From Aureobasidium sp. EXF-3400 (lineage: Eukaryota > Ascomycota > Dothideomycetes > Dothideales > Saccotheciaceae), in assembly GCA_024195585.1 (NCBI GenBank), contig SWBL01000003.1:310001-374000 (forward strand): a stretch of DNA of 64,000 nucleotides, in the 5' to 3' direction. A program made the translations under genes and the position numbers. Below the pieces are notes generated by a model, which was not told the DNA's origin, did no database searches, and worked only from the letters and a program-made list of their open reading frames with translations. Each line of letters opens with the position of its first letter. The stretch's first letter is position 1. Shown one piece after another: positions 1 to 64,000 of the stretch.

Positions 1-410
1 ATGAGACTTCAGTATTCTCAACGCCTGTAGCTTTGGACAGTCTGGCACCTTACTTGTTCCCTGACTTGACTCACGACCTCACGACAAAAAGCATTACTGA
101 ATCATGGCTCGTCTTTCAACAGAGCTTACACTTCTACCTGGCGTCGCTGAACTTCTACTACCTGCTTCTGTCCGCGCAACATTTGCACGAGCCATTGGCC
201 ATTGGCGACTTACACTCCAACAACGATGTAGCAGGATCGTTCTTGCAACCTCTTAGAGACGCATCGGCTCGTTTCAAGGAAGGCAAGGCCAATGGCGAAT
301 TGGCTAGCGTCTGGGAGGACACAGGTGATAACGATGCCCACATGGCTGAACTTGGCTTACTCGATGTGACTTTGGAGAAGGTCACGGCTGGTGTCGCCCG
401 TCTGAATTAG
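1..410 (+). CDS. 3' end of an unrecognised protein gene (partial)
   Basis: A reading frame is open from base 3 to the TAG at 408-410 and encodes at least 135 residues, so the gene begins to the left of the window. The visible tail is probably helical, with a hydrophobic stretch rich in Leu, Tyr and Phe (residues about 30-55 of the fragment) and an acidic C-terminal third. I see no catalytic motif, signal peptide or repeat, and I do not recognise the family. An acceptor-like CAG at 38-40 could mean that an exon starts near base 41, but the frame is open on both sides, so no intron is needed. Confidence 0.6.
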   Translation, partial: ETSVFSTPVALDSLAPYLFPDLTHDLTTKSITESWLVFQQSLHFYLASLNFYYLLLSAQHLHEPLAIGDLHSNNDVAGSFLQPLRDASARFKEGKANGELASVWEDTGDNDAHMAELGLLDVTLEKVTAGVARLN

Positions 411-1033
411 GACGCTTACTAGTAGACCAATATCTGTTTGATGAGTAGATTGGTTCGAGATGCCTGCAAGATGGAAAAGGAAATCAAGAAGAAGAATTCA
501 ACCTCTGACTGATGTTTTATATATGTATGCAACTTGAGTGAAGGTGGTTGATGGCCACATTACTAAACGCGTTGTCAACTTCAATATTCCGGTCTGCATC
601 GCATTCCTAGAAGAACCGAATATCGTCCCAAATCGTCATATGCACCCCACGATTCTCCACAGAACATCATCATGATCTTTTCTAACGATCGCTCTGTCGA
701 ACATGAAGCTATCAAAGGACATGGGCTACACTATTCTTGATTGTGCTATGAACAGTAAGCCATATATGTCTTCCTTGTATGACAAATATACTACGATTAG
801 AGCCAACAACAGATGTGTCGAAAACGATCTTGTTCAATACCGTCATGACGAGCCGCAACTAAATACCGAGCTCGGAGGCGCCCCGCACTTGATGCTAATG
901 CCTATCCAGGACGCTGAGGTGGGTCATATATCAAAACTGGCCAACCGAATGACGTCCTCTCGATCTTTCCAATAACCTTCCTCCAGCCTCTATACAAACT
1001 TTCGACATCATTCCGACGACAAGAAACACGAGA
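411..1033. other. Intergenic, no gene seen
   Basis: The 3' flank of the preceding gene and the upstream region of the alcohol dehydrogenase. A 90-codon frame at 703-975 has no recognisable features. No RNA gene or repeat is visible. Confidence 0.6.
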
Positions 1034-2249
1034 ATGGCTGAAGAACAGAAAACATGGACCGGCAAAGCCATAGTGGCTCGCGACACGCTAGCCAACAAAG
1101 GCTGGAAGATGGAGGAAGTCACAACACGAGAGATTCAAGAAGATGAATTGCTCGTAGAACTAGTAGCAAGTGGTATCTGCCATACAGATATCATGTGTGG
1201 TTCAGGAAGCGGCAATCCAGATCTGTTCTATTATCCTCGAGTACTTGGTCACGAAGGTACGTACTATATAGAAGACTGGATAGCAACAGCAGTACTGACA
1301 CATCACCATAGGTTCAGGCTACGTCAAAGCCGTCGGCTCGAAAGTTCAAGTTGCAAAACCAGGTGATGCTGTTTTGTTGTCATTCGATTGGTGCGGCCAT
1401 TGCGAATCCTGTAAAGGTGGCCTTCCGTCGCTGTGCTATGACAGCATGCCACTAAATTTCGGCAACAAGGCTGCTTTTGTGTCTGCCGATACAAAAGACA
1501 CGAGCGAGATAGCTGGTAAATTCTTTGGCCAATCCAGTTTTGCTCACTATAGTGTGGCAAAGCAGAACAGCGTTGTCAATGTGACAAGCCTTATCAGGAG
1601 CAAGGAAGAATTGCAGACCTTCGCACCCTTGGGCTGTGGCTTCCAGACTGGAGCTGGCACTGTGGTCAACGTTGCAAAAGCGACACCCAAAGACTCTATC
1701 GTCGTGCTTGGTTTGGGAGGTGTTGGCTTGAGTGCAATCATGGCAGCAAAAATCTCTGGCTGCAGAATCATCATTGGTGTCGATCGTGTGGATAGCCGAA
1801 TGGAGACGGCAAAGTCTCTAGGCGCGACACATGTGATTGACACATCCAAGCTCCCAGACGGAAAGACTGTTATCGCAGCGGTACAGGAACTCTGCGAAGG
1901 TGCTGGTCCTGCAATCACCATCGACACGACAGGCGTACCAGTACTCGTCAAAGCCGCTATCGAGATGACAAGAAAGGGAGGCAAGATCATCCAAGTGGGA
2001 TCAACACCACCAGATTTCCAGGTTGAAATCCCAGTGTTCCCCTTCATGAACAGCGGTAAAGCTTTCATGGGAGCCATCGAGGGCAACAGCATATCGTCGG
2101 AATTCATTCCAAAGATGATAAATTGGTACCGGGAGGGCAAGTTCCCATTCGACAAGCTGGTCAAACTCATGCCGGCGGAGGATTTCGAGAAGGGTGTCCA
2201 TGAGATGCACACAGGCGAGACGGTAAAGCCCATCATTACTTGGTCTTAA
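1034..2249 (+). CDS. Zinc-dependent, NAD-type medium-chain alcohol dehydrogenase
   Basis: Two exons, 1034-1256 and 1312-2249, joined across a 55-nt GT-AG intron, give 386 residues. The product has the MDR alcohol dehydrogenase layout. The catalytic-zinc Cys is in SGICHTD and the next ligand in GHEG, the codon split by the intron. Structural-zinc cysteines follow in CGHCESCKGG...C with the usual C-x2-C-x2-C-x7-C spacing. The Rossmann motif is GLGGVGLSA, and an Asp at the end of the second strand (GVDRVD) favours NAD over NADP. It is likely cytosolic and oxidises a primary or aryl alcohol; similar fungal genes are often called aryl-alcohol dehydrogenases, but the substrate cannot be read from sequence. 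Its 3' end lies 49 bp from the convergent helix-turn-helix gene. Confidence 0.92.
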
Positions 2250-2298
2250 GATTCGATGTCGTAGATGGCTTGTTGTTGGAAGAGCACAGTCGGACTTA

Positions 2299-3003
2299 TC
2301 AGACCCATTGGAGAAGGGGATCCAGGTTTGGGTCTTCGGTAGTTGGAATCACATCCTCTTCGTCTGAAGCCGTGTCTGTATCTGCACTTTCTACGGGACC
2401 CAATTTCTTGACAATGTTCTGCTCTTTGAGAAGACGTGAGATGGTGGAGGCAGACACAAAGACGCCGAACTTTGTAAACAGCTCGTAGGCAAGGTCTCTC
2501 TGCCACATCTCTTTGCCGTCCTTGACCAGCTCGATCAACCATTCTTTCATCTCTGGTGTAACAGCTGACGGTCTTCCCTTCTTTTTGTACATGGTCTCTG
2601 GCTTTCTGACAGAACCAAAGGATTGGAAATTCTTTTGCATTCGGTAGAGGCTGCTTTTGGGCCTATTGGGGAACCAGGTTTGCACGACGCGGACGGAGCA
2701 ACCTTGGGAGAACAGCATCTCTACGGTGCGATCAGTTTCTGACAGGGGGTCCTTGGGTAGAGGGCTTTCGGATCCGGACGGGGCATCGGCTTCTGCATCA
2801 GCTACAGCTACAACGGGCTTCCTTAGTCTTCTTTTGCTTGTGGTCTCTGGTTTGTGTATTGAGCCGTATGTGTCGAAAGTCTTCTTCTGTCTGTACAGGG
2901 TCGAGACGACGGCGTGGGGCATTACTTGGAGGACCGACTTCACGCTATGATTGTTCATGAACATGGCTTCAACGAGCGTGAGCTCCGTCTCGGTAAGAGG
3001 CAT
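2299..3003 (-). CDS. Helix-turn-helix protein derived from a Tc1/mariner-type transposase N-terminus
   Basis: An intron-free frame of 234 residues. Residues about 10-54 and 91-138 are two copies of one module: both have a short helical region, an S-(S/T)-LYR segment and end in G-S-(I/V)-x-KPET. After a KKKGRPSAVTPEM linker, residues about 145-200 look like the second winged-helix half of a Tc1/mariner or paired-type DNA-binding region (SASTISRLLKEQNI). An acidic tail follows. No DDE/D catalytic domain is present, and the protein ends in frame with a TGA. I infer a domesticated, DNA-binding-only transposase derivative; a decayed transposon remnant is possible, but the long clean frame argues against that. 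It is divergent to the oxidoreductase at 3482. Confidence 0.75.
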   Translation of the reverse strand: MPLTETELTLVEAMFMNNHSVKSVLQVMPHAVVSTLYRQKKTFDTYGSIHKPETTSKRRLRKPVVAVADAEADAPSGSESPLPKDPLSETDRTVEMLFSQGCSVRVVQTWFPNRPKSSLYRMQKNFQSFGSVRKPETMYKKKGRPSAVTPEMKEWLIELVKDGKEMWQRDLAYELFTKFGVFVSASTISRLLKEQNIVKKLGPVESADTDTASDEEDVIPTTEDPNLDPLLQWV

Positions 3004-3481
3004 GTTTGCGATAGCGAGAGGCGCGCGGCGTGTGCTTCCAGTCGTGAGCGCGCGCCGGCATGTATCCTCGTGGCCCAGCGACTTAGGCGAATGACTACTT
3101 TGCGCTATGCTTGCCGAGATGGGCTCGCAACGAGCGCGATGGCAGTAAAGATGTCGATGGATGAAACAGGTAGTAATGTCTCCGGCTTATTCTCATGTGT
3201 GAGTTGGCTGAGATTCGGAGCGTTTGTCGGGCCAAGATCTGCCGTCGGCCGATCTTACCCTCGTACTCAACCTCGCGTCCCGTACGCAACCACCTTCCTC
3301 AAACTCCGTGCCGTGACTCACCTGTTCATACCATCTTTAGGGTTACCGTCAGCCCTAGTAAGACGTGCTCCACTTAGACTAAGGACAGCTATCTCTTGTG
3401 ATTCACTATAAAGACTTGTTCGCAAAGACGTCCACTTTACCATACCTCTCCTCAATCCCAACTTGCTTACTGTACATTACC
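3004..3481. promoter_or_regulatory. Shared divergent upstream region
   Basis: 478 bp between two divergent start codons (minus-strand HTH gene and plus-strand oxidoreductase). No distinct operator or TATA box could be assigned. A short pyrimidine-rich stretch precedes the plus-strand ATG. Confidence 0.5.
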
Positions 3482-4579
3482 ATGCCCGCAGACAAGACCA
3501 TCAACGTCGGTGTCATCGGCTATGGCCTGAGCGCAAAGGTCTTCCACGTTCCATTCATCCAGGCTCTTCCGGAGTTCAATCTGTACGCTATCGTACAGCG
3601 TAGTCCAAAGTCGGGCGATGACGCTTCTGCCGACCACCCTGGAATCAAGCTATTCCGCAGTGTCGACGATTTGTTCGCTGACAAAGCCGTCGACCTGATC
3701 ATCGTCACCAGTATCCCGGAAACACACTACGAATTCACCAAGAGGGCAATTGAGAGCGGCAAGCACGTCGTTGTCGAGAAGCCATTTGTTCCAACATCAA
3801 AGGAAGCCAGAGAGTTGACCACACTGGCCAAGGAGAACAAGCGCTTGCTAGCAGTCTACCAAAACAGGCGATGGGATCAGGACTTTGTGACCCTGAAGCA
3901 GCTCTTGGCTTCAGGAAAGCTGGGCGACATTGCTGAATTCGAGACACACTTTGATCGCTTCCGTCCTGATCCTCCTACTCGCACAACCTGGAAAACTCTG
4001 GCTACTCCTGCAAGCGGCGCGCTCTATGATCTGGGAAGCCATCTGCTTGATCAGGTATACCATCTATTTGGTGCTCCAAACTCGGTGACTGGCTTCGTCC
4101 AAGTACAAAGAAAGGGGCTCAAGACAGGTGACTGTGCACCAGATGCATGCACAGTATTGCTCAAGTATGGATCTCCCGAAGACGAGATGCTGGTGACTGT
4201 CAAGAGCTCTGCCATCAGCCCAGAACAAGACCAGCTGAGATTCTGGGTCCGCGGAACTAAGGGCTCGTTCAAGAAGAACAATCTGGACGTACAAGAACCT
4301 CAGCTTCTTGCTGGTGTCAAACTAGACAGTCCCGAATTTGGAGTTGAGCCTTCGTCCTCTCACGGTACGCTGACTGTGGCTACCGATGGCAAGTTCGATC
4401 GCGAGACTGTTCCTTCTATCGAGCCGCCACCGACCTATGTTGAGTACTATCGCATCCTTGCGAAGGCTTTGAATGGCGAGGGCGAGGTGCCTGTCAGCGG
4501 AGACGATGCCACGAACGTACTAAGAATCATTGAGCTTGCTCAGGCCTCATCAGATAGTGGAAACTTGCAACCATGGTGA
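3482..4579 (+). CDS. Gfo/Idh/MocA-family NAD(P)-dependent oxidoreductase
   Basis: A single exon of 365 residues. I chose the ATG at 3482 because the Rossmann strand INVGVIGYGLSAKVFH begins a few residues later, as is usual; there is no ATG further upstream in the frame. The N-terminal half has the dinucleotide-binding fold and the family signature EKPF (residues about 95-98). The C-terminal half matches the alpha/beta dimerisation domain, with a YDLGSHLLDQ motif that supplies the catalytic-region His. Fungal relatives act on sugars, inositol or related polyols, but the substrate is unknown here. It is probably cytosolic, with no targeting signal. Confidence 0.9.
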   Translation: MPADKTINVGVIGYGLSAKVFHVPFIQALPEFNLYAIVQRSPKSGDDASADHPGIKLFRSVDDLFADKAVDLIIVTSIPETHYEFTKRAIESGKHVVVEKPFVPTSKEARELTTLAKENKRLLAVYQNRRWDQDFVTLKQLLASGKLGDIAEFETHFDRFRPDPPTRTTWKTLATPASGALYDLGSHLLDQVYHLFGAPNSVTGFVQVQRKGLKTGDCAPDACTVLLKYGSPEDEMLVTVKSSAISPEQDQLRFWVRGTKGSFKKNNLDVQEPQLLAGVKLDSPEFGVEPSSSHGTLTVATDGKFDRETVPSIEPPPTYVEYYRILAKALNGEGEVPVSGDDATNVLRIIELAQASSDSGNLQPW

Positions 4580-5179
4580 TTACATAGTTGATGATAAATT
4601 GAGTATATATGTACAAACAGCCATACTCTTGAGCATCAAGTAGAGTTGATCTCTATATCTTTGATTCTTTTGCTAAGAGTTGCTCTACGAAAGGCCAGAA
4701 GGTGCACGGGCAGGTTACGACCGAAAATTGCCATGCGAACTTCTCTCACAATTGGCTCGACACGCCACAGTATTCGATCCGATAGTAACACCGATGGATT
4801 GAGAAACACATAAGAAGGGATTCAAGGTGTCCGACACGATAATTATGTATAGTGTTCGACGGCGATTAAGTTTCTTAGTCTTTAAAATTGCAGAAGGACT
4901 TAATCGAATTTAGTAGGGCGGTGCCCTCGGCTATATAGACTTGAGAGGCCTTGGAGCATTGAGCTCCGAGGCTTGGCAAAATAATCACATCTTGAAAAAG
5001 GTTGTATTGGGGACGACCCTGTCTTGAACGACCTCACCGCATCTCCAGACGCGTTTCAGCTTTCCCCTTTTCCCAATTCAAAACAATAAGAGTTCGGAAA
5101 GAGCAACATCTTGCTCCTCTCGTCGACTGACCGTCTCTTCTCCTCCTCAAGGTCGAACCAACATCATCCGTCACCGACA
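4580..5179. other. Intergenic; AT-rich stretch resembling an LTR remnant
   Basis: The 3' flank of the oxidoreductase and the upstream region of the channel gene. From about 4827 to 5030 the sequence changes character: it starts TGTCCGACACG, has an AT-rich middle with a TATATAGACTTG promoter-like box near 4930, then a GC-rich hairpin-prone stretch and GGGGACGACCC. This resembles the architecture of a fungal solo LTR, but no second copy, target-site duplication or coding remnant was found here. Confidence 0.3.
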
Positions 5180-6196
5180 ATGCGAGCTCGACCCCGTCCA
5201 ACGAAGCCGTTGATGAACAGGGCGAGGAAGAAGCCCCGCCGCATGCCACTCGTCCTGAGATTCATCAAGGGCTCAATTCATAGCGACATTCTACTGCCAG
5301 TCATCATTCATGCCTTGTTTGCGGCATTGATCGTATACGTTGACGATTTCACACCCTACACGCCTCACCTTCCCGGAAGCATAACTTCATCTCTATCTAT
5401 CGTCGTGGGTTTACTACTCGTCTTCCGCAACCAGAGCTCCTATGCTCGATTTTGGTCGGGCCAAAACGACTTGACGACCATCGTTACAAACATTCGCAAT
5501 CTGACTCGATCTTTCTTGACCTGCAACTACAACTCCAAAGGTCCTGAACCCACGCCAACCGAGCGAGCAGAAACAGAAACTGCCGTATATTCTTTACTAG
5601 CGATAATTTACGCGGTCAAGAATACACTTCAATGGGAGTGGGAGCACAGTATAGGTGCTCCTGATCTTGAAGATAGTGGATCTGGATCTCTGAAGCCAGA
5701 GCCAAGAGAGCTACTGGGCCCCAAGATGTCTCAGACCTATGAATTTGAAGGCCTTGGTCTTCCTATCCAACTCACGATGTCGGTCGAAGCATACATCAAG
5801 CGTTCCCATGATCGAGGATGGTTCCACAGCCCGCAGGCATCACAGCTCTCGGTACAGCTCAATACATTGGTGGCAGCGTACGGAATGATGGAAACAATTC
5901 GATTGACGCCTATCCCGGTTGCCTACTTGATCCATACCAGACAAGTATTGGCACTTTATGGCGGCGTGCTGCCCTTCGCTTTCGTCGAGAGCTTGCAATG
6001 GTGGACTGTCGTGATCGTCTCTCTTATCACCTTCACCTTGTACGGCATAGAAGCGATTGCATACCAGCTGGAAGAGCCGTTCGGCTGGGACAAGGCAGAC
6101 ATCAAGATGGACGACGTCATTGAGGATTTGAGGATAGAAGTATCCGTGCTGTTGAGAGAGTGGCAGGCCAATGCGCCAATGTTTGGGCGACAGTAG
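5180..6196 (+). CDS. Bestrophin-like (UPF0187/RFP-TM) anion channel protein
   Basis: A single exon of 338 residues from the ATG at 5180, which has a good context (GACAATGC). Earlier in-frame codons have no ATG. The N-terminus is basic, followed by membrane segments at residues about 32-52 and 67-83. Next comes the family motif FRNQSSYARFWSGQ, which corresponds to the conserved FR-x-x-x-AY-x-RFW of bestrophin relatives. Two more hydrophobic segments lie near residues 250-300. The C-terminal EEPFGWDKADI matches the conserved PFG-x-D region. Members are chloride-type channels of the plasma or internal membranes. The exact ion and membrane are not shown by the sequence. Confidence 0.88.
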   Translation: MRARPRPTKPLMNRARKKPRRMPLVLRFIKGSIHSDILLPVIIHALFAALIVYVDDFTPYTPHLPGSITSSLSIVVGLLLVFRNQSSYARFWSGQNDLTTIVTNIRNLTRSFLTCNYNSKGPEPTPTERAETETAVYSLLAIIYAVKNTLQWEWEHSIGAPDLEDSGSGSLKPEPRELLGPKMSQTYEFEGLGLPIQLTMSVEAYIKRSHDRGWFHSPQASQLSVQLNTLVAAYGMMETIRLTPIPVAYLIHTRQVLALYGGVLPFAFVESLQWWTVVIVSLITFTLYGIEAIAYQLEEPFGWDKADIKMDDVIEDLRIEVSVLLREWQANAPMFGRQ

Positions 6197-6311
6197 AGCT
6201 TGGTGTGGGTTCTGCGATAACGCCGCGCGCTGGATCCTCGTGTGTTAGAGCGTGCAGACTGGGAATTCAGATGCAGTCGTAGTATATAGAAACATCAACA
6301 TTCGAGCCAAT

Positions 6312-7563
6312 TCAGAGCGGCGCTTCCACGCTCGAGAGAACAGACTCGATAGCATCTGCAACGGTGACATCTTTCAAGACTTGCTCGACCGCACGGAAAT
6401 CGCTTCCCCATTGCATGCTCCTTTCGGTATTTGGAGTAGCCAAGATCAAGCGATGTGCATATACTTTTCTTGCCGCCAGATCAACCAACGAGGGAGGCAC
6501 GTACTCGAGGTTATGCAAGGGTGCAAGAGCATAGACAATGGTTCTGAAATGTCGAGTAGCATAGGCAGAGACACCCCCGGCAACAAAGCGATTTAGACGC
6601 ATGAAGATGACAATGTTGTGAAGGTATGCAGCAACCTCGGCACTCACTCGAACGGCCTTTACGGCAGCACGCAGATCCTGGATGTCTTCGGGCGTAATTG
6701 TTGGGGACTCAGAGAGGGCCTCGTTGGAAAAAGGATGCTTGACGACTGATGAGATAGATGCGGCATCGTTCGAATGTTGTGGCTCTTTGAATTCTTGTTC
6801 TTCAAGGTTCGGAAAGCCATCATCCTCGGTATGGTGATGTGAGATGGCAAACATATCATTCTACAGATGATTTATTAGCAGACAACTCTCTGCGGAGGCC
6901 TCTAAATGCACTTACCAGGTGGAAAGCGAGCTTGGACGTGGACTCTGATGCCTGTAGAGCGATGAAGAGGAAATGTTTGGAGGTACCGTGCATGGCGGTA
7001 TGACTGAACAATCTTTTGGTCCGCATAAGCTGTAAGAATTGTCAGATAAACTACTTCTGATGCAAAAGTCACATAAGTACCTCGAGAGCCTGGGTCTGGA
7101 TGTTGGTGTTTGCCATGTTCAGATCCTTTGCAATGATGATGTCGGCGATCTTACGGTCATCGAGTTCGTTGCTGGCGCCAGACTGGTTGCGGAAGAAGGT
7201 CTGTCTAGAAGTGGTGTGCTTGAAGGAGGGAAGTGAGAGATGGGTGGAGGAGGCAAGGCGATCATCAGAGGTATCTGGAGCGTCGACCAGAACAGCCTCT
7301 CTGAATTCATCGAGAGTAGTTGTGGCTGAACAGTTGACCAGAGCACACGAGAGACCGAAGATGTTAGTAGCAATCTTGATGCAATTAGTATTGATGTGAT
7401 TGTATCAAAGTGAGTATAGACGGACTAATTGAAGTTCCTGTGCCAGAGTGTCGAGCAAAAGATTCTGAGTGGATATTATACAATGTTGCTGGGCTGTCAG
7501 ACAGAGTAAGACGGCCAACTCCAGATCACCCAAAGCCTGGATTTTGGCAGCAGTCGAGTCCAT
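6312..7563 (-). CDS. Conserved fungal protein resembling Mg-chelatase/MoxR-type AAA proteins, no Walker motif
   Basis: Four exons (7563-7426, 7374-7081, 7029-6916, 6860-6312) with introns of 51, 51 and 55 nt give 364 residues, and every junction is in phase 0. The N-terminus (LGDLELAVLLCLTAQQHCII) and the C-terminal helical region (FVAGGVSAYATRHFRTIV, then LVDLAARKVYAHRLIL) resemble fungal proteins annotated as magnesium-chelatase or AAA-5-like. The C-terminal part looks like the lid of a MoxR-type ATPase. I see no Walker A (GxxxxGKT) or Walker B, so ATP use is doubtful. The first donor is GTCCGT, a weak form. It shares a 236-bp divergent promoter region with vps16. The gene model is strong; the family name is from memory of similar proteins. 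Confidence 0.7.
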
Positions 7564-7799
7564 ATCGAAGAATAGAGAAGACTCTTCGAGTCTACGTATA
7601 TTCAGACAGGATCCAGACTGTTTGGACTTTGCCGCAGAATCGAAGAAAAAGACATGGGAGAGCACGATGGTGGTTGTGTATGGAGTTTGAGGCTCCCAAT
7701 AAAGTAATTAGCCAGGACGCGCACAGACCAGCAGCTACGCAATGGGCTCGATGGGGAAGCGACAGCGACCCCGACAGGCAGGCACGAACTGCTGCTGAA

Positions 7800-10376
7800 A
7801 TGTCGAAGGCCACGGCGGACTGGGAACGAGTGGGCGATCGCTTCTACCGGAAGACGCAACTGTACACATCCGTCTTCGACCCGGAGCTGGAACTCGAGAA
7901 CCATGTGCTAGTCGGCGCTCCACTCGCCGGTGCTGTACGTAGACAAGGCAGCTACGACAACAAGGACGGCACTGACAGTGCCAGATAGATAGCTCTCTAC
8001 CGCGATGACTCGAAACTCTACGCATACCGCAGCACCCAGGCTGCTCGCCCCTCGATCGATCTCTACACATGCTCGGGCAAGCTGATTCACCGCATCAACT
8101 GGGACAAGGGCGCAATCCAAGGCTGCGCCTGGTCTGAAGACGAGAGGCTGATTGTCGTCACAAACGATGGAACTGTGAGAATATACCACGGCCTCAGCGG
8201 CGACTTCATCCCCTTCAGCCTAGGCCACGGCGCCGACGAGCATGGTGTCGTCTCATGCCGCTTCTGGTCCTCGGGCTTCGTTGCCCTCCTAGGGAACAAC
8301 CAACTGGTCTGTGTTTCGCGCTACGACGAACCTCGTCCAACCCTCCTGGCCACTCCTCCCGAAGGCGAAATCTTGTCATGGGCCGTCATACCTCCCGCCT
8401 TTACTTTGTCTCGCTCCGTCGAATGCATCCTGGCAATTGACGATACCATTGTTATTGTTGACGCCTCTGAAGCTCAAGATCGCAAGCTGCAGAACGGCCC
8501 CTTCAAGCTCGTCTCGGTAGCCCCCAACGCCAAATTCATCGCTCTCTACACACAGGATGCCAAGGTCTGGGTCATCAGCAGCGACTTCGAGAACCGCCTG
8601 ACCGAGTATGACTCGCGCGTCAAGACCCCTCCAAAAGATTTACAATGGTGTGGTAACAACGCTGTTGTACTGGCCTGGGAAGATGAGGTCCATCTAGTTG
8701 GCCCCAACGGTGCCGCTTCGAAACATTACTACGACTCATGGGTTCACCTATCGCCCGACATTGACGGTATTCGCATATTCACCAACGACGTCTGCGAGTT
8801 CATTCAGAAAGTGCCCGAGGTTTCCGAAGAGACTTTCAGACTGGGCTCTACCTCACCAGCCTCAGTCTTGCTGGATGCAGCCGAGCAACTCGACAGAAAA
8901 TCCCCGAAAGCTGACGAAAACATACAACTCATTCGATCGAATTTGGATGAGGCCGTCGACACCTGTATCAGAGCAGCTGGACACGAATTTAGTGTACATT
9001 GGCAGAAACAGCTCCTGAAGGCTGCCTCGTTTGGCAAGTCAGTACTTGACCTATACAACAGCGACGAGTTTGTTGACATGTGTGAGACGCTGCGTGTGCT
9101 CAATGCTATCCGTTTCTTCGAAATTGGCCTGCCTCTCAGTTTCGACCAATACACCCGATTGACGCCCGCAAATTTGGTTCAGAGATTGATCAATCGCAAG
9201 GAATACTTGTTAGCGATCAAGATCTCTGAGCATCTTGACCTACCTCTTGACAAGATCTATGTACACTGGGCACGTCAAAAAGTGCGTAGTTCCACTAGCG
9301 ACGAGGAAGATATCTGTGCCGAGATTGTTGAAAGATTGCAAGGAAAGCGAGGTATCTCGTTCGAAGAAATTGCACAAACAGCATACGAGGAAGGTCGTGG
9401 TAAACTTGCAACGGAATTGCTCGAACACGAACCACGAGCTGGAAAGCAAGTGCCGCTTCTGCTGAATGTAGAAGAGGATTCACTTGCCTTGGACAAAGCC
9501 ATCGAAAGTGGAGATACTGATCTGGTGTATCATGTGCTGTTACACCTGAAAAAGAAGCTGCCACTTGCTACGTTCTTCCGCACGATTAATGGTCGACCGG
9601 TCGCGACTGCGCTCGTTGAAGCATCCGCATGGGACCAAGACCAGGAACTGCTCAAGGATCTATTCTACCAGGACGATCGAAGACTCGACAGCTCGAACCT
9701 ATTATTGTCGGACTCACTCAATGCTACAGACGCGAACGCCCGGAACGACAAACTCAAAATGGCCTCGAAGATTCTGCAAGAATCAAAAGATCAATCAGTG
9801 CAAGTACGAGCTATCGACGAAGAGCAGAAGCTGCTCAAATTCCAAGACACGTTCAAGCGAGATCTCGATGAAGACTTCAGCGGTCTTAGTATCAATGAGA
9901 CGATATACAAGCTCATTCGACTGGGCAACGTCAAGAGGAGTCTAAAGATTCAGTCCGAGTTCAAGGTCTCAGATAAAGTATATTGGTGGATACGCTTACG
10001 TGCACTCGTCTCACGCCGTGACTGGCGCGAGCTTGAGGACTTGTCAAAGACTCGCAAGAGCCCTATCGGCTGGGAGGTAAGTTTTCACATCGTCTCCTTC
10101 CGTTGATGTCAACACTAATAATATCTTCAGCCCTTCGTCAATGAGATCCTGTCTGCTGGCAACCCCAAGTTGGCGTCTCTGTTCATTCCCAAATGCACGA
10201 GTCTCACAGCAGAGGAACGTGTAGAGCTGTGGGTGAAATGTGGGTTGATAGTCCGCGCAGCCGAAGAAGCGGCCAAAGCTCGCAACCTTAGATTACTCGA
10301 GTCGCTTCGTGAGAAGGCCACAGGTCAGGCAGCTAGCGACGTTGAGAGGTTGATCCAGCAGGTGTCGAAGAAGTAG
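7800..10376 (+). CDS. vps16: Vacuolar protein sorting protein 16 (HOPS/CORVET core)
   Basis: Exons 7800-7934, 7989-10076 and 10131-10376, with two 54-nt introns, give 822 residues, the usual length for fungal Vps16. I chose the ATG at 7800 because the conserved DWERVGDRFYRK segment starts right after it; an in-frame ATG at 7680 would add 40 residues with no family match. Residues about 1-400 form the WD40-like propeller (YTCSGKLIHRINWDKGAIQGCAW). The remainder is the alpha-solenoid that ends in EEAAKARNLRLLESLREKA. Vps16 is a core subunit of the HOPS and CORVET tethering complexes at vacuole and endosome membranes and binds the SM protein Vps33. Confidence 0.95.
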
Positions 10377-10729
10377 ATATAGATTCGAGTAGTCCACGAT
10401 GCATATACCCTCCTCCTCAAGTGTCTATCACGTCAATATGATCGAACATTCTTTTCACTCCCACAGCGAGACGTTAGTAATGATGTTACAAGCTATCGAA
10501 ATGCACAATCGGTTCCCAATTTGAAGCGTGGCCATGGGGAAGATGTCCTGAATCAAGATCTGTCCGTTGATGACACTCCCGTCTGCACCTCTCAATGGAC
10601 ATTGTCCTACTTTCCAAGACTACTACGTATTCCGACAGGCGCACACGTTTCGTGCTTTCACAGGGACTAATGAATATCGTGTGAATGTCATATCGTCATT
10701 TCTTTCTTCTCGCTATGCTAGCCTCTCCT
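10377..10729. other. Convergent 3' flanks, nothing else seen
   Basis: The 3' ends of vps16 (plus) and phospholipase D (minus) face each other across this gap, which would hold both 3' UTRs. No gene-like frame is present. Confidence 0.7.
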
Positions 10730-13700
10730 TCAAGTATAGATTTCTTCAGTCATGGCGTTGAGCGTAAGACCTTCCTTGGCAATATCCTCCTCCTTGAGGA
10801 AGAGCAGAGGCATCTCGACCAACGTACCACGAATCTGGCTCAACACATCCTTGACCTCTGCAACGCCACCAGGAAACTCTTCTGCTACAACGTGACCGAG
10901 CTTCCACTGGCTTGGCTTTGCTGCATCCTTGCCCTTTTCTTCCTTGGCGTCCTTACCGGTAGGGAAAAATCTCGAGAAGTATTCGTCGTACTCTTTCCAA
11001 TTGCGAACCTTGTCTGAGGGTACAGGGTGGAAGACACGCTCGAATGCCTCAGTGTTGGTGCGAGCGGTACTGTTCCACAGAGTAGAGAAGTCTTGACTTA
11101 ATGGATCAACGACAGCCTCATCTTCGCGGCTCCCCCAGTCGTATGCATTGGGAACCCCGATAGGCTCGAAGTTATGGTTAGGTCTGGTGACATCCTGAGA
11201 TGGCAACAAGCCAAGATGTTTGCGGAAAATTTGTCGACGGAGGCTGGCAGCGAACTCGGTTGCTCTCCAAGGACGACCAGCCATGTAAGACTGAACTTCG
11301 CGAGGATCTTCGATGCAGATTGCGATTTCGCTGTCATGGTCGCCTAGTTGGGAGCGGTCATTCAAGTTGGCTGAGCCGCAAATGACGACTCGGTCGTCAG
11401 CGATCAAGAGCTTGCTGTGTACGTAGAGCAGCTCAGACACAAATGCGTCCATCTCGTCGGTCGTGCCATCCTCCCAAGGCACATTGCGAATGTCTTCGCC
11501 GTTGAGCATGTAGCACTCTGCGACTGAGTCCCATCGCCCACTACCAAGACCTGAGTGGCTACCCATGTTCTGTGTGGCTTGTTGGTAACGCTGGAATCTG
11601 TTGGACTGTCCTCCGTCATATTGCTGATCGTCGTAAGCGCCTTCCTGCGCATATTGATCACTCTGACCGCCATAACGCTGGTCGTACTCTTGTCTTGCAT
11701 CATCGTAGCTCACACCACTCTGCTGTTCTGCCTCGCGCATAGCCCCGCTCGAGTTGATGCGGTCGTAGTTTCGGAGATTGTAGAAGCGAATGTACTCAGT
11801 TGGGTCGATGCCTTCTTGCGCAATGCTCTCCATGATACTGTGGCCGCCTCTGTTGATGCTGTCGTATTGGAGCTCTAGGATCTCTCTCGTACCCAGTGCT
11901 TCATCGCTCTTCAAGTCACCAGCAAAGGCAGGAATGGCAGGCATTATGACAATGACCTGGTAAGGTTCGCCCTCGCGTGCGGCGCGAATAATACGCTCGA
12001 CAATAGCGGCACCAATCTGGTTCTTGATTGGGCGTTGTGAGTTGCCAGTGGCTGTGATAAAGAACTGGTTCTCAATGTAGATGAAGTGATGGCTGTTGCG
12101 GATAACCTCGATGTAGGCGTTCTGAATCGAATGCTCAGTCTTGGTACCGTGAGACCACTTCGAGCAGGATCTCATAATCTGACAAGGCATTCCAGGCGGC
12201 GGTGCTGACGGATGACTGCTGTTTGGGAAATGATGTCTGACTTGCTCCCTGAATCCCTCCATGCGTTCGCGACTTTCTTCCCAGTGTTCCATCATGCGTT
12301 CGCGCATATGTTCGGGAAGAGGAGCGTCGGGACCAGAAGGGTATTCGTGATGGACAATTCCGGTTCTCGATTCTGGAACATCGAGAGGCGCGTACCTATC
12401 GTCTTGGTTCTTAGAGCTATACTTCTCATGGTAGATGAAGTTCCAGCGCTCCGCAAAGTGCCTACGGAGGTCCTCCACGACTGGTCCCATCAAAGAGATT
12501 GACATATCAGACCAACCCATGCGTGAGTTGTAGCGACGATCAAGCTTGTTCTGATCCCAATGTGCAACATCACTGAAGTCCAGGATACGAGCGTTGTTGT
12601 AGTCCTGTCCTGGGAAGACGATTTGGTTCAAGTCACCGGGGTGAGCGTCAGAAATCGAGTGCTGATTAGTGTCCCATCGGCCATAACAGAGATCTAGACC
12701 TCCCATGAACGCTATATGGCTGTCGACGAGGCACAACTTTTCGTGATGCGCCCAGCTTTTCTGTTTTTAGTGAAGATCTGCTTGAGATACGCGGCTAACT
12801 TACTAGAGCACAGTGTCTTCGTTCATACCATATATCGATTTGATAGCGTCGCCGGGTAACTTGGTCAAATTGGCGGCGGTCATCTTCATACCTTGTATGG
12901 ACGACAGGAAAGAAGAAGTCAGGACTTGAGTGTCCGGTAGATGGTCGGGATGGCGAAAGACACGGATGTTGGGGTGTAGCTGTTCAAGTGCATGCTTTGT
13001 GTGTGCACTTGACACTGTGATGGGAGGATTTATTAGTGGGTTAGTCTCTTCGAGGAATTCTAAAGACTTGAAAGTCACATCCAGTCCAAATCGGACCAGA
13101 GATGAAGAGATACGGTCGACCGAGCGAGGAAGAAGCGAATGTAGATAGTCGGGGATAACAGGATTGAGACACTTACGTGTTAAGGCTTGAGTGACTTCCT
13201 TGTAGATGAGTACGTTGACCTAGGTCCATTAGCAATCAATGTATACAAGTTATGTAGAGAAAAGGGTGGATAACGCATCGATGAGGAAATGCAATTGTTG
13301 TAGAAAAACATAAAAACCATTGTGCATTTCATAGCTGCTCTTGAACACGACGAGGGAAGAAAGAAGGGCAGATGGAAGAGTGGAAAAAAGGAAGGAGGCA
13401 ACACTCACTTGAACACCTCTTTCAGCTGCAGCTTGCAGCATACGATCAACGCGATATTGCTCGTTCTGAGCAGGAGGACGACGTAGGTAAAGTTCGGGGG
13501 ATAGCCACCAGTCCATGATCCAGATTGAATCTCTAGCCCTCTCGATCGCCATGCTTACAGCATGCATGTATCCAGCGCCGTCGACATACCACTTTGCTTC
13601 GTTGCCAATCCTGTGCGGTGCAAAGCTCTGAAAGCGATGGGTCTCGCGCTGCTCATCGTAGCCGCTCTGATCATATTGCTCGTTTGCGCCTGCGCCTTGA

Positions 13701-13786
13701 GTCTGTCCATGTTCGGAGAACTTGTCTTTGAGATCGTTGCCGAGCTCATGCACTGCTTTGTGCACTTTTTCGAAAAGGAAGGCCAT
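10730..13786 (-). CDS. Phospholipase D, two HKD motifs
   Basis: Four exons (13786-13409, 13219-13177, 13014-12804, 12755-10730) give 885 residues. Introns are 189, 162 and 48 nt; the first two are long for this window. HKD motif 1 (HHEKLCLVD, His215/Lys217/Asp222) crosses the last junction, where the acceptor after AAAAG restores the conserved VLYWAHHEKL. HKD motif 2 is VHSKLLIADD (His657/Lys659/Asp664), followed by GSANLNDRS. The protein would hydrolyse phosphatidylcholine to phosphatidate and choline. It lacks obvious PX or PH domains at its N-terminus, so it belongs to the shorter fungal PLD type rather than full-length Spo14. A low-complexity Gln/Asp/Tyr-rich insert lies between the motifs, around residues 545-615. 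Confidence 0.93.
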
Positions 13787-14694
13787 GATCAGTCGTTGAT
13801 CAGCCTTTGTGGAGTTTGTGGGAAATCAAGTCAGATATCGCAGCTCCTGAAACGAGGTGAGGTCGCCAAGATTACGTCGTGACACTCAGACCGCCTCCAC
13901 GGCCCTGCATGTGTCGTACTTTGTTTCGGTAGACCTCCAGAGCTTCACATAATTCAAAAGCTCGTTGTCGCAATCATCCGAAGATGGTAGCATACACTAT
14001 TCTGGCTTTCTATATCGAACGTGGGTCTGAGTCAAGCACAAGGTGGTCGATGAATCCCACGAAGCTCTCCTCCGTCACCTAAACGTCAAGCTTCCACACA
14101 CGAGCGTCATCAGCACAGCTGCAACGAATGTTGTCGTCGAGGAGGAGGCGAAAAAGCAGATATCAGATATTTATACGTAAAAGCACAAGCAGATTCAGGT
14201 AAAAGCACTCTTGAAGACACAGGATTCTGATTTGGAATTGAGTTCTGTAAGTCGAAGTTTGCTGAATGCCATCTCCACACCGGTGTTTTCGGACTTAGAG
14301 TACCACATCAGATAAGGCTGGTAAGTACACCCGTGCTTGGACAAGCAGATGAAGTTGATGGAGAGCTCATGAGGAACAGATTTGGAATTAGAGGAGACCG
14401 GAGATCTCAGATGCTCCATCAGCTCTCTTTATCAGCCATATGACATGGCCCATATCTGATCGGCAAAAGCAAATGTGTGTCTACCGGAGAAGCACAAGCG
14501 GGCGGTGCAGGGGGCTCGTTACTTATCGACGTGCCCCGCATTGATGACAGCAACAATCAAGGTGTCCGTGGCAGTGACGCAGTAAGATGCAAGGCCGAGA
14601 CATGTCCGCCGAGCTTCAAAAAGCTGAGTTTCCCATTTGAGAAGAAGCGCGGAAGAGTAACGTCTGTCTACCGCAAGCGAAGTATTTAACTACC
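13787..14694. promoter_or_regulatory. Divergent upstream region of phospholipase D and cyanase
   Basis: 908 bp between two divergent start codons. I see no coding frame with recognisable features, no tRNA and no clear TATA box. The long distance leaves room for separate promoters. Confidence 0.5.
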
Positions 14695-15444
14695 ATGCTC
14701 CCGCTCTCAGCCAGACTTGTATCCCGTGCAACCCCTCGCGCTTCAGCCGTCCTCCGTCCGTCCGCAGTAATAGCTCAACAATCTCTCCGTACCAAAACTA
14801 CAGCTTCATCCAAGACCACCAAGATGTCGGCCTCTGGAACTTCTTCAGGTCACCCTATCGCTACTCTTGATGTATGCTAGTAATGTGAATCTTCTCCCGA
14901 CTGTCATTGACAAACCATGCTCAGACCTCAATTGTGTCCCGCCTCCCGGCCTCGTCGCCTACGCTTTTCGAGGCTAAGAAGATCAGGAACCTCTCTTTCG
15001 AAACCATTGCCAAAGCCCTCGGACGTGAAGAAGTCGCTGTCGCAGCCCTCTTCTACGGACAAGCCAAAGCCTCTTCAGAGGATATCAAGAACCTGGCTAA
15101 GGTCCTCGAGCTCGATGAGTCGTTGCTTGAATCGCAGCTCTCTGGTTACCCGGACCGTGGACGCCAGATGGAGATGCCACCAAAGGAGCCTTTGGTTTAC
15201 AGACTCTACGAGGTCATCCAGAACTACGGTTATGCATACAAGGCCATTTTGAACGAGAAGTTCGGTGATGGTATCATGAGTGCCATCAGCTTCAGCACAA
15301 AGATCGAGAAGGAAACCGACGAGAAGGGCGATTGGGCTGTCATCACTCTTAGAGGAAAATGGTAAGTTGAAGCCATCCATGCTGCTTCATGGCAAGAACC
15401 TTTGCTAACCTATACACCTCAGGCTACCATACTCGAGGTTCTAA
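14695..15444 (+). CDS. cyn1: Cyanate hydratase (cyanase) with N-terminal extension
   Basis: Exons 14695-14871, 14925-15361 and 15423-15444 give 211 residues; the last exon is only 22 nt and supplies most of the conserved LPYSRF end. Catalytic residues Arg152, Glu155 and Ser178 sit exactly 56 positions after Arg96, Glu99 and Ser122 of the E. coli enzyme, so the active site is intact. The enzyme turns cyanate and bicarbonate into ammonia and carbon dioxide. Bacterial-type cyanases are about 156 residues. The extra N-terminus is rich in Arg, Ser and Ala with almost no acidic residues, like a mitochondrial presequence. A second in-frame ATG at 14824 (MSASGTSSG) would give a form without it. Confidence 0.95.
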
Positions 15445-15806
15445 ACCACAGATAGTCTCCTTTATACGAATTGAACGACACCATTCTTTCTGACTTGTAT
15501 CGAAGATGTGAACCGGAAAGCATTGACCGCCTGAGGTCCCGTTTGTACGGACCGTCGAGTCGCGGACGACGCGATGCGTTCGAGAACTGTGTGTGAATAT
15601 GAACGTCGCAACGACATCATCTCACTCGCACAACACGTCTGCGGCTACCATTCGTACCGCTTGTGATCATCTCCATCCTCATCAACGTGCATCCACCCCC
15701 TAACAAGAAGATACGTGCGGCCTCCTTCAAGATATCAGCAATAGCTACGAGGTACAGCAAAGCCCGGAGAATGCACAAATGGATCTGCTAATCAACGACA
15801 GTCAAC
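15445..15806. other. Intergenic, no gene seen
   Basis: The 3' flank of cyanase and the leader of the next gene, which is on the same strand. Nothing else is visible. Confidence 0.6.
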
Positions 15807-16322
15807 ATGGGCAACACTACCTCAAGATCTGCAGCTTGCAACACCAACCACTCCAGCACATCGCTGGACATGGAGGTGCACACTCCTTCGCAAATGGGTT
15901 TCCCACGCAGCCCTGGAGTCCACAACCTCGCTGCCTACGATCCCAAGCAAGACCCTCGAAGGGTCAAAGAAGTTACAGTCACAGCCTTTGCTGGCGACGA
16001 ACCCGAGTCCGGCATCACGCACCCAAAGCCCGCCAGACCACTCATTCGCCGCTACTCGGAACTCCTAGACCCCACCCAACTTGACAGCCAGCAAATTAGG
16101 AGCCCTAGTGGCAATATGCTTACTGGCAGCACCTACAACCTCAGGGGAGATCGTCCCTTGAGCGTTCGCGAAAGACAAGAGAGAATCCGTCAGCAGCTGA
16201 TGCAGAAGAAGAAGGAACAGGAGATGGCCGAAGCCAATGGACGTAAGAGGTACTCGGCAGAGACCTCCGTGGGAAGTGCATCCAAGAAGCGCAGCGCATG
16301 CCTCGGCTGCTTTGGTCTCTGA
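15807..16322 (+). CDS. Small protein with predicted N-myristoylation and C-terminal cysteine cluster
   Basis: A single exon of 171 residues. It starts MGNTTSRS, a good fit to the N-myristoyltransferase consensus (Gly2, Ser/Thr at position 6). The next residues include Cys11, a possible palmitoylation site. Residues about 110-150 are a charged helix (RERQERIRQQLMQKKKEQEM) that could form a coiled coil. The protein ends KKRSACLGCFGL, a basic patch with two cysteines. I infer a membrane-tethered peripheral protein, perhaps a signalling adaptor. The family is not known to me. The upstream sequence has a short in-frame-independent frame starting near 15779, which I regard as a shadow. Confidence 0.75.
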   Translation: MGNTTSRSAACNTNHSSTSLDMEVHTPSQMGFPRSPGVHNLAAYDPKQDPRRVKEVTVTAFAGDEPESGITHPKPARPLIRRYSELLDPTQLDSQQIRSPSGNMLTGSTYNLRGDRPLSVRERQERIRQQLMQKKKEQEMAEANGRKRYSAETSVGSASKKRSACLGCFGL

Positions 16323-17069
16323 AGGTAAAACATGTCTGATCGTGTTACTCCTTTGATACGCACAAGGATTTATCTCTTGCTCATTGGTGTGGCGATACCC
16401 AGTTTGGTATGCTTAGTTTGGTGAGGGATGCACTTCAACAACTGTGTCCCTGCTTGGAAGGAGTCAGTACTACTTGCCTTCTCTACGCCCCGTCGTCTTT
16501 CCCAAACCAGTCGTCTCCGCGCCGAGAGTTACACCTTCCTACTATGAGTAATAGGTATCACTCTCAATCTAAGCAAACATTTCGACAGCCAAAAGCAAAA
16601 CAATTTCTCGTCACTGACTATTGGCGTCCCTTTTACTCACATAGTGATAGGCACATCCGCAGGTTTCACACATCTTGCTGCCTGCCAATCGTCAACTCGT
16701 CGCTTCTTCACGACGCCGCTTCGATCGCAACAGCCTACCAGAAAACTGCCGTAAACTCCCTCAGAGCTCTTCCACTCCAAGGCTGTTGCCTCCATCGTCG
16801 CGCCTGCTAACCTCCTTCACCTCTCAACTTCGACATTCATTCCATCCTTCACACCCAGCCCGTTGCCCTTTATAACCGGCTCCTCCACTCCGTTCCGTCT
16901 ACCTTCTATCTTCTACCTTCTTCCTTCAACAAACAACCTTCCTCTCCGATACTCGGTCATCCTCTTTCATCTTCGATCCTTTCCCTATCATCTTCGACCC
17001 TCGCCCACATTTGTTCCTACCACTGAACATCAACGGTGTTACCAACTTCGAACACCAACATCCAGAATC
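16323..17069. other. Pyrimidine-rich upstream region and probable 5' UTR of the zinc-finger gene
   Basis: From about 16780 to 17060 the plus strand is strongly C/T-rich (repeated TTCTACCTTC-like words), typical of fungal core promoters and leaders. The frame is open upstream of the ATG at 17070, but there is no ATG there. Confidence 0.55.
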
Positions 17070-18712
17070 ATGGCAGTACAGTTAACCCCACTCAAAGCCT
17101 TCGAGTGCAGCTATGATGACTGCTTTCACTCTTTTGACACTGAACGTGAGATGAAAGCTCACCTCAAAGACAAGAAACGCCACCCATACTACTGTGGCAA
17201 GGATCCTGGCCGTGAGAGAATTGAGAGAGGCTTTGTGAAGTGTGACTTCCATGGCAAGACTTGGGAAGAGCTTGTCGCACACAAAGTCGAGACCATGCTT
17301 CCATGGATCGTCGGCGAGCGCAGATTTGAGAAACCAAAGAAGCTGAACCACATCGTCTGTGAGTTCTGTGGTGTGGACTTTGGAAGCCTTTCCGGCAGAG
17401 AGTATCATCGTAAACAGGTATGTTGTCGTGAATCATTTCGCAGTTTTTCGATGCTGAAGCTGACTGACTATGATAGATGCACCAAGCTGATCAACACGTC
17501 GTCTGCAAAGGCTATCTCATCGTCCGTGACGAGGAAGGAAATGACCACCGCGAAGGATGTGGTTCTATCTTTGGCCGTGCCAGCCAGCTTATCAGCCACA
17601 TCGAGGGAGGCTTCTGTGCATACATCAAGCCCATGGCACTCAGACAAGATCGTGAACACAAGCGCATGGTCAAGCTGATCTTAGATGACCCCGAAGGCTT
17701 CAAGAGAAACATGATGGGCCTGCCTGATACAACCGTCCAGCCAACGCCAAAGGAGGCTGACAGCATGAGTGGTGGTGTCACTGTCGACTTGCTCAGTCAA
17801 AGTGATTACAGTCAAATCAGTGGTCAGCCGCCTCTCAGCCCACAACTCTCTTCGACTGCAAGCCAATCTGATGTCGAGTGGCCTGAGTTGCTGAGCTCTG
17901 GTGTTAGTCAACTAAGCCAATCAGTGAGCAATCTCTCAATTGACTCAGCGGACAACAGCGAGTTGTCTTTTGATCACGCCGAGAACGACAACGAAGATGC
18001 TATCAGCCTTTCTAGCAACGCCGCAACCACATTCAGCGACGATGGAGAAGATGAGACTTCCCAGGCTGACCCAATCCCATGGTCTGCTCCCAATGTTCCC
18101 CAGAAACTCTTTGGACATTCCAAGGCCAAGGCCATCGCCAACTGGGATGCTATCAATGCTGCTCACCAACGCAACAAGGAAGAAGACGATGACAACAACA
18201 TCTTCGTCTCACACTTCTGGGACCCTTCCCATACCGATTTCAAGCCTGACTTCTTCTACTGTCCAGACAACGACAATGATGCCGCTCCGCCCTACAGATG
18301 CCCTTTCCAGAGCTGCAAGCTACGCTTCTTTACACCTCAGAAGGTTGGCGATCACATGCGCGAGTCACATGCTGCACAGCGCAATCTCTGCCCGGTTTGT
18401 CTAAAGGACTTCCACAAGCTCAGCGCCCTCGTCGCTCACTTCGAAGCAAGTTCTTCCGGAGCAAAGTGTGATGTTGCTCGTCGCGAGGGCTACAACACGG
18501 TGCTCTTTGAGATGACTGGAGGTCTGATCAAGGCCCACAAGACGGTCGAGGAGCCCATTTACGGCTACAAGCTGGAGTCTGACATCGGTCCTGCTCGACC
18601 CGCACAGAAGGCCAACACTGAGGACGATCAGTGGGCATCTGCAGAAAGCGGCGTCAAAGACTACGACTACAGAGCCATCTCGCCTACCCGTGTTCGTGTC
18701 TGGAGAAACTAG
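17070..18712 (+). CDS. C2H2-type zinc-finger protein
   Basis: Exons 17070-17417 and 17477-18712 around a 59-nt intron give 527 residues. Zinc-finger-like pairs are visible near residues 11-39 (FECSYDDCFHSF, then H-x-KKRH), 91-118 (VCEFCGVDFGS, then H-x-K-Q-M-H) and 130-165 (CGSIFGRASQLISHIEGGFC). More lie near residues 405-455 (YRCPFQSCKLRF, H-x3-SH, then LCPVCLKDFHKL). The middle, residues about 200-340, is Ser/Asp/Glu-rich and probably disordered. It is likely nuclear and may bind nucleic acid. The spacing of several fingers is irregular, so some may be zinc-binding folds of another kind. Relatives are common as hypothetical proteins in ascomycetes. Confidence 0.82.
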
Positions 18713-20621
18713 AAGGACCGGGGGAAACATCATGACAGAAAGTGGAAGAAAATGTTTTCGGGGAGCAGATTGGGGGGAGCTAGGTACAATCCTGGCATAC
18801 AGTGTACTATAGTCAATATGACCTCAGGAGAATGCATCAATGGAGTTGATCAGTCAAGTTGATAGCTAGACGAATACAAAACAGTCTACAAAATTTGGCA
18901 AGTCACAGACTCGTATCGCGAACGGTTGCATAGCAAACCCAGAAGATTTCAATCACTCACGTGTCTGCTGTGTCGAAGTAGATGGTATCCAAGACAAGCA
19001 GACTACCCATGCTGGTCCTGCTGGTCCTATCAGACCAAGGTCGGCTAACGCCTCTCACATGAAAATACCCGTCAACCCTACATGATGTTTCAGCGGATGA
19101 CTTACGGCTCTCCCACCAGGCCCTGTCACTCGGAACTGTATGCATGTTTACATGTGCTCATCTCACCAGCCGAGCCAATCGAAGCAGCAGCAAATACCTA
19201 CCGCATTAGGGCCATTTCAGATGGTCATACGAGAAGGACATGTTTGGGATGCTCTGCTCAGGTGAGTTATGATGTTCTCTGTACAGTGAACCTCATCGAG
19301 AGGAATGTGCAGCAAGAACACTGGTTCTCTGGTACTGGAACGAGGGCAAGTGGTGGTACCGTGCTGCCCAACTGGTAAAAGCGGCCCTGAGTGCGAGGGC
19401 ATAGCGGAATAGGAAGTCACAGATCCTGAACGCATTTCAGAAGAGGTCTGTCGCCTTTCTCTTATCGAGACCTGAACCCGATGGAATGTGTTTTCAAGTA
19501 GATAGTCGACTCTCCACAGCATTTTTCCAGCTTCGAACAGGGCATGGCTTGATAGTTAGTACACGTCTGAGAGAAGGACATCCAATCGACGGACACCTTT
19601 CGGCAACCCTGCCCTACCCTTTGATGCCCCTCGGCCAGAGGAACCTCGCGAACATCAACACAGGGCTATTACCAGGACAGTGGTGAGCCAAGTGGGACTA
19701 GCCATGGGGATAAGACTAGCCCACCAAAGAGTTCAGAAAGCTGGAAAATGCCAAAGGATTCTGCCGTTGCTTGCCGCGGTGGCTTGACTTGCAGTATTGC
19801 CGTTGAAAGCTCAGCTCGCGAGCTTCAGTTCTTCCTCTCTCCCTTGCATACCGTTCCTCGTACCACATGAGTCCTCGCTATCGTTGCATTTTCCACCATC
19901 CAGAGTACGGCTCGCGTTCCTGTCCTTGGAAATTTTCTCCGGGTTTTGGCGGATCGTTCACAGAAGCGAGCGGGGCTGATCCTGAGCCTCTGACAAGCAC
20001 ATGTTACCGGCGCTATGGTTGGAAAGAATTAAAGGACCCAATGGGAAGACGAAACCTTGTCCAGTTCCTTGAATGGCCAACGCTCGGTTGTGTTTTGTTT
20101 GCTCAGGCCATGAAAGACGCTCGGCCTTCTTGTCGCCCAACACGTTGAGAGGAAGGTCGAAGCGTCCAGGATGATAGAAATTCGCAATCAGCATGATGGT
20201 ATGGAAAGTTGCCACCAAAGTCAAGAAGCGCGGCCAAACTGATGCACGGCATGTACGGAAAGGATGCTCGGAGGTGGGTGTGACTGCCGAAATACCTCAT
20301 GGGTTCCAGGACGCGACATCCGCTTCCCGAGGGTTTGTCGCGTGCGTGATGCAGCGGTCTGCGACGAGATAAATTGACAGGATCGGTCGTGTCTTGCAGC
20401 CAATCATTCGTGCAGGATGTGAACGAGCATCCCCGCATACGTGTGATGAACAAGGCGGAAAAAATAGACGGCACACCGATAAGTATAACGAAGCGGAAAA
20501 ATGTATTGGGTATAATGCTATCTCAAGGAAGTGTAGGTCGACGATGGCGTGTCAAGCCGCTGTGTCGAAGCAAAAGGAGGCAAGAAAGTGAGTGGATGGG
20601 CAACGGTACATCTAGCACCCA
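18713..20621. other. 1.9-kb gap between convergent genes, nothing assigned
   Basis: Both neighbours end here (zinc-finger gene on plus, methyltransferase on minus). All frames are short (the longest is about 120 codons) and none has recognisable features. No tRNA cloverleaf, transposon end or strong repeat was seen, and base composition is similar to the rest of the window. Confidence 0.55.
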
Positions 20622-21862
20622 TCAATGGTATGGCTTCTGAGCCGTGACTACGTGCAGACTGTAATAAGTGTGCACGCTCATGTCATTGAGATCCTTTCTT
20701 ACTCCAGGCAGATAGAGCTCAACTTGGTCTCTTGACCAGCCCAGACCTCTTGTCAGAGGACCCATGCAGATGCCTATAAGAGATGTCAGATATTGCGCTA
20801 ATAACGGGTGTGGAAGAGGGAGTGCATACCTTGAAGACCGTCGTAGAGGACGGCATGCATGTAGCTGCCGACCTTCTTGAGAAGAGGATTCTTGGGCCAG
20901 TGACCAAGAGGAACTTTCATAATCCTCTCAGTCACGTTTTGAAACCCGGCACGGACTATCCTGTCCTTCAAGAGCAAGGCAGCGTGCAAGTCGATATCGT
21001 TCTTCTTCATACCCTCGGTCACAAGAACGTGCCATTGGTAATGAAGGTTGTCTTCGGTCATAGTTCCATCATCGCAACTTGGCCAATAATCAAACTCGCA
21101 CGTCTCGAGCCATGCACCTGGTTTGAGATGTGTGTATGCCGAACCAAGGACGTGCTCCCAATCTTTGATGGCGACACCCATGTGCCTGGCATGGACCATG
21201 TCGAAGTGATTTTCAGGATATAGCCACTCACTCGCAATGTCGTCGACGACGAAACCTACATTCGGGGGCACCCAGTCTGGCTGTATGGGACTAAGATCTA
21301 CACCGGTGATCTGAGCAGATGGATAGTGATCGCCCATTTCGACACACCAGATTCCGGTGCCAGTGCCGATGTCGAGAATACGCGTGTCGGAGGCATTCTC
21401 GGGTATAGGCGCAAAGTGTAGCTTGCCGCCGCAAACGGTCAAGACGGTAGCATGCTTGATATCCTCGCGCTCTTGCTCTGCATCGTCGTTGGGCAGAAGG
21501 TAGTGACCTTGACGATAGGCGTGGTAACGACGGCCATTTTCATAGTCCCAATGGCGCACAGAAGAAGTCATGGAAGTCGAGGTAGAGAATGCCGAGTTTA
21601 TGCTCTCCTCATAGCCCGAGTCAGAGTATGTATCATCATCGGAGGAGCCTTGGACTTCAATAGTGTTCAAAGCCTGTTGGAATGCTTCACTCTGCTGGGC
21701 GGCGGTGGGCTGGTCATAGTGTGGAGTGGGAGGTGGGGGATGATCGTTGCGGCGCGAGTCATTTGAGAGGGCGCGACGGTCCATTGGTTGAGGTGAGGGA
21801 CGTGAATGTGCAGGCTGATGGGCCGAGTACGAGGTTGGCATAGATATCGGGGAGTGAGACAT
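20622..21862 (-). CDS. LaeA/Llm-like SAM-dependent methyltransferase
   Basis: Exons 21862-20830 and 20773-20622 with a 56-nt intron give 394 residues. The first 100 or so residues are Ser/Pro/His-rich and disordered. The methyltransferase domain follows: an RHWDYENGRRYHAYRQGHY lead-in, the SAM-binding motif ILDIGTGTGIW (residues about 161-171), an acidic loop GVDLSPIQPDWVPPN, and FDMVHARHMG. This set is characteristic of the fungal LaeA/Llm group. The second exon supplies the conserved end (GLGWSRDQVELYL, then HTYYSLHVV). LaeA-type proteins affect secondary metabolism and development, but the many Llm paralogues are mostly of unknown substrate, so I do not call this LaeA itself. Likely nuclear or cytosolic. 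Confidence 0.88.
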
Positions 21863-22697
21863 GGCGATGGGCAGTCAATCAGCAGAAGCAGAGTCGAGAT
21901 GCGGCGCAGGTCATGACCCTTGGAGGGCTGCTCTTCCGATGGGCGGGAGTGGAGAGAGGCGGGAACAGAAATTCGAGGGAAGAAGCAAGAACAGCAAGCA
22001 GGACTTGGGTGGGAGAAGGAGCGAAACAGAAACGAAGCGGAGACGAGCAATAGTATATAGGGCGAGCGGGCGACCCAGCAGAGTGGAAGTCTATATGCAG
22101 GAAGGAGGGCTGCACTCGAACAGAGCAGCCGCTTCGGATCAAATGGGCTTGCGAGCTTGCGACGGCGGCGGATGCATATCCCACCCAGTAAATCCTTTCA
22201 GCGAGTCAGTGCGAATACGGCGCCTATCACTTGTGCATGAGCAAGAGGGAAAAATCAAGGACGACTATCTCGGCCGGTGCTATGCCTTGAGCTCGGCTGC
22301 TTGTTGCAAAAAGTATACGAAGCAGCAGCGAGGGCTTGGCAGGGCGGGACGATTGTCAGAGCCTCTCAAGTGTCCGTGTGGGTTTGGCGGAAGGCAGTTG
22401 CGCGTCGGTTGAGCTTTGAGGCAGGAGAATCGGTATACTTTATACTTCTGACAACCAACAGCGCCTGCGCCTCACAGCGCTCTGACTACGCCGACCACGC
22501 TGACGCCAGCCTCTCCTTGAATCCGACCTACAAAAGACTCAGACCTTCACCCTGGTGGTGACCTCCGTCTTCTGTCTGGATTGCCGCTTGCTTGCCGATC
22601 GTCGACTGTCAAGTGTCAACAGCCAACGGCCCCTCGTACCTGCCCTTACAAGTGCAGTCAACTGCCACTCGTTCCTGCCTTGACAAGCACCGTCCAA
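21863..22697. promoter_or_regulatory. Divergent upstream region of methyltransferase and rhomboid genes
   Basis: 835 bp between divergent start codons. The half near the methyltransferase is purine-rich on the plus strand (GA-rich words at about 21940-22050), which is pyrimidine-rich on its own coding strand. No clear operator is visible. Confidence 0.5.
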
Positions 22698-24268
22698 ATG
22701 GCCTCCCGCGATTACTACAACAAGAGTACGACCAACAACAACCACCCCGGCTACAACAGCTACACCACCCATCCGTCTCCCTTTGACGACAACCAATACC
22801 CCGAGTACTCGTCTTCATACAACAATCTCAGCAACCACCCCACCCCTAGCGATGGCCGCGATCCCTTCCAGGATGATAACGCCGTCCCCATGCACACATA
22901 CCACCCGAAGCACTCGTCGCAATCTAGCATAGCTCCCGTCATTGCTCCCATCACCCCCGAATACAATGACCCCTTCATAAGAGATGCAAAGCCAACCTCA
23001 CGTTTGCGACAGCCCCGTGCGCCTCCTGTCAAGGGATGGCGTCGTTACTTCACAGGTCGTGTTACCTGGGTGTGCTACTTTTTGACTCTGGTTCAGATCA
23101 TCGTCTTCATCGTTGAGATTGTCAAGAACGCCGTCTTGACCAAGTCTCCTATCGAGATCCATCCACAATTCAATCCCATGATCGGTCCTTCGCCCTACGT
23201 CCTGATCAACATGGGTGCTCGCTACCAGCCCTGCATGCACAGCATGCACAACATCCAGGACCGCGCTTCGGGCAACATCTCATGGCCTTGTCCCTGGGCC
23301 ACTTCCAACACTGGTGACGACGCGAAGTGTACCCTCTCTCAGCTGTGTGGCTTTGGTGGTGTCCCTGAGCCACATGCTGGAGGCTCCATCACTGATTCAC
23401 CTTACCCAAACCAATGGTACCGCTTCATCATCCCCATCTTCCTACATGCCGGAATCATCCACATCGGCTTCAATATGCTGCTTCAGATGACTTTGGGTCG
23501 TGACATGGAACGCTCCATCGGCAGCATCCGTTTTACTTTGGTCTACTTCAGCGCTGGCATTTTTGGTTTCGTTCTTGGTGGAAACTTCGCCGCTACCGGC
23601 ATTGCGTCTACTGGCTGTTCCGGCAGTCTCTTCGGTATTATGGCTCTGACTCTGCTCGAGTTGCTGTACACCTGGCGCGAGCGTCAGAGTCCCATCAAGG
23701 ACCTTTTGTTCATCCTCGTCGATGTCATCATTTCCTTCGTCCTCGGTCTCTTGCCTGGTCTGGACAACTTTTCTCACATTGGCGGCTTCCTCATGGGTCT
23801 TGTCCTTGGAATCTGTCTTCTACGCTCGCCCAATGCCCTGCGACGACGCACTGGCGAAGACGAGCCCCCCTACAGTAGTGTCGGTGCTCCTGCCGCTACC
23901 CAGGATGCGGCCAGCCAGGGTTTGCGTGTCTTCATCAAGCAACCCGCAGGCTTCTTCAAGGGTCGTCGTGCTATGTGGTGGGTATGGTGGATTGTGCGTG
24001 CTCTGGCCCTTTTGGGCGTTCTGATCGGTTTCATTGTCCTGCTCAAAAACTTCTACGTCTGGCGCACTGGCTGCACCTGGTGCAAGTACTTGAGCTGTAT
24101 CGTAAGTCGCCATCATATAACCCCCTTAGTACAGAATGCTGACAACACGTGAAGGATGTCAACAACTGGTGTGACGTTGGTAACTTGCAGTTCTCCAACA
24201 CTACGACCAAGCGCGACTTGCTTGCCTTGGGTAACAGCATCTTCTTGGAACCCATGACGTCCGCCTGA
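22698..24268 (+). CDS. Rhomboid-family intramembrane serine protease
   Basis: Exons 22698-24101 and 24155-24268 with a 53-nt intron give 505 residues. The first 115 or so residues are Tyr/Ser/Pro/Asn-rich and likely cytosolic. Membrane helices start near residue 127. A Cys-containing luminal loop is followed by the rhomboid core: HAGIIHIGFNMLLQ, the catalytic Ser308 in GCSGSLFG (GxSG), and His360 in FSHIGGFLMG. Both members of the Ser-His dyad are present, so it is predicted active. A last hydrophobic helix lies near residues 430-450. The C-terminal exon has a Cys-rich end (CTWCKYLSC, NNWCDVG). It is most likely a secretory-pathway (Golgi or endosome) rhomboid, not the mitochondrial Pcp1 type, as it has no presequence. 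Confidence 0.92.
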
Positions 24269-24910
24269 GTATCTCGCTGGACTTGAGACTTAGAAGCACT
24301 TTCACCACGACGTTAAAGACAACAAGGATACCCCATTCGAATATGTGGCTAGGGAGTTCAAACATCGAGTCAGCCTGGGGTTGTCATTATGCTTTTTTTT
24401 CATGTTGCATTCAACTGTCTATTTTCTGGGATGGCGTTTAGTATTACAGCATTATCATAGGTTGGCGTGAGTGGAGCGGTCTAGCATTTACATGAGGCGG
24501 TTGGAAGGGCTGCGAAACCGCATTTTCAGGGAGATCAATCAGACTGATAGGCTATTGACCATATACGAACAAGCTCTATGAGTACTTTTCGTTCATGCAC
24601 TCTTGCCATTTTCCATGTTACTTTTCCTGGCCCAATGGATTGTCTCTTTTCGTGTCGCTGCGGAAACTGGTTTACATGATTCGTCAAGGTCGACTAGGTG
24701 TGCCACAATGTAGCCTCCTGGAAAGCCAGATATATGACGTGCGAGACCAGTAAATGCGCTGCGAGCTGCGATGCCTCGGGTCTGGCACTCACAATGACAG
24801 CCTATGATAAGCCATCTGCGGAGATATCGAGCCAATAGTCTGGCCAATGGTAATTTTGGTCTGTTGGTGCGGGACCATTATTTTCGTAAGCTGACAAAGA
24901 CGAACTTTCA
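24269..24910. other. Convergent 3' flanks, no gene seen
   Basis: The gap between the 3' ends of the rhomboid gene (plus) and the histidine kinase gene (minus). It contains a run of T near 24394 and no plausible coding frame. Confidence 0.6.
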
Positions 24911-27320
24911 TCACTTGACAACCAGCGGTGTGTGAGCAGACCCATCATGCATAATACGCTCCCAATGTTCGAGCATGAGTTTCAGCTGAGCTCTCTTGCA
25001 AGGTTTGATCATGTAATCGCTTATGCCTGCCGCCATGGCTTCTTCAACCTGCTCTTTCATGGCATTGCCTGACAGAGCAACAATCGGTATACGCGTGCGA
25101 CGAGGATTGCTATTCGGGTGAGACTTTTCGTACTGGCGCATTAGGTTTGTTGCTTCGAGGCCGTCCATCACCGGCATGTGCATGTCCTAGAATTGGATTA
25201 GTTGCCATTTCTGCTGACGGAGGAAATCGATTTTTGCTCACAATGATAACGGCGTCGATATCCGATTCCGGTTGTGTGAAGTTGTCTAGTGCTTCTTGTC
25301 CGTTGTTACAAAGAACATAGTCGTAGCCCAAGGCCTCCAAGGTCTTCGACAAGTGACGAAGGTTGATTCTATCTTTAGTCAGCTCCGGCAAATCATCACA
25401 AACTGTAGCAGAGTGTACTTACGGGTTATCTTCCGCCACGCAAATCTTCTTGAACTTTGGAATCGGTCCCCCCAATGCAGAGTTGGAGATTGCGAACTTT
25501 TCCAGGTCTGTGGCGACAGCGGTGACTCCAGTGCCTGACTGTAGGAAGGAGGCCAGCTCGTCCGCGGCCGGATAGTCATGCATGGTAGTGAAGCTAAAGG
25601 TGCTTCCAACGCCTGCGGTACTCTTGACAGCCATATCACCACCTAGTACCTTGACAATCTCTTTGCTGATGCTGAGACCAAGTCCTGAGCCCTTGTAGGT
25701 CTGGGCGACTCGTTTGTTGGCTTGAGAGAATCTTTTGAACAGTCTTTCTTGCTCGGCTTCAGTCATTCCCACACCATCGTCGGTCACTGAGCCGTGGAAG
25801 ACGACTCGTCCATCTTTATCAGGAGGATCTGCGGAAATATTGACCACAATGTTTCCATCCTCGGGCGTGAACTTGACAGCGTTGCCTATTAGATTCAACA
25901 TGATTTGTGACATGAGCGTTGAATCTGCCTTCAGATATACAGGTAGAGCATCATCATCCGCCAGCCGTAGGTTTATGGATTTTACGCGCGCTCTTGAGAC
26001 CATCATCCCGACTGCCTCGTTGGCAAGAGCACGTAAATCCACGATATCATATGATGGCTCCACCTTGCCGGCGTCGAGCCTGCTTAGATCCAGAACGTTG
26101 TTCGTAATAAGAGCTTGGTGCGAGGCGCAAACAGCGACATTACTGACAAGCTCCCGAGCATATGTAACCAGACCACGAATCGCCTCGACTGTTGATTCAT
26201 CTGCCGGTTTTGAGGCGCTCTTCGAGTGTGCATCCGTAGAGCCATTCGTGAGTCCATTTGATGTGCCATTGACTTTCGAGCTGTTGGGGTCGATGCTGTT
26301 GGTTAATGCGTCCAGTTTTTCTAGCGTCTCAGAGAGAAATTCGGTCGCACTTGAGATGCCTTGTAGCGGATTTCGCAACTCGTGGCATACAAAAGACACA
26401 AACGAGGACATGTTGGCTTTGTGCTCATCCGATGCCTTGATAAGCACTGATTGTTGCTCGTTTTGAACAATTGCTGCCAATCGTTCCCGTTCCAACTTCT
26501 TCTGTGCAGTCACGTCTCGAAACTCGATGACCGCACCACCACTGGCATAATCGCCTATTGGTGAAACGCTGTAAACGATATCGTAAAAGCTTCCGTTCTT
26601 GTGCACAAACACCTCTGATTCGTTAGTGGCTTCGGTACCACTTTGTTGATGTCGAAATATGGGACACTCTGCTACCGGGTAGGGACTACCATCCGGCCTG
26701 CAACTGTGTACTGCTGCATGAAAAGTCCAACCTGCGATTTCTTCGAATTTGAAACCTGTGATCGATTCCGCAGCGTGGTTCATATAAGTAGTAAATCCTT
26801 GAGGGTCCATCATCCAGATTCCTGACGGTGTATTGTTCGCGATGAGAGCAAATTGGTTCCTCGAGTCCAAGAATTCCCTGTGTGCTTTCCGTTCAATTCT
26901 TCGTTTTTCGGCATCGAAGATGGTGCTTGTCATGCTCAGCACATTGCCACTTTCATCTCTGTCTACGATGGATCTCTCCGAAATCAACAGAAACTCTCCA
27001 TTTGCGTGTTTGAAGCGATAATTATGGGCCCAGATTCTCGCTTCTGATGAGTATGGCTTATCTGGAGCTGGAGCCAGGATCCTGGAAAGACTGTTGACCA
27101 CATCGAAAAGGTCATCCGGATGGATTCTTGCCAACCACCAGCTTTCTTCTGATGGTATGTCCTTGGCGTGGAAACCCAAAAGCTCTTCCAGAGAGCCTTT
27201 CCAGAGTAGTGATCGCTTGGGCGTCGCTTGGCCGTCGGTTGACAACTTGGTAATCCTTTGAGCCGCCTCGTGTCTGCTGTGTGCGGCGACGGCGTCATTT
27301 GTGGGTATCGAAAGACACAT
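24911..27320 (-). CDS. Hybrid histidine kinase (PAS-PAS-HisKA-HATPase-receiver)
   Basis: Exons 27320-25423, 25368-25242 and 25186-24911 with introns of 54 and 55 nt give 766 residues. The ATG at 27320 is the first in the frame. A PAS_3-like domain lies at residues about 40-140 (SLEELLGFHAKD) and a second PAS at about 160-280. The HisKA box has phospho-acceptor His313 (FVCHELRNPLQG). ATPase motifs follow: N box NLIGNAVKFTP, G boxes DDGVGM and GSGLGLSIS. The receiver domain has AEDNP and the phospho-acceptor Asp676, placed as the first codon of the last exon (DMHMPVMDG). It has no membrane segment, so a cytosolic sensor feeding the Ypd1-type phosphorelay is likely. The ligand is unknown. Confidence 0.93.
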
Positions 27321-27934
27321 TTTAACTCGGTGTTCCAACGAGCGATGTAGAATTAAGTGGCGATGGGAAAAGCGATGCGCAAGTAACAAATACGGACCTT
27401 ATGCCGCTCGGGGCAGCATTTTCGTTGATGGTTCCTGCGTCAGAACGAACGCTCATATATTATTTGGTGATAACGGCCGACGCCATGAATCTAGCCATTC
27501 TGCGTAATGTGTCGTAAGGCTAGATCCGCACGTGGAGCTCTGGCTAAAAAGCTATGACATTATAAATCCTGCTCAAAATCTCCCTAGGTAGATATGCGAA
27601 ACTATCTATAAAAATGCACAGTGCCTACAATACACAAGACGTATCTACTGAGAGTCGTGCTATTATCGGCTCTTTGTGGACCTGGCTAGAATCTGGAAAG
27701 GTCTGTGCATTTTGATGGCTTCGATTTGCGTGTGTAGTTGAGAAAGTGGGGAAGGAGTTACCGACTACGAGTCTACTCGAGTACGACACAGGGAAGAAGC
27801 AAGTCTATCACAAATATAAAAATTGTAATCGAGCAGTAGACATAATATTGAAGCAAAGCGCTACAAAATCAACCAATCCAACACCTGGCTAAATCCATTT
27901 GTATATCAACAACAGTGTACAATATTTACATCGA
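27321..27934. other. Upstream region of the histidine kinase and 3' flank of the Trk gene
   Basis: Both flanking genes are on the minus strand. The part at 27540-27930 is AT-rich, with no gene-like frame. A TATATTATTT-like stretch at about 27456-27465 could serve in the kinase promoter. Confidence 0.5.
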
Positions 27935-30900
27935 TCAATCGTATTTCCTACCCATAGTCGGCCCTGCACTTAAGCCGCTCATCAAGAGCTTAGACATGCG
28001 TCTTGCGGGAGCTTGGCTTCTGGCTCCGGCAGATCTGGTGCTGACTTGACTGCCACGACGCATCTGTCGTAATCCAGCAGGGCTAAAGTCCATAGCGGCA
28101 CCACTGGCTTCAGGAGGCACGTTACTGTCTCTATTGGATGAAGAGCGCGAGTAGGGACGAGGCTCCTCAGAACTATCGCGAGCACTTGCCGGACGGTCGG
28201 CTTCGTTCTTGTTGAGATTTTCTGAGGGCAGCAAAATGGCACGATCCAAGGCATATGGTAAACCACGGTGGCGTCCGCGAATCATCATGGCAATGATGAT
28301 GAGCTTACTCAATGTTGCAAACTCAGCACTGAAAGAGGCATTGATGGTTGGATATCCGAGAGAAAGACCAACAGTACCGTATGCAGACACGATCTCGAAA
28401 AGAACAGAGAACATAGTGAAGGCGTAGGCATTGGTATCCTCAAGTCGATGGCCTTCAACAATCGTGATGATGAAGAAGCCCAAGAAGATATACCACAAAT
28501 CGAAACTCAGTTGTCGACGCAAATGCTGACCGACGTAGCTGCGATTTTCCTCGTCGTCCTCTTCCTCGCCGGCAAAGATGCCGAGGGACTTTTCCTCGTA
28601 GACGTTGGTTCTGCGAACTGAGATGGCCACAGGGAAGACAGAAATGTACATCATGACCAGGTAAGAGACCTGAATGGCTGGATGTAGGTCTGCGAGGTTG
28701 ACGGAAGCAAATCCAGCTGTTCGAGTAGAAGCAGCCTGGAACCAGCCGTTCAGCACCCTGAATCCCGGAGATAAAGAGGTAACCGTTTCGTCGTTGAGAT
28801 CCAGAATAATGAAGAAGATCAAGTCAACAGCGTTGAGACCTACAAGAACAGCAAACAGCCACCAGTTGGCCTTCGACGGAAACAGGAGGGTGAAACAACG
28901 ACGAGGATGATCTAGCAGGAAGCGAAGCTCCTCCCAAATACCGCTGCCATGAGGAACGAATTTTGAAACGAACCAAATGACGAATCGAAGCATGCATGGG
29001 AAGCCAGTATTGCCGATGATGATAAGGAAAGAACCGAACAGCAAAGGCATTACTGTTGTCTGGAACGAGATCATGCTGTCCGGAGTGAGCGTGAAACCAA
29101 GATCGTTGAACATAGAGGCAGACGTGAAGATGCCCCTGACTTTTGGTTAGCATTATCTTGTTATAAAGATTCGCATCGAGTACTCACCACCACGTCCTGT
29201 TTTGTCCGATAGAAGTGACAACGTTGCCGTATTTTTTGCTCTCATTGATCCAGGGAACAAAGACAATGACACCGAGAACATGGAAGCCGATGAAGTAACA
29301 CACGAGCACCAGTGCCAGAGTCTTGAGTGCTCTGTACTCAATGCCACCTAATTCCTCGCGCTGAGCCTCGCTGAGATCCACAAACTGAGAGTTACGGCCA
29401 ATTGTCGGTTGCCAACTTAGATATGGCATAGGATCTTGCATGTCTCTGTCTTGACTTTTGGTGAAGCTGAAGGTCCTGTTGGTGAAGCCACTCAAAGAGC
29501 GACCGAATGTGGTGTTTTCTCCACGTTGTCTGCTGCGGAAATTGCGTAGAGGTGCAAGTATGTTAAAACGATGTGAACGTCCAGCACTCGAAGAAGCAGA
29601 CGGCTGACGATCGCGCCGTGGGCGTTCTGGCTCATCGATAATAATGCCACGTCTGACCGGATGGTCGTCACCATTCAACTCAGCTGATGGAGCATTTGAG
29701 AGGGAACGTGCGCGTAGGGGAGGCGATGACGGGAGAGTGTTCCTTGTCATTTGACGGTTGAGGCCCTCGACCTCTTCATCGGAGTCGACTTCGTGAGGTT
29801 GATCACCACGATCAAATTCCCTAGGATTAGGAATGCGCAGAGTCTGCTGGTCCCTAATGTTGCGCTGCCTCTCCAAGAACGCTATATGGTGCTCGGATTC
29901 CAAGCGCGCTGGCTTTGGTCTTTCCGGTACACTCTCGAGATTTGAAGCTTGTCGTCTGTGTTCAGAAGGCCTGACTTGATCCGCGAATGTGATTTCTCGT
30001 TTCAGAGATGGGTTTCGGCCGAGCCAAGTCTTCTCGGCAGGTCTCTCATCTGATTCATCCTCTGACTCTTCGCTCTCGTTTTGGGTCACTACAACGTCTG
30101 GGGCTACTTCTTCATCTCTGTCGAGGGCGTTCGTTTCGACATCACTGCCGGATCCTGACTCTCGGTTTTCGCTTGAATCGGCACTTTCTGACGTACTGCC
30201 ATGAGTGTCGGCCAAGCTACCGGTAAGATGCTCCATACGTTCTTTTTCATTCATTCCATGGACTGTGGCATCGGCACTCCTAGCGGTCATGCCGTTCGGT
30301 TTTGTGGTGTGGTGCAAGACCGTAATTTTACGGCCGTTGACTCCCATTTCAACACGTCCCAGATCCGGGTCCTCCCTAGATTCGCTGACGGTTCGCGATC
30401 TTGTCCGGGTACGGCGTTGATTTCGGGCTTCTTTGACGATGTGATCGAAGCGCTGTTCAAACCAGTAAAGTCGAATAAAGACGACACATGTGTTAATGAA
30501 AATTGGGTTAGCAATACATGCCATCAAGTAAAGCACAATCTGCACAGTTGTTTTAGCACTATGCTAGCAAGCCAAGAACGAGAGGCTTTACCTGTTGGTA
30601 CGTGTGTAATTTGTTGGTGTCAATGCTATATCTTGTTAGCGACAGAATGACATGGAGCACGGGAATGACTGACGTATTGAGACCACTCTGTGTAGCTGCG
30701 CCTGCAGCGAAGAAAAGAGCATCGATATATGGTGTCACGCCCGCGGGATATATCATGATAGAGCCGAGTATAGTCAATCCCACCATATATGTGTCTATGT
30801 TTATAATAATTCAGCTCGGCTCCTTTTGTATGTGGTCCGTCGACACTTCTTACAGTGAGTTGTGATGAAGTTGAAGTGTGGTTTCCCCTTTTTAAAAGGG

Positions 30901-30950
30901 TTAGGCAAGCGGTTCTTGACCCATTCCCAAGAACCCATTAGGCGTTCCAT
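27935..30950 (-). CDS. trk1: Trk-family high-affinity potassium transporter
   Basis: Five exons (30950-30854, 30794-30674, 30625-30592, 30539-29188, 29135-27935) with introns of 59, 48, 52 and 52 nt give 934 residues. The third exon is only 34 nt. The four selectivity-loop regions of the family are all present: TQSGLNT, FNDLGFT, TRTAGFAS and GTVGLSLGY, each with the key Gly. The membrane part is split by a hydrophilic loop of about 300 residues (roughly residues 110-400), rich in Ser, Glu, Asp and Arg, as in fungal Trk1. The C-terminal tail is Ser/Arg-rich. It would import potassium across the plasma membrane. The short first exons were found by family fit and all phases agree. Confidence 0.95.
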
Positions 30951-31870
30951 CTTTTGTGAAAGTATTGCTGACGAGCGGTATGAAGGGTAACAGAGGTCGA
31001 AGAATGTAAAAATTTGTCTTTGAATCGGTTGTAGCAGGAGCCTTCAGAGAGACAGAGTACGTCTGAAAGGGGTTTATGGCGGTTGCAGTGGGAGAAATGT
31101 TGCCAGCAAAGCTTCTCAGAGTTGATCTTGAGGCGCGATCGCCATCGTCGGAAGTCGAAGTCGGTCGAGTCGAGGAGGGGGCACGATGGGAGGTCGAGTG
31201 GATTGTACGGATCGTTGGAGGATCGGGGAAGGGCGTGACTGGTGTCGAGCGGAGTGGAATATACAGGACGATGGCTAAGTCGAGTGGGCAGGAGACATCG
31301 CGAAATCAGAATGCAGTCATGGAGAAGGAGACAATAATCGCATCTTGGTCCCGACCCGCGCATGGACGATCTCCAACCCACAGCCGCCTCCAACGCCTTG
31401 GCTCTTTCAAGCTAACCTCATTCACGCTCAGCCCCATCCCGTCTCGGTTTCCCTTCTTACCGGTGCGAGGTGCAGGTGCCCTCTTTTGCTTGATGACCTC
31501 GTTACTGCTCAATGCCTTCATATCCCTTGTTTTGCTTTTTTGCCAATCCATGTCTGCCGCCTGCTTTCATTTTGTGACGTGCAGTCTGCCCCCTGGAACC
31601 AGGCTTGCCGTGCATGAACTGACGTCTGAGCAATAAGAATAGAATTCACAACGTTCAGCGGGACCCTTTACAATCACGTCTGGCGTCACAGCAAGATTCT
31701 TGGTAGAGAATAAAACACACTTGGAACAGCAATCCGCAAATTACATGGTAATGTACAAAAAAGTGCAACGACTACAAGAGTTCCGTGCCTACCAACAGCA
31801 CCGGTCCCCTTTGTTGCACGTGTGATCGTTTCATCATTCTTCTCTTTCTTTCCTAGCTTCAAATCCACTC
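30951..31870. other. Upstream region of the Trk gene and 3' flank of glycogen synthase
   Basis: 920 bp between two minus-strand genes. A plus-strand frame of about 186 codons at 31076-31636 lies across it; it lacks recognisable features, runs through a promoter-like stretch and is rejected. Confidence 0.55.
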
Positions 31871-34254
31871 TTAAAAGGCAGCACCGCTAGTGTTGCTGGT
31901 CAGGTTGCTTGCGGTACCATTGGTAGGAGTCGTGGTGCCTGTACCGTTTGTCGACGATGAGATTGACTTGCTTCGAAGGGTAAGAGGGAATGGGTACTCG
32001 TCAACATCTTCCTCCTCACTGCTGAAATATGTTAGTATGCTGATCTCGCCAAAACGCTGTGTGAGATAGAGAAAAACTTACGGAAGCTTCCAGGCAATAT
32101 AGTCCTCGGTGCTCAAGCCTTCTCTGCCTTCTTGCAGAGACGCGAAATCACCAGGAGTCATCATGCCTGAGCGGTCTCTTGGCGAACCGGGTGCAGAAAG
32201 AGGACGAGAAATCTTGATCTCGGTGCCGTCGAAGAAACCGGGTTCCTCGTCGCCTTCGAACGAAGTAGGGTATGCTCTTCTGAGGGCCAGTTGTCTGGCC
32301 TTGACGTACTCCATACCCATGCGCTTCCAGTCCAAGAGGTCGCTCAATCTCTCGGTACGATTACGTTGGTTGATGCGTTGTCTGCGGCTCTTTCCAACAA
32401 AGTCGAACATGTACTCGGTGAGTTGGTTGACGCTGTCATCGACACCCTTCATGCGTCTGTCCACAATGTAGATACCGTAATCTTGAGCGTTCTCAATCAG
32501 CTCCTCCATATAGCATCCGAATCCTGAAAGGTTGGTGGTGATGGAAGGAACACCCATGACGGTACACTCAGCGGGAGTGTATCCCCAGGGCTCGTAGTAA
32601 GACGAAAAGACACCCAAGTGGGTACCACGAACAAAGTCGTCGTAATCCATAGGAAGGACTGGGTTACCAGAGCTCAAGAACTCGGGGTGGAAAACGACCT
32701 TGACGCGATCGGTGGGGTGGTTGAAAAGTTGGCAACGGCGGATTTGGTTCAGGATGGGGTCTTCCTGATCGTTTACCATGTTGTGGGTAACAATGGGGGG
32801 CAGGTTGGTGCGCTTCATGGCAAAGAGACGACGACGAAGCAGAACCTTGTCTTCTTGGGTCAAAAGACCAGTCTCATCGGGAGGGTTCTGGCCCTCGTGC
32901 CATGCGAGAGAGCGCTCAAAGAGCTTCTTGCCAATGTTCTTCTCAATGGAGCTGACGGTATCGTGCAGAGACTTGAGAACGGCTTGACCCTTCAGCGCCT
33001 CAACAGCGAGTGAGGTGGTCTGGGCGGGCATAATGATAAAAGCAACAACGGTCATGTCTGAGCCGGCGGCCTTCAGGCGGTGGTTGAGACGGGCCAGAGA
33101 CTCGATGAACATGTCGACACCTTTATTGCGGTACTCATAACGACCAGCGGTGAACAAGTATAGGGTCTTGTCAGGGTCGAAGTCGTTGTGGCCATAGAAG
33201 TGACCACGAACAAAGTCGTTGATGCGCTCCTTGTTGACTTGATGCAAGTTCTGGAACTCGTGAGTTGCCGAGAACTTCTTGACGTTCAAGCCGTTGGGCA
33301 AGACACCGTCGGGCTTGCGCTTGAGGAGATGCTCACTCTCGTAAGCAGTGATATGCGATACGGTTGTGAAGACATCGGCAGCGTGGGCAGCACCGCGTTC
33401 TATGCAGTAACGGTGGTAAATGCCTCTCTTTCCTGCCTCGGCGTCGCAGTCAAAGTACTGCAAGTTGTTGTAGAAATCGACTGAGCCGGCACAGAGGTAA
33501 CGACCGAGAAGGGTTGCGTGAGTGGTGAAGATGGTGGTGACGTCAATTCTGCGCTTCTTACACAGAGGGAGAGCAACACCAGCGAGCCACTCATGGAACT
33601 GGGCAACGACTGCGCGCTCCTTTTCGTGGTAGACGTACTAAAGACGTGTTAGTAGGAATTGCCAGAAGGGTGCACGGCTGGATAAATCACTTGCCTCTCC
33701 AAGGAACCACGCAACGAGGTAACCAAAGACAATGGCCTCGTTAGTCTCGTGGTCGTCTGCAGGCGAAGGAATGCCGGCAGTTGCCCAAAGGTCGCCCTTC
33801 CACTCATCGAGTTTGTAGTAACCGGTGCCAGTGTCGAACAGCAGCACTCTCGGAGCACCGTCAATCAACCATCTTCCGTATAGTGTCTTAATGCCACGCT
33901 CGTTCATGGACTTGATGGTTGCTACCATGGCAGGATCCTTGGGCTCGAGTTCTTCAACCTCGACAGCTGCCTGGACTCGAGTCAGTCTACCGACAAAGCG
34001 ACGAATACGACGGCAATTGGAAGCTTACCGAATTGCGGTTCAGAGGACCGATCAGTGTGTATGCCGAGCCATACTCTGCTGTCGTGACCTGGGCCTTGGA
34101 CTTGAGGACCGAGTAGATACCACCGACTGGCAAGACATTAGCGACGGTCGTGGCGCGAACAAAGCATTGTGAGCTGGAACAAACCTCGGTTGGCGACTTC
34201 GGTAGCAACCTCGAAGAGGACGTGGTTTCTCACGTCGCGCTTTGTGGTAGCCAT
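31871..34254 (-). CDS. gsy1: Glycogen synthase (glycosyltransferase family 3)
   Basis: Five exons (34254-34185, 34126-34029, 33970-33695, 33637-32082, 32021-31871) give 716 residues. The protein begins [20 protein letters not shown], and the second exon supplies the UDP-glucose-binding [12 protein letters not shown]. The catalytic-region motif [14 protein letters not shown] is near residue 510. The C-terminal part ([25 protein letters not shown]) carries Ser-rich sites of the kind phosphorylated in yeast and animal enzymes. It elongates glycogen with alpha-1,4-linked glucose in the cytosol. The third intron starts with GC instead of GT. The last intron ends CAGCAG, so a one-residue alternative (with or without Ser) is possible. 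Confidence 0.96.
33638..33694 (-). other. GC-AG intron in glycogen synthase
   Basis: 57 nt. The donor is GAG|GCAAGT and the acceptor TTTAG. Reading across gives the conserved FLGE|YVYHEK join; no GT donor nearby keeps the frame and the family sequence. A GCAAGT donor pairs well with U1 apart from the single T-to-C change. Confidence 0.85.
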
Positions 34255-35553
34255 TGTGTGATGTGACTGGGGAGAGGTGACAGGAAAAGTGTCGAGCAAT
34301 GACGACGGGGAGAAAGTGCGAGGAGCAAGCTAAAGTAGGAGGGAGCTCTGTCGGTTTAGCTCGTGTCCAGACGACAGAGATCGGCGGCGAGCTGTGGGGT
34401 ACTCACCTGGAAATGATCAGAACCAACACCGCCAATGACGTTTCTGTGCTTGCAGCCGAGCAGGGCAAGTCTTTGCTTGGTCGATTGCAATCGCTTTGAG
34501 AATCTAAGATGTTTGAATTGACGAGATGGAAAGTGAATTTGGACGTCTCTTTGAAGCAGTTGCGACGACGTGGCTACGGTGAACTGCACAGACGCGCTCC
34601 TCTCAACGATTGAAGCCTCAGGCTGGGACAAATCGTTCAACTGACAGTGACGTTTTTTTAGCCAAAAGAGGCGCTCGGCTAGAAAGTGCAGAAGAGCTCC
34701 GCCGCCGCATCACCCCAGCTCTTCTTCGGCTTTCGGGTTCCATCCCCTTTCACTCTCAACCGAATCTATTTATCCGCTGCGCGTTGAGCACCTTCAACAA
34801 GAGGATTGACTGCTCCATGCAAGTGTCACTTCGTCTTCTTCCTCAACAACAGTCCCCAAGGCATCCCCGGTGTGTCAACAGTCACACAGAGATCAATTGT
34901 GGAGATGACCAGCGCTCGAAGCGCTCTAGACACTAAAAAACGCCCCATCCATGATCCCCGCAACCTCCACTAAGGAACGCGGTATGGGGTGAGCGCGGGA
35001 CCAATCAACGCCGTTCACAAATTCGGGTCCATTAGCAATGCTATCGGTCCTTCTTTCTGCTTGAAGCATACAATCACTGGGGAGCCCTCTTCCGTGACTA
35101 TGGCTTCGTTGACTTGTGACCTGTAGCGGTCCGAATCCTACATGAAGGTTACCCCAATTGGCTTCAAAGTCGGACATTCCGAGACTTAAAGAAGCCGAGA
35201 CCCAGAGATCTCAGCGCCATAATCTACACGGCACCTGGGCCATGGTAAGACAAGACGGCACGTGCAATGCTCATAGCTCGATATACAGAGCCACATATCC
35301 ACATATCCACATCCAATACCGTCGGTCGGCCCCGACACCTTGATACTCGTTGACGGTCAAACTCGAGGCGAACACTGATTGTACAGGAGATTTCAAGGTT
35401 TCGATGAGGTGAGTCTTATTCTTTTTATACGTCCTCGTCCAACAACCGCGAAACAAACATACGACATGCCTGGCACTAAACACATAAGAAATTGTCCTGC
35501 ATGGAAGAAAGACTCAGAGAACATCATGCCAACGCCATAACATCTCAGCCCCT
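34255..35553. other. Intergenic, no gene seen
   Basis: 1.3 kb between the start of glycogen synthase and the end of the secreted-protein gene, both on the minus strand. All frames are short. A small tandem word (CATATCCA repeated) occurs at about 35294-35313. Confidence 0.55.
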
Positions 35554-35979
35554 TCAAGAACATGTCAAAATAGCACTCTTGTGTTGGAAATTGCCGCCAT
35601 CCAGAACTCCAGTCTCGACACAACTTGTGCCTCTGCCACTAGGTATAGCATATGTGGTCCATGTTCCGTTTCCCGAACAATCAGAGACGCCATCCCACAC
35701 CTTCAAGGAACACCTGTGCTGCTCATTCTGCTGGAGTCCAAGAGCATATGTGTGCAAGACGTAGCACCGAGTGGTGTTCAATTGCCCTGTAGAAACAGCC
35801 CAGCCGCAAGTCGTGTCGGTCGAGACTGATGTTCCGAAAGCCAGAGGTGCTTGATACCAAGTCACTGCGAGGTTGTTTGGGGACAGGCTGTCTTCGATGA
35901 CGGGTTGAGGGTGTGCGAATGCTGTCGAGGCATACAGCATTGCTGCCAACATGGAGACTAACGATGTCATCTTGTTCAT
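35554..35979 (-). CDS. Small secreted cysteine-rich protein (effector-like)
   Basis: A single exon of 141 residues. The N-terminus MNKMTSLVSMLAAMLYASTAFA is a clear signal peptide with a likely cut after AFA. The mature part of about 119 residues has six cysteines (TTCGW, TRCYV, HRCSL, SDCSG, TSCVE, LTCS), which would allow three disulfides. The last one is the penultimate residue. A single NTT site for N-glycosylation is present. I do not recognise the family. Size, signal peptide and cysteine content resemble secreted effectors or surface proteins of plant-associated fungi, but role and target are unknown. A TATA-like box lies about 130 bp upstream. The gene is isolated, with about 1.3 kb empty downstream and 0.8 kb upstream. 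Confidence 0.78.
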   Translation of the reverse strand: MNKMTSLVSMLAAMLYASTAFAHPQPVIEDSLSPNNLAVTWYQAPLAFGTSVSTDTTCGWAVSTGQLNTTRCYVLHTYALGLQQNEQHRCSLKVWDGVSDCSGNGTWTTYAIPSGRGTSCVETGVLDGGNFQHKSAILTCS

Positions 35980-36765
35980 TGGATGATCAATCGAAGGGAC
36001 GATGGAAGTTCTTGGGTGTCGAGGCTTATTACAAGGACGTAAAGGTAGGATGTTTTTCTCTTTGGTATTCTCGGTTCTGGGAGTTTGATGAGCACACCCC
36101 GAGGTCTTTTATATCAAGAGAGTGTCATTTCAGGAGTTGTTCGATAAGTACGCAAACAGTATCCGACGGATTGCTGCTTGCGGAGGGTGTGACATCGGCA
36201 TCATCTCTCACAAACAGATAAGTTTCTGATAGGTGCACTGGATATGTGCAACAGGAGCGGTGTACGCTCTCTCACGACAAATCCATCTTGCGGCACTATG
36301 AAAATAGAGTCACTCCATCAAATCTAATGTCACCAGAGGTAGCATGACTATATCTATACGAGGAAGGCACATCGGTCCGTTGACCGAGGATTGTTGCTAA
36401 AGATAACTCCAAGTGTACGCCAATTCAGAACCAATCATCCTCGTACTCGGGACACAATATTAACACAAGAAGGCAACGTCGAAATCAATTCTTCTCTATT
36501 AACATAGTATGTAACGCTCCATATGGAGCAAAAGCACAAGGTGGTATCCGCAATTTTCAATAGTCGTTCCATCGTAGCGAGAGTGTATGTCCAAGACAAG
36601 CAAAAGGGTGAAAATGAGAGCTGTAAGCTCAAAGCAGAAAAGAAATACGCCAGTCGCTGATGCATGATGCAGTGAAACACACAGAACCACTCTGGGCCAA
36701 CGATCACAAACCCTCCGTAACATGACAGATAATGTCGCATCTCTGCCTGCCCAGCGCGACAACAA
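35980..36765. other. Intergenic, no gene seen
   Basis: Upstream region of the secreted-protein gene and 3' flank of the proline-rich protein gene (both minus strand). No gene-like frame. Confidence 0.55.
36107..36113 (-). promoter_or_regulatory. TATA-like box for the secreted-protein gene
   Basis: TATAAAA on the minus strand, 128 bp before the ATG at 35979. The position suits a core promoter with a leader of roughly 100 nt. Assignment by position only. Confidence 0.4.
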
Positions 36766-38532
36766 TCAGACCCAACCAAGGTCGCTGAGCAAACCTTTCA
36801 TCTCTGGTGCCTTGATGGTGCTCATTCCCATGCTACGGACCAAGTTGCCTTTGCGCAGGCGACTCAATCCAACATCAACCTTCCATTCTTGGTCCGACGG
36901 GATGACGAAAATGTAGTATTTGCCTTCTGTGTCTCTGATGGTGGCACGCAGCATGTAGTGAGGATTCAGAGTGCCTCTCTCGATGCCCTTGAGACTCCAG
37001 GCTTTGATGTCCCATTCACGCTGTGGAACCCGGCGCACATCGTCGTCAATAAACAGGCCTTCGGTGCCAATTTTCAAGACGAGCCCGTCGGTGACATTGG
37101 CCTCTCCGCTGACGAGTTGGCTTATAGGCTTCTTCGGTGTTGTACTGTTGTACATGTAAACAGCCTTCATGACTATCTTGTCTGGGTCAGACGTATTGTA
37201 TGGTCCACGATACTCTGGAGGTGGACTGGTACGAGCTGTAGAAGTCGAGGGCGCGTACGAAGAGAGCGTTTCTGTGTAGGATGACGCTGTTGAGGATGAT
37301 ATGACTGTGCGAGCGTCATAAGCACTGGTGGTCTCGGTGCTGGCATAGCTTTGCGCACTAGGGCGCTCGTATCTTTTGGCAGCGGGTGTGGTGGGTTTGG
37401 GCGGTGATTTTGCTGCTTCTGCGGCCTTTTCCCTCTTGTCCCTTGCAATGCGCTCTCGGGCTTCGCGCTCACGCTTCTCCTTCTCCCGAGCATCCTTGTC
37501 CTTCGCGTCCTTATCCTTGACCTCGCGCTCTCTTGCTTCTCGCTCGCGGGCTTCCTTCTCACGGGCTCTGGCTTGCTCCCATTTGAATTTTTCAGCAGCC
37601 GCTCTCGTTTGTCGGTCAGCTTCTTCCTTCTTCCGTATTCCTTCCTCGCGTAACGTTTTCAAGGCTTCTGCCTTCTTTCTAGCCTCCTCTCTCTTGCGAG
37701 TCTCTTCACGGGCCTTCTCCCAACTGGCTGCAGCATCGGAGGCAGACCTTGTCGGAGGTTCTGGCGAAGTAGGTGGTGGTGGAGCAGGTTTGGGTTGTGG
37801 CATAGGGGTTGCTTTTGGCTGTGGGGTTGCAGCGGGTCTCGGCTGAGGTGGAGGGGTGGGCTTTGGTGTTTCTTGCTGCGGAGCTGGGCGAGGGGGAGGA
37901 GGCTGCGGTGGCCGAGCGGTGTATCGGGGAGGGACATTTTGTTCGGGCGGTGGTTGTGAGTAGTACTCTGACTGTGGTGGTGGTGGAGGGGGTCTGTATT
38001 CCTGCCTCGGCGGGGTTGAGTAGTCTTGTCGAGGGGTGCGTGGAGGTGGTGCGGAATGTGCATGATCTGAACCTGAGGAATGCGAAGCGTTGTGAGGACC
38101 ACTATGACTTCTGCTGTGATTGCTCCCTCCTTCTGTACCTGAACTTCCTTGTGCTCCGCCATTGTCTGAGGGTGGCGGGGGTTGAGGACCTTGGTGCTTG
38201 CTTTCACCTTGAGTCTTTCCGAAGGCCCACGCTGCAGCACCGACGCCAGCGACAAGCAGAAGCACGCCAGCACTTCCGCTCGCAGCGATGTTTGACAAAC
38301 ATTGTCCTAGGACTGGCACGGCTGTTACCCATACCAGGTAGCAGAAGACGGCGCATGCGAAACCAGCAATGAACGAGTTACGCTGTGGCTGGAGTGAAGG
38401 CAGGTACAGGAATCCGGAACCTGAGCTGTGCGGTGGGATGATGAAGATGTCGTAATTGCCTTCAGGCAGACCAGACGTTGATCTTGGGTTGGCCCCATGA
38501 GGTGGAGGAGGTGGAGGGGGTGCGTCGGCCAT
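36766..38532 (-). CDS. Proline-rich membrane protein with charged coiled-coil region and conserved C-terminal domain
   Basis: A single exon of 588 residues. After a poly-Pro start come two likely membrane helices (residues about 53-75 and 84-105), a Pro/Gln/Ser-rich linker (about 110-265) and a long Lys/Glu/Arg-rich helix (about 270-375) that looks like a coiled coil. A low-complexity Ser/Thr region follows. The last 130 or so residues form a folded domain (YMYNSTTPKKPISQLVSGE, then WDIKAWSLKGIERGTL and YYIFVIPSDQEWKVD). I know similar proteins only as conserved fungal hypothetical proteins. The N-terminal helices suggest an anchor in an internal membrane, with the rest exposed to the cytosol. 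No enzyme motif is visible. Confidence 0.78.
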   Translation of the reverse strand: MADAPPPPPPPHGANPRSTSGLPEGNYDIFIIPPHSSGSGFLYLPSLQPQRNSFIAGFACAVFCYLVWVTAVPVLGQCLSNIAASGSAGVLLLVAGVGAAAWAFGKTQGESKHQGPQPPPPSDNGGAQGSSGTEGGSNHSRSHSGPHNASHSSGSDHAHSAPPPRTPRQDYSTPPRQEYRPPPPPPQSEYYSQPPPEQNVPPRYTARPPQPPPPRPAPQQETPKPTPPPQPRPAATPQPKATPMPQPKPAPPPPTSPEPPTRSASDAAASWEKAREETRKREEARKKAEALKTLREEGIRKKEEADRQTRAAAEKFKWEQARAREKEAREREAREREVKDKDAKDKDAREKEKREREARERIARDKREKAAEAAKSPPKPTTPAAKRYERPSAQSYASTETTSAYDARTVISSSTASSYTETLSSYAPSTSTARTSPPPEYRGPYNTSDPDKIVMKAVYMYNSTTPKKPISQLVSGEANVTDGLVLKIGTEGLFIDDDVRRVPQREWDIKAWSLKGIERGTLNPHYMLRATIRDTEGKYYIFVIPSDQEWKVDVGLSRLRKGNLVRSMGMSTIKAPEMKGLLSDLGWV

Positions 38533-39250
38533 TATTCAGGTCTGGCAAGCACCGTTAAAGCCGTTTCTGACCTGTCGATTGCACCTGCTGTCGCACCAGC
38601 GGGGAAGCGAACTTTCTTGCGGCCCTTTGAGTCGAATCTTGACCAGGCGGCAAGGTCGTTGTTCGACGAGTAACTCTGAACCTCCAAGTCAGAGACGCCG
38701 ACCAGACTTGGACCTCACCAAATGCAGAGTGGGCAAGCAGGTTGCCGCTAGACAAAGCACGACAGACGCAGCACTGTCAGTTCGCTAACAAGCACACTGT
38801 CAGAGTGCGGCCCGCCCTTCCCCGGCTTTGATATTGGGAACGCCTTCTGCTGGCCTTTGCTTTACCGTGATGGTTTGTGGTGCTGCTGCTCAGGACAACT
38901 TGTCAGCGATACAGCAGAAACCTAGCTTTGACTCCGTGTCTGTCACTTGAGCACAGTGTTTGTGTCTCTTTTTCTTCACCGGTCATCACAGCACAAGTCA
39001 AAATAATGCTCCTTACCTGTTGGAAGTGATACGAGTGGTTGATCTGTGCCTTCAATGAGCTGCCCACTCAAAATTGAACAACGCATTCAAAAATCCAATT
39101 TGTTTTCGTCCTTCACTCTATCACCATGACAACAGCCGCTCGGGTCATGCGCCATGACGTGAAGCTTCACTTCGCAGCGGTGTGGGTTTCTTGACTCGCG
39201 AAAGAACCAGCCTTCCCCAGGACCGATGACGGACAGCGACCCTGTCGACT
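38533..39250. promoter_or_regulatory. Divergent upstream region
   Basis: 718 bp between the divergent starts of the proline-rich protein (minus) and the MFS transporter (plus). No strong regulatory motif could be assigned. Confidence 0.45.
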
Positions 39251-41102
39251 ATGAACATTGGAAGCGACATCGAGCTCGTGTCTTCTTTGCCCATGGATAG
39301 GGGTCTCTCTCGTCATCTTGATGCTGACGATTATGCACGTTTGAGCAAGTGTGTCGTACGAAAGCTCGACCTCCTGCTTCTGCCATTTTTGTGTTTACTG
39401 TTCTTGCTCAACTCTCTAGACAAGTCCAACGTCGGAAATGCAGAATCTGGACATTTCACTGAAGACCTTGGGTTGCCCAAATCCGCCTTGAACGTATCCG
39501 TGGCTTGGTTCTTTGCTGTTTTCGTCTCTTGTCAGCCCATCGGTGCCTACTTTGGTCGCAAGTATGGTATGGCAAGATGGGTCCCTGCCACTATGAGTCT
39601 CTGGGGAGTCTGCACCGCTCTTCATATCATTGTACAGTCTCAGACTCAACTGGTGACCCTGAGAGTACTCATCGCAGCACTAGAATCCGGATTCTATCCT
39701 ACCACGGTTAGCTGTAAGTCGGGCTTTCCAAGCTGCCAGGGTGAATTAACAGCTAACCTCCAATTGCTCAGATTTGAGTCTCTGGTATACGCGTTACGAG
39801 TTTGGCAAGCGTTTAGCTTTTTTCTATGGCCAGGCGGCACTCGCTGGATGCTTTGGCGGCCTTCTGTCTTGGGCTGTGTTCAGTTACTTCCCCCATGAGG
39901 ACCCTACTCCCCACGTGGCTGCGGCAAAGTGGAGAAGTTGGGAAGTTCTGTTCCTTATTGAAGGCTGTTTGACCATCCTGGTTGCATTCATTGGATTCTT
40001 CCTGCTCCCGCACAGCGCGAACACAGCCTGGTTTCTGACCGCTGATGAACGTCTTGTTGCAGAAGAGCGCATTCGTAGGGATCAGATCGCTGCAGCCATC
40101 TCGTGGACCCATCCAAAACATCAAACAGACGCCGATATCCTGGAGCGGAGATCATCTAACGTATCAGAATCGCGTCCATCACTGACACTCGAGGACGAGG
40201 AGGCTGACTATCTACTCCCTGGTGCTGAGATCATACGGCCATCGCCCCGTCGGCCGAGTCACGCTTCAGTCTCGTCCGTTACAGCTGATAGCGGAGTGTC
40301 TCGCGAAGACATCTTCTCTGCCATAGCTGACTGGAAGGTCTGGTATCTTCTGATCTGTAACATCTTGTCTGCTATTCCAGCCACTGCGTTTGCAGTGTTC
40401 CTCCCACTTGTCATAAAGGGCATCGCTGGACGAGATGACCTAGGACCGGCTGCCATAAATCTTCTGGTGATACCCCCATTCTTGGCAGGCGCAGTAATCT
40501 TATGGATCTTTACTTGGTGGTCTGACAAACATCGGACCCGTCTGATTCCAATATTATACGGATTAGCAATCCTACTCGCTGGTCTAGCTGCCACAGTCGC
40601 TCTACCCACACACGCATACAAACTCCGCTACTTGGCCTTGACTGTTCTTTTGTCCGGCTCGTTCGTGGCCTCACCTCTTACGGTGACGTGGCTGAGCAAC
40701 AACATACCCCAACCTGGCAAACGCGCTATCGTTCTCGGTATCAACGGATGGGGAAATCTCGCTGGCGTGATCTCGAGCATGCTGTTCGCGCCCAAATATG
40801 CCGAGGATGGCTATATCATTCCCTTTTATGTTACTCTAGTCTGCGTGTTGACCGCATTCGTCGGGTACCTTGCTTTTAGGGCTTTTGTTGTCGCAGAGAA
40901 TGATCGACGGACGCGGGGTGTGGCTGATTGGGACGATGAGGAGGTCAGACAGGAAGCGATGTTTGGTGACGGCATTGTGGAAGAGAAGAACTTCTGGACA
41001 TTCGTCACACGAGTTTGCGGACTAAAAGACTTACGCGACTGGGTCGGGGTCGACAGATTACGGCGTGGAGATGAGAAGCTCACTTTTCTGTATAGTCTCT
41101 AA
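39251..41102 (+). CDS. Major facilitator superfamily transporter, anion:cation symporter (allantoate permease-like) family
   Basis: Exons 39251-39713 and 39772-41102 with a 58-nt intron give 597 residues; the join restores ESGFYPTTVSYLSLWYTRYE, a segment typical of this family. The N-terminal half has the expected helices and the loop motif after the second helix is QPIGAYFGRKYG. Residues about 280-355 form a charged cytosolic loop. The C-terminal half has further helices (NILSAIPATAFAVF, then FLAGAVILWIFTWW). Fungal relatives import allantoate, nicotinate, vitamins or similar organic anions with protons at the plasma membrane. The substrate is not predictable here. Confidence 0.92.
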
Positions 41103-41914
41103 TTGTGTACTCGAACATATGACCTCTCCCGCCTTGCTCTTAGGCAAGTACAGTCTTATTCGTGGTCTATGGCCCAGCTTAGCACTTTGTGATTTGCCTC
41201 CATTACGAAAACATGTTCTTTTGGAAGCACAATTCCGCGGACGAAAAGGTCACAGACGCCTCGCAACCGTGGATTCAATGGTTGATATCACAGCTTTACA
41301 CATTATTGGTACAGAAGCGACCAACACTTCGCGTATAAAGCTTAGAGTAGTCTCATACGATAGTTAAGAGTATTTTGATCACTAAAATATACTCTACGGC
41401 CTGTTTCGACATGAACAGTGTTACACAGAAGAGATAAATATAAAGACCAGGGTTATACGCACGACTTCCCAGCATGGAATTTTGTGACCGTCCGAGATCT
41501 GCTTCTTGCAGCTCGCATCTCATACGCTACCTCTAGAGAAGACCATAAAGCAGTATGGTGACATTTCCTCAACAAGGTGATTATCTTCGCAACGACATGA
41601 TATGGCCATGTCTTCAAGTCGAGCATCGTGAGAGCGGAGGTGTTATTGATCTCACCTCGGACTCGGGAGATCAACAAACCCCGAGAGGGACCCCTTCGAA
41701 CACTCGGACCCTGAAATGTCGTCACCATTTTATGCTCCGGAGCTTCCAGTTCGATCTCACCACTGTACTCAAGCCAACAATCGAAGGCAGAAGGATTTGA
41801 CTCAAGACATAAATACCTATATATGGGCTGTAACTCTGTCAGTCGAGTGTAGTCTTCCTTTCCCTTTCTTCATTCCATACGTACACAGGCTACTTAAGCC
41901 ATCGCCAATCCACA
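41103..41914. other. Intergenic, no gene seen
   Basis: The 3' flank of the transporter and upstream region of the DUF1295 gene, both on plus. A TATATAT stretch at about 41818-41825 lies some 95 bp before the next ATG and may serve as its TATA box. Confidence 0.55.
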
Positions 41915-43069
41915 ATGACTTTGTTAAACACATTTCTAGCCCTCACCAACTTCAGGTCTCCTTTCCTGCGCACTTTGGTGCCTAGTATCGGACTTGCTTA
42001 TGCTATTCAAGCTGGTGTTGCAGTCCCCAGTATTGCGTTGCAGTCGGAACGTTTCTATGATCTGAGTGGATCATTGACGTATCTATCATGCACGGCACTT
42101 TCTCTCTACTTGCCTACTCTCAGAGCTAGAGCCGCTGCTGCTACTGCTTCTGCTGGTACCGCAGCTCTTCCTGGATTCCCTAGCTTGTTGGCCAGTTTGA
42201 CCAGCAAGGGAGGTGTCCAAGCCTGGAACTGGAGACAGGTTGTTCTCAGTGCTGCTGTAGCTATCTGGGCTACAAGACGTATGTATCACAGTTGTTTGAA
42301 GCAAAGTACTTGACTAACAAGGTTGCAGTCGGTACCTTCCTTTTCTCCCGCATCACCTCAGAGAACGGCCAAGACTCTCGCTTCGACGAAATCAGAACCT
42401 CTCCTCCCAAGTTCCTCGGCGCCTTCTTCGCCCAAGCAACCTGGGTATCTCTCTGCCTGCTCCCCGTCCTCGCCCTCAACTCGGTACCCGCAACAACCCT
42501 CTCCGCCCTGCCTTTCCTCACCATCACCGATGTCGTTGGCGTACTTCTCTTCATCGGCGGTCTCAGTTTCGAAGCCACAGCTGACAAGCAAAAGAGCCAA
42601 TGGATGGAAGAAAAAAAGAACAAGAAGCACAATGAAGACTTCCTCACCAGAGGTCTGTGGTCTAAGAGCAGACACCCTAACTACTTTGGCGAAAGCACTT
42701 TGTGGACTGGTATCGCTACCGTAGCTGCTGGTGTTTTGGTCACCAAGGTTGGACAGTCGGGTATGGGATTCAGTGGTAGTCTCGGTGCTAGATTGGGTGC
42801 TTTGGCTATGGCTGGTGTCAGCCCTGCATTCGTCACTTTCTTGCTGCTCAAGGTTTGTTTTCAGGACGCTTTGATAAGTTGCTATTCGAGTGCTTACGAT
42901 TTGACTAGGTTTCGGGTGTTCCTCTTAGCGAGACTAAGTACGATAAGCGTTACGGTGACCGCAAGGATTACAAGGAGTGGAAGAAGGTATGCGTCATGCG
43001 TCTTGAGCGATGGAAGTGCCACTTGCTAACTTCAGACAGAACACGCCCATGTTCATTCCCAAGTTTTAA
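41915..43069 (+). CDS. DUF1295 / steroid 5-alpha-reductase-like membrane protein
   Basis: Four exons (41915-42278, 42329-42852, 42909-42986, 43040-43069) with introns of 50, 56 and 53 nt give 331 residues. The last exon is 30 nt and encodes NTPMFIPKF. The protein is mostly hydrophobic with about six or seven membrane helices. The conserved motif GLWSKSRHPNYFGE (residues about 232-245) marks the DUF1295 and steroid-reductase/isoprenylcysteine-methyltransferase-like fold, where the His and the Asn-Tyr-Phe stretch bind the cofactor. Family members are thought to be ER membrane reductases; the substrate is unknown. An alternative acceptor 4 nt upstream (TTCAG|ACAG) would lose the conserved end. 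Confidence 0.88.
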
Positions 43070-43394
43070 TTTACCATCTGCGCAGAGCGAAGGCCGTTAA
43101 TGTGGCATGCTTGACGAGACTGGAAAAACACACGGCTTTCGAGAAGGACCCTGCAACTCGGTGTGCTACAAGAGACCAGCAACGTCTTTCAGTCTGAAAC
43201 ATCAAAACATCTGAATGCAAGTAAGAAGACATGCTGTCTCGAAAAGAGTGTAGTCTGAATTAATGCTTAATGAATTTGTCGTGGTCGCGTAACACTTCGT
43301 GTCAACATTTTTATGTGCATCTCAAGAAAAGTAGCATCCCCAAACCTCACCGCCAAACGCAGAATAATCGACCAGGCAAGAAAAGAATCCACAC
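43070..43394. other. Convergent 3' flanks, nothing seen
   Basis: The 325-bp gap between the 3' ends of the DUF1295 gene (plus) and the universal-stress-domain gene (minus). Confidence 0.7.
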
Positions 43395-45117
43395 TCAATC
43401 GATCTTTGCTCCAGCAAGGCCTCTAGCTCTGGGCTTTGTACCAGGTGCCTCCAGAACGTTGGACATTCTGATGTAGCGCATTCTTCCATCGCCAGCCTGG
43501 GCCACGGGAAGTCCATCCTTGTGGAGGCGTTGTTTGGAGTGTTTCCTAAGTCTGGCAAGAGTATCAGTCTGGGTGTCCTGGGGGTATTTGTTCGTGTGTT
43601 GTTCGACGAACCGTTTTCTGGCAACCATGACTGGCACGCTGGACTTGGTCACGAGGTAATTACTGAACGAGCCGAGCAAGACACCTTTCAATTGGGATCG
43701 GCCCCTTGACCCAAGGATAGTAAGCGTGGGGGATAGGAAGTCGATCTGTGCAGGAGTTAGCATGAGGTGAGGAGACTAGGAGTCAGATTATACTCACCAC
43801 TTCGGTGATCATATGTCTAGGACTCTTGCAGTGGAAGACCTCAACGACAACCCGGACCTGAAGTCTAGTCTTGCGAAGCAGCTTCACACAACGCTGACTG
43901 ATATCCTCAGCGGCACGGAAACGGTCCTGCTCGGCCTTGGACATGTCCTTTCGCTCGGTAAAAGCCATTCTTGCGGTGCTGCTGTCGCGGGGCAGGGTTG
44001 CAGGAGTCATACTCTCTGCAGTCATGCTGCGCACGATAGTAGCTGTATCCTTGACGACATCGGCACCATGTCCAATCTCGACACCCTCGGAGGCTCCACC
44101 GGTGCCAGATTCCTCGTCAACTGCATAGACTGCCAGCAGAGTGTCGCCATCGCGCAAGACAGTGCCGATAGTCCATTCGAGGGCATATTCAGCTTCAGCA
44201 GAGAGATCGGTAGCGACAAGGTAAACTCTTTGCCTCCTACGGCCTTCTTCAGCTTGACGCTGGAAGTAGAGGTAGTCACCACGGATGATCTGACGAATGA
44301 CACGATGAGCCGAGGGGGTACTGTGGATGGGAGAGATGTTGAGCGAGAGACGTTGGGCACGGCGCAAATCGGAGAGATGTTCTTCGTCGTCGGAATGTAC
44401 AGGGGTAGAGGTTGAGGATGCGGCAAAGTCGAAGGCGGTGCTGGGATGAACGTCGGGCTTTCGAGAAGGGTTGGATGATTGATCTGTTGTTGGCGGAGTC
44501 ACAGTAATTGTGGGATCAGCGTTCAGAGGAGGAGAAGGTTCATCATCATCGCTGTCTTGAGAGGCACCAACAGCATTGCCAACTCTGGCACGACCTCTGC
44601 CTCGCGACGATTCGTGATCGGTGTCTTGCTCATCGCTGCTTTCTTCGTCACTGCTGCCGGACTCATTATCGTAATCTTTTTGCAGGCGGGCGCCTCCGTT
44701 TCCGAGCTGAGGACGGATAGAACCAGCGTCTGACAATCTGCGATGCGAAGGAGACTTGTCGTTTGGGTGGAGGGTGTTGAGGCTGCTGCGAGTGGGACTC
44801 AAACTGCGAGCTGCTGAGCGGGTGCCGTCTGAGTTTGGCGGTCTGTTGCTGCTGTGTCTTGGATCTCCTGGACCGAGATCGCCGGGCAGTCTGGAGGTGC
44901 GTCGTGGGTCACCAGGACCTAGATCGCCAGGGAATGCTGGCTTTCCGCGGGCAGCAGGCATGGCCCGGTATTGCAAGACAGGGCTTGTGGGGGTTACGAT
45001 GGAGCCAGGAGGTGGAGGTGGGAGAGGAGGCAAGGCCGACTTCCTGCGCGTGTTATTCTGCTCAAAGTCGCGACGCAGGTCCTTGGCCTCCTGGTCGATT
45101 GCTGCTGATAGCGACAT
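43395..45117 (-). CDS. Universal stress protein (UspA) domain protein with long disordered N-terminus
   Basis: Exons 45117-43798 and 43745-43395 with a 52-nt intron give 556 residues. Residues about 1-290 are Pro/Ser/Asp-rich and likely disordered, with a 13-residue tandem duplication near residues 63-88 (PGDLGPGDPRRTS and PGDLGPGDPRHSS, separated by RL). The UspA domain follows (RVYLVATDLSAEAEYALEW) and is interrupted by an acidic insert. It ends with a complete ATP-binding motif G-2x-G-9x-G-S in LGSRGRSQLKGVLLGSF; the intron falls just before this part. Such long fungal Usp proteins are conserved. The motif predicts ATP binding, and a stress or signalling role is only inferred. Confidence 0.88.
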
Positions 45118-45836
45118 GGTTGCTTTGTATCAGGCCTTTGTGAACGAGCCGGTATCCGCTTCCTCCTAGCCTATCTCGGACGCTTTAGATGTGGGTCTCG
45201 GTCGTGTTTGGGCCGATCGACGTCCAGGTTGTTGCTTGTATCGTCGTGACGATGGTAGAGGGACAGAAATACGGTGTTGGTGTCAGAACAGAGATGAAGG
45301 CTGCTGTACGAGACGACAGTCTCTTGAGGCGCTGATGGACGGCGCATGGACGCATGAGCAGATCATAAGTGCTTGGTATTGGCGTGCCCAGAGGTGCTAT
45401 TACTCTTTCGTCATACTAACCACGCCAACCTCTTTTAATGCGGGGCCGGCCCTCGCAAACCTTCCCGAGCCTTCGTCCACGTGCTCCTCCACCAAAACCG
45501 CCCATTCTCGCAACCCTGTCCGCACCACCCTTTCCCTGCATCTTAATTCTCCGACCCATTGCATATCCGACAATTTCTCAATTTACTGATGCTCTTTTGC
45601 TCGGCCCCTACACTCACGTCCTCCACTTCGTCTTCTGCTTACATGCAACTGCCGTGACACCATGCCTTGTATCCATCTCGCTCTTGCCCACTCTACGGCT
45701 CTCCCCTCAATGCCCGACGGACTTTCTGATGCTGTAATATCTGTAGTCTCCTACTCCCACTATATAACCAACGCAATCCACCACTGTTCTACTCGACCCT
45801 AGTTCTCTGGAATAATCATATCTCACCCTACTCACC
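45118..45836. promoter_or_regulatory. Divergent upstream region of the Usp-domain and ayg1-like genes
   Basis: 719 bp between divergent starts. The half near the hydrolase is C/T-rich on plus and carries a TATA box (listed separately). Confidence 0.5.
45761..45767 (+). promoter_or_regulatory. TATA box of the ayg1-like gene
   Basis: TATATAA 70 bp upstream of the ATG at 45837, preceded by a pyrimidine-rich stretch. Position and sequence fit a fungal core promoter. Confidence 0.55.
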
Positions 45837-47173
45837 ATGTCTTTGACTACTCCCACAGAACACAAATGGATCCTTGGTGACAAGTTCGACCAAGTGTACC
45901 CTCATCTCGAAGGCATTCAAGCATTATGGGAGAAGAAGTGGGCATTTCCCTGCTCAAAGTCCCTCTATCCTTTCCACGATGGCAAATTCGAGGACTTTGA
46001 ACCTGTTTTCAAGTCCCTGATCTCAAAGAACATCAACTCAGGCTACACAGATGAATACACTCGCGAGTTCGTCCCCACCGCCGAACGTCTCATCGAAGAG
46101 GCAGACAAACTCGTGTCTTCCGACAAGGATGCTGCTTCAGCCCTCTACCTCCGTGCCTGCACCGTCTATCGCATCGCTCGCTTCCCATACATTAACTCAG
46201 ACTACAAACGCGAAATCTACGAAGCACAAAAGAAGGCATACATCAAAGCCGCTAGTCTCTGGGATTGCCCAATTAAAGATGTCACCATTCCTCATACAGC
46301 AACAACCTCGGCCGATGTCGATTCTGTACCTCTCTATGTTCGCCTACCAAAAGACGCCTCCAAGTCCAAGCCTTGTCCTGCTGTCCTGCTTATGTGTGGA
46401 CTCGATGGACACAGACCAGACAACACAACCCGTAGCGACGAATTCCTCGCTCGAGGATGGGCCTCTATCATTGTCGATATTCCTGGCACCGCCGACTGCC
46501 CTGCCGACAGAAAGGACCCTGAAGCTGCTGAACGACTATGGACAAGCATCTTAGACTGGATGGCAGGAGAAGGTGTTTATGACATGAAGCGTGTCATCAC
46601 TTGGGGGTTGAGCGCTGGAGGTTACAATGCAGTACGTACATCGAGATGATCTACATCCAAGCACCGAATACTGACCCCTACACAGGTTCGTGCAGCACAC
46701 ACCCACTCCGACAGACTTGCGGGCGCCATCGGCCAAGGCGCAGGAACCCACCACTTCTTCTCCCGCGAATGGCTCGAAAAGGCACAGAACAAGGAATATC
46801 CCTGGAACGCTCTACCCGCTTTGACCGAAAAGTTTGGCTACAAGGACCATGATGACTTTATGAACAATGCCCAAGACACTTGGTCCTTGGTAAAGACTGG
46901 CGTTGTAAACATGAAGAGTTGTCGATTGCTGCTCATTAATGGAACAATCGATGGTCTGATGCCTATCGAGGACTCGATGCTCTTGAGCGAGTTTGGTTCG
47001 CCCAAGGAGATGAGGCTCATCAGTAATCGTCTGCATATGGGTAAGTTGTCCATTCTGATTATGTGACATGTATGGGAGCAGTTTTACTAATGCGTAATTT
47101 AATTCTAGGCTATCCCGAGGCCAACAGTTATGTATATCCCTGGATGGAACAGGTCATAGCATCGGTCAATTAG
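45837..47173 (+). CDS. ayg1: Ayg1-type alpha/beta hydrolase (polyketide chain shortening, DHN-melanin)
   Basis: Exons 45837-46631, 46686-47040 and 47109-47173 give 404 residues, the usual size for Ayg1. The catalytic triad is visible: Ser259 in the nucleophile elbow GLSAGGY, Asp354 in NGTIDGLMP and His382 in NRLHMGYPEA, where the last intron splits the Gly codon after HM. A helical N-terminal part (WILGDKFDQVYPHLEGIQ, YLRACTVYRIARFPYIN) precedes the hydrolase fold, as in the family. Ayg1 of Aspergillus fumigatus shortens the heptaketide YWA1 to tetrahydroxynaphthalene on the way to DHN-melanin. No polyketide synthase or reductase lies in the window, so the melanin role is inferred from homology only. 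Confidence 0.88.
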
Positions 47174-47965
47174 CAATATATATCAGCACTCTGGATCGTG
47201 TCACATCTGACTGCAGGTATACAAGGCATTTATGCGAAACCAAGCAGAGTCTCTCGAAATTCGTCGGTCTACCAGGCGCATACCCAATATAGAGACAATC
47301 GTAGATTTGCCTCCACTGGAGGACTCACAATCGAACAACCATTGTGTAGTTCTACATGTACCAAACTCATCCTTGCCTCACATCTACGAGATGATCTCAG
47401 GGGCAGTAATCCTTTATCTCCTCCAAGTTGCGTTCTCAAGATCATCGCTATAAACATGCAGAAAAGTCAGTGAGATCACGTCCGACCCATTGAGACAAAC
47501 TGTTTCACCAACTCTCATTGGAAGTCTTGAGAATCCATATTCCACTGTGCATTTTTAATCAAATCTCCATATCGTCTGGAGAGCTATGAGAAGTGGGAAA
47601 CAGGGGTCAAAAACCTCGTCTCCTTCGAACCAATCTTCACACAGCATCTGTGGCTGTATCAGTGTACAACTGTCGGTATATTCTGAGTCCACTAAAGAAG
47701 AGTTTCAGGTCCTTGTCTTGCACATGCATCTATTCTGATCGTCACGGGTCTTTTAGTCACCACTTGCCAATACACCCACGTTGAACGCACTGCACAAAAA
47801 AACAGATTAATAACATGATGAAGTCTTGATTTTATGCTCGGCCGTAAAGTAGTAAAGTCATGCTCAAAAGTGAAATCTCGATGGTTGTATGAGAAACGAG
47901 CGTGTGTCTGAAAAAATACGTATCTCAACGAACGCTGATGGTCAAAAGCAAGAGGGCAGAGTGAC
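47174..47965. other. Intergenic, no gene seen
   Basis: Between the 3' end of the ayg1-like gene and the 3' end of the Argonaute fragment. Only short frames, none recognisable. Confidence 0.55.
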
Positions 47966-48247
47966 TCAAACGTAGAAAGTCTTCTCGGTCAGTCTCTCGT
48001 GGACTCCCTGAGTCCACTCAGCCGTCTGAGCGTTGTACGCGGAACCGCTTGCGCTCTGGTTCTCGTTCAAGGTCGAGTAGAGATACATGCGTCCTCTCTC
48101 GCAAATCAGGTCAGCGTAGTATGCAGGAGGGCAAATTGAGACCGCCTTAGTGGCTCGATTAAATGCATGCCCACGGTTCCGCATCTGATACCCCACGTAC
48201 TTATCGGATGTGCCTTCTTGTTCTTCTCCATCTCCGCCGCCATCAGT
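47966..48247 (-). pseudogene. Detached C-terminal end of an Argonaute PIWI domain
   Basis: A frame open from 48247 to the TGA at 47968-47966 (93 codons before the stop). It contains FNRATKAVSICPPAYYADLI, the hallmark end of fungal (QDE-2-like) PIWI domains, and ends EKTFYV like Argonaute C-termini. No ATG suits a start, and nothing upstream on the minus strand encodes the rest of PIWI. Homology starts around 48215. The plus-strand PIWI fragment at 62.4-63.6 kb stops just before this part of the domain, so the two are complementary pieces. No premature stop is present in this piece. I infer that it was cut off by an inversion; a leftover of a second Argonaute copy is the alternative. Confidence 0.85.
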
Positions 48248-48608
48248 TTAACGCTAATCAACCAGCGAATCTAGTCAACATTGTGATTGCTTATTCTGAA
48301 TCTGGCAGTGCCGTTGATTAATCTCTGTTTGTTATCAGAAATACTAATCAACCACCGACCCACCATACATATGAGAAGTCATCAGGTTACTGCACCCACA
48401 AATCACCTCCCTCTTTCTCCTATAGGTACATATGGCTAGACGTGTAATGCAGCGTGACCAATCAGAAGAGATGATGGAGATAGGTTGTGATATACAGACC
48501 TGATGACTCCATCTTGGCCCCTTTAGCGTTACTTGTCATATCCTCGTAGACCCCGCGCTGATTCAACCGCATCCCCTTCTTACTCGCCAGCAATCTTATG
48601 CTGCGATG

Positions 48609-48777
48609 GAAGATGTCGTTGCCGGTGATGGAGGGCTTAACCGTCCTTTTATTACTAACAGAAGAAGGTTTAAACTAGGATGATGTCGTTACCATTCGAC
48701 AACCAGATTATCAAGGCTCCATAATCCAGCAGTGTTTCTTACTGCGCATGAAGATGTCGCTACTATTCGATAACCAG
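48609..48777. repeat. Three diverged short repeats at about 71-bp spacing
   Basis: A word of the form GA(A/T)GATGTCG(T/C)T starts at 48609, 48679 and 48750. The last two copies share about 28 bp (up to CGA(C/T)AACCAG) with differences that are mostly C/T transitions. The first copy matches only over the first dozen bases. Confidence 0.6.
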
Positions 48778-48847
48778 GAATAAAGAAGGAAACAATCACT
48801 CACGTTCGCGAGAGATAGGCTAGGGAATCATTAAAGAAGATCAACCG

Positions 48848-49181
48848 GGTCTGCAATTCTCTTCGGGATAGTTTGTTCTCCATCGTAAGATTCAGGGGTA
48901 TATATGATTCAGCCGACGGTGAGAAGCTTTAGGGGGTTCGTGGACCTGATCGTCTTATGTTTTCCGCCTGTGATGTCTGGACGACAGCTGCGATAACATC
49001 GAAGGTAGTCAGTCAGGTCTGAAATCCTCTTCGGGATAGTTTGTTCTCCATCGTAAGATTCAGGGGTATATATGATTTAGTCGATAGTGAGATGTGACGG
49101 GGATCTAAGAAGCCTTGGGGGGGATCGTGGACCTGATCGTCTTGTGTCTTCCGCCTGCGATGTCTGGGTGAGAGCTGCGAC
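48848..49181. repeat. Direct repeat, two copies of about 150 bp
   Basis: Copy A is about 48848-48993 and copy B about 49017-49181. Both contain CTTCGGGATAGTTTGTTCTC, a long shared stretch to GGGGTATATATGATT, and later TGGACCTGATCGTCTT. Copy B has an insertion of about 20 bp near 49095. Many differences are transitions (ATTCAGCCGACG against ATTTAGTCGATA), including CpA-to-TpA, which suits mild RIP. Confidence 0.85.
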
Positions 49182-49573
49182 GAGGCAACGCGAGGGACAC
49201 GGGTGTTGAAGTCATCGTAGTGGGCAATGCCGATGCTCCAGGTTTGGTGATGAGCAGGTCGATGTCGAAAGAGTCTTGGACGCCACGGTGGTTATATATA
49301 GATACTGCTGTTGGGCGGCGTAAGCGGAAATCGCATACTCGTGGCAAGGGAGAATCAACTATGTGAACAAAGGCTCAACGAAGAGAACGATCGAAGGGTG
49401 TGATGGTGTTGACATTCAAGATAATTCTGAGTAACATATAAAACGTAGCGTTGATTGCACTGCACTTCTTTATATAATTCGTTTCCTCATAGTGGCTTTG
49501 AATTACCATGCAAATACTTTTCAATTTATGGATTCTTTGACCACTCTCAAGGACATCATACAATATACGAAAC

Positions 49574-52516
49574 CTACAGCAGAGGCTTCTCCATAGGCGC
49601 AATGATGCCCTGTTTGACAACAACTCTGGGTCTCGTGTTGCGCTGGAAAGTCTCCTTCGTCGTCCACTCAGGACCAACAGGAACACGCAAACTCCTCTCA
49701 TACTGCTCTCTCTTCTCGAACTGATGAGGCAGTGTACTAGCCAAATACTTCTTACCCTTCCTTTGCTGGGCTTCCGAGATGATGACATTGTTGAGTTTGG
49801 CATCTTTGCGGTTTGCAGCCTTGACACCTTCTGTGACCTTCTTGTGCAAGGGGTTGTGAGCCATGCGTTTGTTTTGCTTTCTCGCTGCTTTGGAGAGACC
49901 ATCGCCGGTCCAGGAGCCCCAGCCGGGGAGGAAGGTCGATTCGACCTTGTCGCCTTCGTCTTCGACCTGAGCTTCCTTTTCGGCTTCGAATTCTACGGCT
50001 ACGTCGTCGCCGGCAAAGGCGCGTTGGTGGAAGAGGGCTTGCTTGTCCTTGGAGGCGAGCATGGGGTTTACTCTGTTGTCCTCTTCAGCATCAGCTTCTG
50101 CTTGGTCATTGTCGTACTTGACGGTTTCCCAGCCTTCGGTTGAGGGTGCTGCGGTTTCGTTGGCTGCGGGCTTTTGCTTCTTTGCCTGGGGCTTCTTTGC
50201 GGCAGCGGCAGGTTTCACTGCGGGTGCAGGGGCAGCCTTGGAGAGGTCGAGGATCTCCTCGTCAGCGACCTTCTTGTTCTTCTTCTTGCTCTTGGATGCG
50301 CCAGTCAACCATGCATTCTCCTCTGTCTCCTTGGGCTCGTCGACATCGGCGATCACCTTTTGGGCGTTTTGAAGGAAAGATCGTGACTTCTTCGACTGAG
50401 GAGCGGGCTTGGTGTCTGCTTGAGCACCGACATTGATCTGAGCTTCGGCTTCCTCTTCACGGTTGTCCTGTTCGTCCAAATCCTTGTTCTCTTCGAGCTC
50501 ACCACGAGGAGCAGCCTTGAAAGGATTAGCCGCGCCTTGCGTAGGCTTGGGTCCGAAGATGGCACGACCGACAGAGGCGTCTGCCTCTTCTTCGCTCTCA
50601 CCGTCCTCGTCAGCCAACTCCCGACGCAAGCTCTCAATGTCCTCATCGTTCTGAGCCTTTCGCGAGGCCTCAGCTCGGAGCATGAAAGCCATGCTGCCAA
50701 TCTTGGATTTTTCTCCATCTTTGGCACCGAGCTTGTCGATCTTCTTGGACAAACGTGCCTTTTCAAGCTCGTCGTCGTCGAGCTCCTCATCCTCGTCGTC
50801 GCTGACGCTGATATCGGAGTCGTCACTCTCACGGTCGTGAACATCCTTGCCCTCGATTCTCCTCCTGAGCTCCTCGTTGCGTCTGGCCATGTCGATCAGA
50901 CCCTCTCTGGCATCCTCGTCCCAGACAGAACGGTTTGACTTCTTCATGGCCTTTGACCACTTGCTGTCCTTGTGTTTGGTGCCCATTCTCTCCTCGGCAC
51001 GTCTTCTGTCCTGCTTCTCCTTCTCATCCTCGTCTTCAATGCCCTCGGCTACAAGGTAATCGCGTTCAGCGGCCTCGGCACGCTCACGCTCCTTACGATG
51101 CACACGACGGTAAGCCTTGGACTTGATCTTCTTGACACGCTTGGCCTTGACTTCTTCTCTGAAGAGCAATTCTCTTGCCTTGCGGAGCTCGGCACGTCTG
51201 GCAATGACTTCCTCGACAGGGATCTTGTTCATTTGCAGCTCTTCGAATTGTTGAAGTTGATCCTCCTCCTTTCCTTGCTTTTGCTTGTTACTGAGACCGC
51301 TCTCCTCGAGAATGTTCTGGATGGCACTTTCGAGTTCGTTGGCGGGCTTGTCTTGCTGGATGGGAAGCATCTTTTGGGTTCCGACAGCCTCGATGGCATT
51401 GGGGTCTGCGAGGGGGAATTGCAAGAACTCGGCTCTGCGGTTTTGAATGACGGTGTCGCGCCATCGGTCAAGAGTCTTCTTGGTTTCTTGAGTGGCAGCA
51501 GTTCTGTCCAGCTTGTCCTGTTGTCTTTTAGGGAGGGGAGCATCGAGCTTTCCAGGAATGCCTGAACGCTTGGTGGTCCTTTCAGCGGTGAGCAGTTTGA
51601 GCGACTTGCGAAGAGCGGGATCGGTAACGGTAGGTAGCAAATCGGAAATCTTGAGCTTCTGCGAGGCAGACAGGCCATATGCCGAAGGCTCTTGCGACTC
51701 GTGCGCATCCTGTGTACGTCCACCAATGCGCTTTTCCGGGTTGTCCTTGTTCAGCGATGCGACCAGATCCTGCAGCTTGGACAGCTTGGTAGCGTCGTCT
51801 TCCTCGTCGTCCTCTTCAGACTCTTCGTCCTCTGATTCTTCCTCTTCCTCATCGTCAGATTCTTCGTCAGAAGAGTCGTCGCCGTGCTTTTCCTCAGTCT
51901 GCATAAGATCGTCCTCGTTGTCCTCGTCGAGCATGGTGGCTAGATCGACACCCTCATCGCCAAAGTCGCTGGCCGAGTCCTCTTCGTCGCTATCGCCGCC
52001 TTCGTCCAGATCCATTTCCGAGGTAGGCTGAGGTCTCTTCTTCTTTTTCTTTGAAGGCCCGCTAGTCGAACTTCCTCTAAATGTGAAGCCTTCGAAACGC
52101 TCTTCGTCGCTCTCGCCAAAGGCTTCGTCACTGTCGAGGTCGCTGTCGCTTTCGTCGCCGATATGACCACCCATGCGCCACTCGTTGCCTTCGCTATCGC
52201 TTCCCTCATCCGTCTCTTCATCCAGTCCTCCTCTTGATCCAGTACCGGTATTCTTGGTCACAGTCTTTTGTTGCAATCGGCGAGCGTTGCTGGCATGTTC
52301 CTCATCGTCGTCGTCTTCCTCATCATCTCCGAGTCTTCTGCGCTTTTGACGGGGCTCTCCTACAGAATCGCCCAAACGGTGCTGGCGAACTTTGTATGTG
52401 TCTGGGGCGGAATGCGAGGCGATCGAGTAGGCGTCGAGTGTGCGCTTCTGAGACTTTTTGCGAGCATTTGTAGGTTTGGCGATGGCCACGCTCGAACGAG
52501 CGACGCGAGCAGGCAT
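49574..52516 (-). CDS. utp14: U3 snoRNP-associated protein Utp14 (small-subunit processome)
   Basis: A single exon of 980 residues. The N-terminus is basic, then a long acidic Asp/Glu/Ser region covers residues about 60-260. Family landmarks follow: KIKSKAYRRVHRKERERAE (residues about 465-485), SKWSKAMKK, and the C-terminal PGWGSWTGDG block (residues about 865-875) ending in VRVPVGPEW-like sequence before the tail. Utp14 acts in the nucleolus in early 18S rRNA processing and activates the helicase Dhr1. The gene starts 208 bp from the divergent MRPL27 gene, so these two ribosome-related genes (nucleolar and mitochondrial) share an upstream region. It lies inside the proposed inverted segment. 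Confidence 0.95.
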   Translation of the reverse strand: MPARVARSSVAIAKPTNARKKSQKRTLDAYSIASHSAPDTYKVRQHRLGDSVGEPRQKRRRLGDDEEDDDDEEHASNARRLQQKTVTKNTGTGSRGGLDEETDEGSDSEGNEWRMGGHIGDESDSDLDSDEAFGESDEERFEGFTFRGSSTSGPSKKKKKRPQPTSEMDLDEGGDSDEEDSASDFGDEGVDLATMLDEDNEDDLMQTEEKHGDDSSDEESDDEEEEESEDEESEEDDEEDDATKLSKLQDLVASLNKDNPEKRIGGRTQDAHESQEPSAYGLSASQKLKISDLLPTVTDPALRKSLKLLTAERTTKRSGIPGKLDAPLPKRQQDKLDRTAATQETKKTLDRWRDTVIQNRRAEFLQFPLADPNAIEAVGTQKMLPIQQDKPANELESAIQNILEESGLSNKQKQGKEEDQLQQFEELQMNKIPVEEVIARRAELRKARELLFREEVKAKRVKKIKSKAYRRVHRKERERAEAAERDYLVAEGIEDEDEKEKQDRRRAEERMGTKHKDSKWSKAMKKSNRSVWDEDAREGLIDMARRNEELRRRIEGKDVHDRESDDSDISVSDDEDEELDDDELEKARLSKKIDKLGAKDGEKSKIGSMAFMLRAEASRKAQNDEDIESLRRELADEDGESEEEADASVGRAIFGPKPTQGAANPFKAAPRGELEENKDLDEQDNREEEAEAQINVGAQADTKPAPQSKKSRSFLQNAQKVIADVDEPKETEENAWLTGASKSKKKNKKVADEEILDLSKAAPAPAVKPAAAAKKPQAKKQKPAANETAAPSTEGWETVKYDNDQAEADAEEDNRVNPMLASKDKQALFHQRAFAGDDVAVEFEAEKEAQVEDEGDKVESTFLPGWGSWTGDGLSKAARKQNKRMAHNPLHKKVTEGVKAANRKDAKLNNVIISEAQQRKGKKYLASTLPHQFEKREQYERSLRVPVGPEWTTKETFQRNTRPRVVVKQGIIAPMEKPLL

Positions 52517-52724
52517 GATTGTTTGTATGAAATAATTCCAAAAAATGCAAGGCTCGAAAAGTTCAAAAGTCTTGTTAGAAAGAGTTTGGTAGCGGCAATT
52601 TCGCCAAGACTGCGGGCTAGGAATTGCCCAAAGTTCGCCGCAAAGGCACCTCCGAGTCGCAATTGCGGAACAGAGACAATCAGCACCAGCAGCATCGTCA
52701 ATTTCATCTCAGCTCGTCGCCGTC

Positions 52725-53082
52725 ATGTTTACTCCTACCGCTTCTCTGGGACGCGCTCTCCGTCGCCTCGCCCTTACCACCAAGCAGGCTGGCAAGGACT
52801 ACTACAAGGGTACCGGCTCAGGTTCCATGGGTCGTCACACCAAGTTTGGTGGTTACCGTATCGACTGGTCAAAGGTCCGCACCTATGTCGTTCCTAACCT
52901 CACCGACTTCCACGTATGTCTCTACATTAGCATCTCACGATTGCAATCGACTAACACCCCGCCAGTTGAAGCCCTTCGTCGCCGCAAACATCGACAAGCC
53001 TACCAAAACCCACGAATTCGCTGCCTCTGTCAACGGAAAAATGTACCTCGACGCATGGAAGAGCCAGGGCGGCGACATCTAA
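52725..53082 (+). CDS. MRPL27: Mitochondrial large-subunit ribosomal protein MRPL27 (mL41)
   Basis: Exons 52725-52913 and 52966-53082 with a 52-nt intron give 101 residues. The sequence begins MFTPTASLGRALRRLALTTK, a basic presequence-like start, and holds the conserved DYYKGTGSGSMGRHTKFGGY and VRTYVVPNL segments of the mL41 family. The end (YLDAWKSQGGDI) is also typical. It belongs to the mitochondrial ribosome large subunit. It is divergent to utp14 with 208 bp between start codons. Confidence 0.93.
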
Positions 53083-53369
53083 GCATTCTGTTTCGCCAGT
53101 TTCCTACCTTTTTCGTTACATCTGCCAGGCTTTACTTACGATACCCATGGACTGCATCTTTCGTCTTCCTACAACTCCTGTACATTACATTTTTACATCC
53201 TCTTGGAAACCATACAATCACTGAACAATTTCTTTGCGTGTCTAACAAATGAATGTGTTCGTTGCTATGTGCTATGCTGGTTATGTATATTCGTTCCAGT
53301 ACTCCAGAAAGAATGACCAGCATCCCGTGTCCGTCCAGCGGCTCATGAATCAAAATTCAACTCCTGACC

Positions 53370-56198
53370 TCAAATCTTCGAATGGCCGTGGCCTCTATGA
53401 CGATGGACAACTCTAGTCGCTTGCTCTCCATCCACCTGCGGTCCCTCTATCGACCCTTCTGTAATATTTCCTTCGGCATCTGATCGCTTGGCCGCACTAG
53501 CTGGAGACCCGCCCATTGCTGCCGAGTAGGTCAAATACCATGTCAAACTTGCTCCGCCATCGAGGTAAGCAGGATTGAACTTGGAATCTGCGAAAAAGGC
53601 ATAGCTGGCAGCTGGCTGGATAGTCGCAAGGTTTGCGTACAGGATACCTCTCCAACCACCGTCCACATTGGCGCGGCCATTGGAGAAGAAGGTGTTCCAC
53701 TCTTCCGTGACGAATTTCTGAGTGCGTACGTATGCGCTGAATGGAAACCCAGCAGGGATCATATGGATGCCATGGATGAATTCTGGGTTGCTGCCAAAGT
53801 ATGTCTGAAGTGAAGAATTAGCAAAGCACCTTGAAGTATAGAACTCTATAACATACCGTATATTCTATCTTATTCTCGAACAGCTGCTCAATGTCAGTAA
53901 CTTCTTCCTGGTAGGATATGACTTTATACTTACAACTCCGCTGACTTTGTTGCCGATGAAATTGGCAGGTTGAACCTTGTTGTCCGAGGTGTACAGGAAG
54001 TAGTTCTGCATAGATCTTGCTTGAATGGCCAGCATGAGGTTACCCCTGGCTTCCATGGCCTTGTCACCGGTTGTACGTCCCCACATCTTGATTGCATAGA
54101 TCGACAAGTTGTCCTCGGAAGAACTCTCTTCGTCTTTTCCATCACCACTCTCAAATAGTCCTTTAGCCCATGAGTGACCGTGGAAGAAGTCAAAGGATCG
54201 AGAGAAAGGAAAGTATGCATCCGTGGTGACAGAGTTGGCATAATCGCGGACCAACGTGTTGACCCATGCCTTGTTCGTGCCTTGAGTCAGCCAGTTGGGG
54301 TCCAAGTATCCAATCACAGCAGCCGCGTAAACAAAGTATCCATAATGGAAGTGATGATCGTTATAATAAGTATTGCCGAAATCCAGGCCAGAATCCCCGG
54401 TTTGATAAGTGCCACTGGAAACAACTCCACCCCAAGACGATTCGTAGACAAGAGGAAGAATCTGCTTGTTTCGAATGAATGTATCAAAAGCAGTCTTCAA
54501 CTTTTGCAACCCGCTGATAGCCAATGTTGCATTCTTACCAACATCATGCACTGCATAAGTAATAGCGGCGAATTTGGCGAGTGCTTTGCCAGAGTAGTAC
54601 ATTGAGTTGAGATTCGATTGCTTCTTCATGTCCTGGCTGAGTTCACTTTCTCCGGCTTTATTGATCAACTTCATAGCTGCAGCAGAGACTTTGCTGACTC
54701 CTCGGAGAGACGGTGACCATGGGGCGAATCCCATGTCTATTGGCAAGTTTTGCTCGAGTAATGTCCATGAGTTGCCAACGACGCCCGTTGCCATACCTTT
54801 GGTCGTGGTCTGAAGCTTCACATTTGTCACTCCGCCAGAGGTTAGACTCGATACGTGGTGAGGAAGTGCGAACTGCAGTAGTGTGCGGTTAGCAACGCCT
54901 TGCTTCGTCCAGGTCAGCTTGTATGTTCCGGCGGTGCCTGATACGGATCCAGATACTGTGGCAGCGACTGGATATGCGCCTGCTGCTTCGTCATAGACGG
55001 CCTCCGCACCAACAGAGGGTACTTTCGCAACTTGAATGAATCCTTGGAACTTAGGAGCTCCTTGCAACACGCGCACATTGGTCAAGGTGAAGGAGTTGAC
55101 CGGATATCCAGGCTGAGAGGTTGTGACATAGATATTCCATGATGTGCCGTCAGCAAGTTTAGCTTGATATTTGAAAGTTGAGCCAGAAGGCATGCGTCCA
55201 ACGTAGGTGACACTGATGAAGGAAATTGCGCTCTCGACACGTGGTGTACCGTTGCTGTAAACGCCAGTCACAAAGCCCATTCCCTGGATCAATGGGAAAG
55301 TGATGGTAGGAGCAGCACCGGGACGTGCTAGGAGGTTGACATTGGCCGAGAATGCATCCAAAGAATCCACCGTAAGCTGAGTTGTTGTGTTCAATTCAGA
55401 TGCAGAAAGCGTGAGCGACTGGATACCGATCGGGTTGATGAAGTATCGAGCCGGGTCTCCAGGACCGAAAGCTAGCTGTGATCTCCCAATGTGACTGACT
55501 GCCAGGCCGTAACTTTTGAGCACGCCTGCCCCTTTCGCCCAGCTTAAGGAGTAAGGATGTGTGAAGGTAGAGGAAGACTGAGAACCTAGGAAGAAATTGG
55601 CATAGAACTTGTTCGTCTGCAATTTCTTCTTTTGTGGTGCGATCATGGAGTGAGCGACAGGGTGGTCGGTCCTTGAGGAGATCTGTGACGGAGGCGGACC
55701 ACTTGCGAATGCCACAAAAACATTATCTACAGACATTGTCGAAGCCAGAGGAGTGATATTCGGATGTGGTAATGATGTGCTGGCAGTGTTGATGAGGGAC
55801 AGTGTAGTAGAAGCGGAAGCTACCGAGGTAGGAAAGGGCTGCACAGAGCTCTTGCCAGAAGTCTCCAAAGAAGTGATAACAACGCCCGAAGTTTGAGGCT
55901 CGACTTTTGAAGAAGCCATCTGGATTGCAGATTGACTAAGAGAGGACAACCGACTGGTCGTTGAGAGTGAGTAGGATGAAGTATCAGGTCGCCTGGTGGA
56001 CAGTACAGGCGTAAAACTGCTAGTAGAGGAGACCATAGACCTTGAGTATGTCGTCGACTGTGTTGACGAACTCTTGGTATCTATCCCACAGTCGTAGTAG
56101 TATTCTCCATCATCGGCGTTGGCAAGAGGCGCAGCAGTAGTGAGGTGTGCTAGAAATGTGTTCAAGAAGAACATAAAACAAAGGATAGGACCACCCAT
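53370..56198 (-). CDS. Secreted endo-1,3-beta-glucanase, glycoside hydrolase family 81
   Basis: Exons 56198-53934, 53883-53857 and 53804-53370 give 908 residues; the middle exon is a 27-nt micro-exon encoding LFENKIEYT between introns of 50 and 52 nt. The N-terminus has a signal peptide (LCFMFFLNTFLAHLTTAAP). A Ser/Thr-rich stalk covers residues about 35-170, likely O-glycosylated. The GH81 domain starts with TNKFYANFFLGSQ and includes NTYYNDHHFHYGYFVYAA and the acidic catalytic-region motif ESSSEDNLSIYA. It cleaves beta-1,3-glucan in the cell wall, as in septum breakdown, or in food glucan. The C-terminal tail is short and polar with no GPI signal that I can see. Confidence 0.94.
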
Positions 56199-57116
56199 AA
56201 TGAACGTGTTGGCTGATCGTCTCGCAAAGTCACCAGAGGAATCAGGGTTATATAAATATTCGAACGCCTAGTAACACCCAAGAGAGCAGTCGCTTGGCTT
56301 ACGGCCGTTTTAAGGGGGTGGGTCAGAGGGCGCAATAGGCGTCGAAGAGTGAGATTTTACGGACGTCCTGTGATTAAAAGGTACTTTTCCTTTCTGCAAC
56401 TTACTGAGTGTCGTCAAGAGAGTTGAGTAAAGGGGGGTATAGTGATCATGCAAACGTGACTTGCCTTGCGTCCCAAAAAGGCTTAGAAAGAATGTTCCTG
56501 GCGGAAGAGCCTAGCAATTCACGACACGAGTGCAAGAGCACAGGATGAGCTTGAATGGTAGATGTGATCGCTTTAGCGCATAGTCTTACATGGACCAGAA
56601 ATCTAGACAAAGGGCAGTGTCCGAGGTGGCTCCTAAGGAATGCTGGAGCATCCCTTGAAAGTATTAGGGAGGCCGGGGCTCAAAGCGAAGTCGATAGGAA
56701 GGCTCTGAGAGCCGCGTGCCCCTCAGCTGTCTCAAAATGTTGTTGCACAAGAACAGCCCACACTCTATTCCTCATCCTATTCCTACTACTAACCAACCAA
56801 TGAGTACAACTTGTGTAACTCGATCCTCTTCATGATGCAGTCAAAAACCATAGCACAATGAGAAACAGTCTACACCCTCGATGACCTTACTCTTGCAAGA
56901 ATCACCAAGCACCCGCCCCTAGAGCAGATGGTTCGGAGGCCTGTTCTTACAAACCTCGGAGACCTGGTCTCCACGAGAGAACTCGTCATCGCGACCCTGG
57001 GCCACGGAATGCCTGTCGCTCAACAAAGAGAGGCGATCTTGACTCCAAGAGTCAAGTTGGTTGCTGTTCTTACAACAAACCGAAGACCTTGTCTTCTAGA
57101 AATCTGCTCTTGCAGA
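56199..57116. other. Intergenic; decayed short repeat
   Basis: Upstream region of the GH81 gene and 3' flank of the GATA-like gene (both minus strand). A TATATAA box on both strands near 56249-56256 lies about 55 bp before the glucanase ATG. Two similar stretches, from 56943 (GTTCTTACAAACCTCGGAGAC) and from 57068 (GTTCTTACAACAAACCGAAG), look like an old duplication about 125 bp apart. Confidence 0.5.
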
Positions 57117-59309
57117 TCATTGTTTTTTTTTGCCCATGACAATGCCATTGTCACTCCTCCATCTACGAGCGCATTGGTCGTGCATGGCTCCAATCGAAGT
57201 GTACGATATCTGATTGGCCTTGATATTGTTGCTTACGTAGAAGCAAGAGTCGTAAACGCATGGGACATCCAGGTCCTGTTCGCGAAGCTGCTCTACAGCA
57301 GCTTTGTTGATGGGGTCAGAGATCTTCCTCAATCTCGTCTCAGTAGCATGGGCGAGATTGGGCAACTGGCCACTGTATTTAGACTGCCGATTGCACGATG
57401 AACAAAGGTACATCCCGTCGTCTCTCAGGACAGTATGTCTAGTATCCATGTCAGTGTCTTGACAATGATCGCATGCAAGTTCCCAACCACAGGCCAGGGC
57501 CACACTCTTGAAATGATGAAGCTTCTGTAATCGAGCCTCTTCCTCTGATAGTGGCATAGACACACCAGCCAAAACCTTGGCCAGGCATGCAGGACAGAAG
57601 AGTTGGCCTGGGTATATCTCAGCTGAGCTCATCTTGGGATAAAAGATAGTCTTTCGATTCTTGACAGGAATCAGTTCAGACTCGGGAACCTCACAGCCCG
57701 AGCATCCTGGATCGGAGCCAACTTGTGCTCGGAGGTCTTTGTTCATCTTGCGCTTCTCTATGCGCGCTGCCGTTTCAGCGACCTTGACCTCGTCTGGCAG
57801 GACACCGTCGAATCTAAGACCGTGGTAGCAATTATGGCAGATGAATCCACCCATGGGATCTGAGCCGTCAAACAGAATTCTCACTCCCGAAGGGAGCGTC
57901 ATCACACCGCATGCTGAGTTTTTGCAAGGTGACTTGAAGCCAGCGGCAGGGTTTCTGAACCCTTGCTGCAAGGTCCAAGCGGCATTCATGCCTGTCCAGG
58001 TCACTTCGGGCAAAGCAAGCTTGCTACGGACACGCTCATATGTTTCGACACATGCGATACTTCGCCATACTGTGTACGTGGTGACATTCTGCATGGAGTG
58101 CAACCAGAGTTGCCAAATACCCTCGTAGATAATCAACCAAGCACTATCGATACCTTCGAAGAAGGTGTTGAATACCTTGAAGTCCGACTCGACTCCATCA
58201 CGACAGGCCTGGTTATAATGACGAGAGTTCTGGTGAACCTCTGGGAGGCTCTCGGGTATGTGCTTGTCAATAATAGCGGTATGCTCCTTTTTGCGCTTTC
58301 GAAGACAAATCGTACTTCCTGCATAGGCGTCGGCCTTCATACTGTTGGCATACCTGATGTTGCCAGTTGCGAAATTACCGTAATTTCCAGGGCAATCAAA
58401 ATCCTCTGGATCATCTGGTAGGCCGAGCCAGTCTTCTTTCGACCATACCTTCTGAATTGTCACTTCTTGCGTTTCACGAGGTGTATAGGCACAGAAAAAT
58501 TTCACACGATCTTCAATCTTTGCTTTTGTAAGCACACGCCAGATTGGGAGTGTCATTGGGCGCTCATGCGCGGGCATCTCAAAAATTCTATCAGACCACC
58601 ACAGAGCCTCTTCTTGGAACAAATTGATGGTCCTTCGAGTAAGGTCCGAGAACCTGCGAATGACCTCGTCAGCTTCGAGGTCGATATCTGGAATGGGGTA
58701 TACAATAGGTACCCAAACCTTCTCTTCGTCTTCCTCTACGTCAAGAGCTGTACCCTCGACGTCAGGACCGGGATTGAATTCCTCGGCCAACTCTTTAAGA
58801 GTGTCATCATAGTCGAACTCGAAGTCCGACTCTTCATCGTCGACGACCTCACCATCGTTGACGTAGTCTTGGTCTTCAACGACCTTCTGCTTGCCCTGCG
58901 CCTTTGCGGAGAGCTTCTTTCTGCCCGACTGGACGGAGGGCACTTGCTCCTCTTCGTCCGGAAGCTCGTCGCGGTATGAGCGCTTGGACGAGATGCGGGA
59001 ACTGCGCCTTGGTTCAGAGGGCTGCTCAAGCACCTCGGTGTCCGCAGACACGACGCGTTTCGAGTCGCTGCCACTGGCATTGACTCTTGACGAACTCAAT
59101 GGTGGCTGCTGAAGCAGCGACACCTCGTCGGTTGAAGTCTCGTTCTTACGAGACTTTGCCATTCTCACCCGCTTCTGAGCAGGTTGCAGACTACTCTCTT
59201 GAGTTGTGTCTGCAAACACATCGTCCTCTGGGACTTCTGTGTAGTTCGGCCTAGCCGAAACCCTCTTGGGTCGAGAATCTGACACCTCTTTGGAAGTGGT
59301 GTGGCGCAT
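57117..59309 (-). CDS. Large cysteine-rich protein with four GATA-like zinc-binding modules
   Basis: A single exon of 730 residues from the ATG at 59309 (MRHTTSKEVSD); the frame is open upstream, but that part lies in a GA-rich promoter and lacks a good start. Residues about 1-250 are charged and disordered with basic patches. The C-terminal half has four C-x(2-4)-C ... C-x2-C units, near 463-505 (CKNSAC ... CHNC), 533-580 (CSGC ... CPAC), 612-645 (CDHC ... CSSC) and 678-717 (CVYDSC, ending DQC). These resemble GATA-type fingers without a normal GATA DNA-contact loop. It is probably nuclear. I know this type only from fungal hypothetical proteins. Confidence 0.78.
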   Translation of the reverse strand: MRHTTSKEVSDSRPKRVSARPNYTEVPEDDVFADTTQESSLQPAQKRVRMAKSRKNETSTDEVSLLQQPPLSSSRVNASGSDSKRVVSADTEVLEQPSEPRRSSRISSKRSYRDELPDEEEQVPSVQSGRKKLSAKAQGKQKVVEDQDYVNDGEVVDDEESDFEFDYDDTLKELAEEFNPGPDVEGTALDVEEDEEKVWVPIVYPIPDIDLEADEVIRRFSDLTRRTINLFQEEALWWSDRIFEMPAHERPMTLPIWRVLTKAKIEDRVKFFCAYTPRETQEVTIQKVWSKEDWLGLPDDPEDFDCPGNYGNFATGNIRYANSMKADAYAGSTICLRKRKKEHTAIIDKHIPESLPEVHQNSRHYNQACRDGVESDFKVFNTFFEGIDSAWLIIYEGIWQLWLHSMQNVTTYTVWRSIACVETYERVRSKLALPEVTWTGMNAAWTLQQGFRNPAAGFKSPCKNSACGVMTLPSGVRILFDGSDPMGGFICHNCYHGLRFDGVLPDEVKVAETAARIEKRKMNKDLRAQVGSDPGCSGCEVPESELIPVKNRKTIFYPKMSSAEIYPGQLFCPACLAKVLAGVSMPLSEEEARLQKLHHFKSVALACGWELACDHCQDTDMDTRHTVLRDDGMYLCSSCNRQSKYSGQLPNLAHATETRLRKISDPINKAAVEQLREQDLDVPCVYDSCFYVSNNIKANQISYTSIGAMHDQCARRWRSDNGIVMGKKKQ

Positions 59310-59660
59310 GGTTGATTGAACGATTGTGATGCGAGTGCAAAGATGCAGGAAAGCGGTGATCGAACAATGCAAAATCGGTTGAGAAACAAAACTCGGTCGA
59401 TGTGTGGGAAAAAGAAAGAGAGAAAGAAAGAAAGCGGAAGGCGAGTTTTGGGTGCAACGCCAGCTTGGGTGCGCCTTCCCATGTTGCACCTGCCTCATTG
59501 CTGAGCGGCAGCGAGGTGCGTGTGCATGGACCACCCGCAGAGATACTTACGCGCTTTTGGGGTTTCTGTCTTCTCTCTTTTTCACACAAATCAAATCAAC
59601 ATGCGTAAGGGTTCCCGGTGTGCTTGTGCTATAGTGGAACATGATATTAACTCTTCACAG
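59310..59660. promoter_or_regulatory. Region between GATA-like gene and Argonaute pseudogene
   Basis: About 350 bp upstream of both. A GA-rich simple repeat (AAAGAGAGAAAGAAAGAAAG) lies at about 59411-59434, just upstream of the GATA-like start. An ATG at 59601 followed by GTAAGG could be the remnant of an Argonaute first exon. Confidence 0.4.
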
Positions 59661-61869
59661 CTCGTCAAGAGGTTCAAGACCGTGGCCTGCCCCTTAGGGG
59701 AAAAAACGTAAGTACCTTGATCTCCTAGCACTCTTCCCCATCTGCACTCTGTTATTGTCTGGACTGGATTGAGTATCAAACCGATACTTGCTACCCGCCC
59801 TTCAACTTTCGAAGCACTCTGGATCTCCTGGCATTCGCATCTTTCTGTAAGTCTCACCAAAACTTTCTATGTGATTCCAGCAGTCAGTCACTTACATGGA
59901 ACAGCAGTCAAGGCAATGCCCCTCGGCCAGATGCAACAATCCAAGCTCTCGAGGATGCTCGTGTCCAGAAGATCGCCGGCCAAATCATTGAGCAATTCCC
60001 TCTTGGCCCCGGCCATGGCACCAGACATGCCTCAATCGTGCTGTGTGCCAGCCACCTCGATCTCAAGACAGCATTCGATACTGGCAAGCAGAAGACTTCC
60101 CAATTCCGCTATGTGGTTGGCACGGCTGGTGAAAAGCCCAGCAAACCCAAGATGCGTCTTCTCGCGGCCAATCTCATCAAGGAACCCATCTTCACCGATT
60201 GCCAGGTCGCGACAGACTATTCGAGCCTGATCGTGACTACGAAAAAGCTGGACCTTGGTCCTCCAGACCGCAAGCAGGGCAAAATTGAGGTCATCGATCC
60301 CGCACTGCCTGCTTTCCAAGGTCCCGACAACACTCAACAAGCCCAAGAAGCCAGAAACCGTCGAACCATTGGTTGCGAACTGTCCAAGACCGAAGAATTC
60401 AGCCTGACTGATCTCGTCCGCTCTTTACAAGCCGTTCAATCAGGGACTTCGTTCGCCCAGAGTGATGTTGTTCAACTACTCAACATCATCGTCTGTGAGA
60501 ATCTCAACAGCATGAATGACGTCCACCTTCCTGGAACCCGCACCTTCCTGCCGCCAGCAACCCTCACTGGTACACTCAACATCCACCTTCCCTCTCAGAA
60601 CCCGCACCTTCCTGCTGTCAGCCACGCTCACTGGTACACTCAACGTTCACCTTCTCCGTCAAAGCTCCCACCTTTCTTCTGCCAGTAACCCTCACTGGTG
60701 CACTGCCAGTGTCCACTATCTTGGTCAGAACAATCACCATCCTGGTGTCAACTCGCAGTTCATGGAGAGGGCCGATGTCACCGGCGGTCTTCAAGCTTTG
60801 CGTGGGTACTACGCTAGTGTCCGCACTCCATCAAACGAGACCTCGGTCAATCTTCACGTCACAAGCGCCGCTTCTTCCAAGCATTCACCGTCTATGAGTC
60901 TCGTCTCCGGATACGCCGGCGGTTACGCTGGTCAGCCTCCGAGACCACACGACTTGGTCAGGGCTGAAGCGTTCATTCGCATGCTTCGTGTCAGAACAAA
61001 CTACCTCAAGGCTCTTGACAAGAACGGCAAGCCCAAGAAGGATGTTCAGGGACGCCCTCAAACTGTGCTTGGCTTCAGAAGCATTGTTGGTCTGGCTCCT
61101 CGTCCTCAAAAGAATGGCGGCGCCAAAGCTGTCACCTTCTCCTGGACGGATCCGAAAAACCCTCAGTCTGCTCGTACAGTCTCTATTTCCGAGTTCTTCA
61201 AGGCTCGGCACGGCATGACTCTTCAGCATCCAGAGTTACCTGTTCTCGACGTGGACATTGTGAACGACCCCTCGTATCTCTCTGTCGAGCTGGCGACAGT
61301 CCTACCTGGTCAACATGTCAGACGCTTACTCCCTGGGAGTCGAACGGTACACATGCTTCGCTTTGCTGCCAGACCATCACATCTCAATGCAGAATCCATC
61401 ACGAGAACTTCGGGCAATGATTTAGAAATCTCGGGCGCTAACAGATTACAGCAGGACAACAAAGTCAACAAATACTCGAACGACAAGAAGCCACCTACTC
61501 GTTATGACAAAAAGAAATCCCACGATGAGAAGTTACGCGACCAGGTACGTTTTCTGTAATTTCTCTAGCAGAATCAAGTCATTTTTTTGACAAAAATAGA
61601 TCCTTCAGGAGGTGATCGACAATGGCGGTCAAGTTCCCGACAAGTTGAAAAGCCAAGTCGTTGCTGTCAGAAAGAAGACAACAGCACAATCTGCTCTAGA
61701 GAAAGAGCTCCAAGAAAGAAACCCTCAGCTCATCCAAGAATTGAAGGATGTAAGAAAGGAGATCAAAGATCTGGAGAAGAAACGCGACGCTCTTCAAAAG
61801 GAGCTTGACGATAACAAGGCTGCTCTTCGCCTTATTCCTACTGGCGATATCGATGATGTTGATATGTGA
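59661..61869 (+). pseudogene. N-terminal and PAZ half of a QDE-2-like Argonaute, frameshifted and with a foreign helical tail
   Basis: Exons 59661-59707 and 59905 onward are compatible in phase, but the start codon is not resolved. The first frame (to 60688) holds Argonaute N-terminal features (VATDYSSLIVTTKKLDLG; SDVVQLLNIIVCENLNSMND). At 60521 a 190-bp tandem-repeat insertion shifts the frame. The next frame continues with GGLQALRGYYASVRTPSN, AEAFIRMLRVRTNYLKAL and a PAZ domain (SISEFFKARHGMTLQHPELP, SYLSVELATVLPGQ). Where MID should follow, a 58-nt intron (61543-61600) leads to a Lys/Glu-rich coiled-coil tail ending at 61869. From the ATG at 60516 one uninterrupted frame could encode about 430 residues (PAZ plus tail), so a shortened product is possible. 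Confidence 0.8.
60521..60710 (+). repeat. Tandem repeat insertion in the Argonaute coding region
   Basis: Three diverged units, 60521-60580, 60581-60644 and 60645-60710 (60, 64 and 66 bp), share CCTCACTGGTACACTCAAC-like and CACCTTCCT-like words. Each starts with (G/A)T(C/T)CAC. The total of 190 bp is not a multiple of three. The sequence on both sides joins cleanly at GTCCAC if the three units are left out, restoring the Argonaute frame. Confidence 0.85.
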
Positions 61870-62015
61870 AGAGGTTTTCTTTGATGAAAAACCGAGGAAA
61901 ATATCGCTAAACTACTGCATATTCGAAGGATTGCTTCTATGCTTTCATACTATTAGCTCTACATCTTGCTAATATTGGCTCAAATCTTACTCATTTTGCT
62001 CTCTTTTCGCTGAAA

Positions 62016-62360
62016 AATCAAGTCATTCTCTTAATTTAATATGTCTTTACATTAATGATTGTGGAATTCTAGATAATTTGTAACTATGAGTGAGGTCTGT
62101 CTATAAGAGCCTAGTAAGAAAATCATATTTTAATTATTTTATTAGAGAAAGACAGCCTTTAATCATTATGACTAACCTTTAGATCATCATGAAATTGCAA
62201 AATACTAGAAACCAGATCGACGATCTGGAGGAATAACGTAGCACTCTTTAAAGAAAGCTTGATAATAATAGGATATCTCTTTATATCATTTCTTTCGATT
62301 ATATGCATATAGTCCTATAATGAGGACTTTTTTTAGAAAAAAAAGTCGAGGAAAAGAGAT
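62016..62360 (+). repeat. RIP-like, AT-rich second copy of the helical-tail exon
   Basis: This region lines up with 61572-61906 at a steady offset of 444-454 bp. Anchors are AATCAAGTCATT (61572 and 62016), GATCTGGAG (61768 and 62222) and GAGGAAAA (61894 and 62348). Between anchors most differences are C-to-T and G-to-A (for example CTTCAAAAGGAGCTTGACGA against CTTTAAAGAAAGCTTGATAA). The frame is destroyed by many stops. The pattern is what RIP does to a tandem duplication, though the first copy seems hardly changed. Confidence 0.8.
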
Positions 62361-62371
62361 ATAAGTCTAGT

Positions 62372-63595
62372 AAATACTAGGTATTGCCAACGCCCAAGGT
62401 CTACTACGGAAATAAAGAGCTTTAGGCTAGAGAAGGATCTTAGAACTTGATGAACGTCAAGTTTTCTAAGCCCGGCTCGATTAGCATGTGGGCTTGCGTT
62501 GTTCTTAACTACAACGACCAGCGTGGCGAGGCACTGCTGTAGCAGGGTAGTCAGTTTAAGGGCGAGAATGTTCTTGGTGTAGATGGCCTTATAGCAGCTC
62601 TTGAGCGCCACCTAGGAACATACGGAGTGCGTATGGGCCAGCGTGTCTAAACGCAGCACTTCAAAATCCCCCGTCCAACTGAGCAGGGTCAGAGCCGCGT
62701 AGACATTGATCGAAAGCTTGACGAGACGTTCTACAAGGCTTCGGTGAAGGGAATTGAGCTTCTTTTCATTGTCCTCAAAGAAGCTGACAAGTGGCTTTAT
62801 AGCCGCATCAAATATTTCGGCGATGTCAAGCACGGCGTTTAGACTGTCTACAGTGTAGGCTCGAAGATCCAGAAGCCTAAGGGTCAAAATATGTATCTAG
62901 GAAATCTGGCTCTTAAATTCAACATCAAGGGCGGCGGCTTCGTTCACACGTAGCGCGATATGTACCCTCTCGACGGCAAGAATACCTGCGTGCTCGTCGG
63001 CATTGATGTCACTCACCCTTCTCCCGGCTCTGCTAAGGGCAGCCCCAGTATCGCCGGTGTCGTGGCGAGCGTAGACGAGCAGCTATGTCAATGGCCTGGC
63101 TCGCTACGTAGCCAGAAAGGCAAGGAAGAGATGGTTCAGGGCCTCACGGAGATGATGCTTGAGCGCCTCGAGCTCTGGCGCAAGATCAACAGGAACTTAC
63201 CTAGCAAGATCATCATCTTCCGCGACGGAGTCTCTGAAGGACAGTGCAACCTTGTTCTCGACCAGGAGCTTCCACTCATTCAGAAGGCCTACGAGAAGCT
63301 CTACGGTGGTTCCGAGAAATGGCCTAAAACCACAATCATAGTGGTGGGCAAGAGACATCACACTCGCTTCTATCCCACAGATAACAAATCCATGGACCAG
63401 AGAACTGGTAATCCTATGCCAGGAACTGTTGTCGACCGCGGAGTTACTCCGCATTATCTCTGGGACCTCTTGGTCCAGGCGCACAAGGGCCTACAAGGAA
63501 CCGCCAGGCCAGCCCATTACGTCGTCATCAAGGACGAATCCCTGGAATCCTTTGTTCACGATATACAAGTAAATATGACGGACTGGCCGTTGTGA
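62372..63595 (+). pseudogene. Argonaute MID-PIWI part with RIP-type stop codons, C-terminus missing
   Basis: One continuous frame without indels encodes MID and most of PIWI: SKPGSISMWACVVLNYND, then GIDVTHPSPGSAKGSPSIAG with the first catalytic Asp, and IIIFRDGVSEGQ with the second. Stops are at 62423, 62441, 62540, 62648, 62840 and 62951, and one more at 62378 at the edge. Five sit where a Gln is expected (CAG or CAA to TAG or TAA) and one (62441) where Trp is expected in GSWN. All fit CpA-to-TpA on one strand or the other. The frame then runs clean to 63595. Argonaute similarity ends at about 63568, beside a GTAAAT donor-like site, before the conserved ATKAVSICPPAYYAD segment, which is found at 48.2 kb instead. 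Confidence 0.88.
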
Positions 63596-63806
63596 GTAGT
63601 AGATCAGAAGGCATCAGATAGCTATAACATCAGTCCCTGATTAATCATACTATCAAGGTAGCACCTCGCTGTGCACTGCTTATCATAATAAACATTTAGC
63701 AAGCATCGCACTTTCAGAGATGAAGTGATAAGAAAGATGCCTCTCGGATACGACTATATACAGTACTTTGTAGAATTAAGAGTGTCATTAAGCGTGAAGC
63801 ATTCGT

Positions 63807-64000
63807 CTACTGGAAGCGCTTCTCGGCAGCCTTCCAGTTGATGACATCCCAGATGGCGTTGAAGTACTCGGCCTTCTTGTTCTGGTACTGGAGGTAATAG
63901 GCGTGCTCCCAAGCGTCAACACCGAGGATGGGTCTGAATTGACCAACGACGGGGTCCTGGTTTGCGTAGGTTCTGATCTGGATGGCACCAGTCTGGGTGT
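63807..64000 (-). CDS. SOD2: Manganese/iron superoxide dismutase, C-terminal part (partial)
   Basis: The gene enters from the right edge and ends with the TAG at 63809-63807; 63 complete codons are visible before it. [19 protein letters not shown] carries the last two metal ligands (Asp and His of D-x-W-E-H). The tail [13 protein letters not shown] is typical of mitochondrial MnSOD. The enzyme converts superoxide to hydrogen peroxide and oxygen. Its start, and therefore any targeting peptide, lies outside the window. The proposed right inversion breakpoint lies within the 240 bp before its 3' end. Confidence 0.95.

Follow-up and report, generated by a model that had tools for sequence, protein, structure and literature searches.

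The Argonaute gene in the stretch of Aureobasidium sp. EXF-3400 DNA analysed here is split into two complementary pieces that face in opposite directions, and the cut was likely made by one of two inversions that overlap. The stretch, called the window below, covers 64,000 nucleotides (positions 310001-374000 of contig C3) of a 53.4-Mb assembly in 717 contigs. The larger piece, the body, lies on the + strand and contains the N, PAZ and MID domains and most of PIWI. The N domain (59729-60688; Pfam PF16486 ArgoN, E 2.8e-9, residues 122-255) and the L1-PAZ region (60516-61559, with L1 and PAZ placed in 60516-61420; PF08699, E 2.2e-6; PF02170, E 1.2e-5) are read in different frames; they are followed by MID with in-frame stops (62384-62950) and by PIWI up to the cut (62954-63559, delimited by Pfam, a trimmed alignment and the match to QDE-2). 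Pfam detected PIWI (PF02171) in 62954-63595 with an E-value of 5.4e-48 (164 bits, profile positions 77-259 of 302). Its frame is open as far as 63592, but similarity to intact relatives ceases at 63559 (...FVH), and six residues are absent from the piece just ahead of that end. The smaller piece, the tail, lies on the − strand at 47966-48163 and consists of the last 65 PIWI codons (from 48163, FNRATKAV...) and a stop at 47966; it is 79% identical in nucleotides to C134:42237-42402. The open reading frame that holds the tail (47966-48247, −) matched no Pfam family when scored alone; it aligns with intact Aureobasidium Argonautes over their C-terminal 65-67 residues (best 92.3% identity over 65 aa).

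The opposite-facing pieces are separated by 15.4 kb, and together they tile an intact Argonaute almost exactly. Trimmed body and tail, aligned to four relatives, lack five residues between their ends and do not overlap, and in untrimmed BLAST against the relative P0003 the body runs to residue 984 and the tail begins at residue 985, an exact abutment. An earlier note on this DNA had described the gene as two complementary, non-overlapping pieces on opposite strands, ending near 63568 and 48215. The tiling confirms that description; the trimmed ends at 63559 and 48163 lie close to those positions, and the overlap that the note itself had named as evidence against it was looked for by alignment to relatives without being found. 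It might still be supposed that the pieces come from different Argonaute paralogues, a reading with which the unequal decay of the domains (below) would agree. This is highly improbable, because only four PIWI loci were found in the genome, the one on contig C137 prefers other Argonautes, and the two pieces, besides tiling nearly exactly, have their nearest relatives in common. Those relatives are Aureobasidium and metagenome proteins, up to 79.5% identical to MID-PIWI and up to 92% to the tail, with the same Aureobasidium proteins among the nearest for both body and tail.

The history of the split can be read against a homeologous locus in the same genome. Contig C134 (121 kb) is collinear over 31 blocks of at least 100 bp with C3:313481-410411 (97 kb), at 66-85% identity by block; 29 of the 31 are in − orientation and the two exceptions, the tail and utp14-MRPL27, are in +, a flip between collinear flanks. 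Read in the direction of C3, the order on C134 is ayg1, GH81, an 809-aa ORF, Argonaute (body and tail joined), MRPL27, utp14, SOD2, and that in the window is ayg1, tail (flipped), utp14 and MRPL27 (flipped), GH81, the 809-aa ORF, Argonaute body, SOD2. The flipped genes are utp14 (49574-52510, −; PF04615, E 1.2e-204) and an open frame holding MRPL27 (52593-53249, +; PF09809, E 4e-17). The GH81 glucanase gene (53370-56267, −; PF17652 and PF03639 in 53865-56267), the 809-aa ORF (57117-59546, −) and the body of Argonaute are oriented alike in both copies, and the C-terminus of SOD2 forms the right flank (63807-64000, −; PF02777, E 1.3e-21). Pfam thus bears out the names utp14, GH81, MRPL27 and SOD2 given previously, and the gene labelled ayg1-like matches a FrsA-like esterase family, which is compatible with its label. 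The description of the 809-aa ORF as GATA-like is unsupported, as Pfam returned weak DUF matches only.

Each of six blocks occurs once in the window copy and once in the C134 copy, and the four block junctions all differ between them; therefore, at least two inversions are required. A search over signed orders gave an inversion distance of 2, which rules out a single inversion, and found one shortest path between the two arrangements; no single transposition, plain or inverted, yields the window order. One step on this path turns over the segment from GH81 through the whole Argonaute and leaves the gene uncut. The other turns over the segment from inside Argonaute to the utp14-SOD2 spacer, and this is the inversion of some 15 kb (48.2-63.6 kb) that the earlier note had proposed, which is accordingly retained as one of two steps but is insufficient alone. 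The second, overlapping inversion is needed because GH81, the 809-aa ORF and the Argonaute body keep their C134 orientation and ayg1 adjoins GH81 there. Only one of two predicted neighbourhoods was found in the homeolog: SOD2 does lie next to utp14 on C134, but the ayg1-like gene adjoins GH81 rather than an intact Argonaute.

The path itself has no direction, and the inversion that left the gene uncut could be assigned to either lineage. The cut in Argonaute, however, must be derived because relatives carry the uncut gene. We envisage that one inversion, from GH81 through the whole Argonaute, would have shifted the gene uncut in one lineage or the other, that the other inversion (about 48.2-63.6 kb) would have had one break within PIWI and the other in the utp14-SOD2 spacer, and that the breaks were probably rejoined by end joining. 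A history built on the earlier proposal has an ancestor with ayg1 beside an intact Argonaute, one cutting inversion in the present lineage and the other inversion in an A. melanogenum-like lineage. It is one of two polarities of our preferred explanation and compatible with it, and we put its chances at a little under even. The order halfway along the single shortest path (ayg1, Argonaute, 809-aa ORF, GH81, MRPL27, utp14, SOD2) is exactly the ancestor it reconstructs, and the derived state could lie at either end, but nothing favours it over both inversions having occurred in this lineage. Scans of viral and genome contig sets with the nearest utp14 gave no locus from which an outgroup gene order could be taken. 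Separately, among the 120 matches listed for each of Argonaute and utp14, at least eight relatives share contig size and source (18331, 65393, 94332, 96455, 293852, 553934, 1096765 and 2321667), which suggests a long-standing linkage of the two genes, order aside; matches without such a partner were not counted against the pairing because the contig shown is only the longest of its cluster.

The four junctions were each confined to an interval. Interval 1, between the ayg1 side and the 3' flank of Argonaute, spans 47168-47738, with BLAST homology up to 47167 and again from about 47739; no second copy of these 570 bp or so was found in the genome. Interval 2 (48164-49501), between the Argonaute cut and utp14, contains relics of a DNA polymerase X gene, which we take to be POL4, and sequence related to contig C16. 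Pfam PF14791 was detected there in 48462-48674 (E 6.7e-10), and a 750-bp stretch (48537-49287) is made up of DNA polymerase X pieces, one of them out of order, and a piece of the C16 sequence. The scraps match C118:5049-5140, 4787-4947 and 4650-4696 and C16:16446-16581 at 69-87% identity, and an open copy of the polymerase gene is present on C118. Interval 3 (53194-53264) leaves 71 bp unmatched between the flanks of MRPL27 and GH81; the MRPL27 side extends to 53262 (0 of 100 shuffles), permissive scoring also takes the GH81 side back to 53192, and the join is possibly a near-blunt one at 53262/53265. In interval 4 (63560-63738) about 180 bp separate the Argonaute cut from firm SOD2-side homology, which permissive scoring extends weakly to 63588.

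Similarity at the junctions was assessed in 40 local comparisons, each with 100 plain shuffles. Inverted repeats as a cause were rejected, since each of the 10 comparisons between window junctions was matched by at least 14 shuffles; for inverted similarity within C134, none of six comparisons was reached by fewer than 21. The remaining 24 set the window against C134, and five of them were reached by three shuffles or fewer. One, J3 against the MRPL27-Argonaute spacer on the + strand (0 shuffles), is an extension of known homology. The other four, namely J3 against the same spacer on the − strand (1), J4 against it (0), and J1 (3) and J2 (2) against the utp14-SOD2 spacer, each amount to some 16-20 matching bases away from the expected place and are taken as chance. 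Nothing in the window aligned in a consistent position with the utp14-SOD2 spacer of C134, and the cutting inversion is therefore bracketed at that end but not seen directly. Since the search for inverted repeats at the breaks was negative, end joining would be likelier than recombination between repeats.

The scraps in interval 2 also bear on a different account, in which one multi-break repair event rejoined four breaks in a new order and captured the scraps at one join. Such an event would give the same gene order, the four junctions do lie within 17 kb, and a mixture of POL4-like and C16-like scraps, one out of order, is what it might leave behind. However, every one of the six blocks is single in both copies, even though the GH81 block of C134 is about 2.1 kb shorter (about 550 bp, against about 2630 bp at 54162-56795 in the window). 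Moreover, two inversions suffice, and the diverged scraps could predate or postdate the breaks; we consider a single repair event unlikely. Errors of assembly at the junctions deserve mention as well, as 717 contigs and two similar subgenomes allow mis-joins, and diploid assemblies of Hortaea werneckii are described as much poorer than haploid ones in the available part of PMC9535773. Against this, the four junctions share a single contig and can be accounted for by two exact, balanced inversions with collinearity preserved in either flank, 46001-64000 contains no ambiguous base (N), and no second copy of interval 1 or of the Argonaute body was found in the genome apart from the 66% homeologous match of the body on C134. 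We regard such an error as very improbable.

The split is not the only damage to the gene. A 64-nt tandem repeat in three copies (60534-60725, +) marks the site at which the frame changes from N to L1-PAZ, and six in-frame stops follow, five in MID (62423, 62441, 62540, 62648 and 62840) and the sixth at 62951. Between PAZ and MID lies a coiled-coil insert with an intron-like gap and a terminal stop (cc1; 61430-61869, +), and behind it a decayed, AT-rich second copy (cc2; 61995-62355, +) that aligns to the insert with a score of 107, compared with a maximum of 38 in 100 shuffles. The insert was found elsewhere in the genome by protein only in the C134 Argonaute and by DNA nowhere outside the window, and its confinement to these two places led us to reject a multicopy mobile element. 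A comparison with 104 candidates of 118-375 aa revealed no known family at E 1e-3, Pfam gave weak coiled-coil matches only, under every cut-off, and the best match in 120 Argonaute homologues was no better than E 0.99. The Argonaute on C134 lies in one place and is also broken, within PIWI, with stops in the matching sequence. There the insert occupies a different position from that in the window and replaces the PIWI core, and therefore the two Argonaute copies broke differently.

Repeat-induced point mutation (RIP) was considered for cc2, in which 49 C>T/G>A changes contrast with 14 T>C/A>G, and was rejected in the absence of a preference for CpA (changed, both strands summed: CpA 13/37, CpT 15/54, CpC 11/22, CpG 9/21). 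The composite RIP index is −0.30 for cc2 and +0.11 for MID (TA/AT 1.22); across the 64 kb it exceeds 0 in 13 of 254 500-bp windows, two of them in Argonaute (62251 and 62501). Decay is uneven along the gene. Mean identity to 11 relatives, less the mean among those relatives, is −17.7 points for N, −17.3 for PAZ, −6.0 for MID, −4.2 for PIWI and +0.4 for the tail, the last two from trimmed ends (untrimmed, −7.8 and −20.4). The tail thus shows no excess divergence (mean 86.7% versus 86.3% among intact pairs), over only 65 residues. A single dead gene simply decaying as a whole fails to account for these differences; the 5' half may have decayed earlier, or may evolve fast. The cut is not datable from the uneven decay. 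Since the gene carries other lesions, it may already have been dead when the inversion cut it.

The broken gene belongs to the QDE-2 class. Among 40 solved sequences the PIWI piece is best matched by QDE-2 (2yhb, E 4.9e-51), and Pfam and alignment together recover the domain order N, L1, PAZ, MID, PIWI; ArgoN and ArgoL1 exceed the Pfam cut-off, PAZ reaches 25.7 bits against a cut-off of 28.8, and MID was assigned solely by alignment to relatives. The best 120 of 1174 Argonaute relatives are mostly full-length proteins with PAZ and PIWI, a few being partial, and the organisms named are fungi. The catalytic slicer residues of PIWI are D, D and H. The motifs GIDVTH, FRDGVSEGQ and AHKGLQGTARPAHY are present in the body and align with QDE-2, and no protein is possible across the lesions. 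The continuous reading frame through the C-terminus that an Argonaute of this class requires is lacking, given the frame change, the six stops and the division into two pieces, and we infer that the gene is dead.

A six-frame search of the genome for PIWI, in which counts are lower bounds for large families, found four loci: those in the window and on C134, C47 and C137. The assembly shows no intact gene of the QDE-2 class, although one could lie on a missing contig. The Argonautes on C47 and C137 have open frames, with N, L1, PAZ, L2 and PIWI over the Pfam cut-offs and MID slightly under in both. Unlike the window PIWI, the C137 protein prefers plant and animal Argonautes among solved structures; the C47 protein reads like it, the structure comparison being that of C137 only. 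The genome also contains four Dicer-dimer matches and eight RdRP matches on six contigs, one with five stops. Because the second copy, on C134, is broken too, the fungus probably has no working QDE-2-class Argonaute, and anything that makes up for the loss would be the second Argonaute class with its two open copies. Among the matches listed, clusters named A. melanogenum contain at least 32 Argonaute sequences and at least 62 of utp14, which hints that the gene may be lost in some strains, though annotation, the length filter and truncation of the lists could give the same picture.

Both this locus and the second Argonaute class are present in two copies in the 53.4-Mb assembly. The two copies of the locus differ by about 15-34% of their DNA over aligned blocks. 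The utp14 of C134 shares 99.9% identity with a protein named A. melanogenum, and the window utp14 is 93.4% identical to that same protein, 93.7% to one from Aureobasidium sp. EXF-10727 and 96.4% to a metagenome protein. Given these differences, the genome looks, from the one locus compared, like a cross of A. melanogenum with another, unsequenced Aureobasidium species. As far as the available part of PMC9535773 goes, A. melanogenum and H. werneckii have haploid genomes of about 25 Mbp and include many diploids, which are hybrids and are termed intraspecific. The present genome resembles these diploid hybrid black yeasts in its two diverged subgenomes but differs from the intraspecific hybrids described there in copies 15-34% apart and one utp14 only 93.4% identical to that of A. 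melanogenum. It is conceivable, although we think it quite unlikely, that both hybrid parents lost the QDE-2 class separately, that the loss made it easier to live as a clonal hybrid (or alongside resident RNA viruses), the second class being kept, and that the inversion is a frozen snapshot of this.

As gene losses go, this one is ordinary in type; what is unusual is how clearly its history can be read, in a genome that appears to be a hybrid. Genes lost through a cutting rearrangement are usually visible only as an absence; here the route is readable because both pieces, four junction intervals and an unsplit homeolog are all found in one genome. No account of this Argonaute loss, or of any fungal Argonaute cut by an inversion, was found among the titles and abstract openings listed by the literature searches. 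Should the QDE-2 class prove to be doubly lost in other strains as well, hybrid black yeasts would offer a natural test of the role of this Argonaute where Dicer, RdRP and another Argonaute are kept. Compared with QDE-2 of Neurospora and the Piwi-domain proteins of Aureobasidium, the window gene is of the same class but is split, frame-changed, interrupted by stops and burdened with an insert. Cryptococcus deuterogattii, Ustilago maydis and Saccharomyces cerevisiae have lost RNAi genes including an Argonaute, according to the available part of PMC7763443, and the loss of an Argonaute is common to them and to this fungus. Unlike those species, it retains Dicer-dimer and RdRP sequences and a second Argonaute class, and the QDE-2 class alone is broken.

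The two broken Argonaute genes, that of the window and that of the homeologous locus on contig C134 (L008), have in common one coiled-coil insert with an intron-like gap. The insertion site differs, however: the insert lies between PAZ and MID in the window Argonaute (61430-61869), but within PIWI in the C134 Argonaute (L008, 5419-5141). A protein-level search of the whole genome found no further copy beyond these two. At the breakpoint of the putative inversion, window 48537-49287 carries relics of a DNA polymerase gene of the POL4 type, together with sequence resembling contig C16, and includes an 84-nt duplication at 48841-49092.

Alignment of the homeologs showed that GH81 of C134 (48398-48949) is approximately 2.1 kb shorter than its window counterpart (54162-56795), and the C134 gene looks truncated. 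The 809-aa ORF (window 57117-59546) had been labeled GATA-like in the earlier note, but no Pfam zinc-finger family matched it at E 0.01, and the label is not upheld. Elsewhere in this assembly, the profile match of an RdRP homologue (G000:C64:83032-84948) contains five in-frame stops, which could be introns or decay.

Linkage of Argonaute and utp14 looks old, since among the matches listed their relatives pair on contigs of equal size in at least 8 cases. Clusters named A. melanogenum account for 32 QDE-2-class Argonaute sequences versus 62 for utp14 among the best 120 matches to each (of 1174 for Argonaute), and the QDE-2-class gene may be patchily distributed within A. melanogenum.
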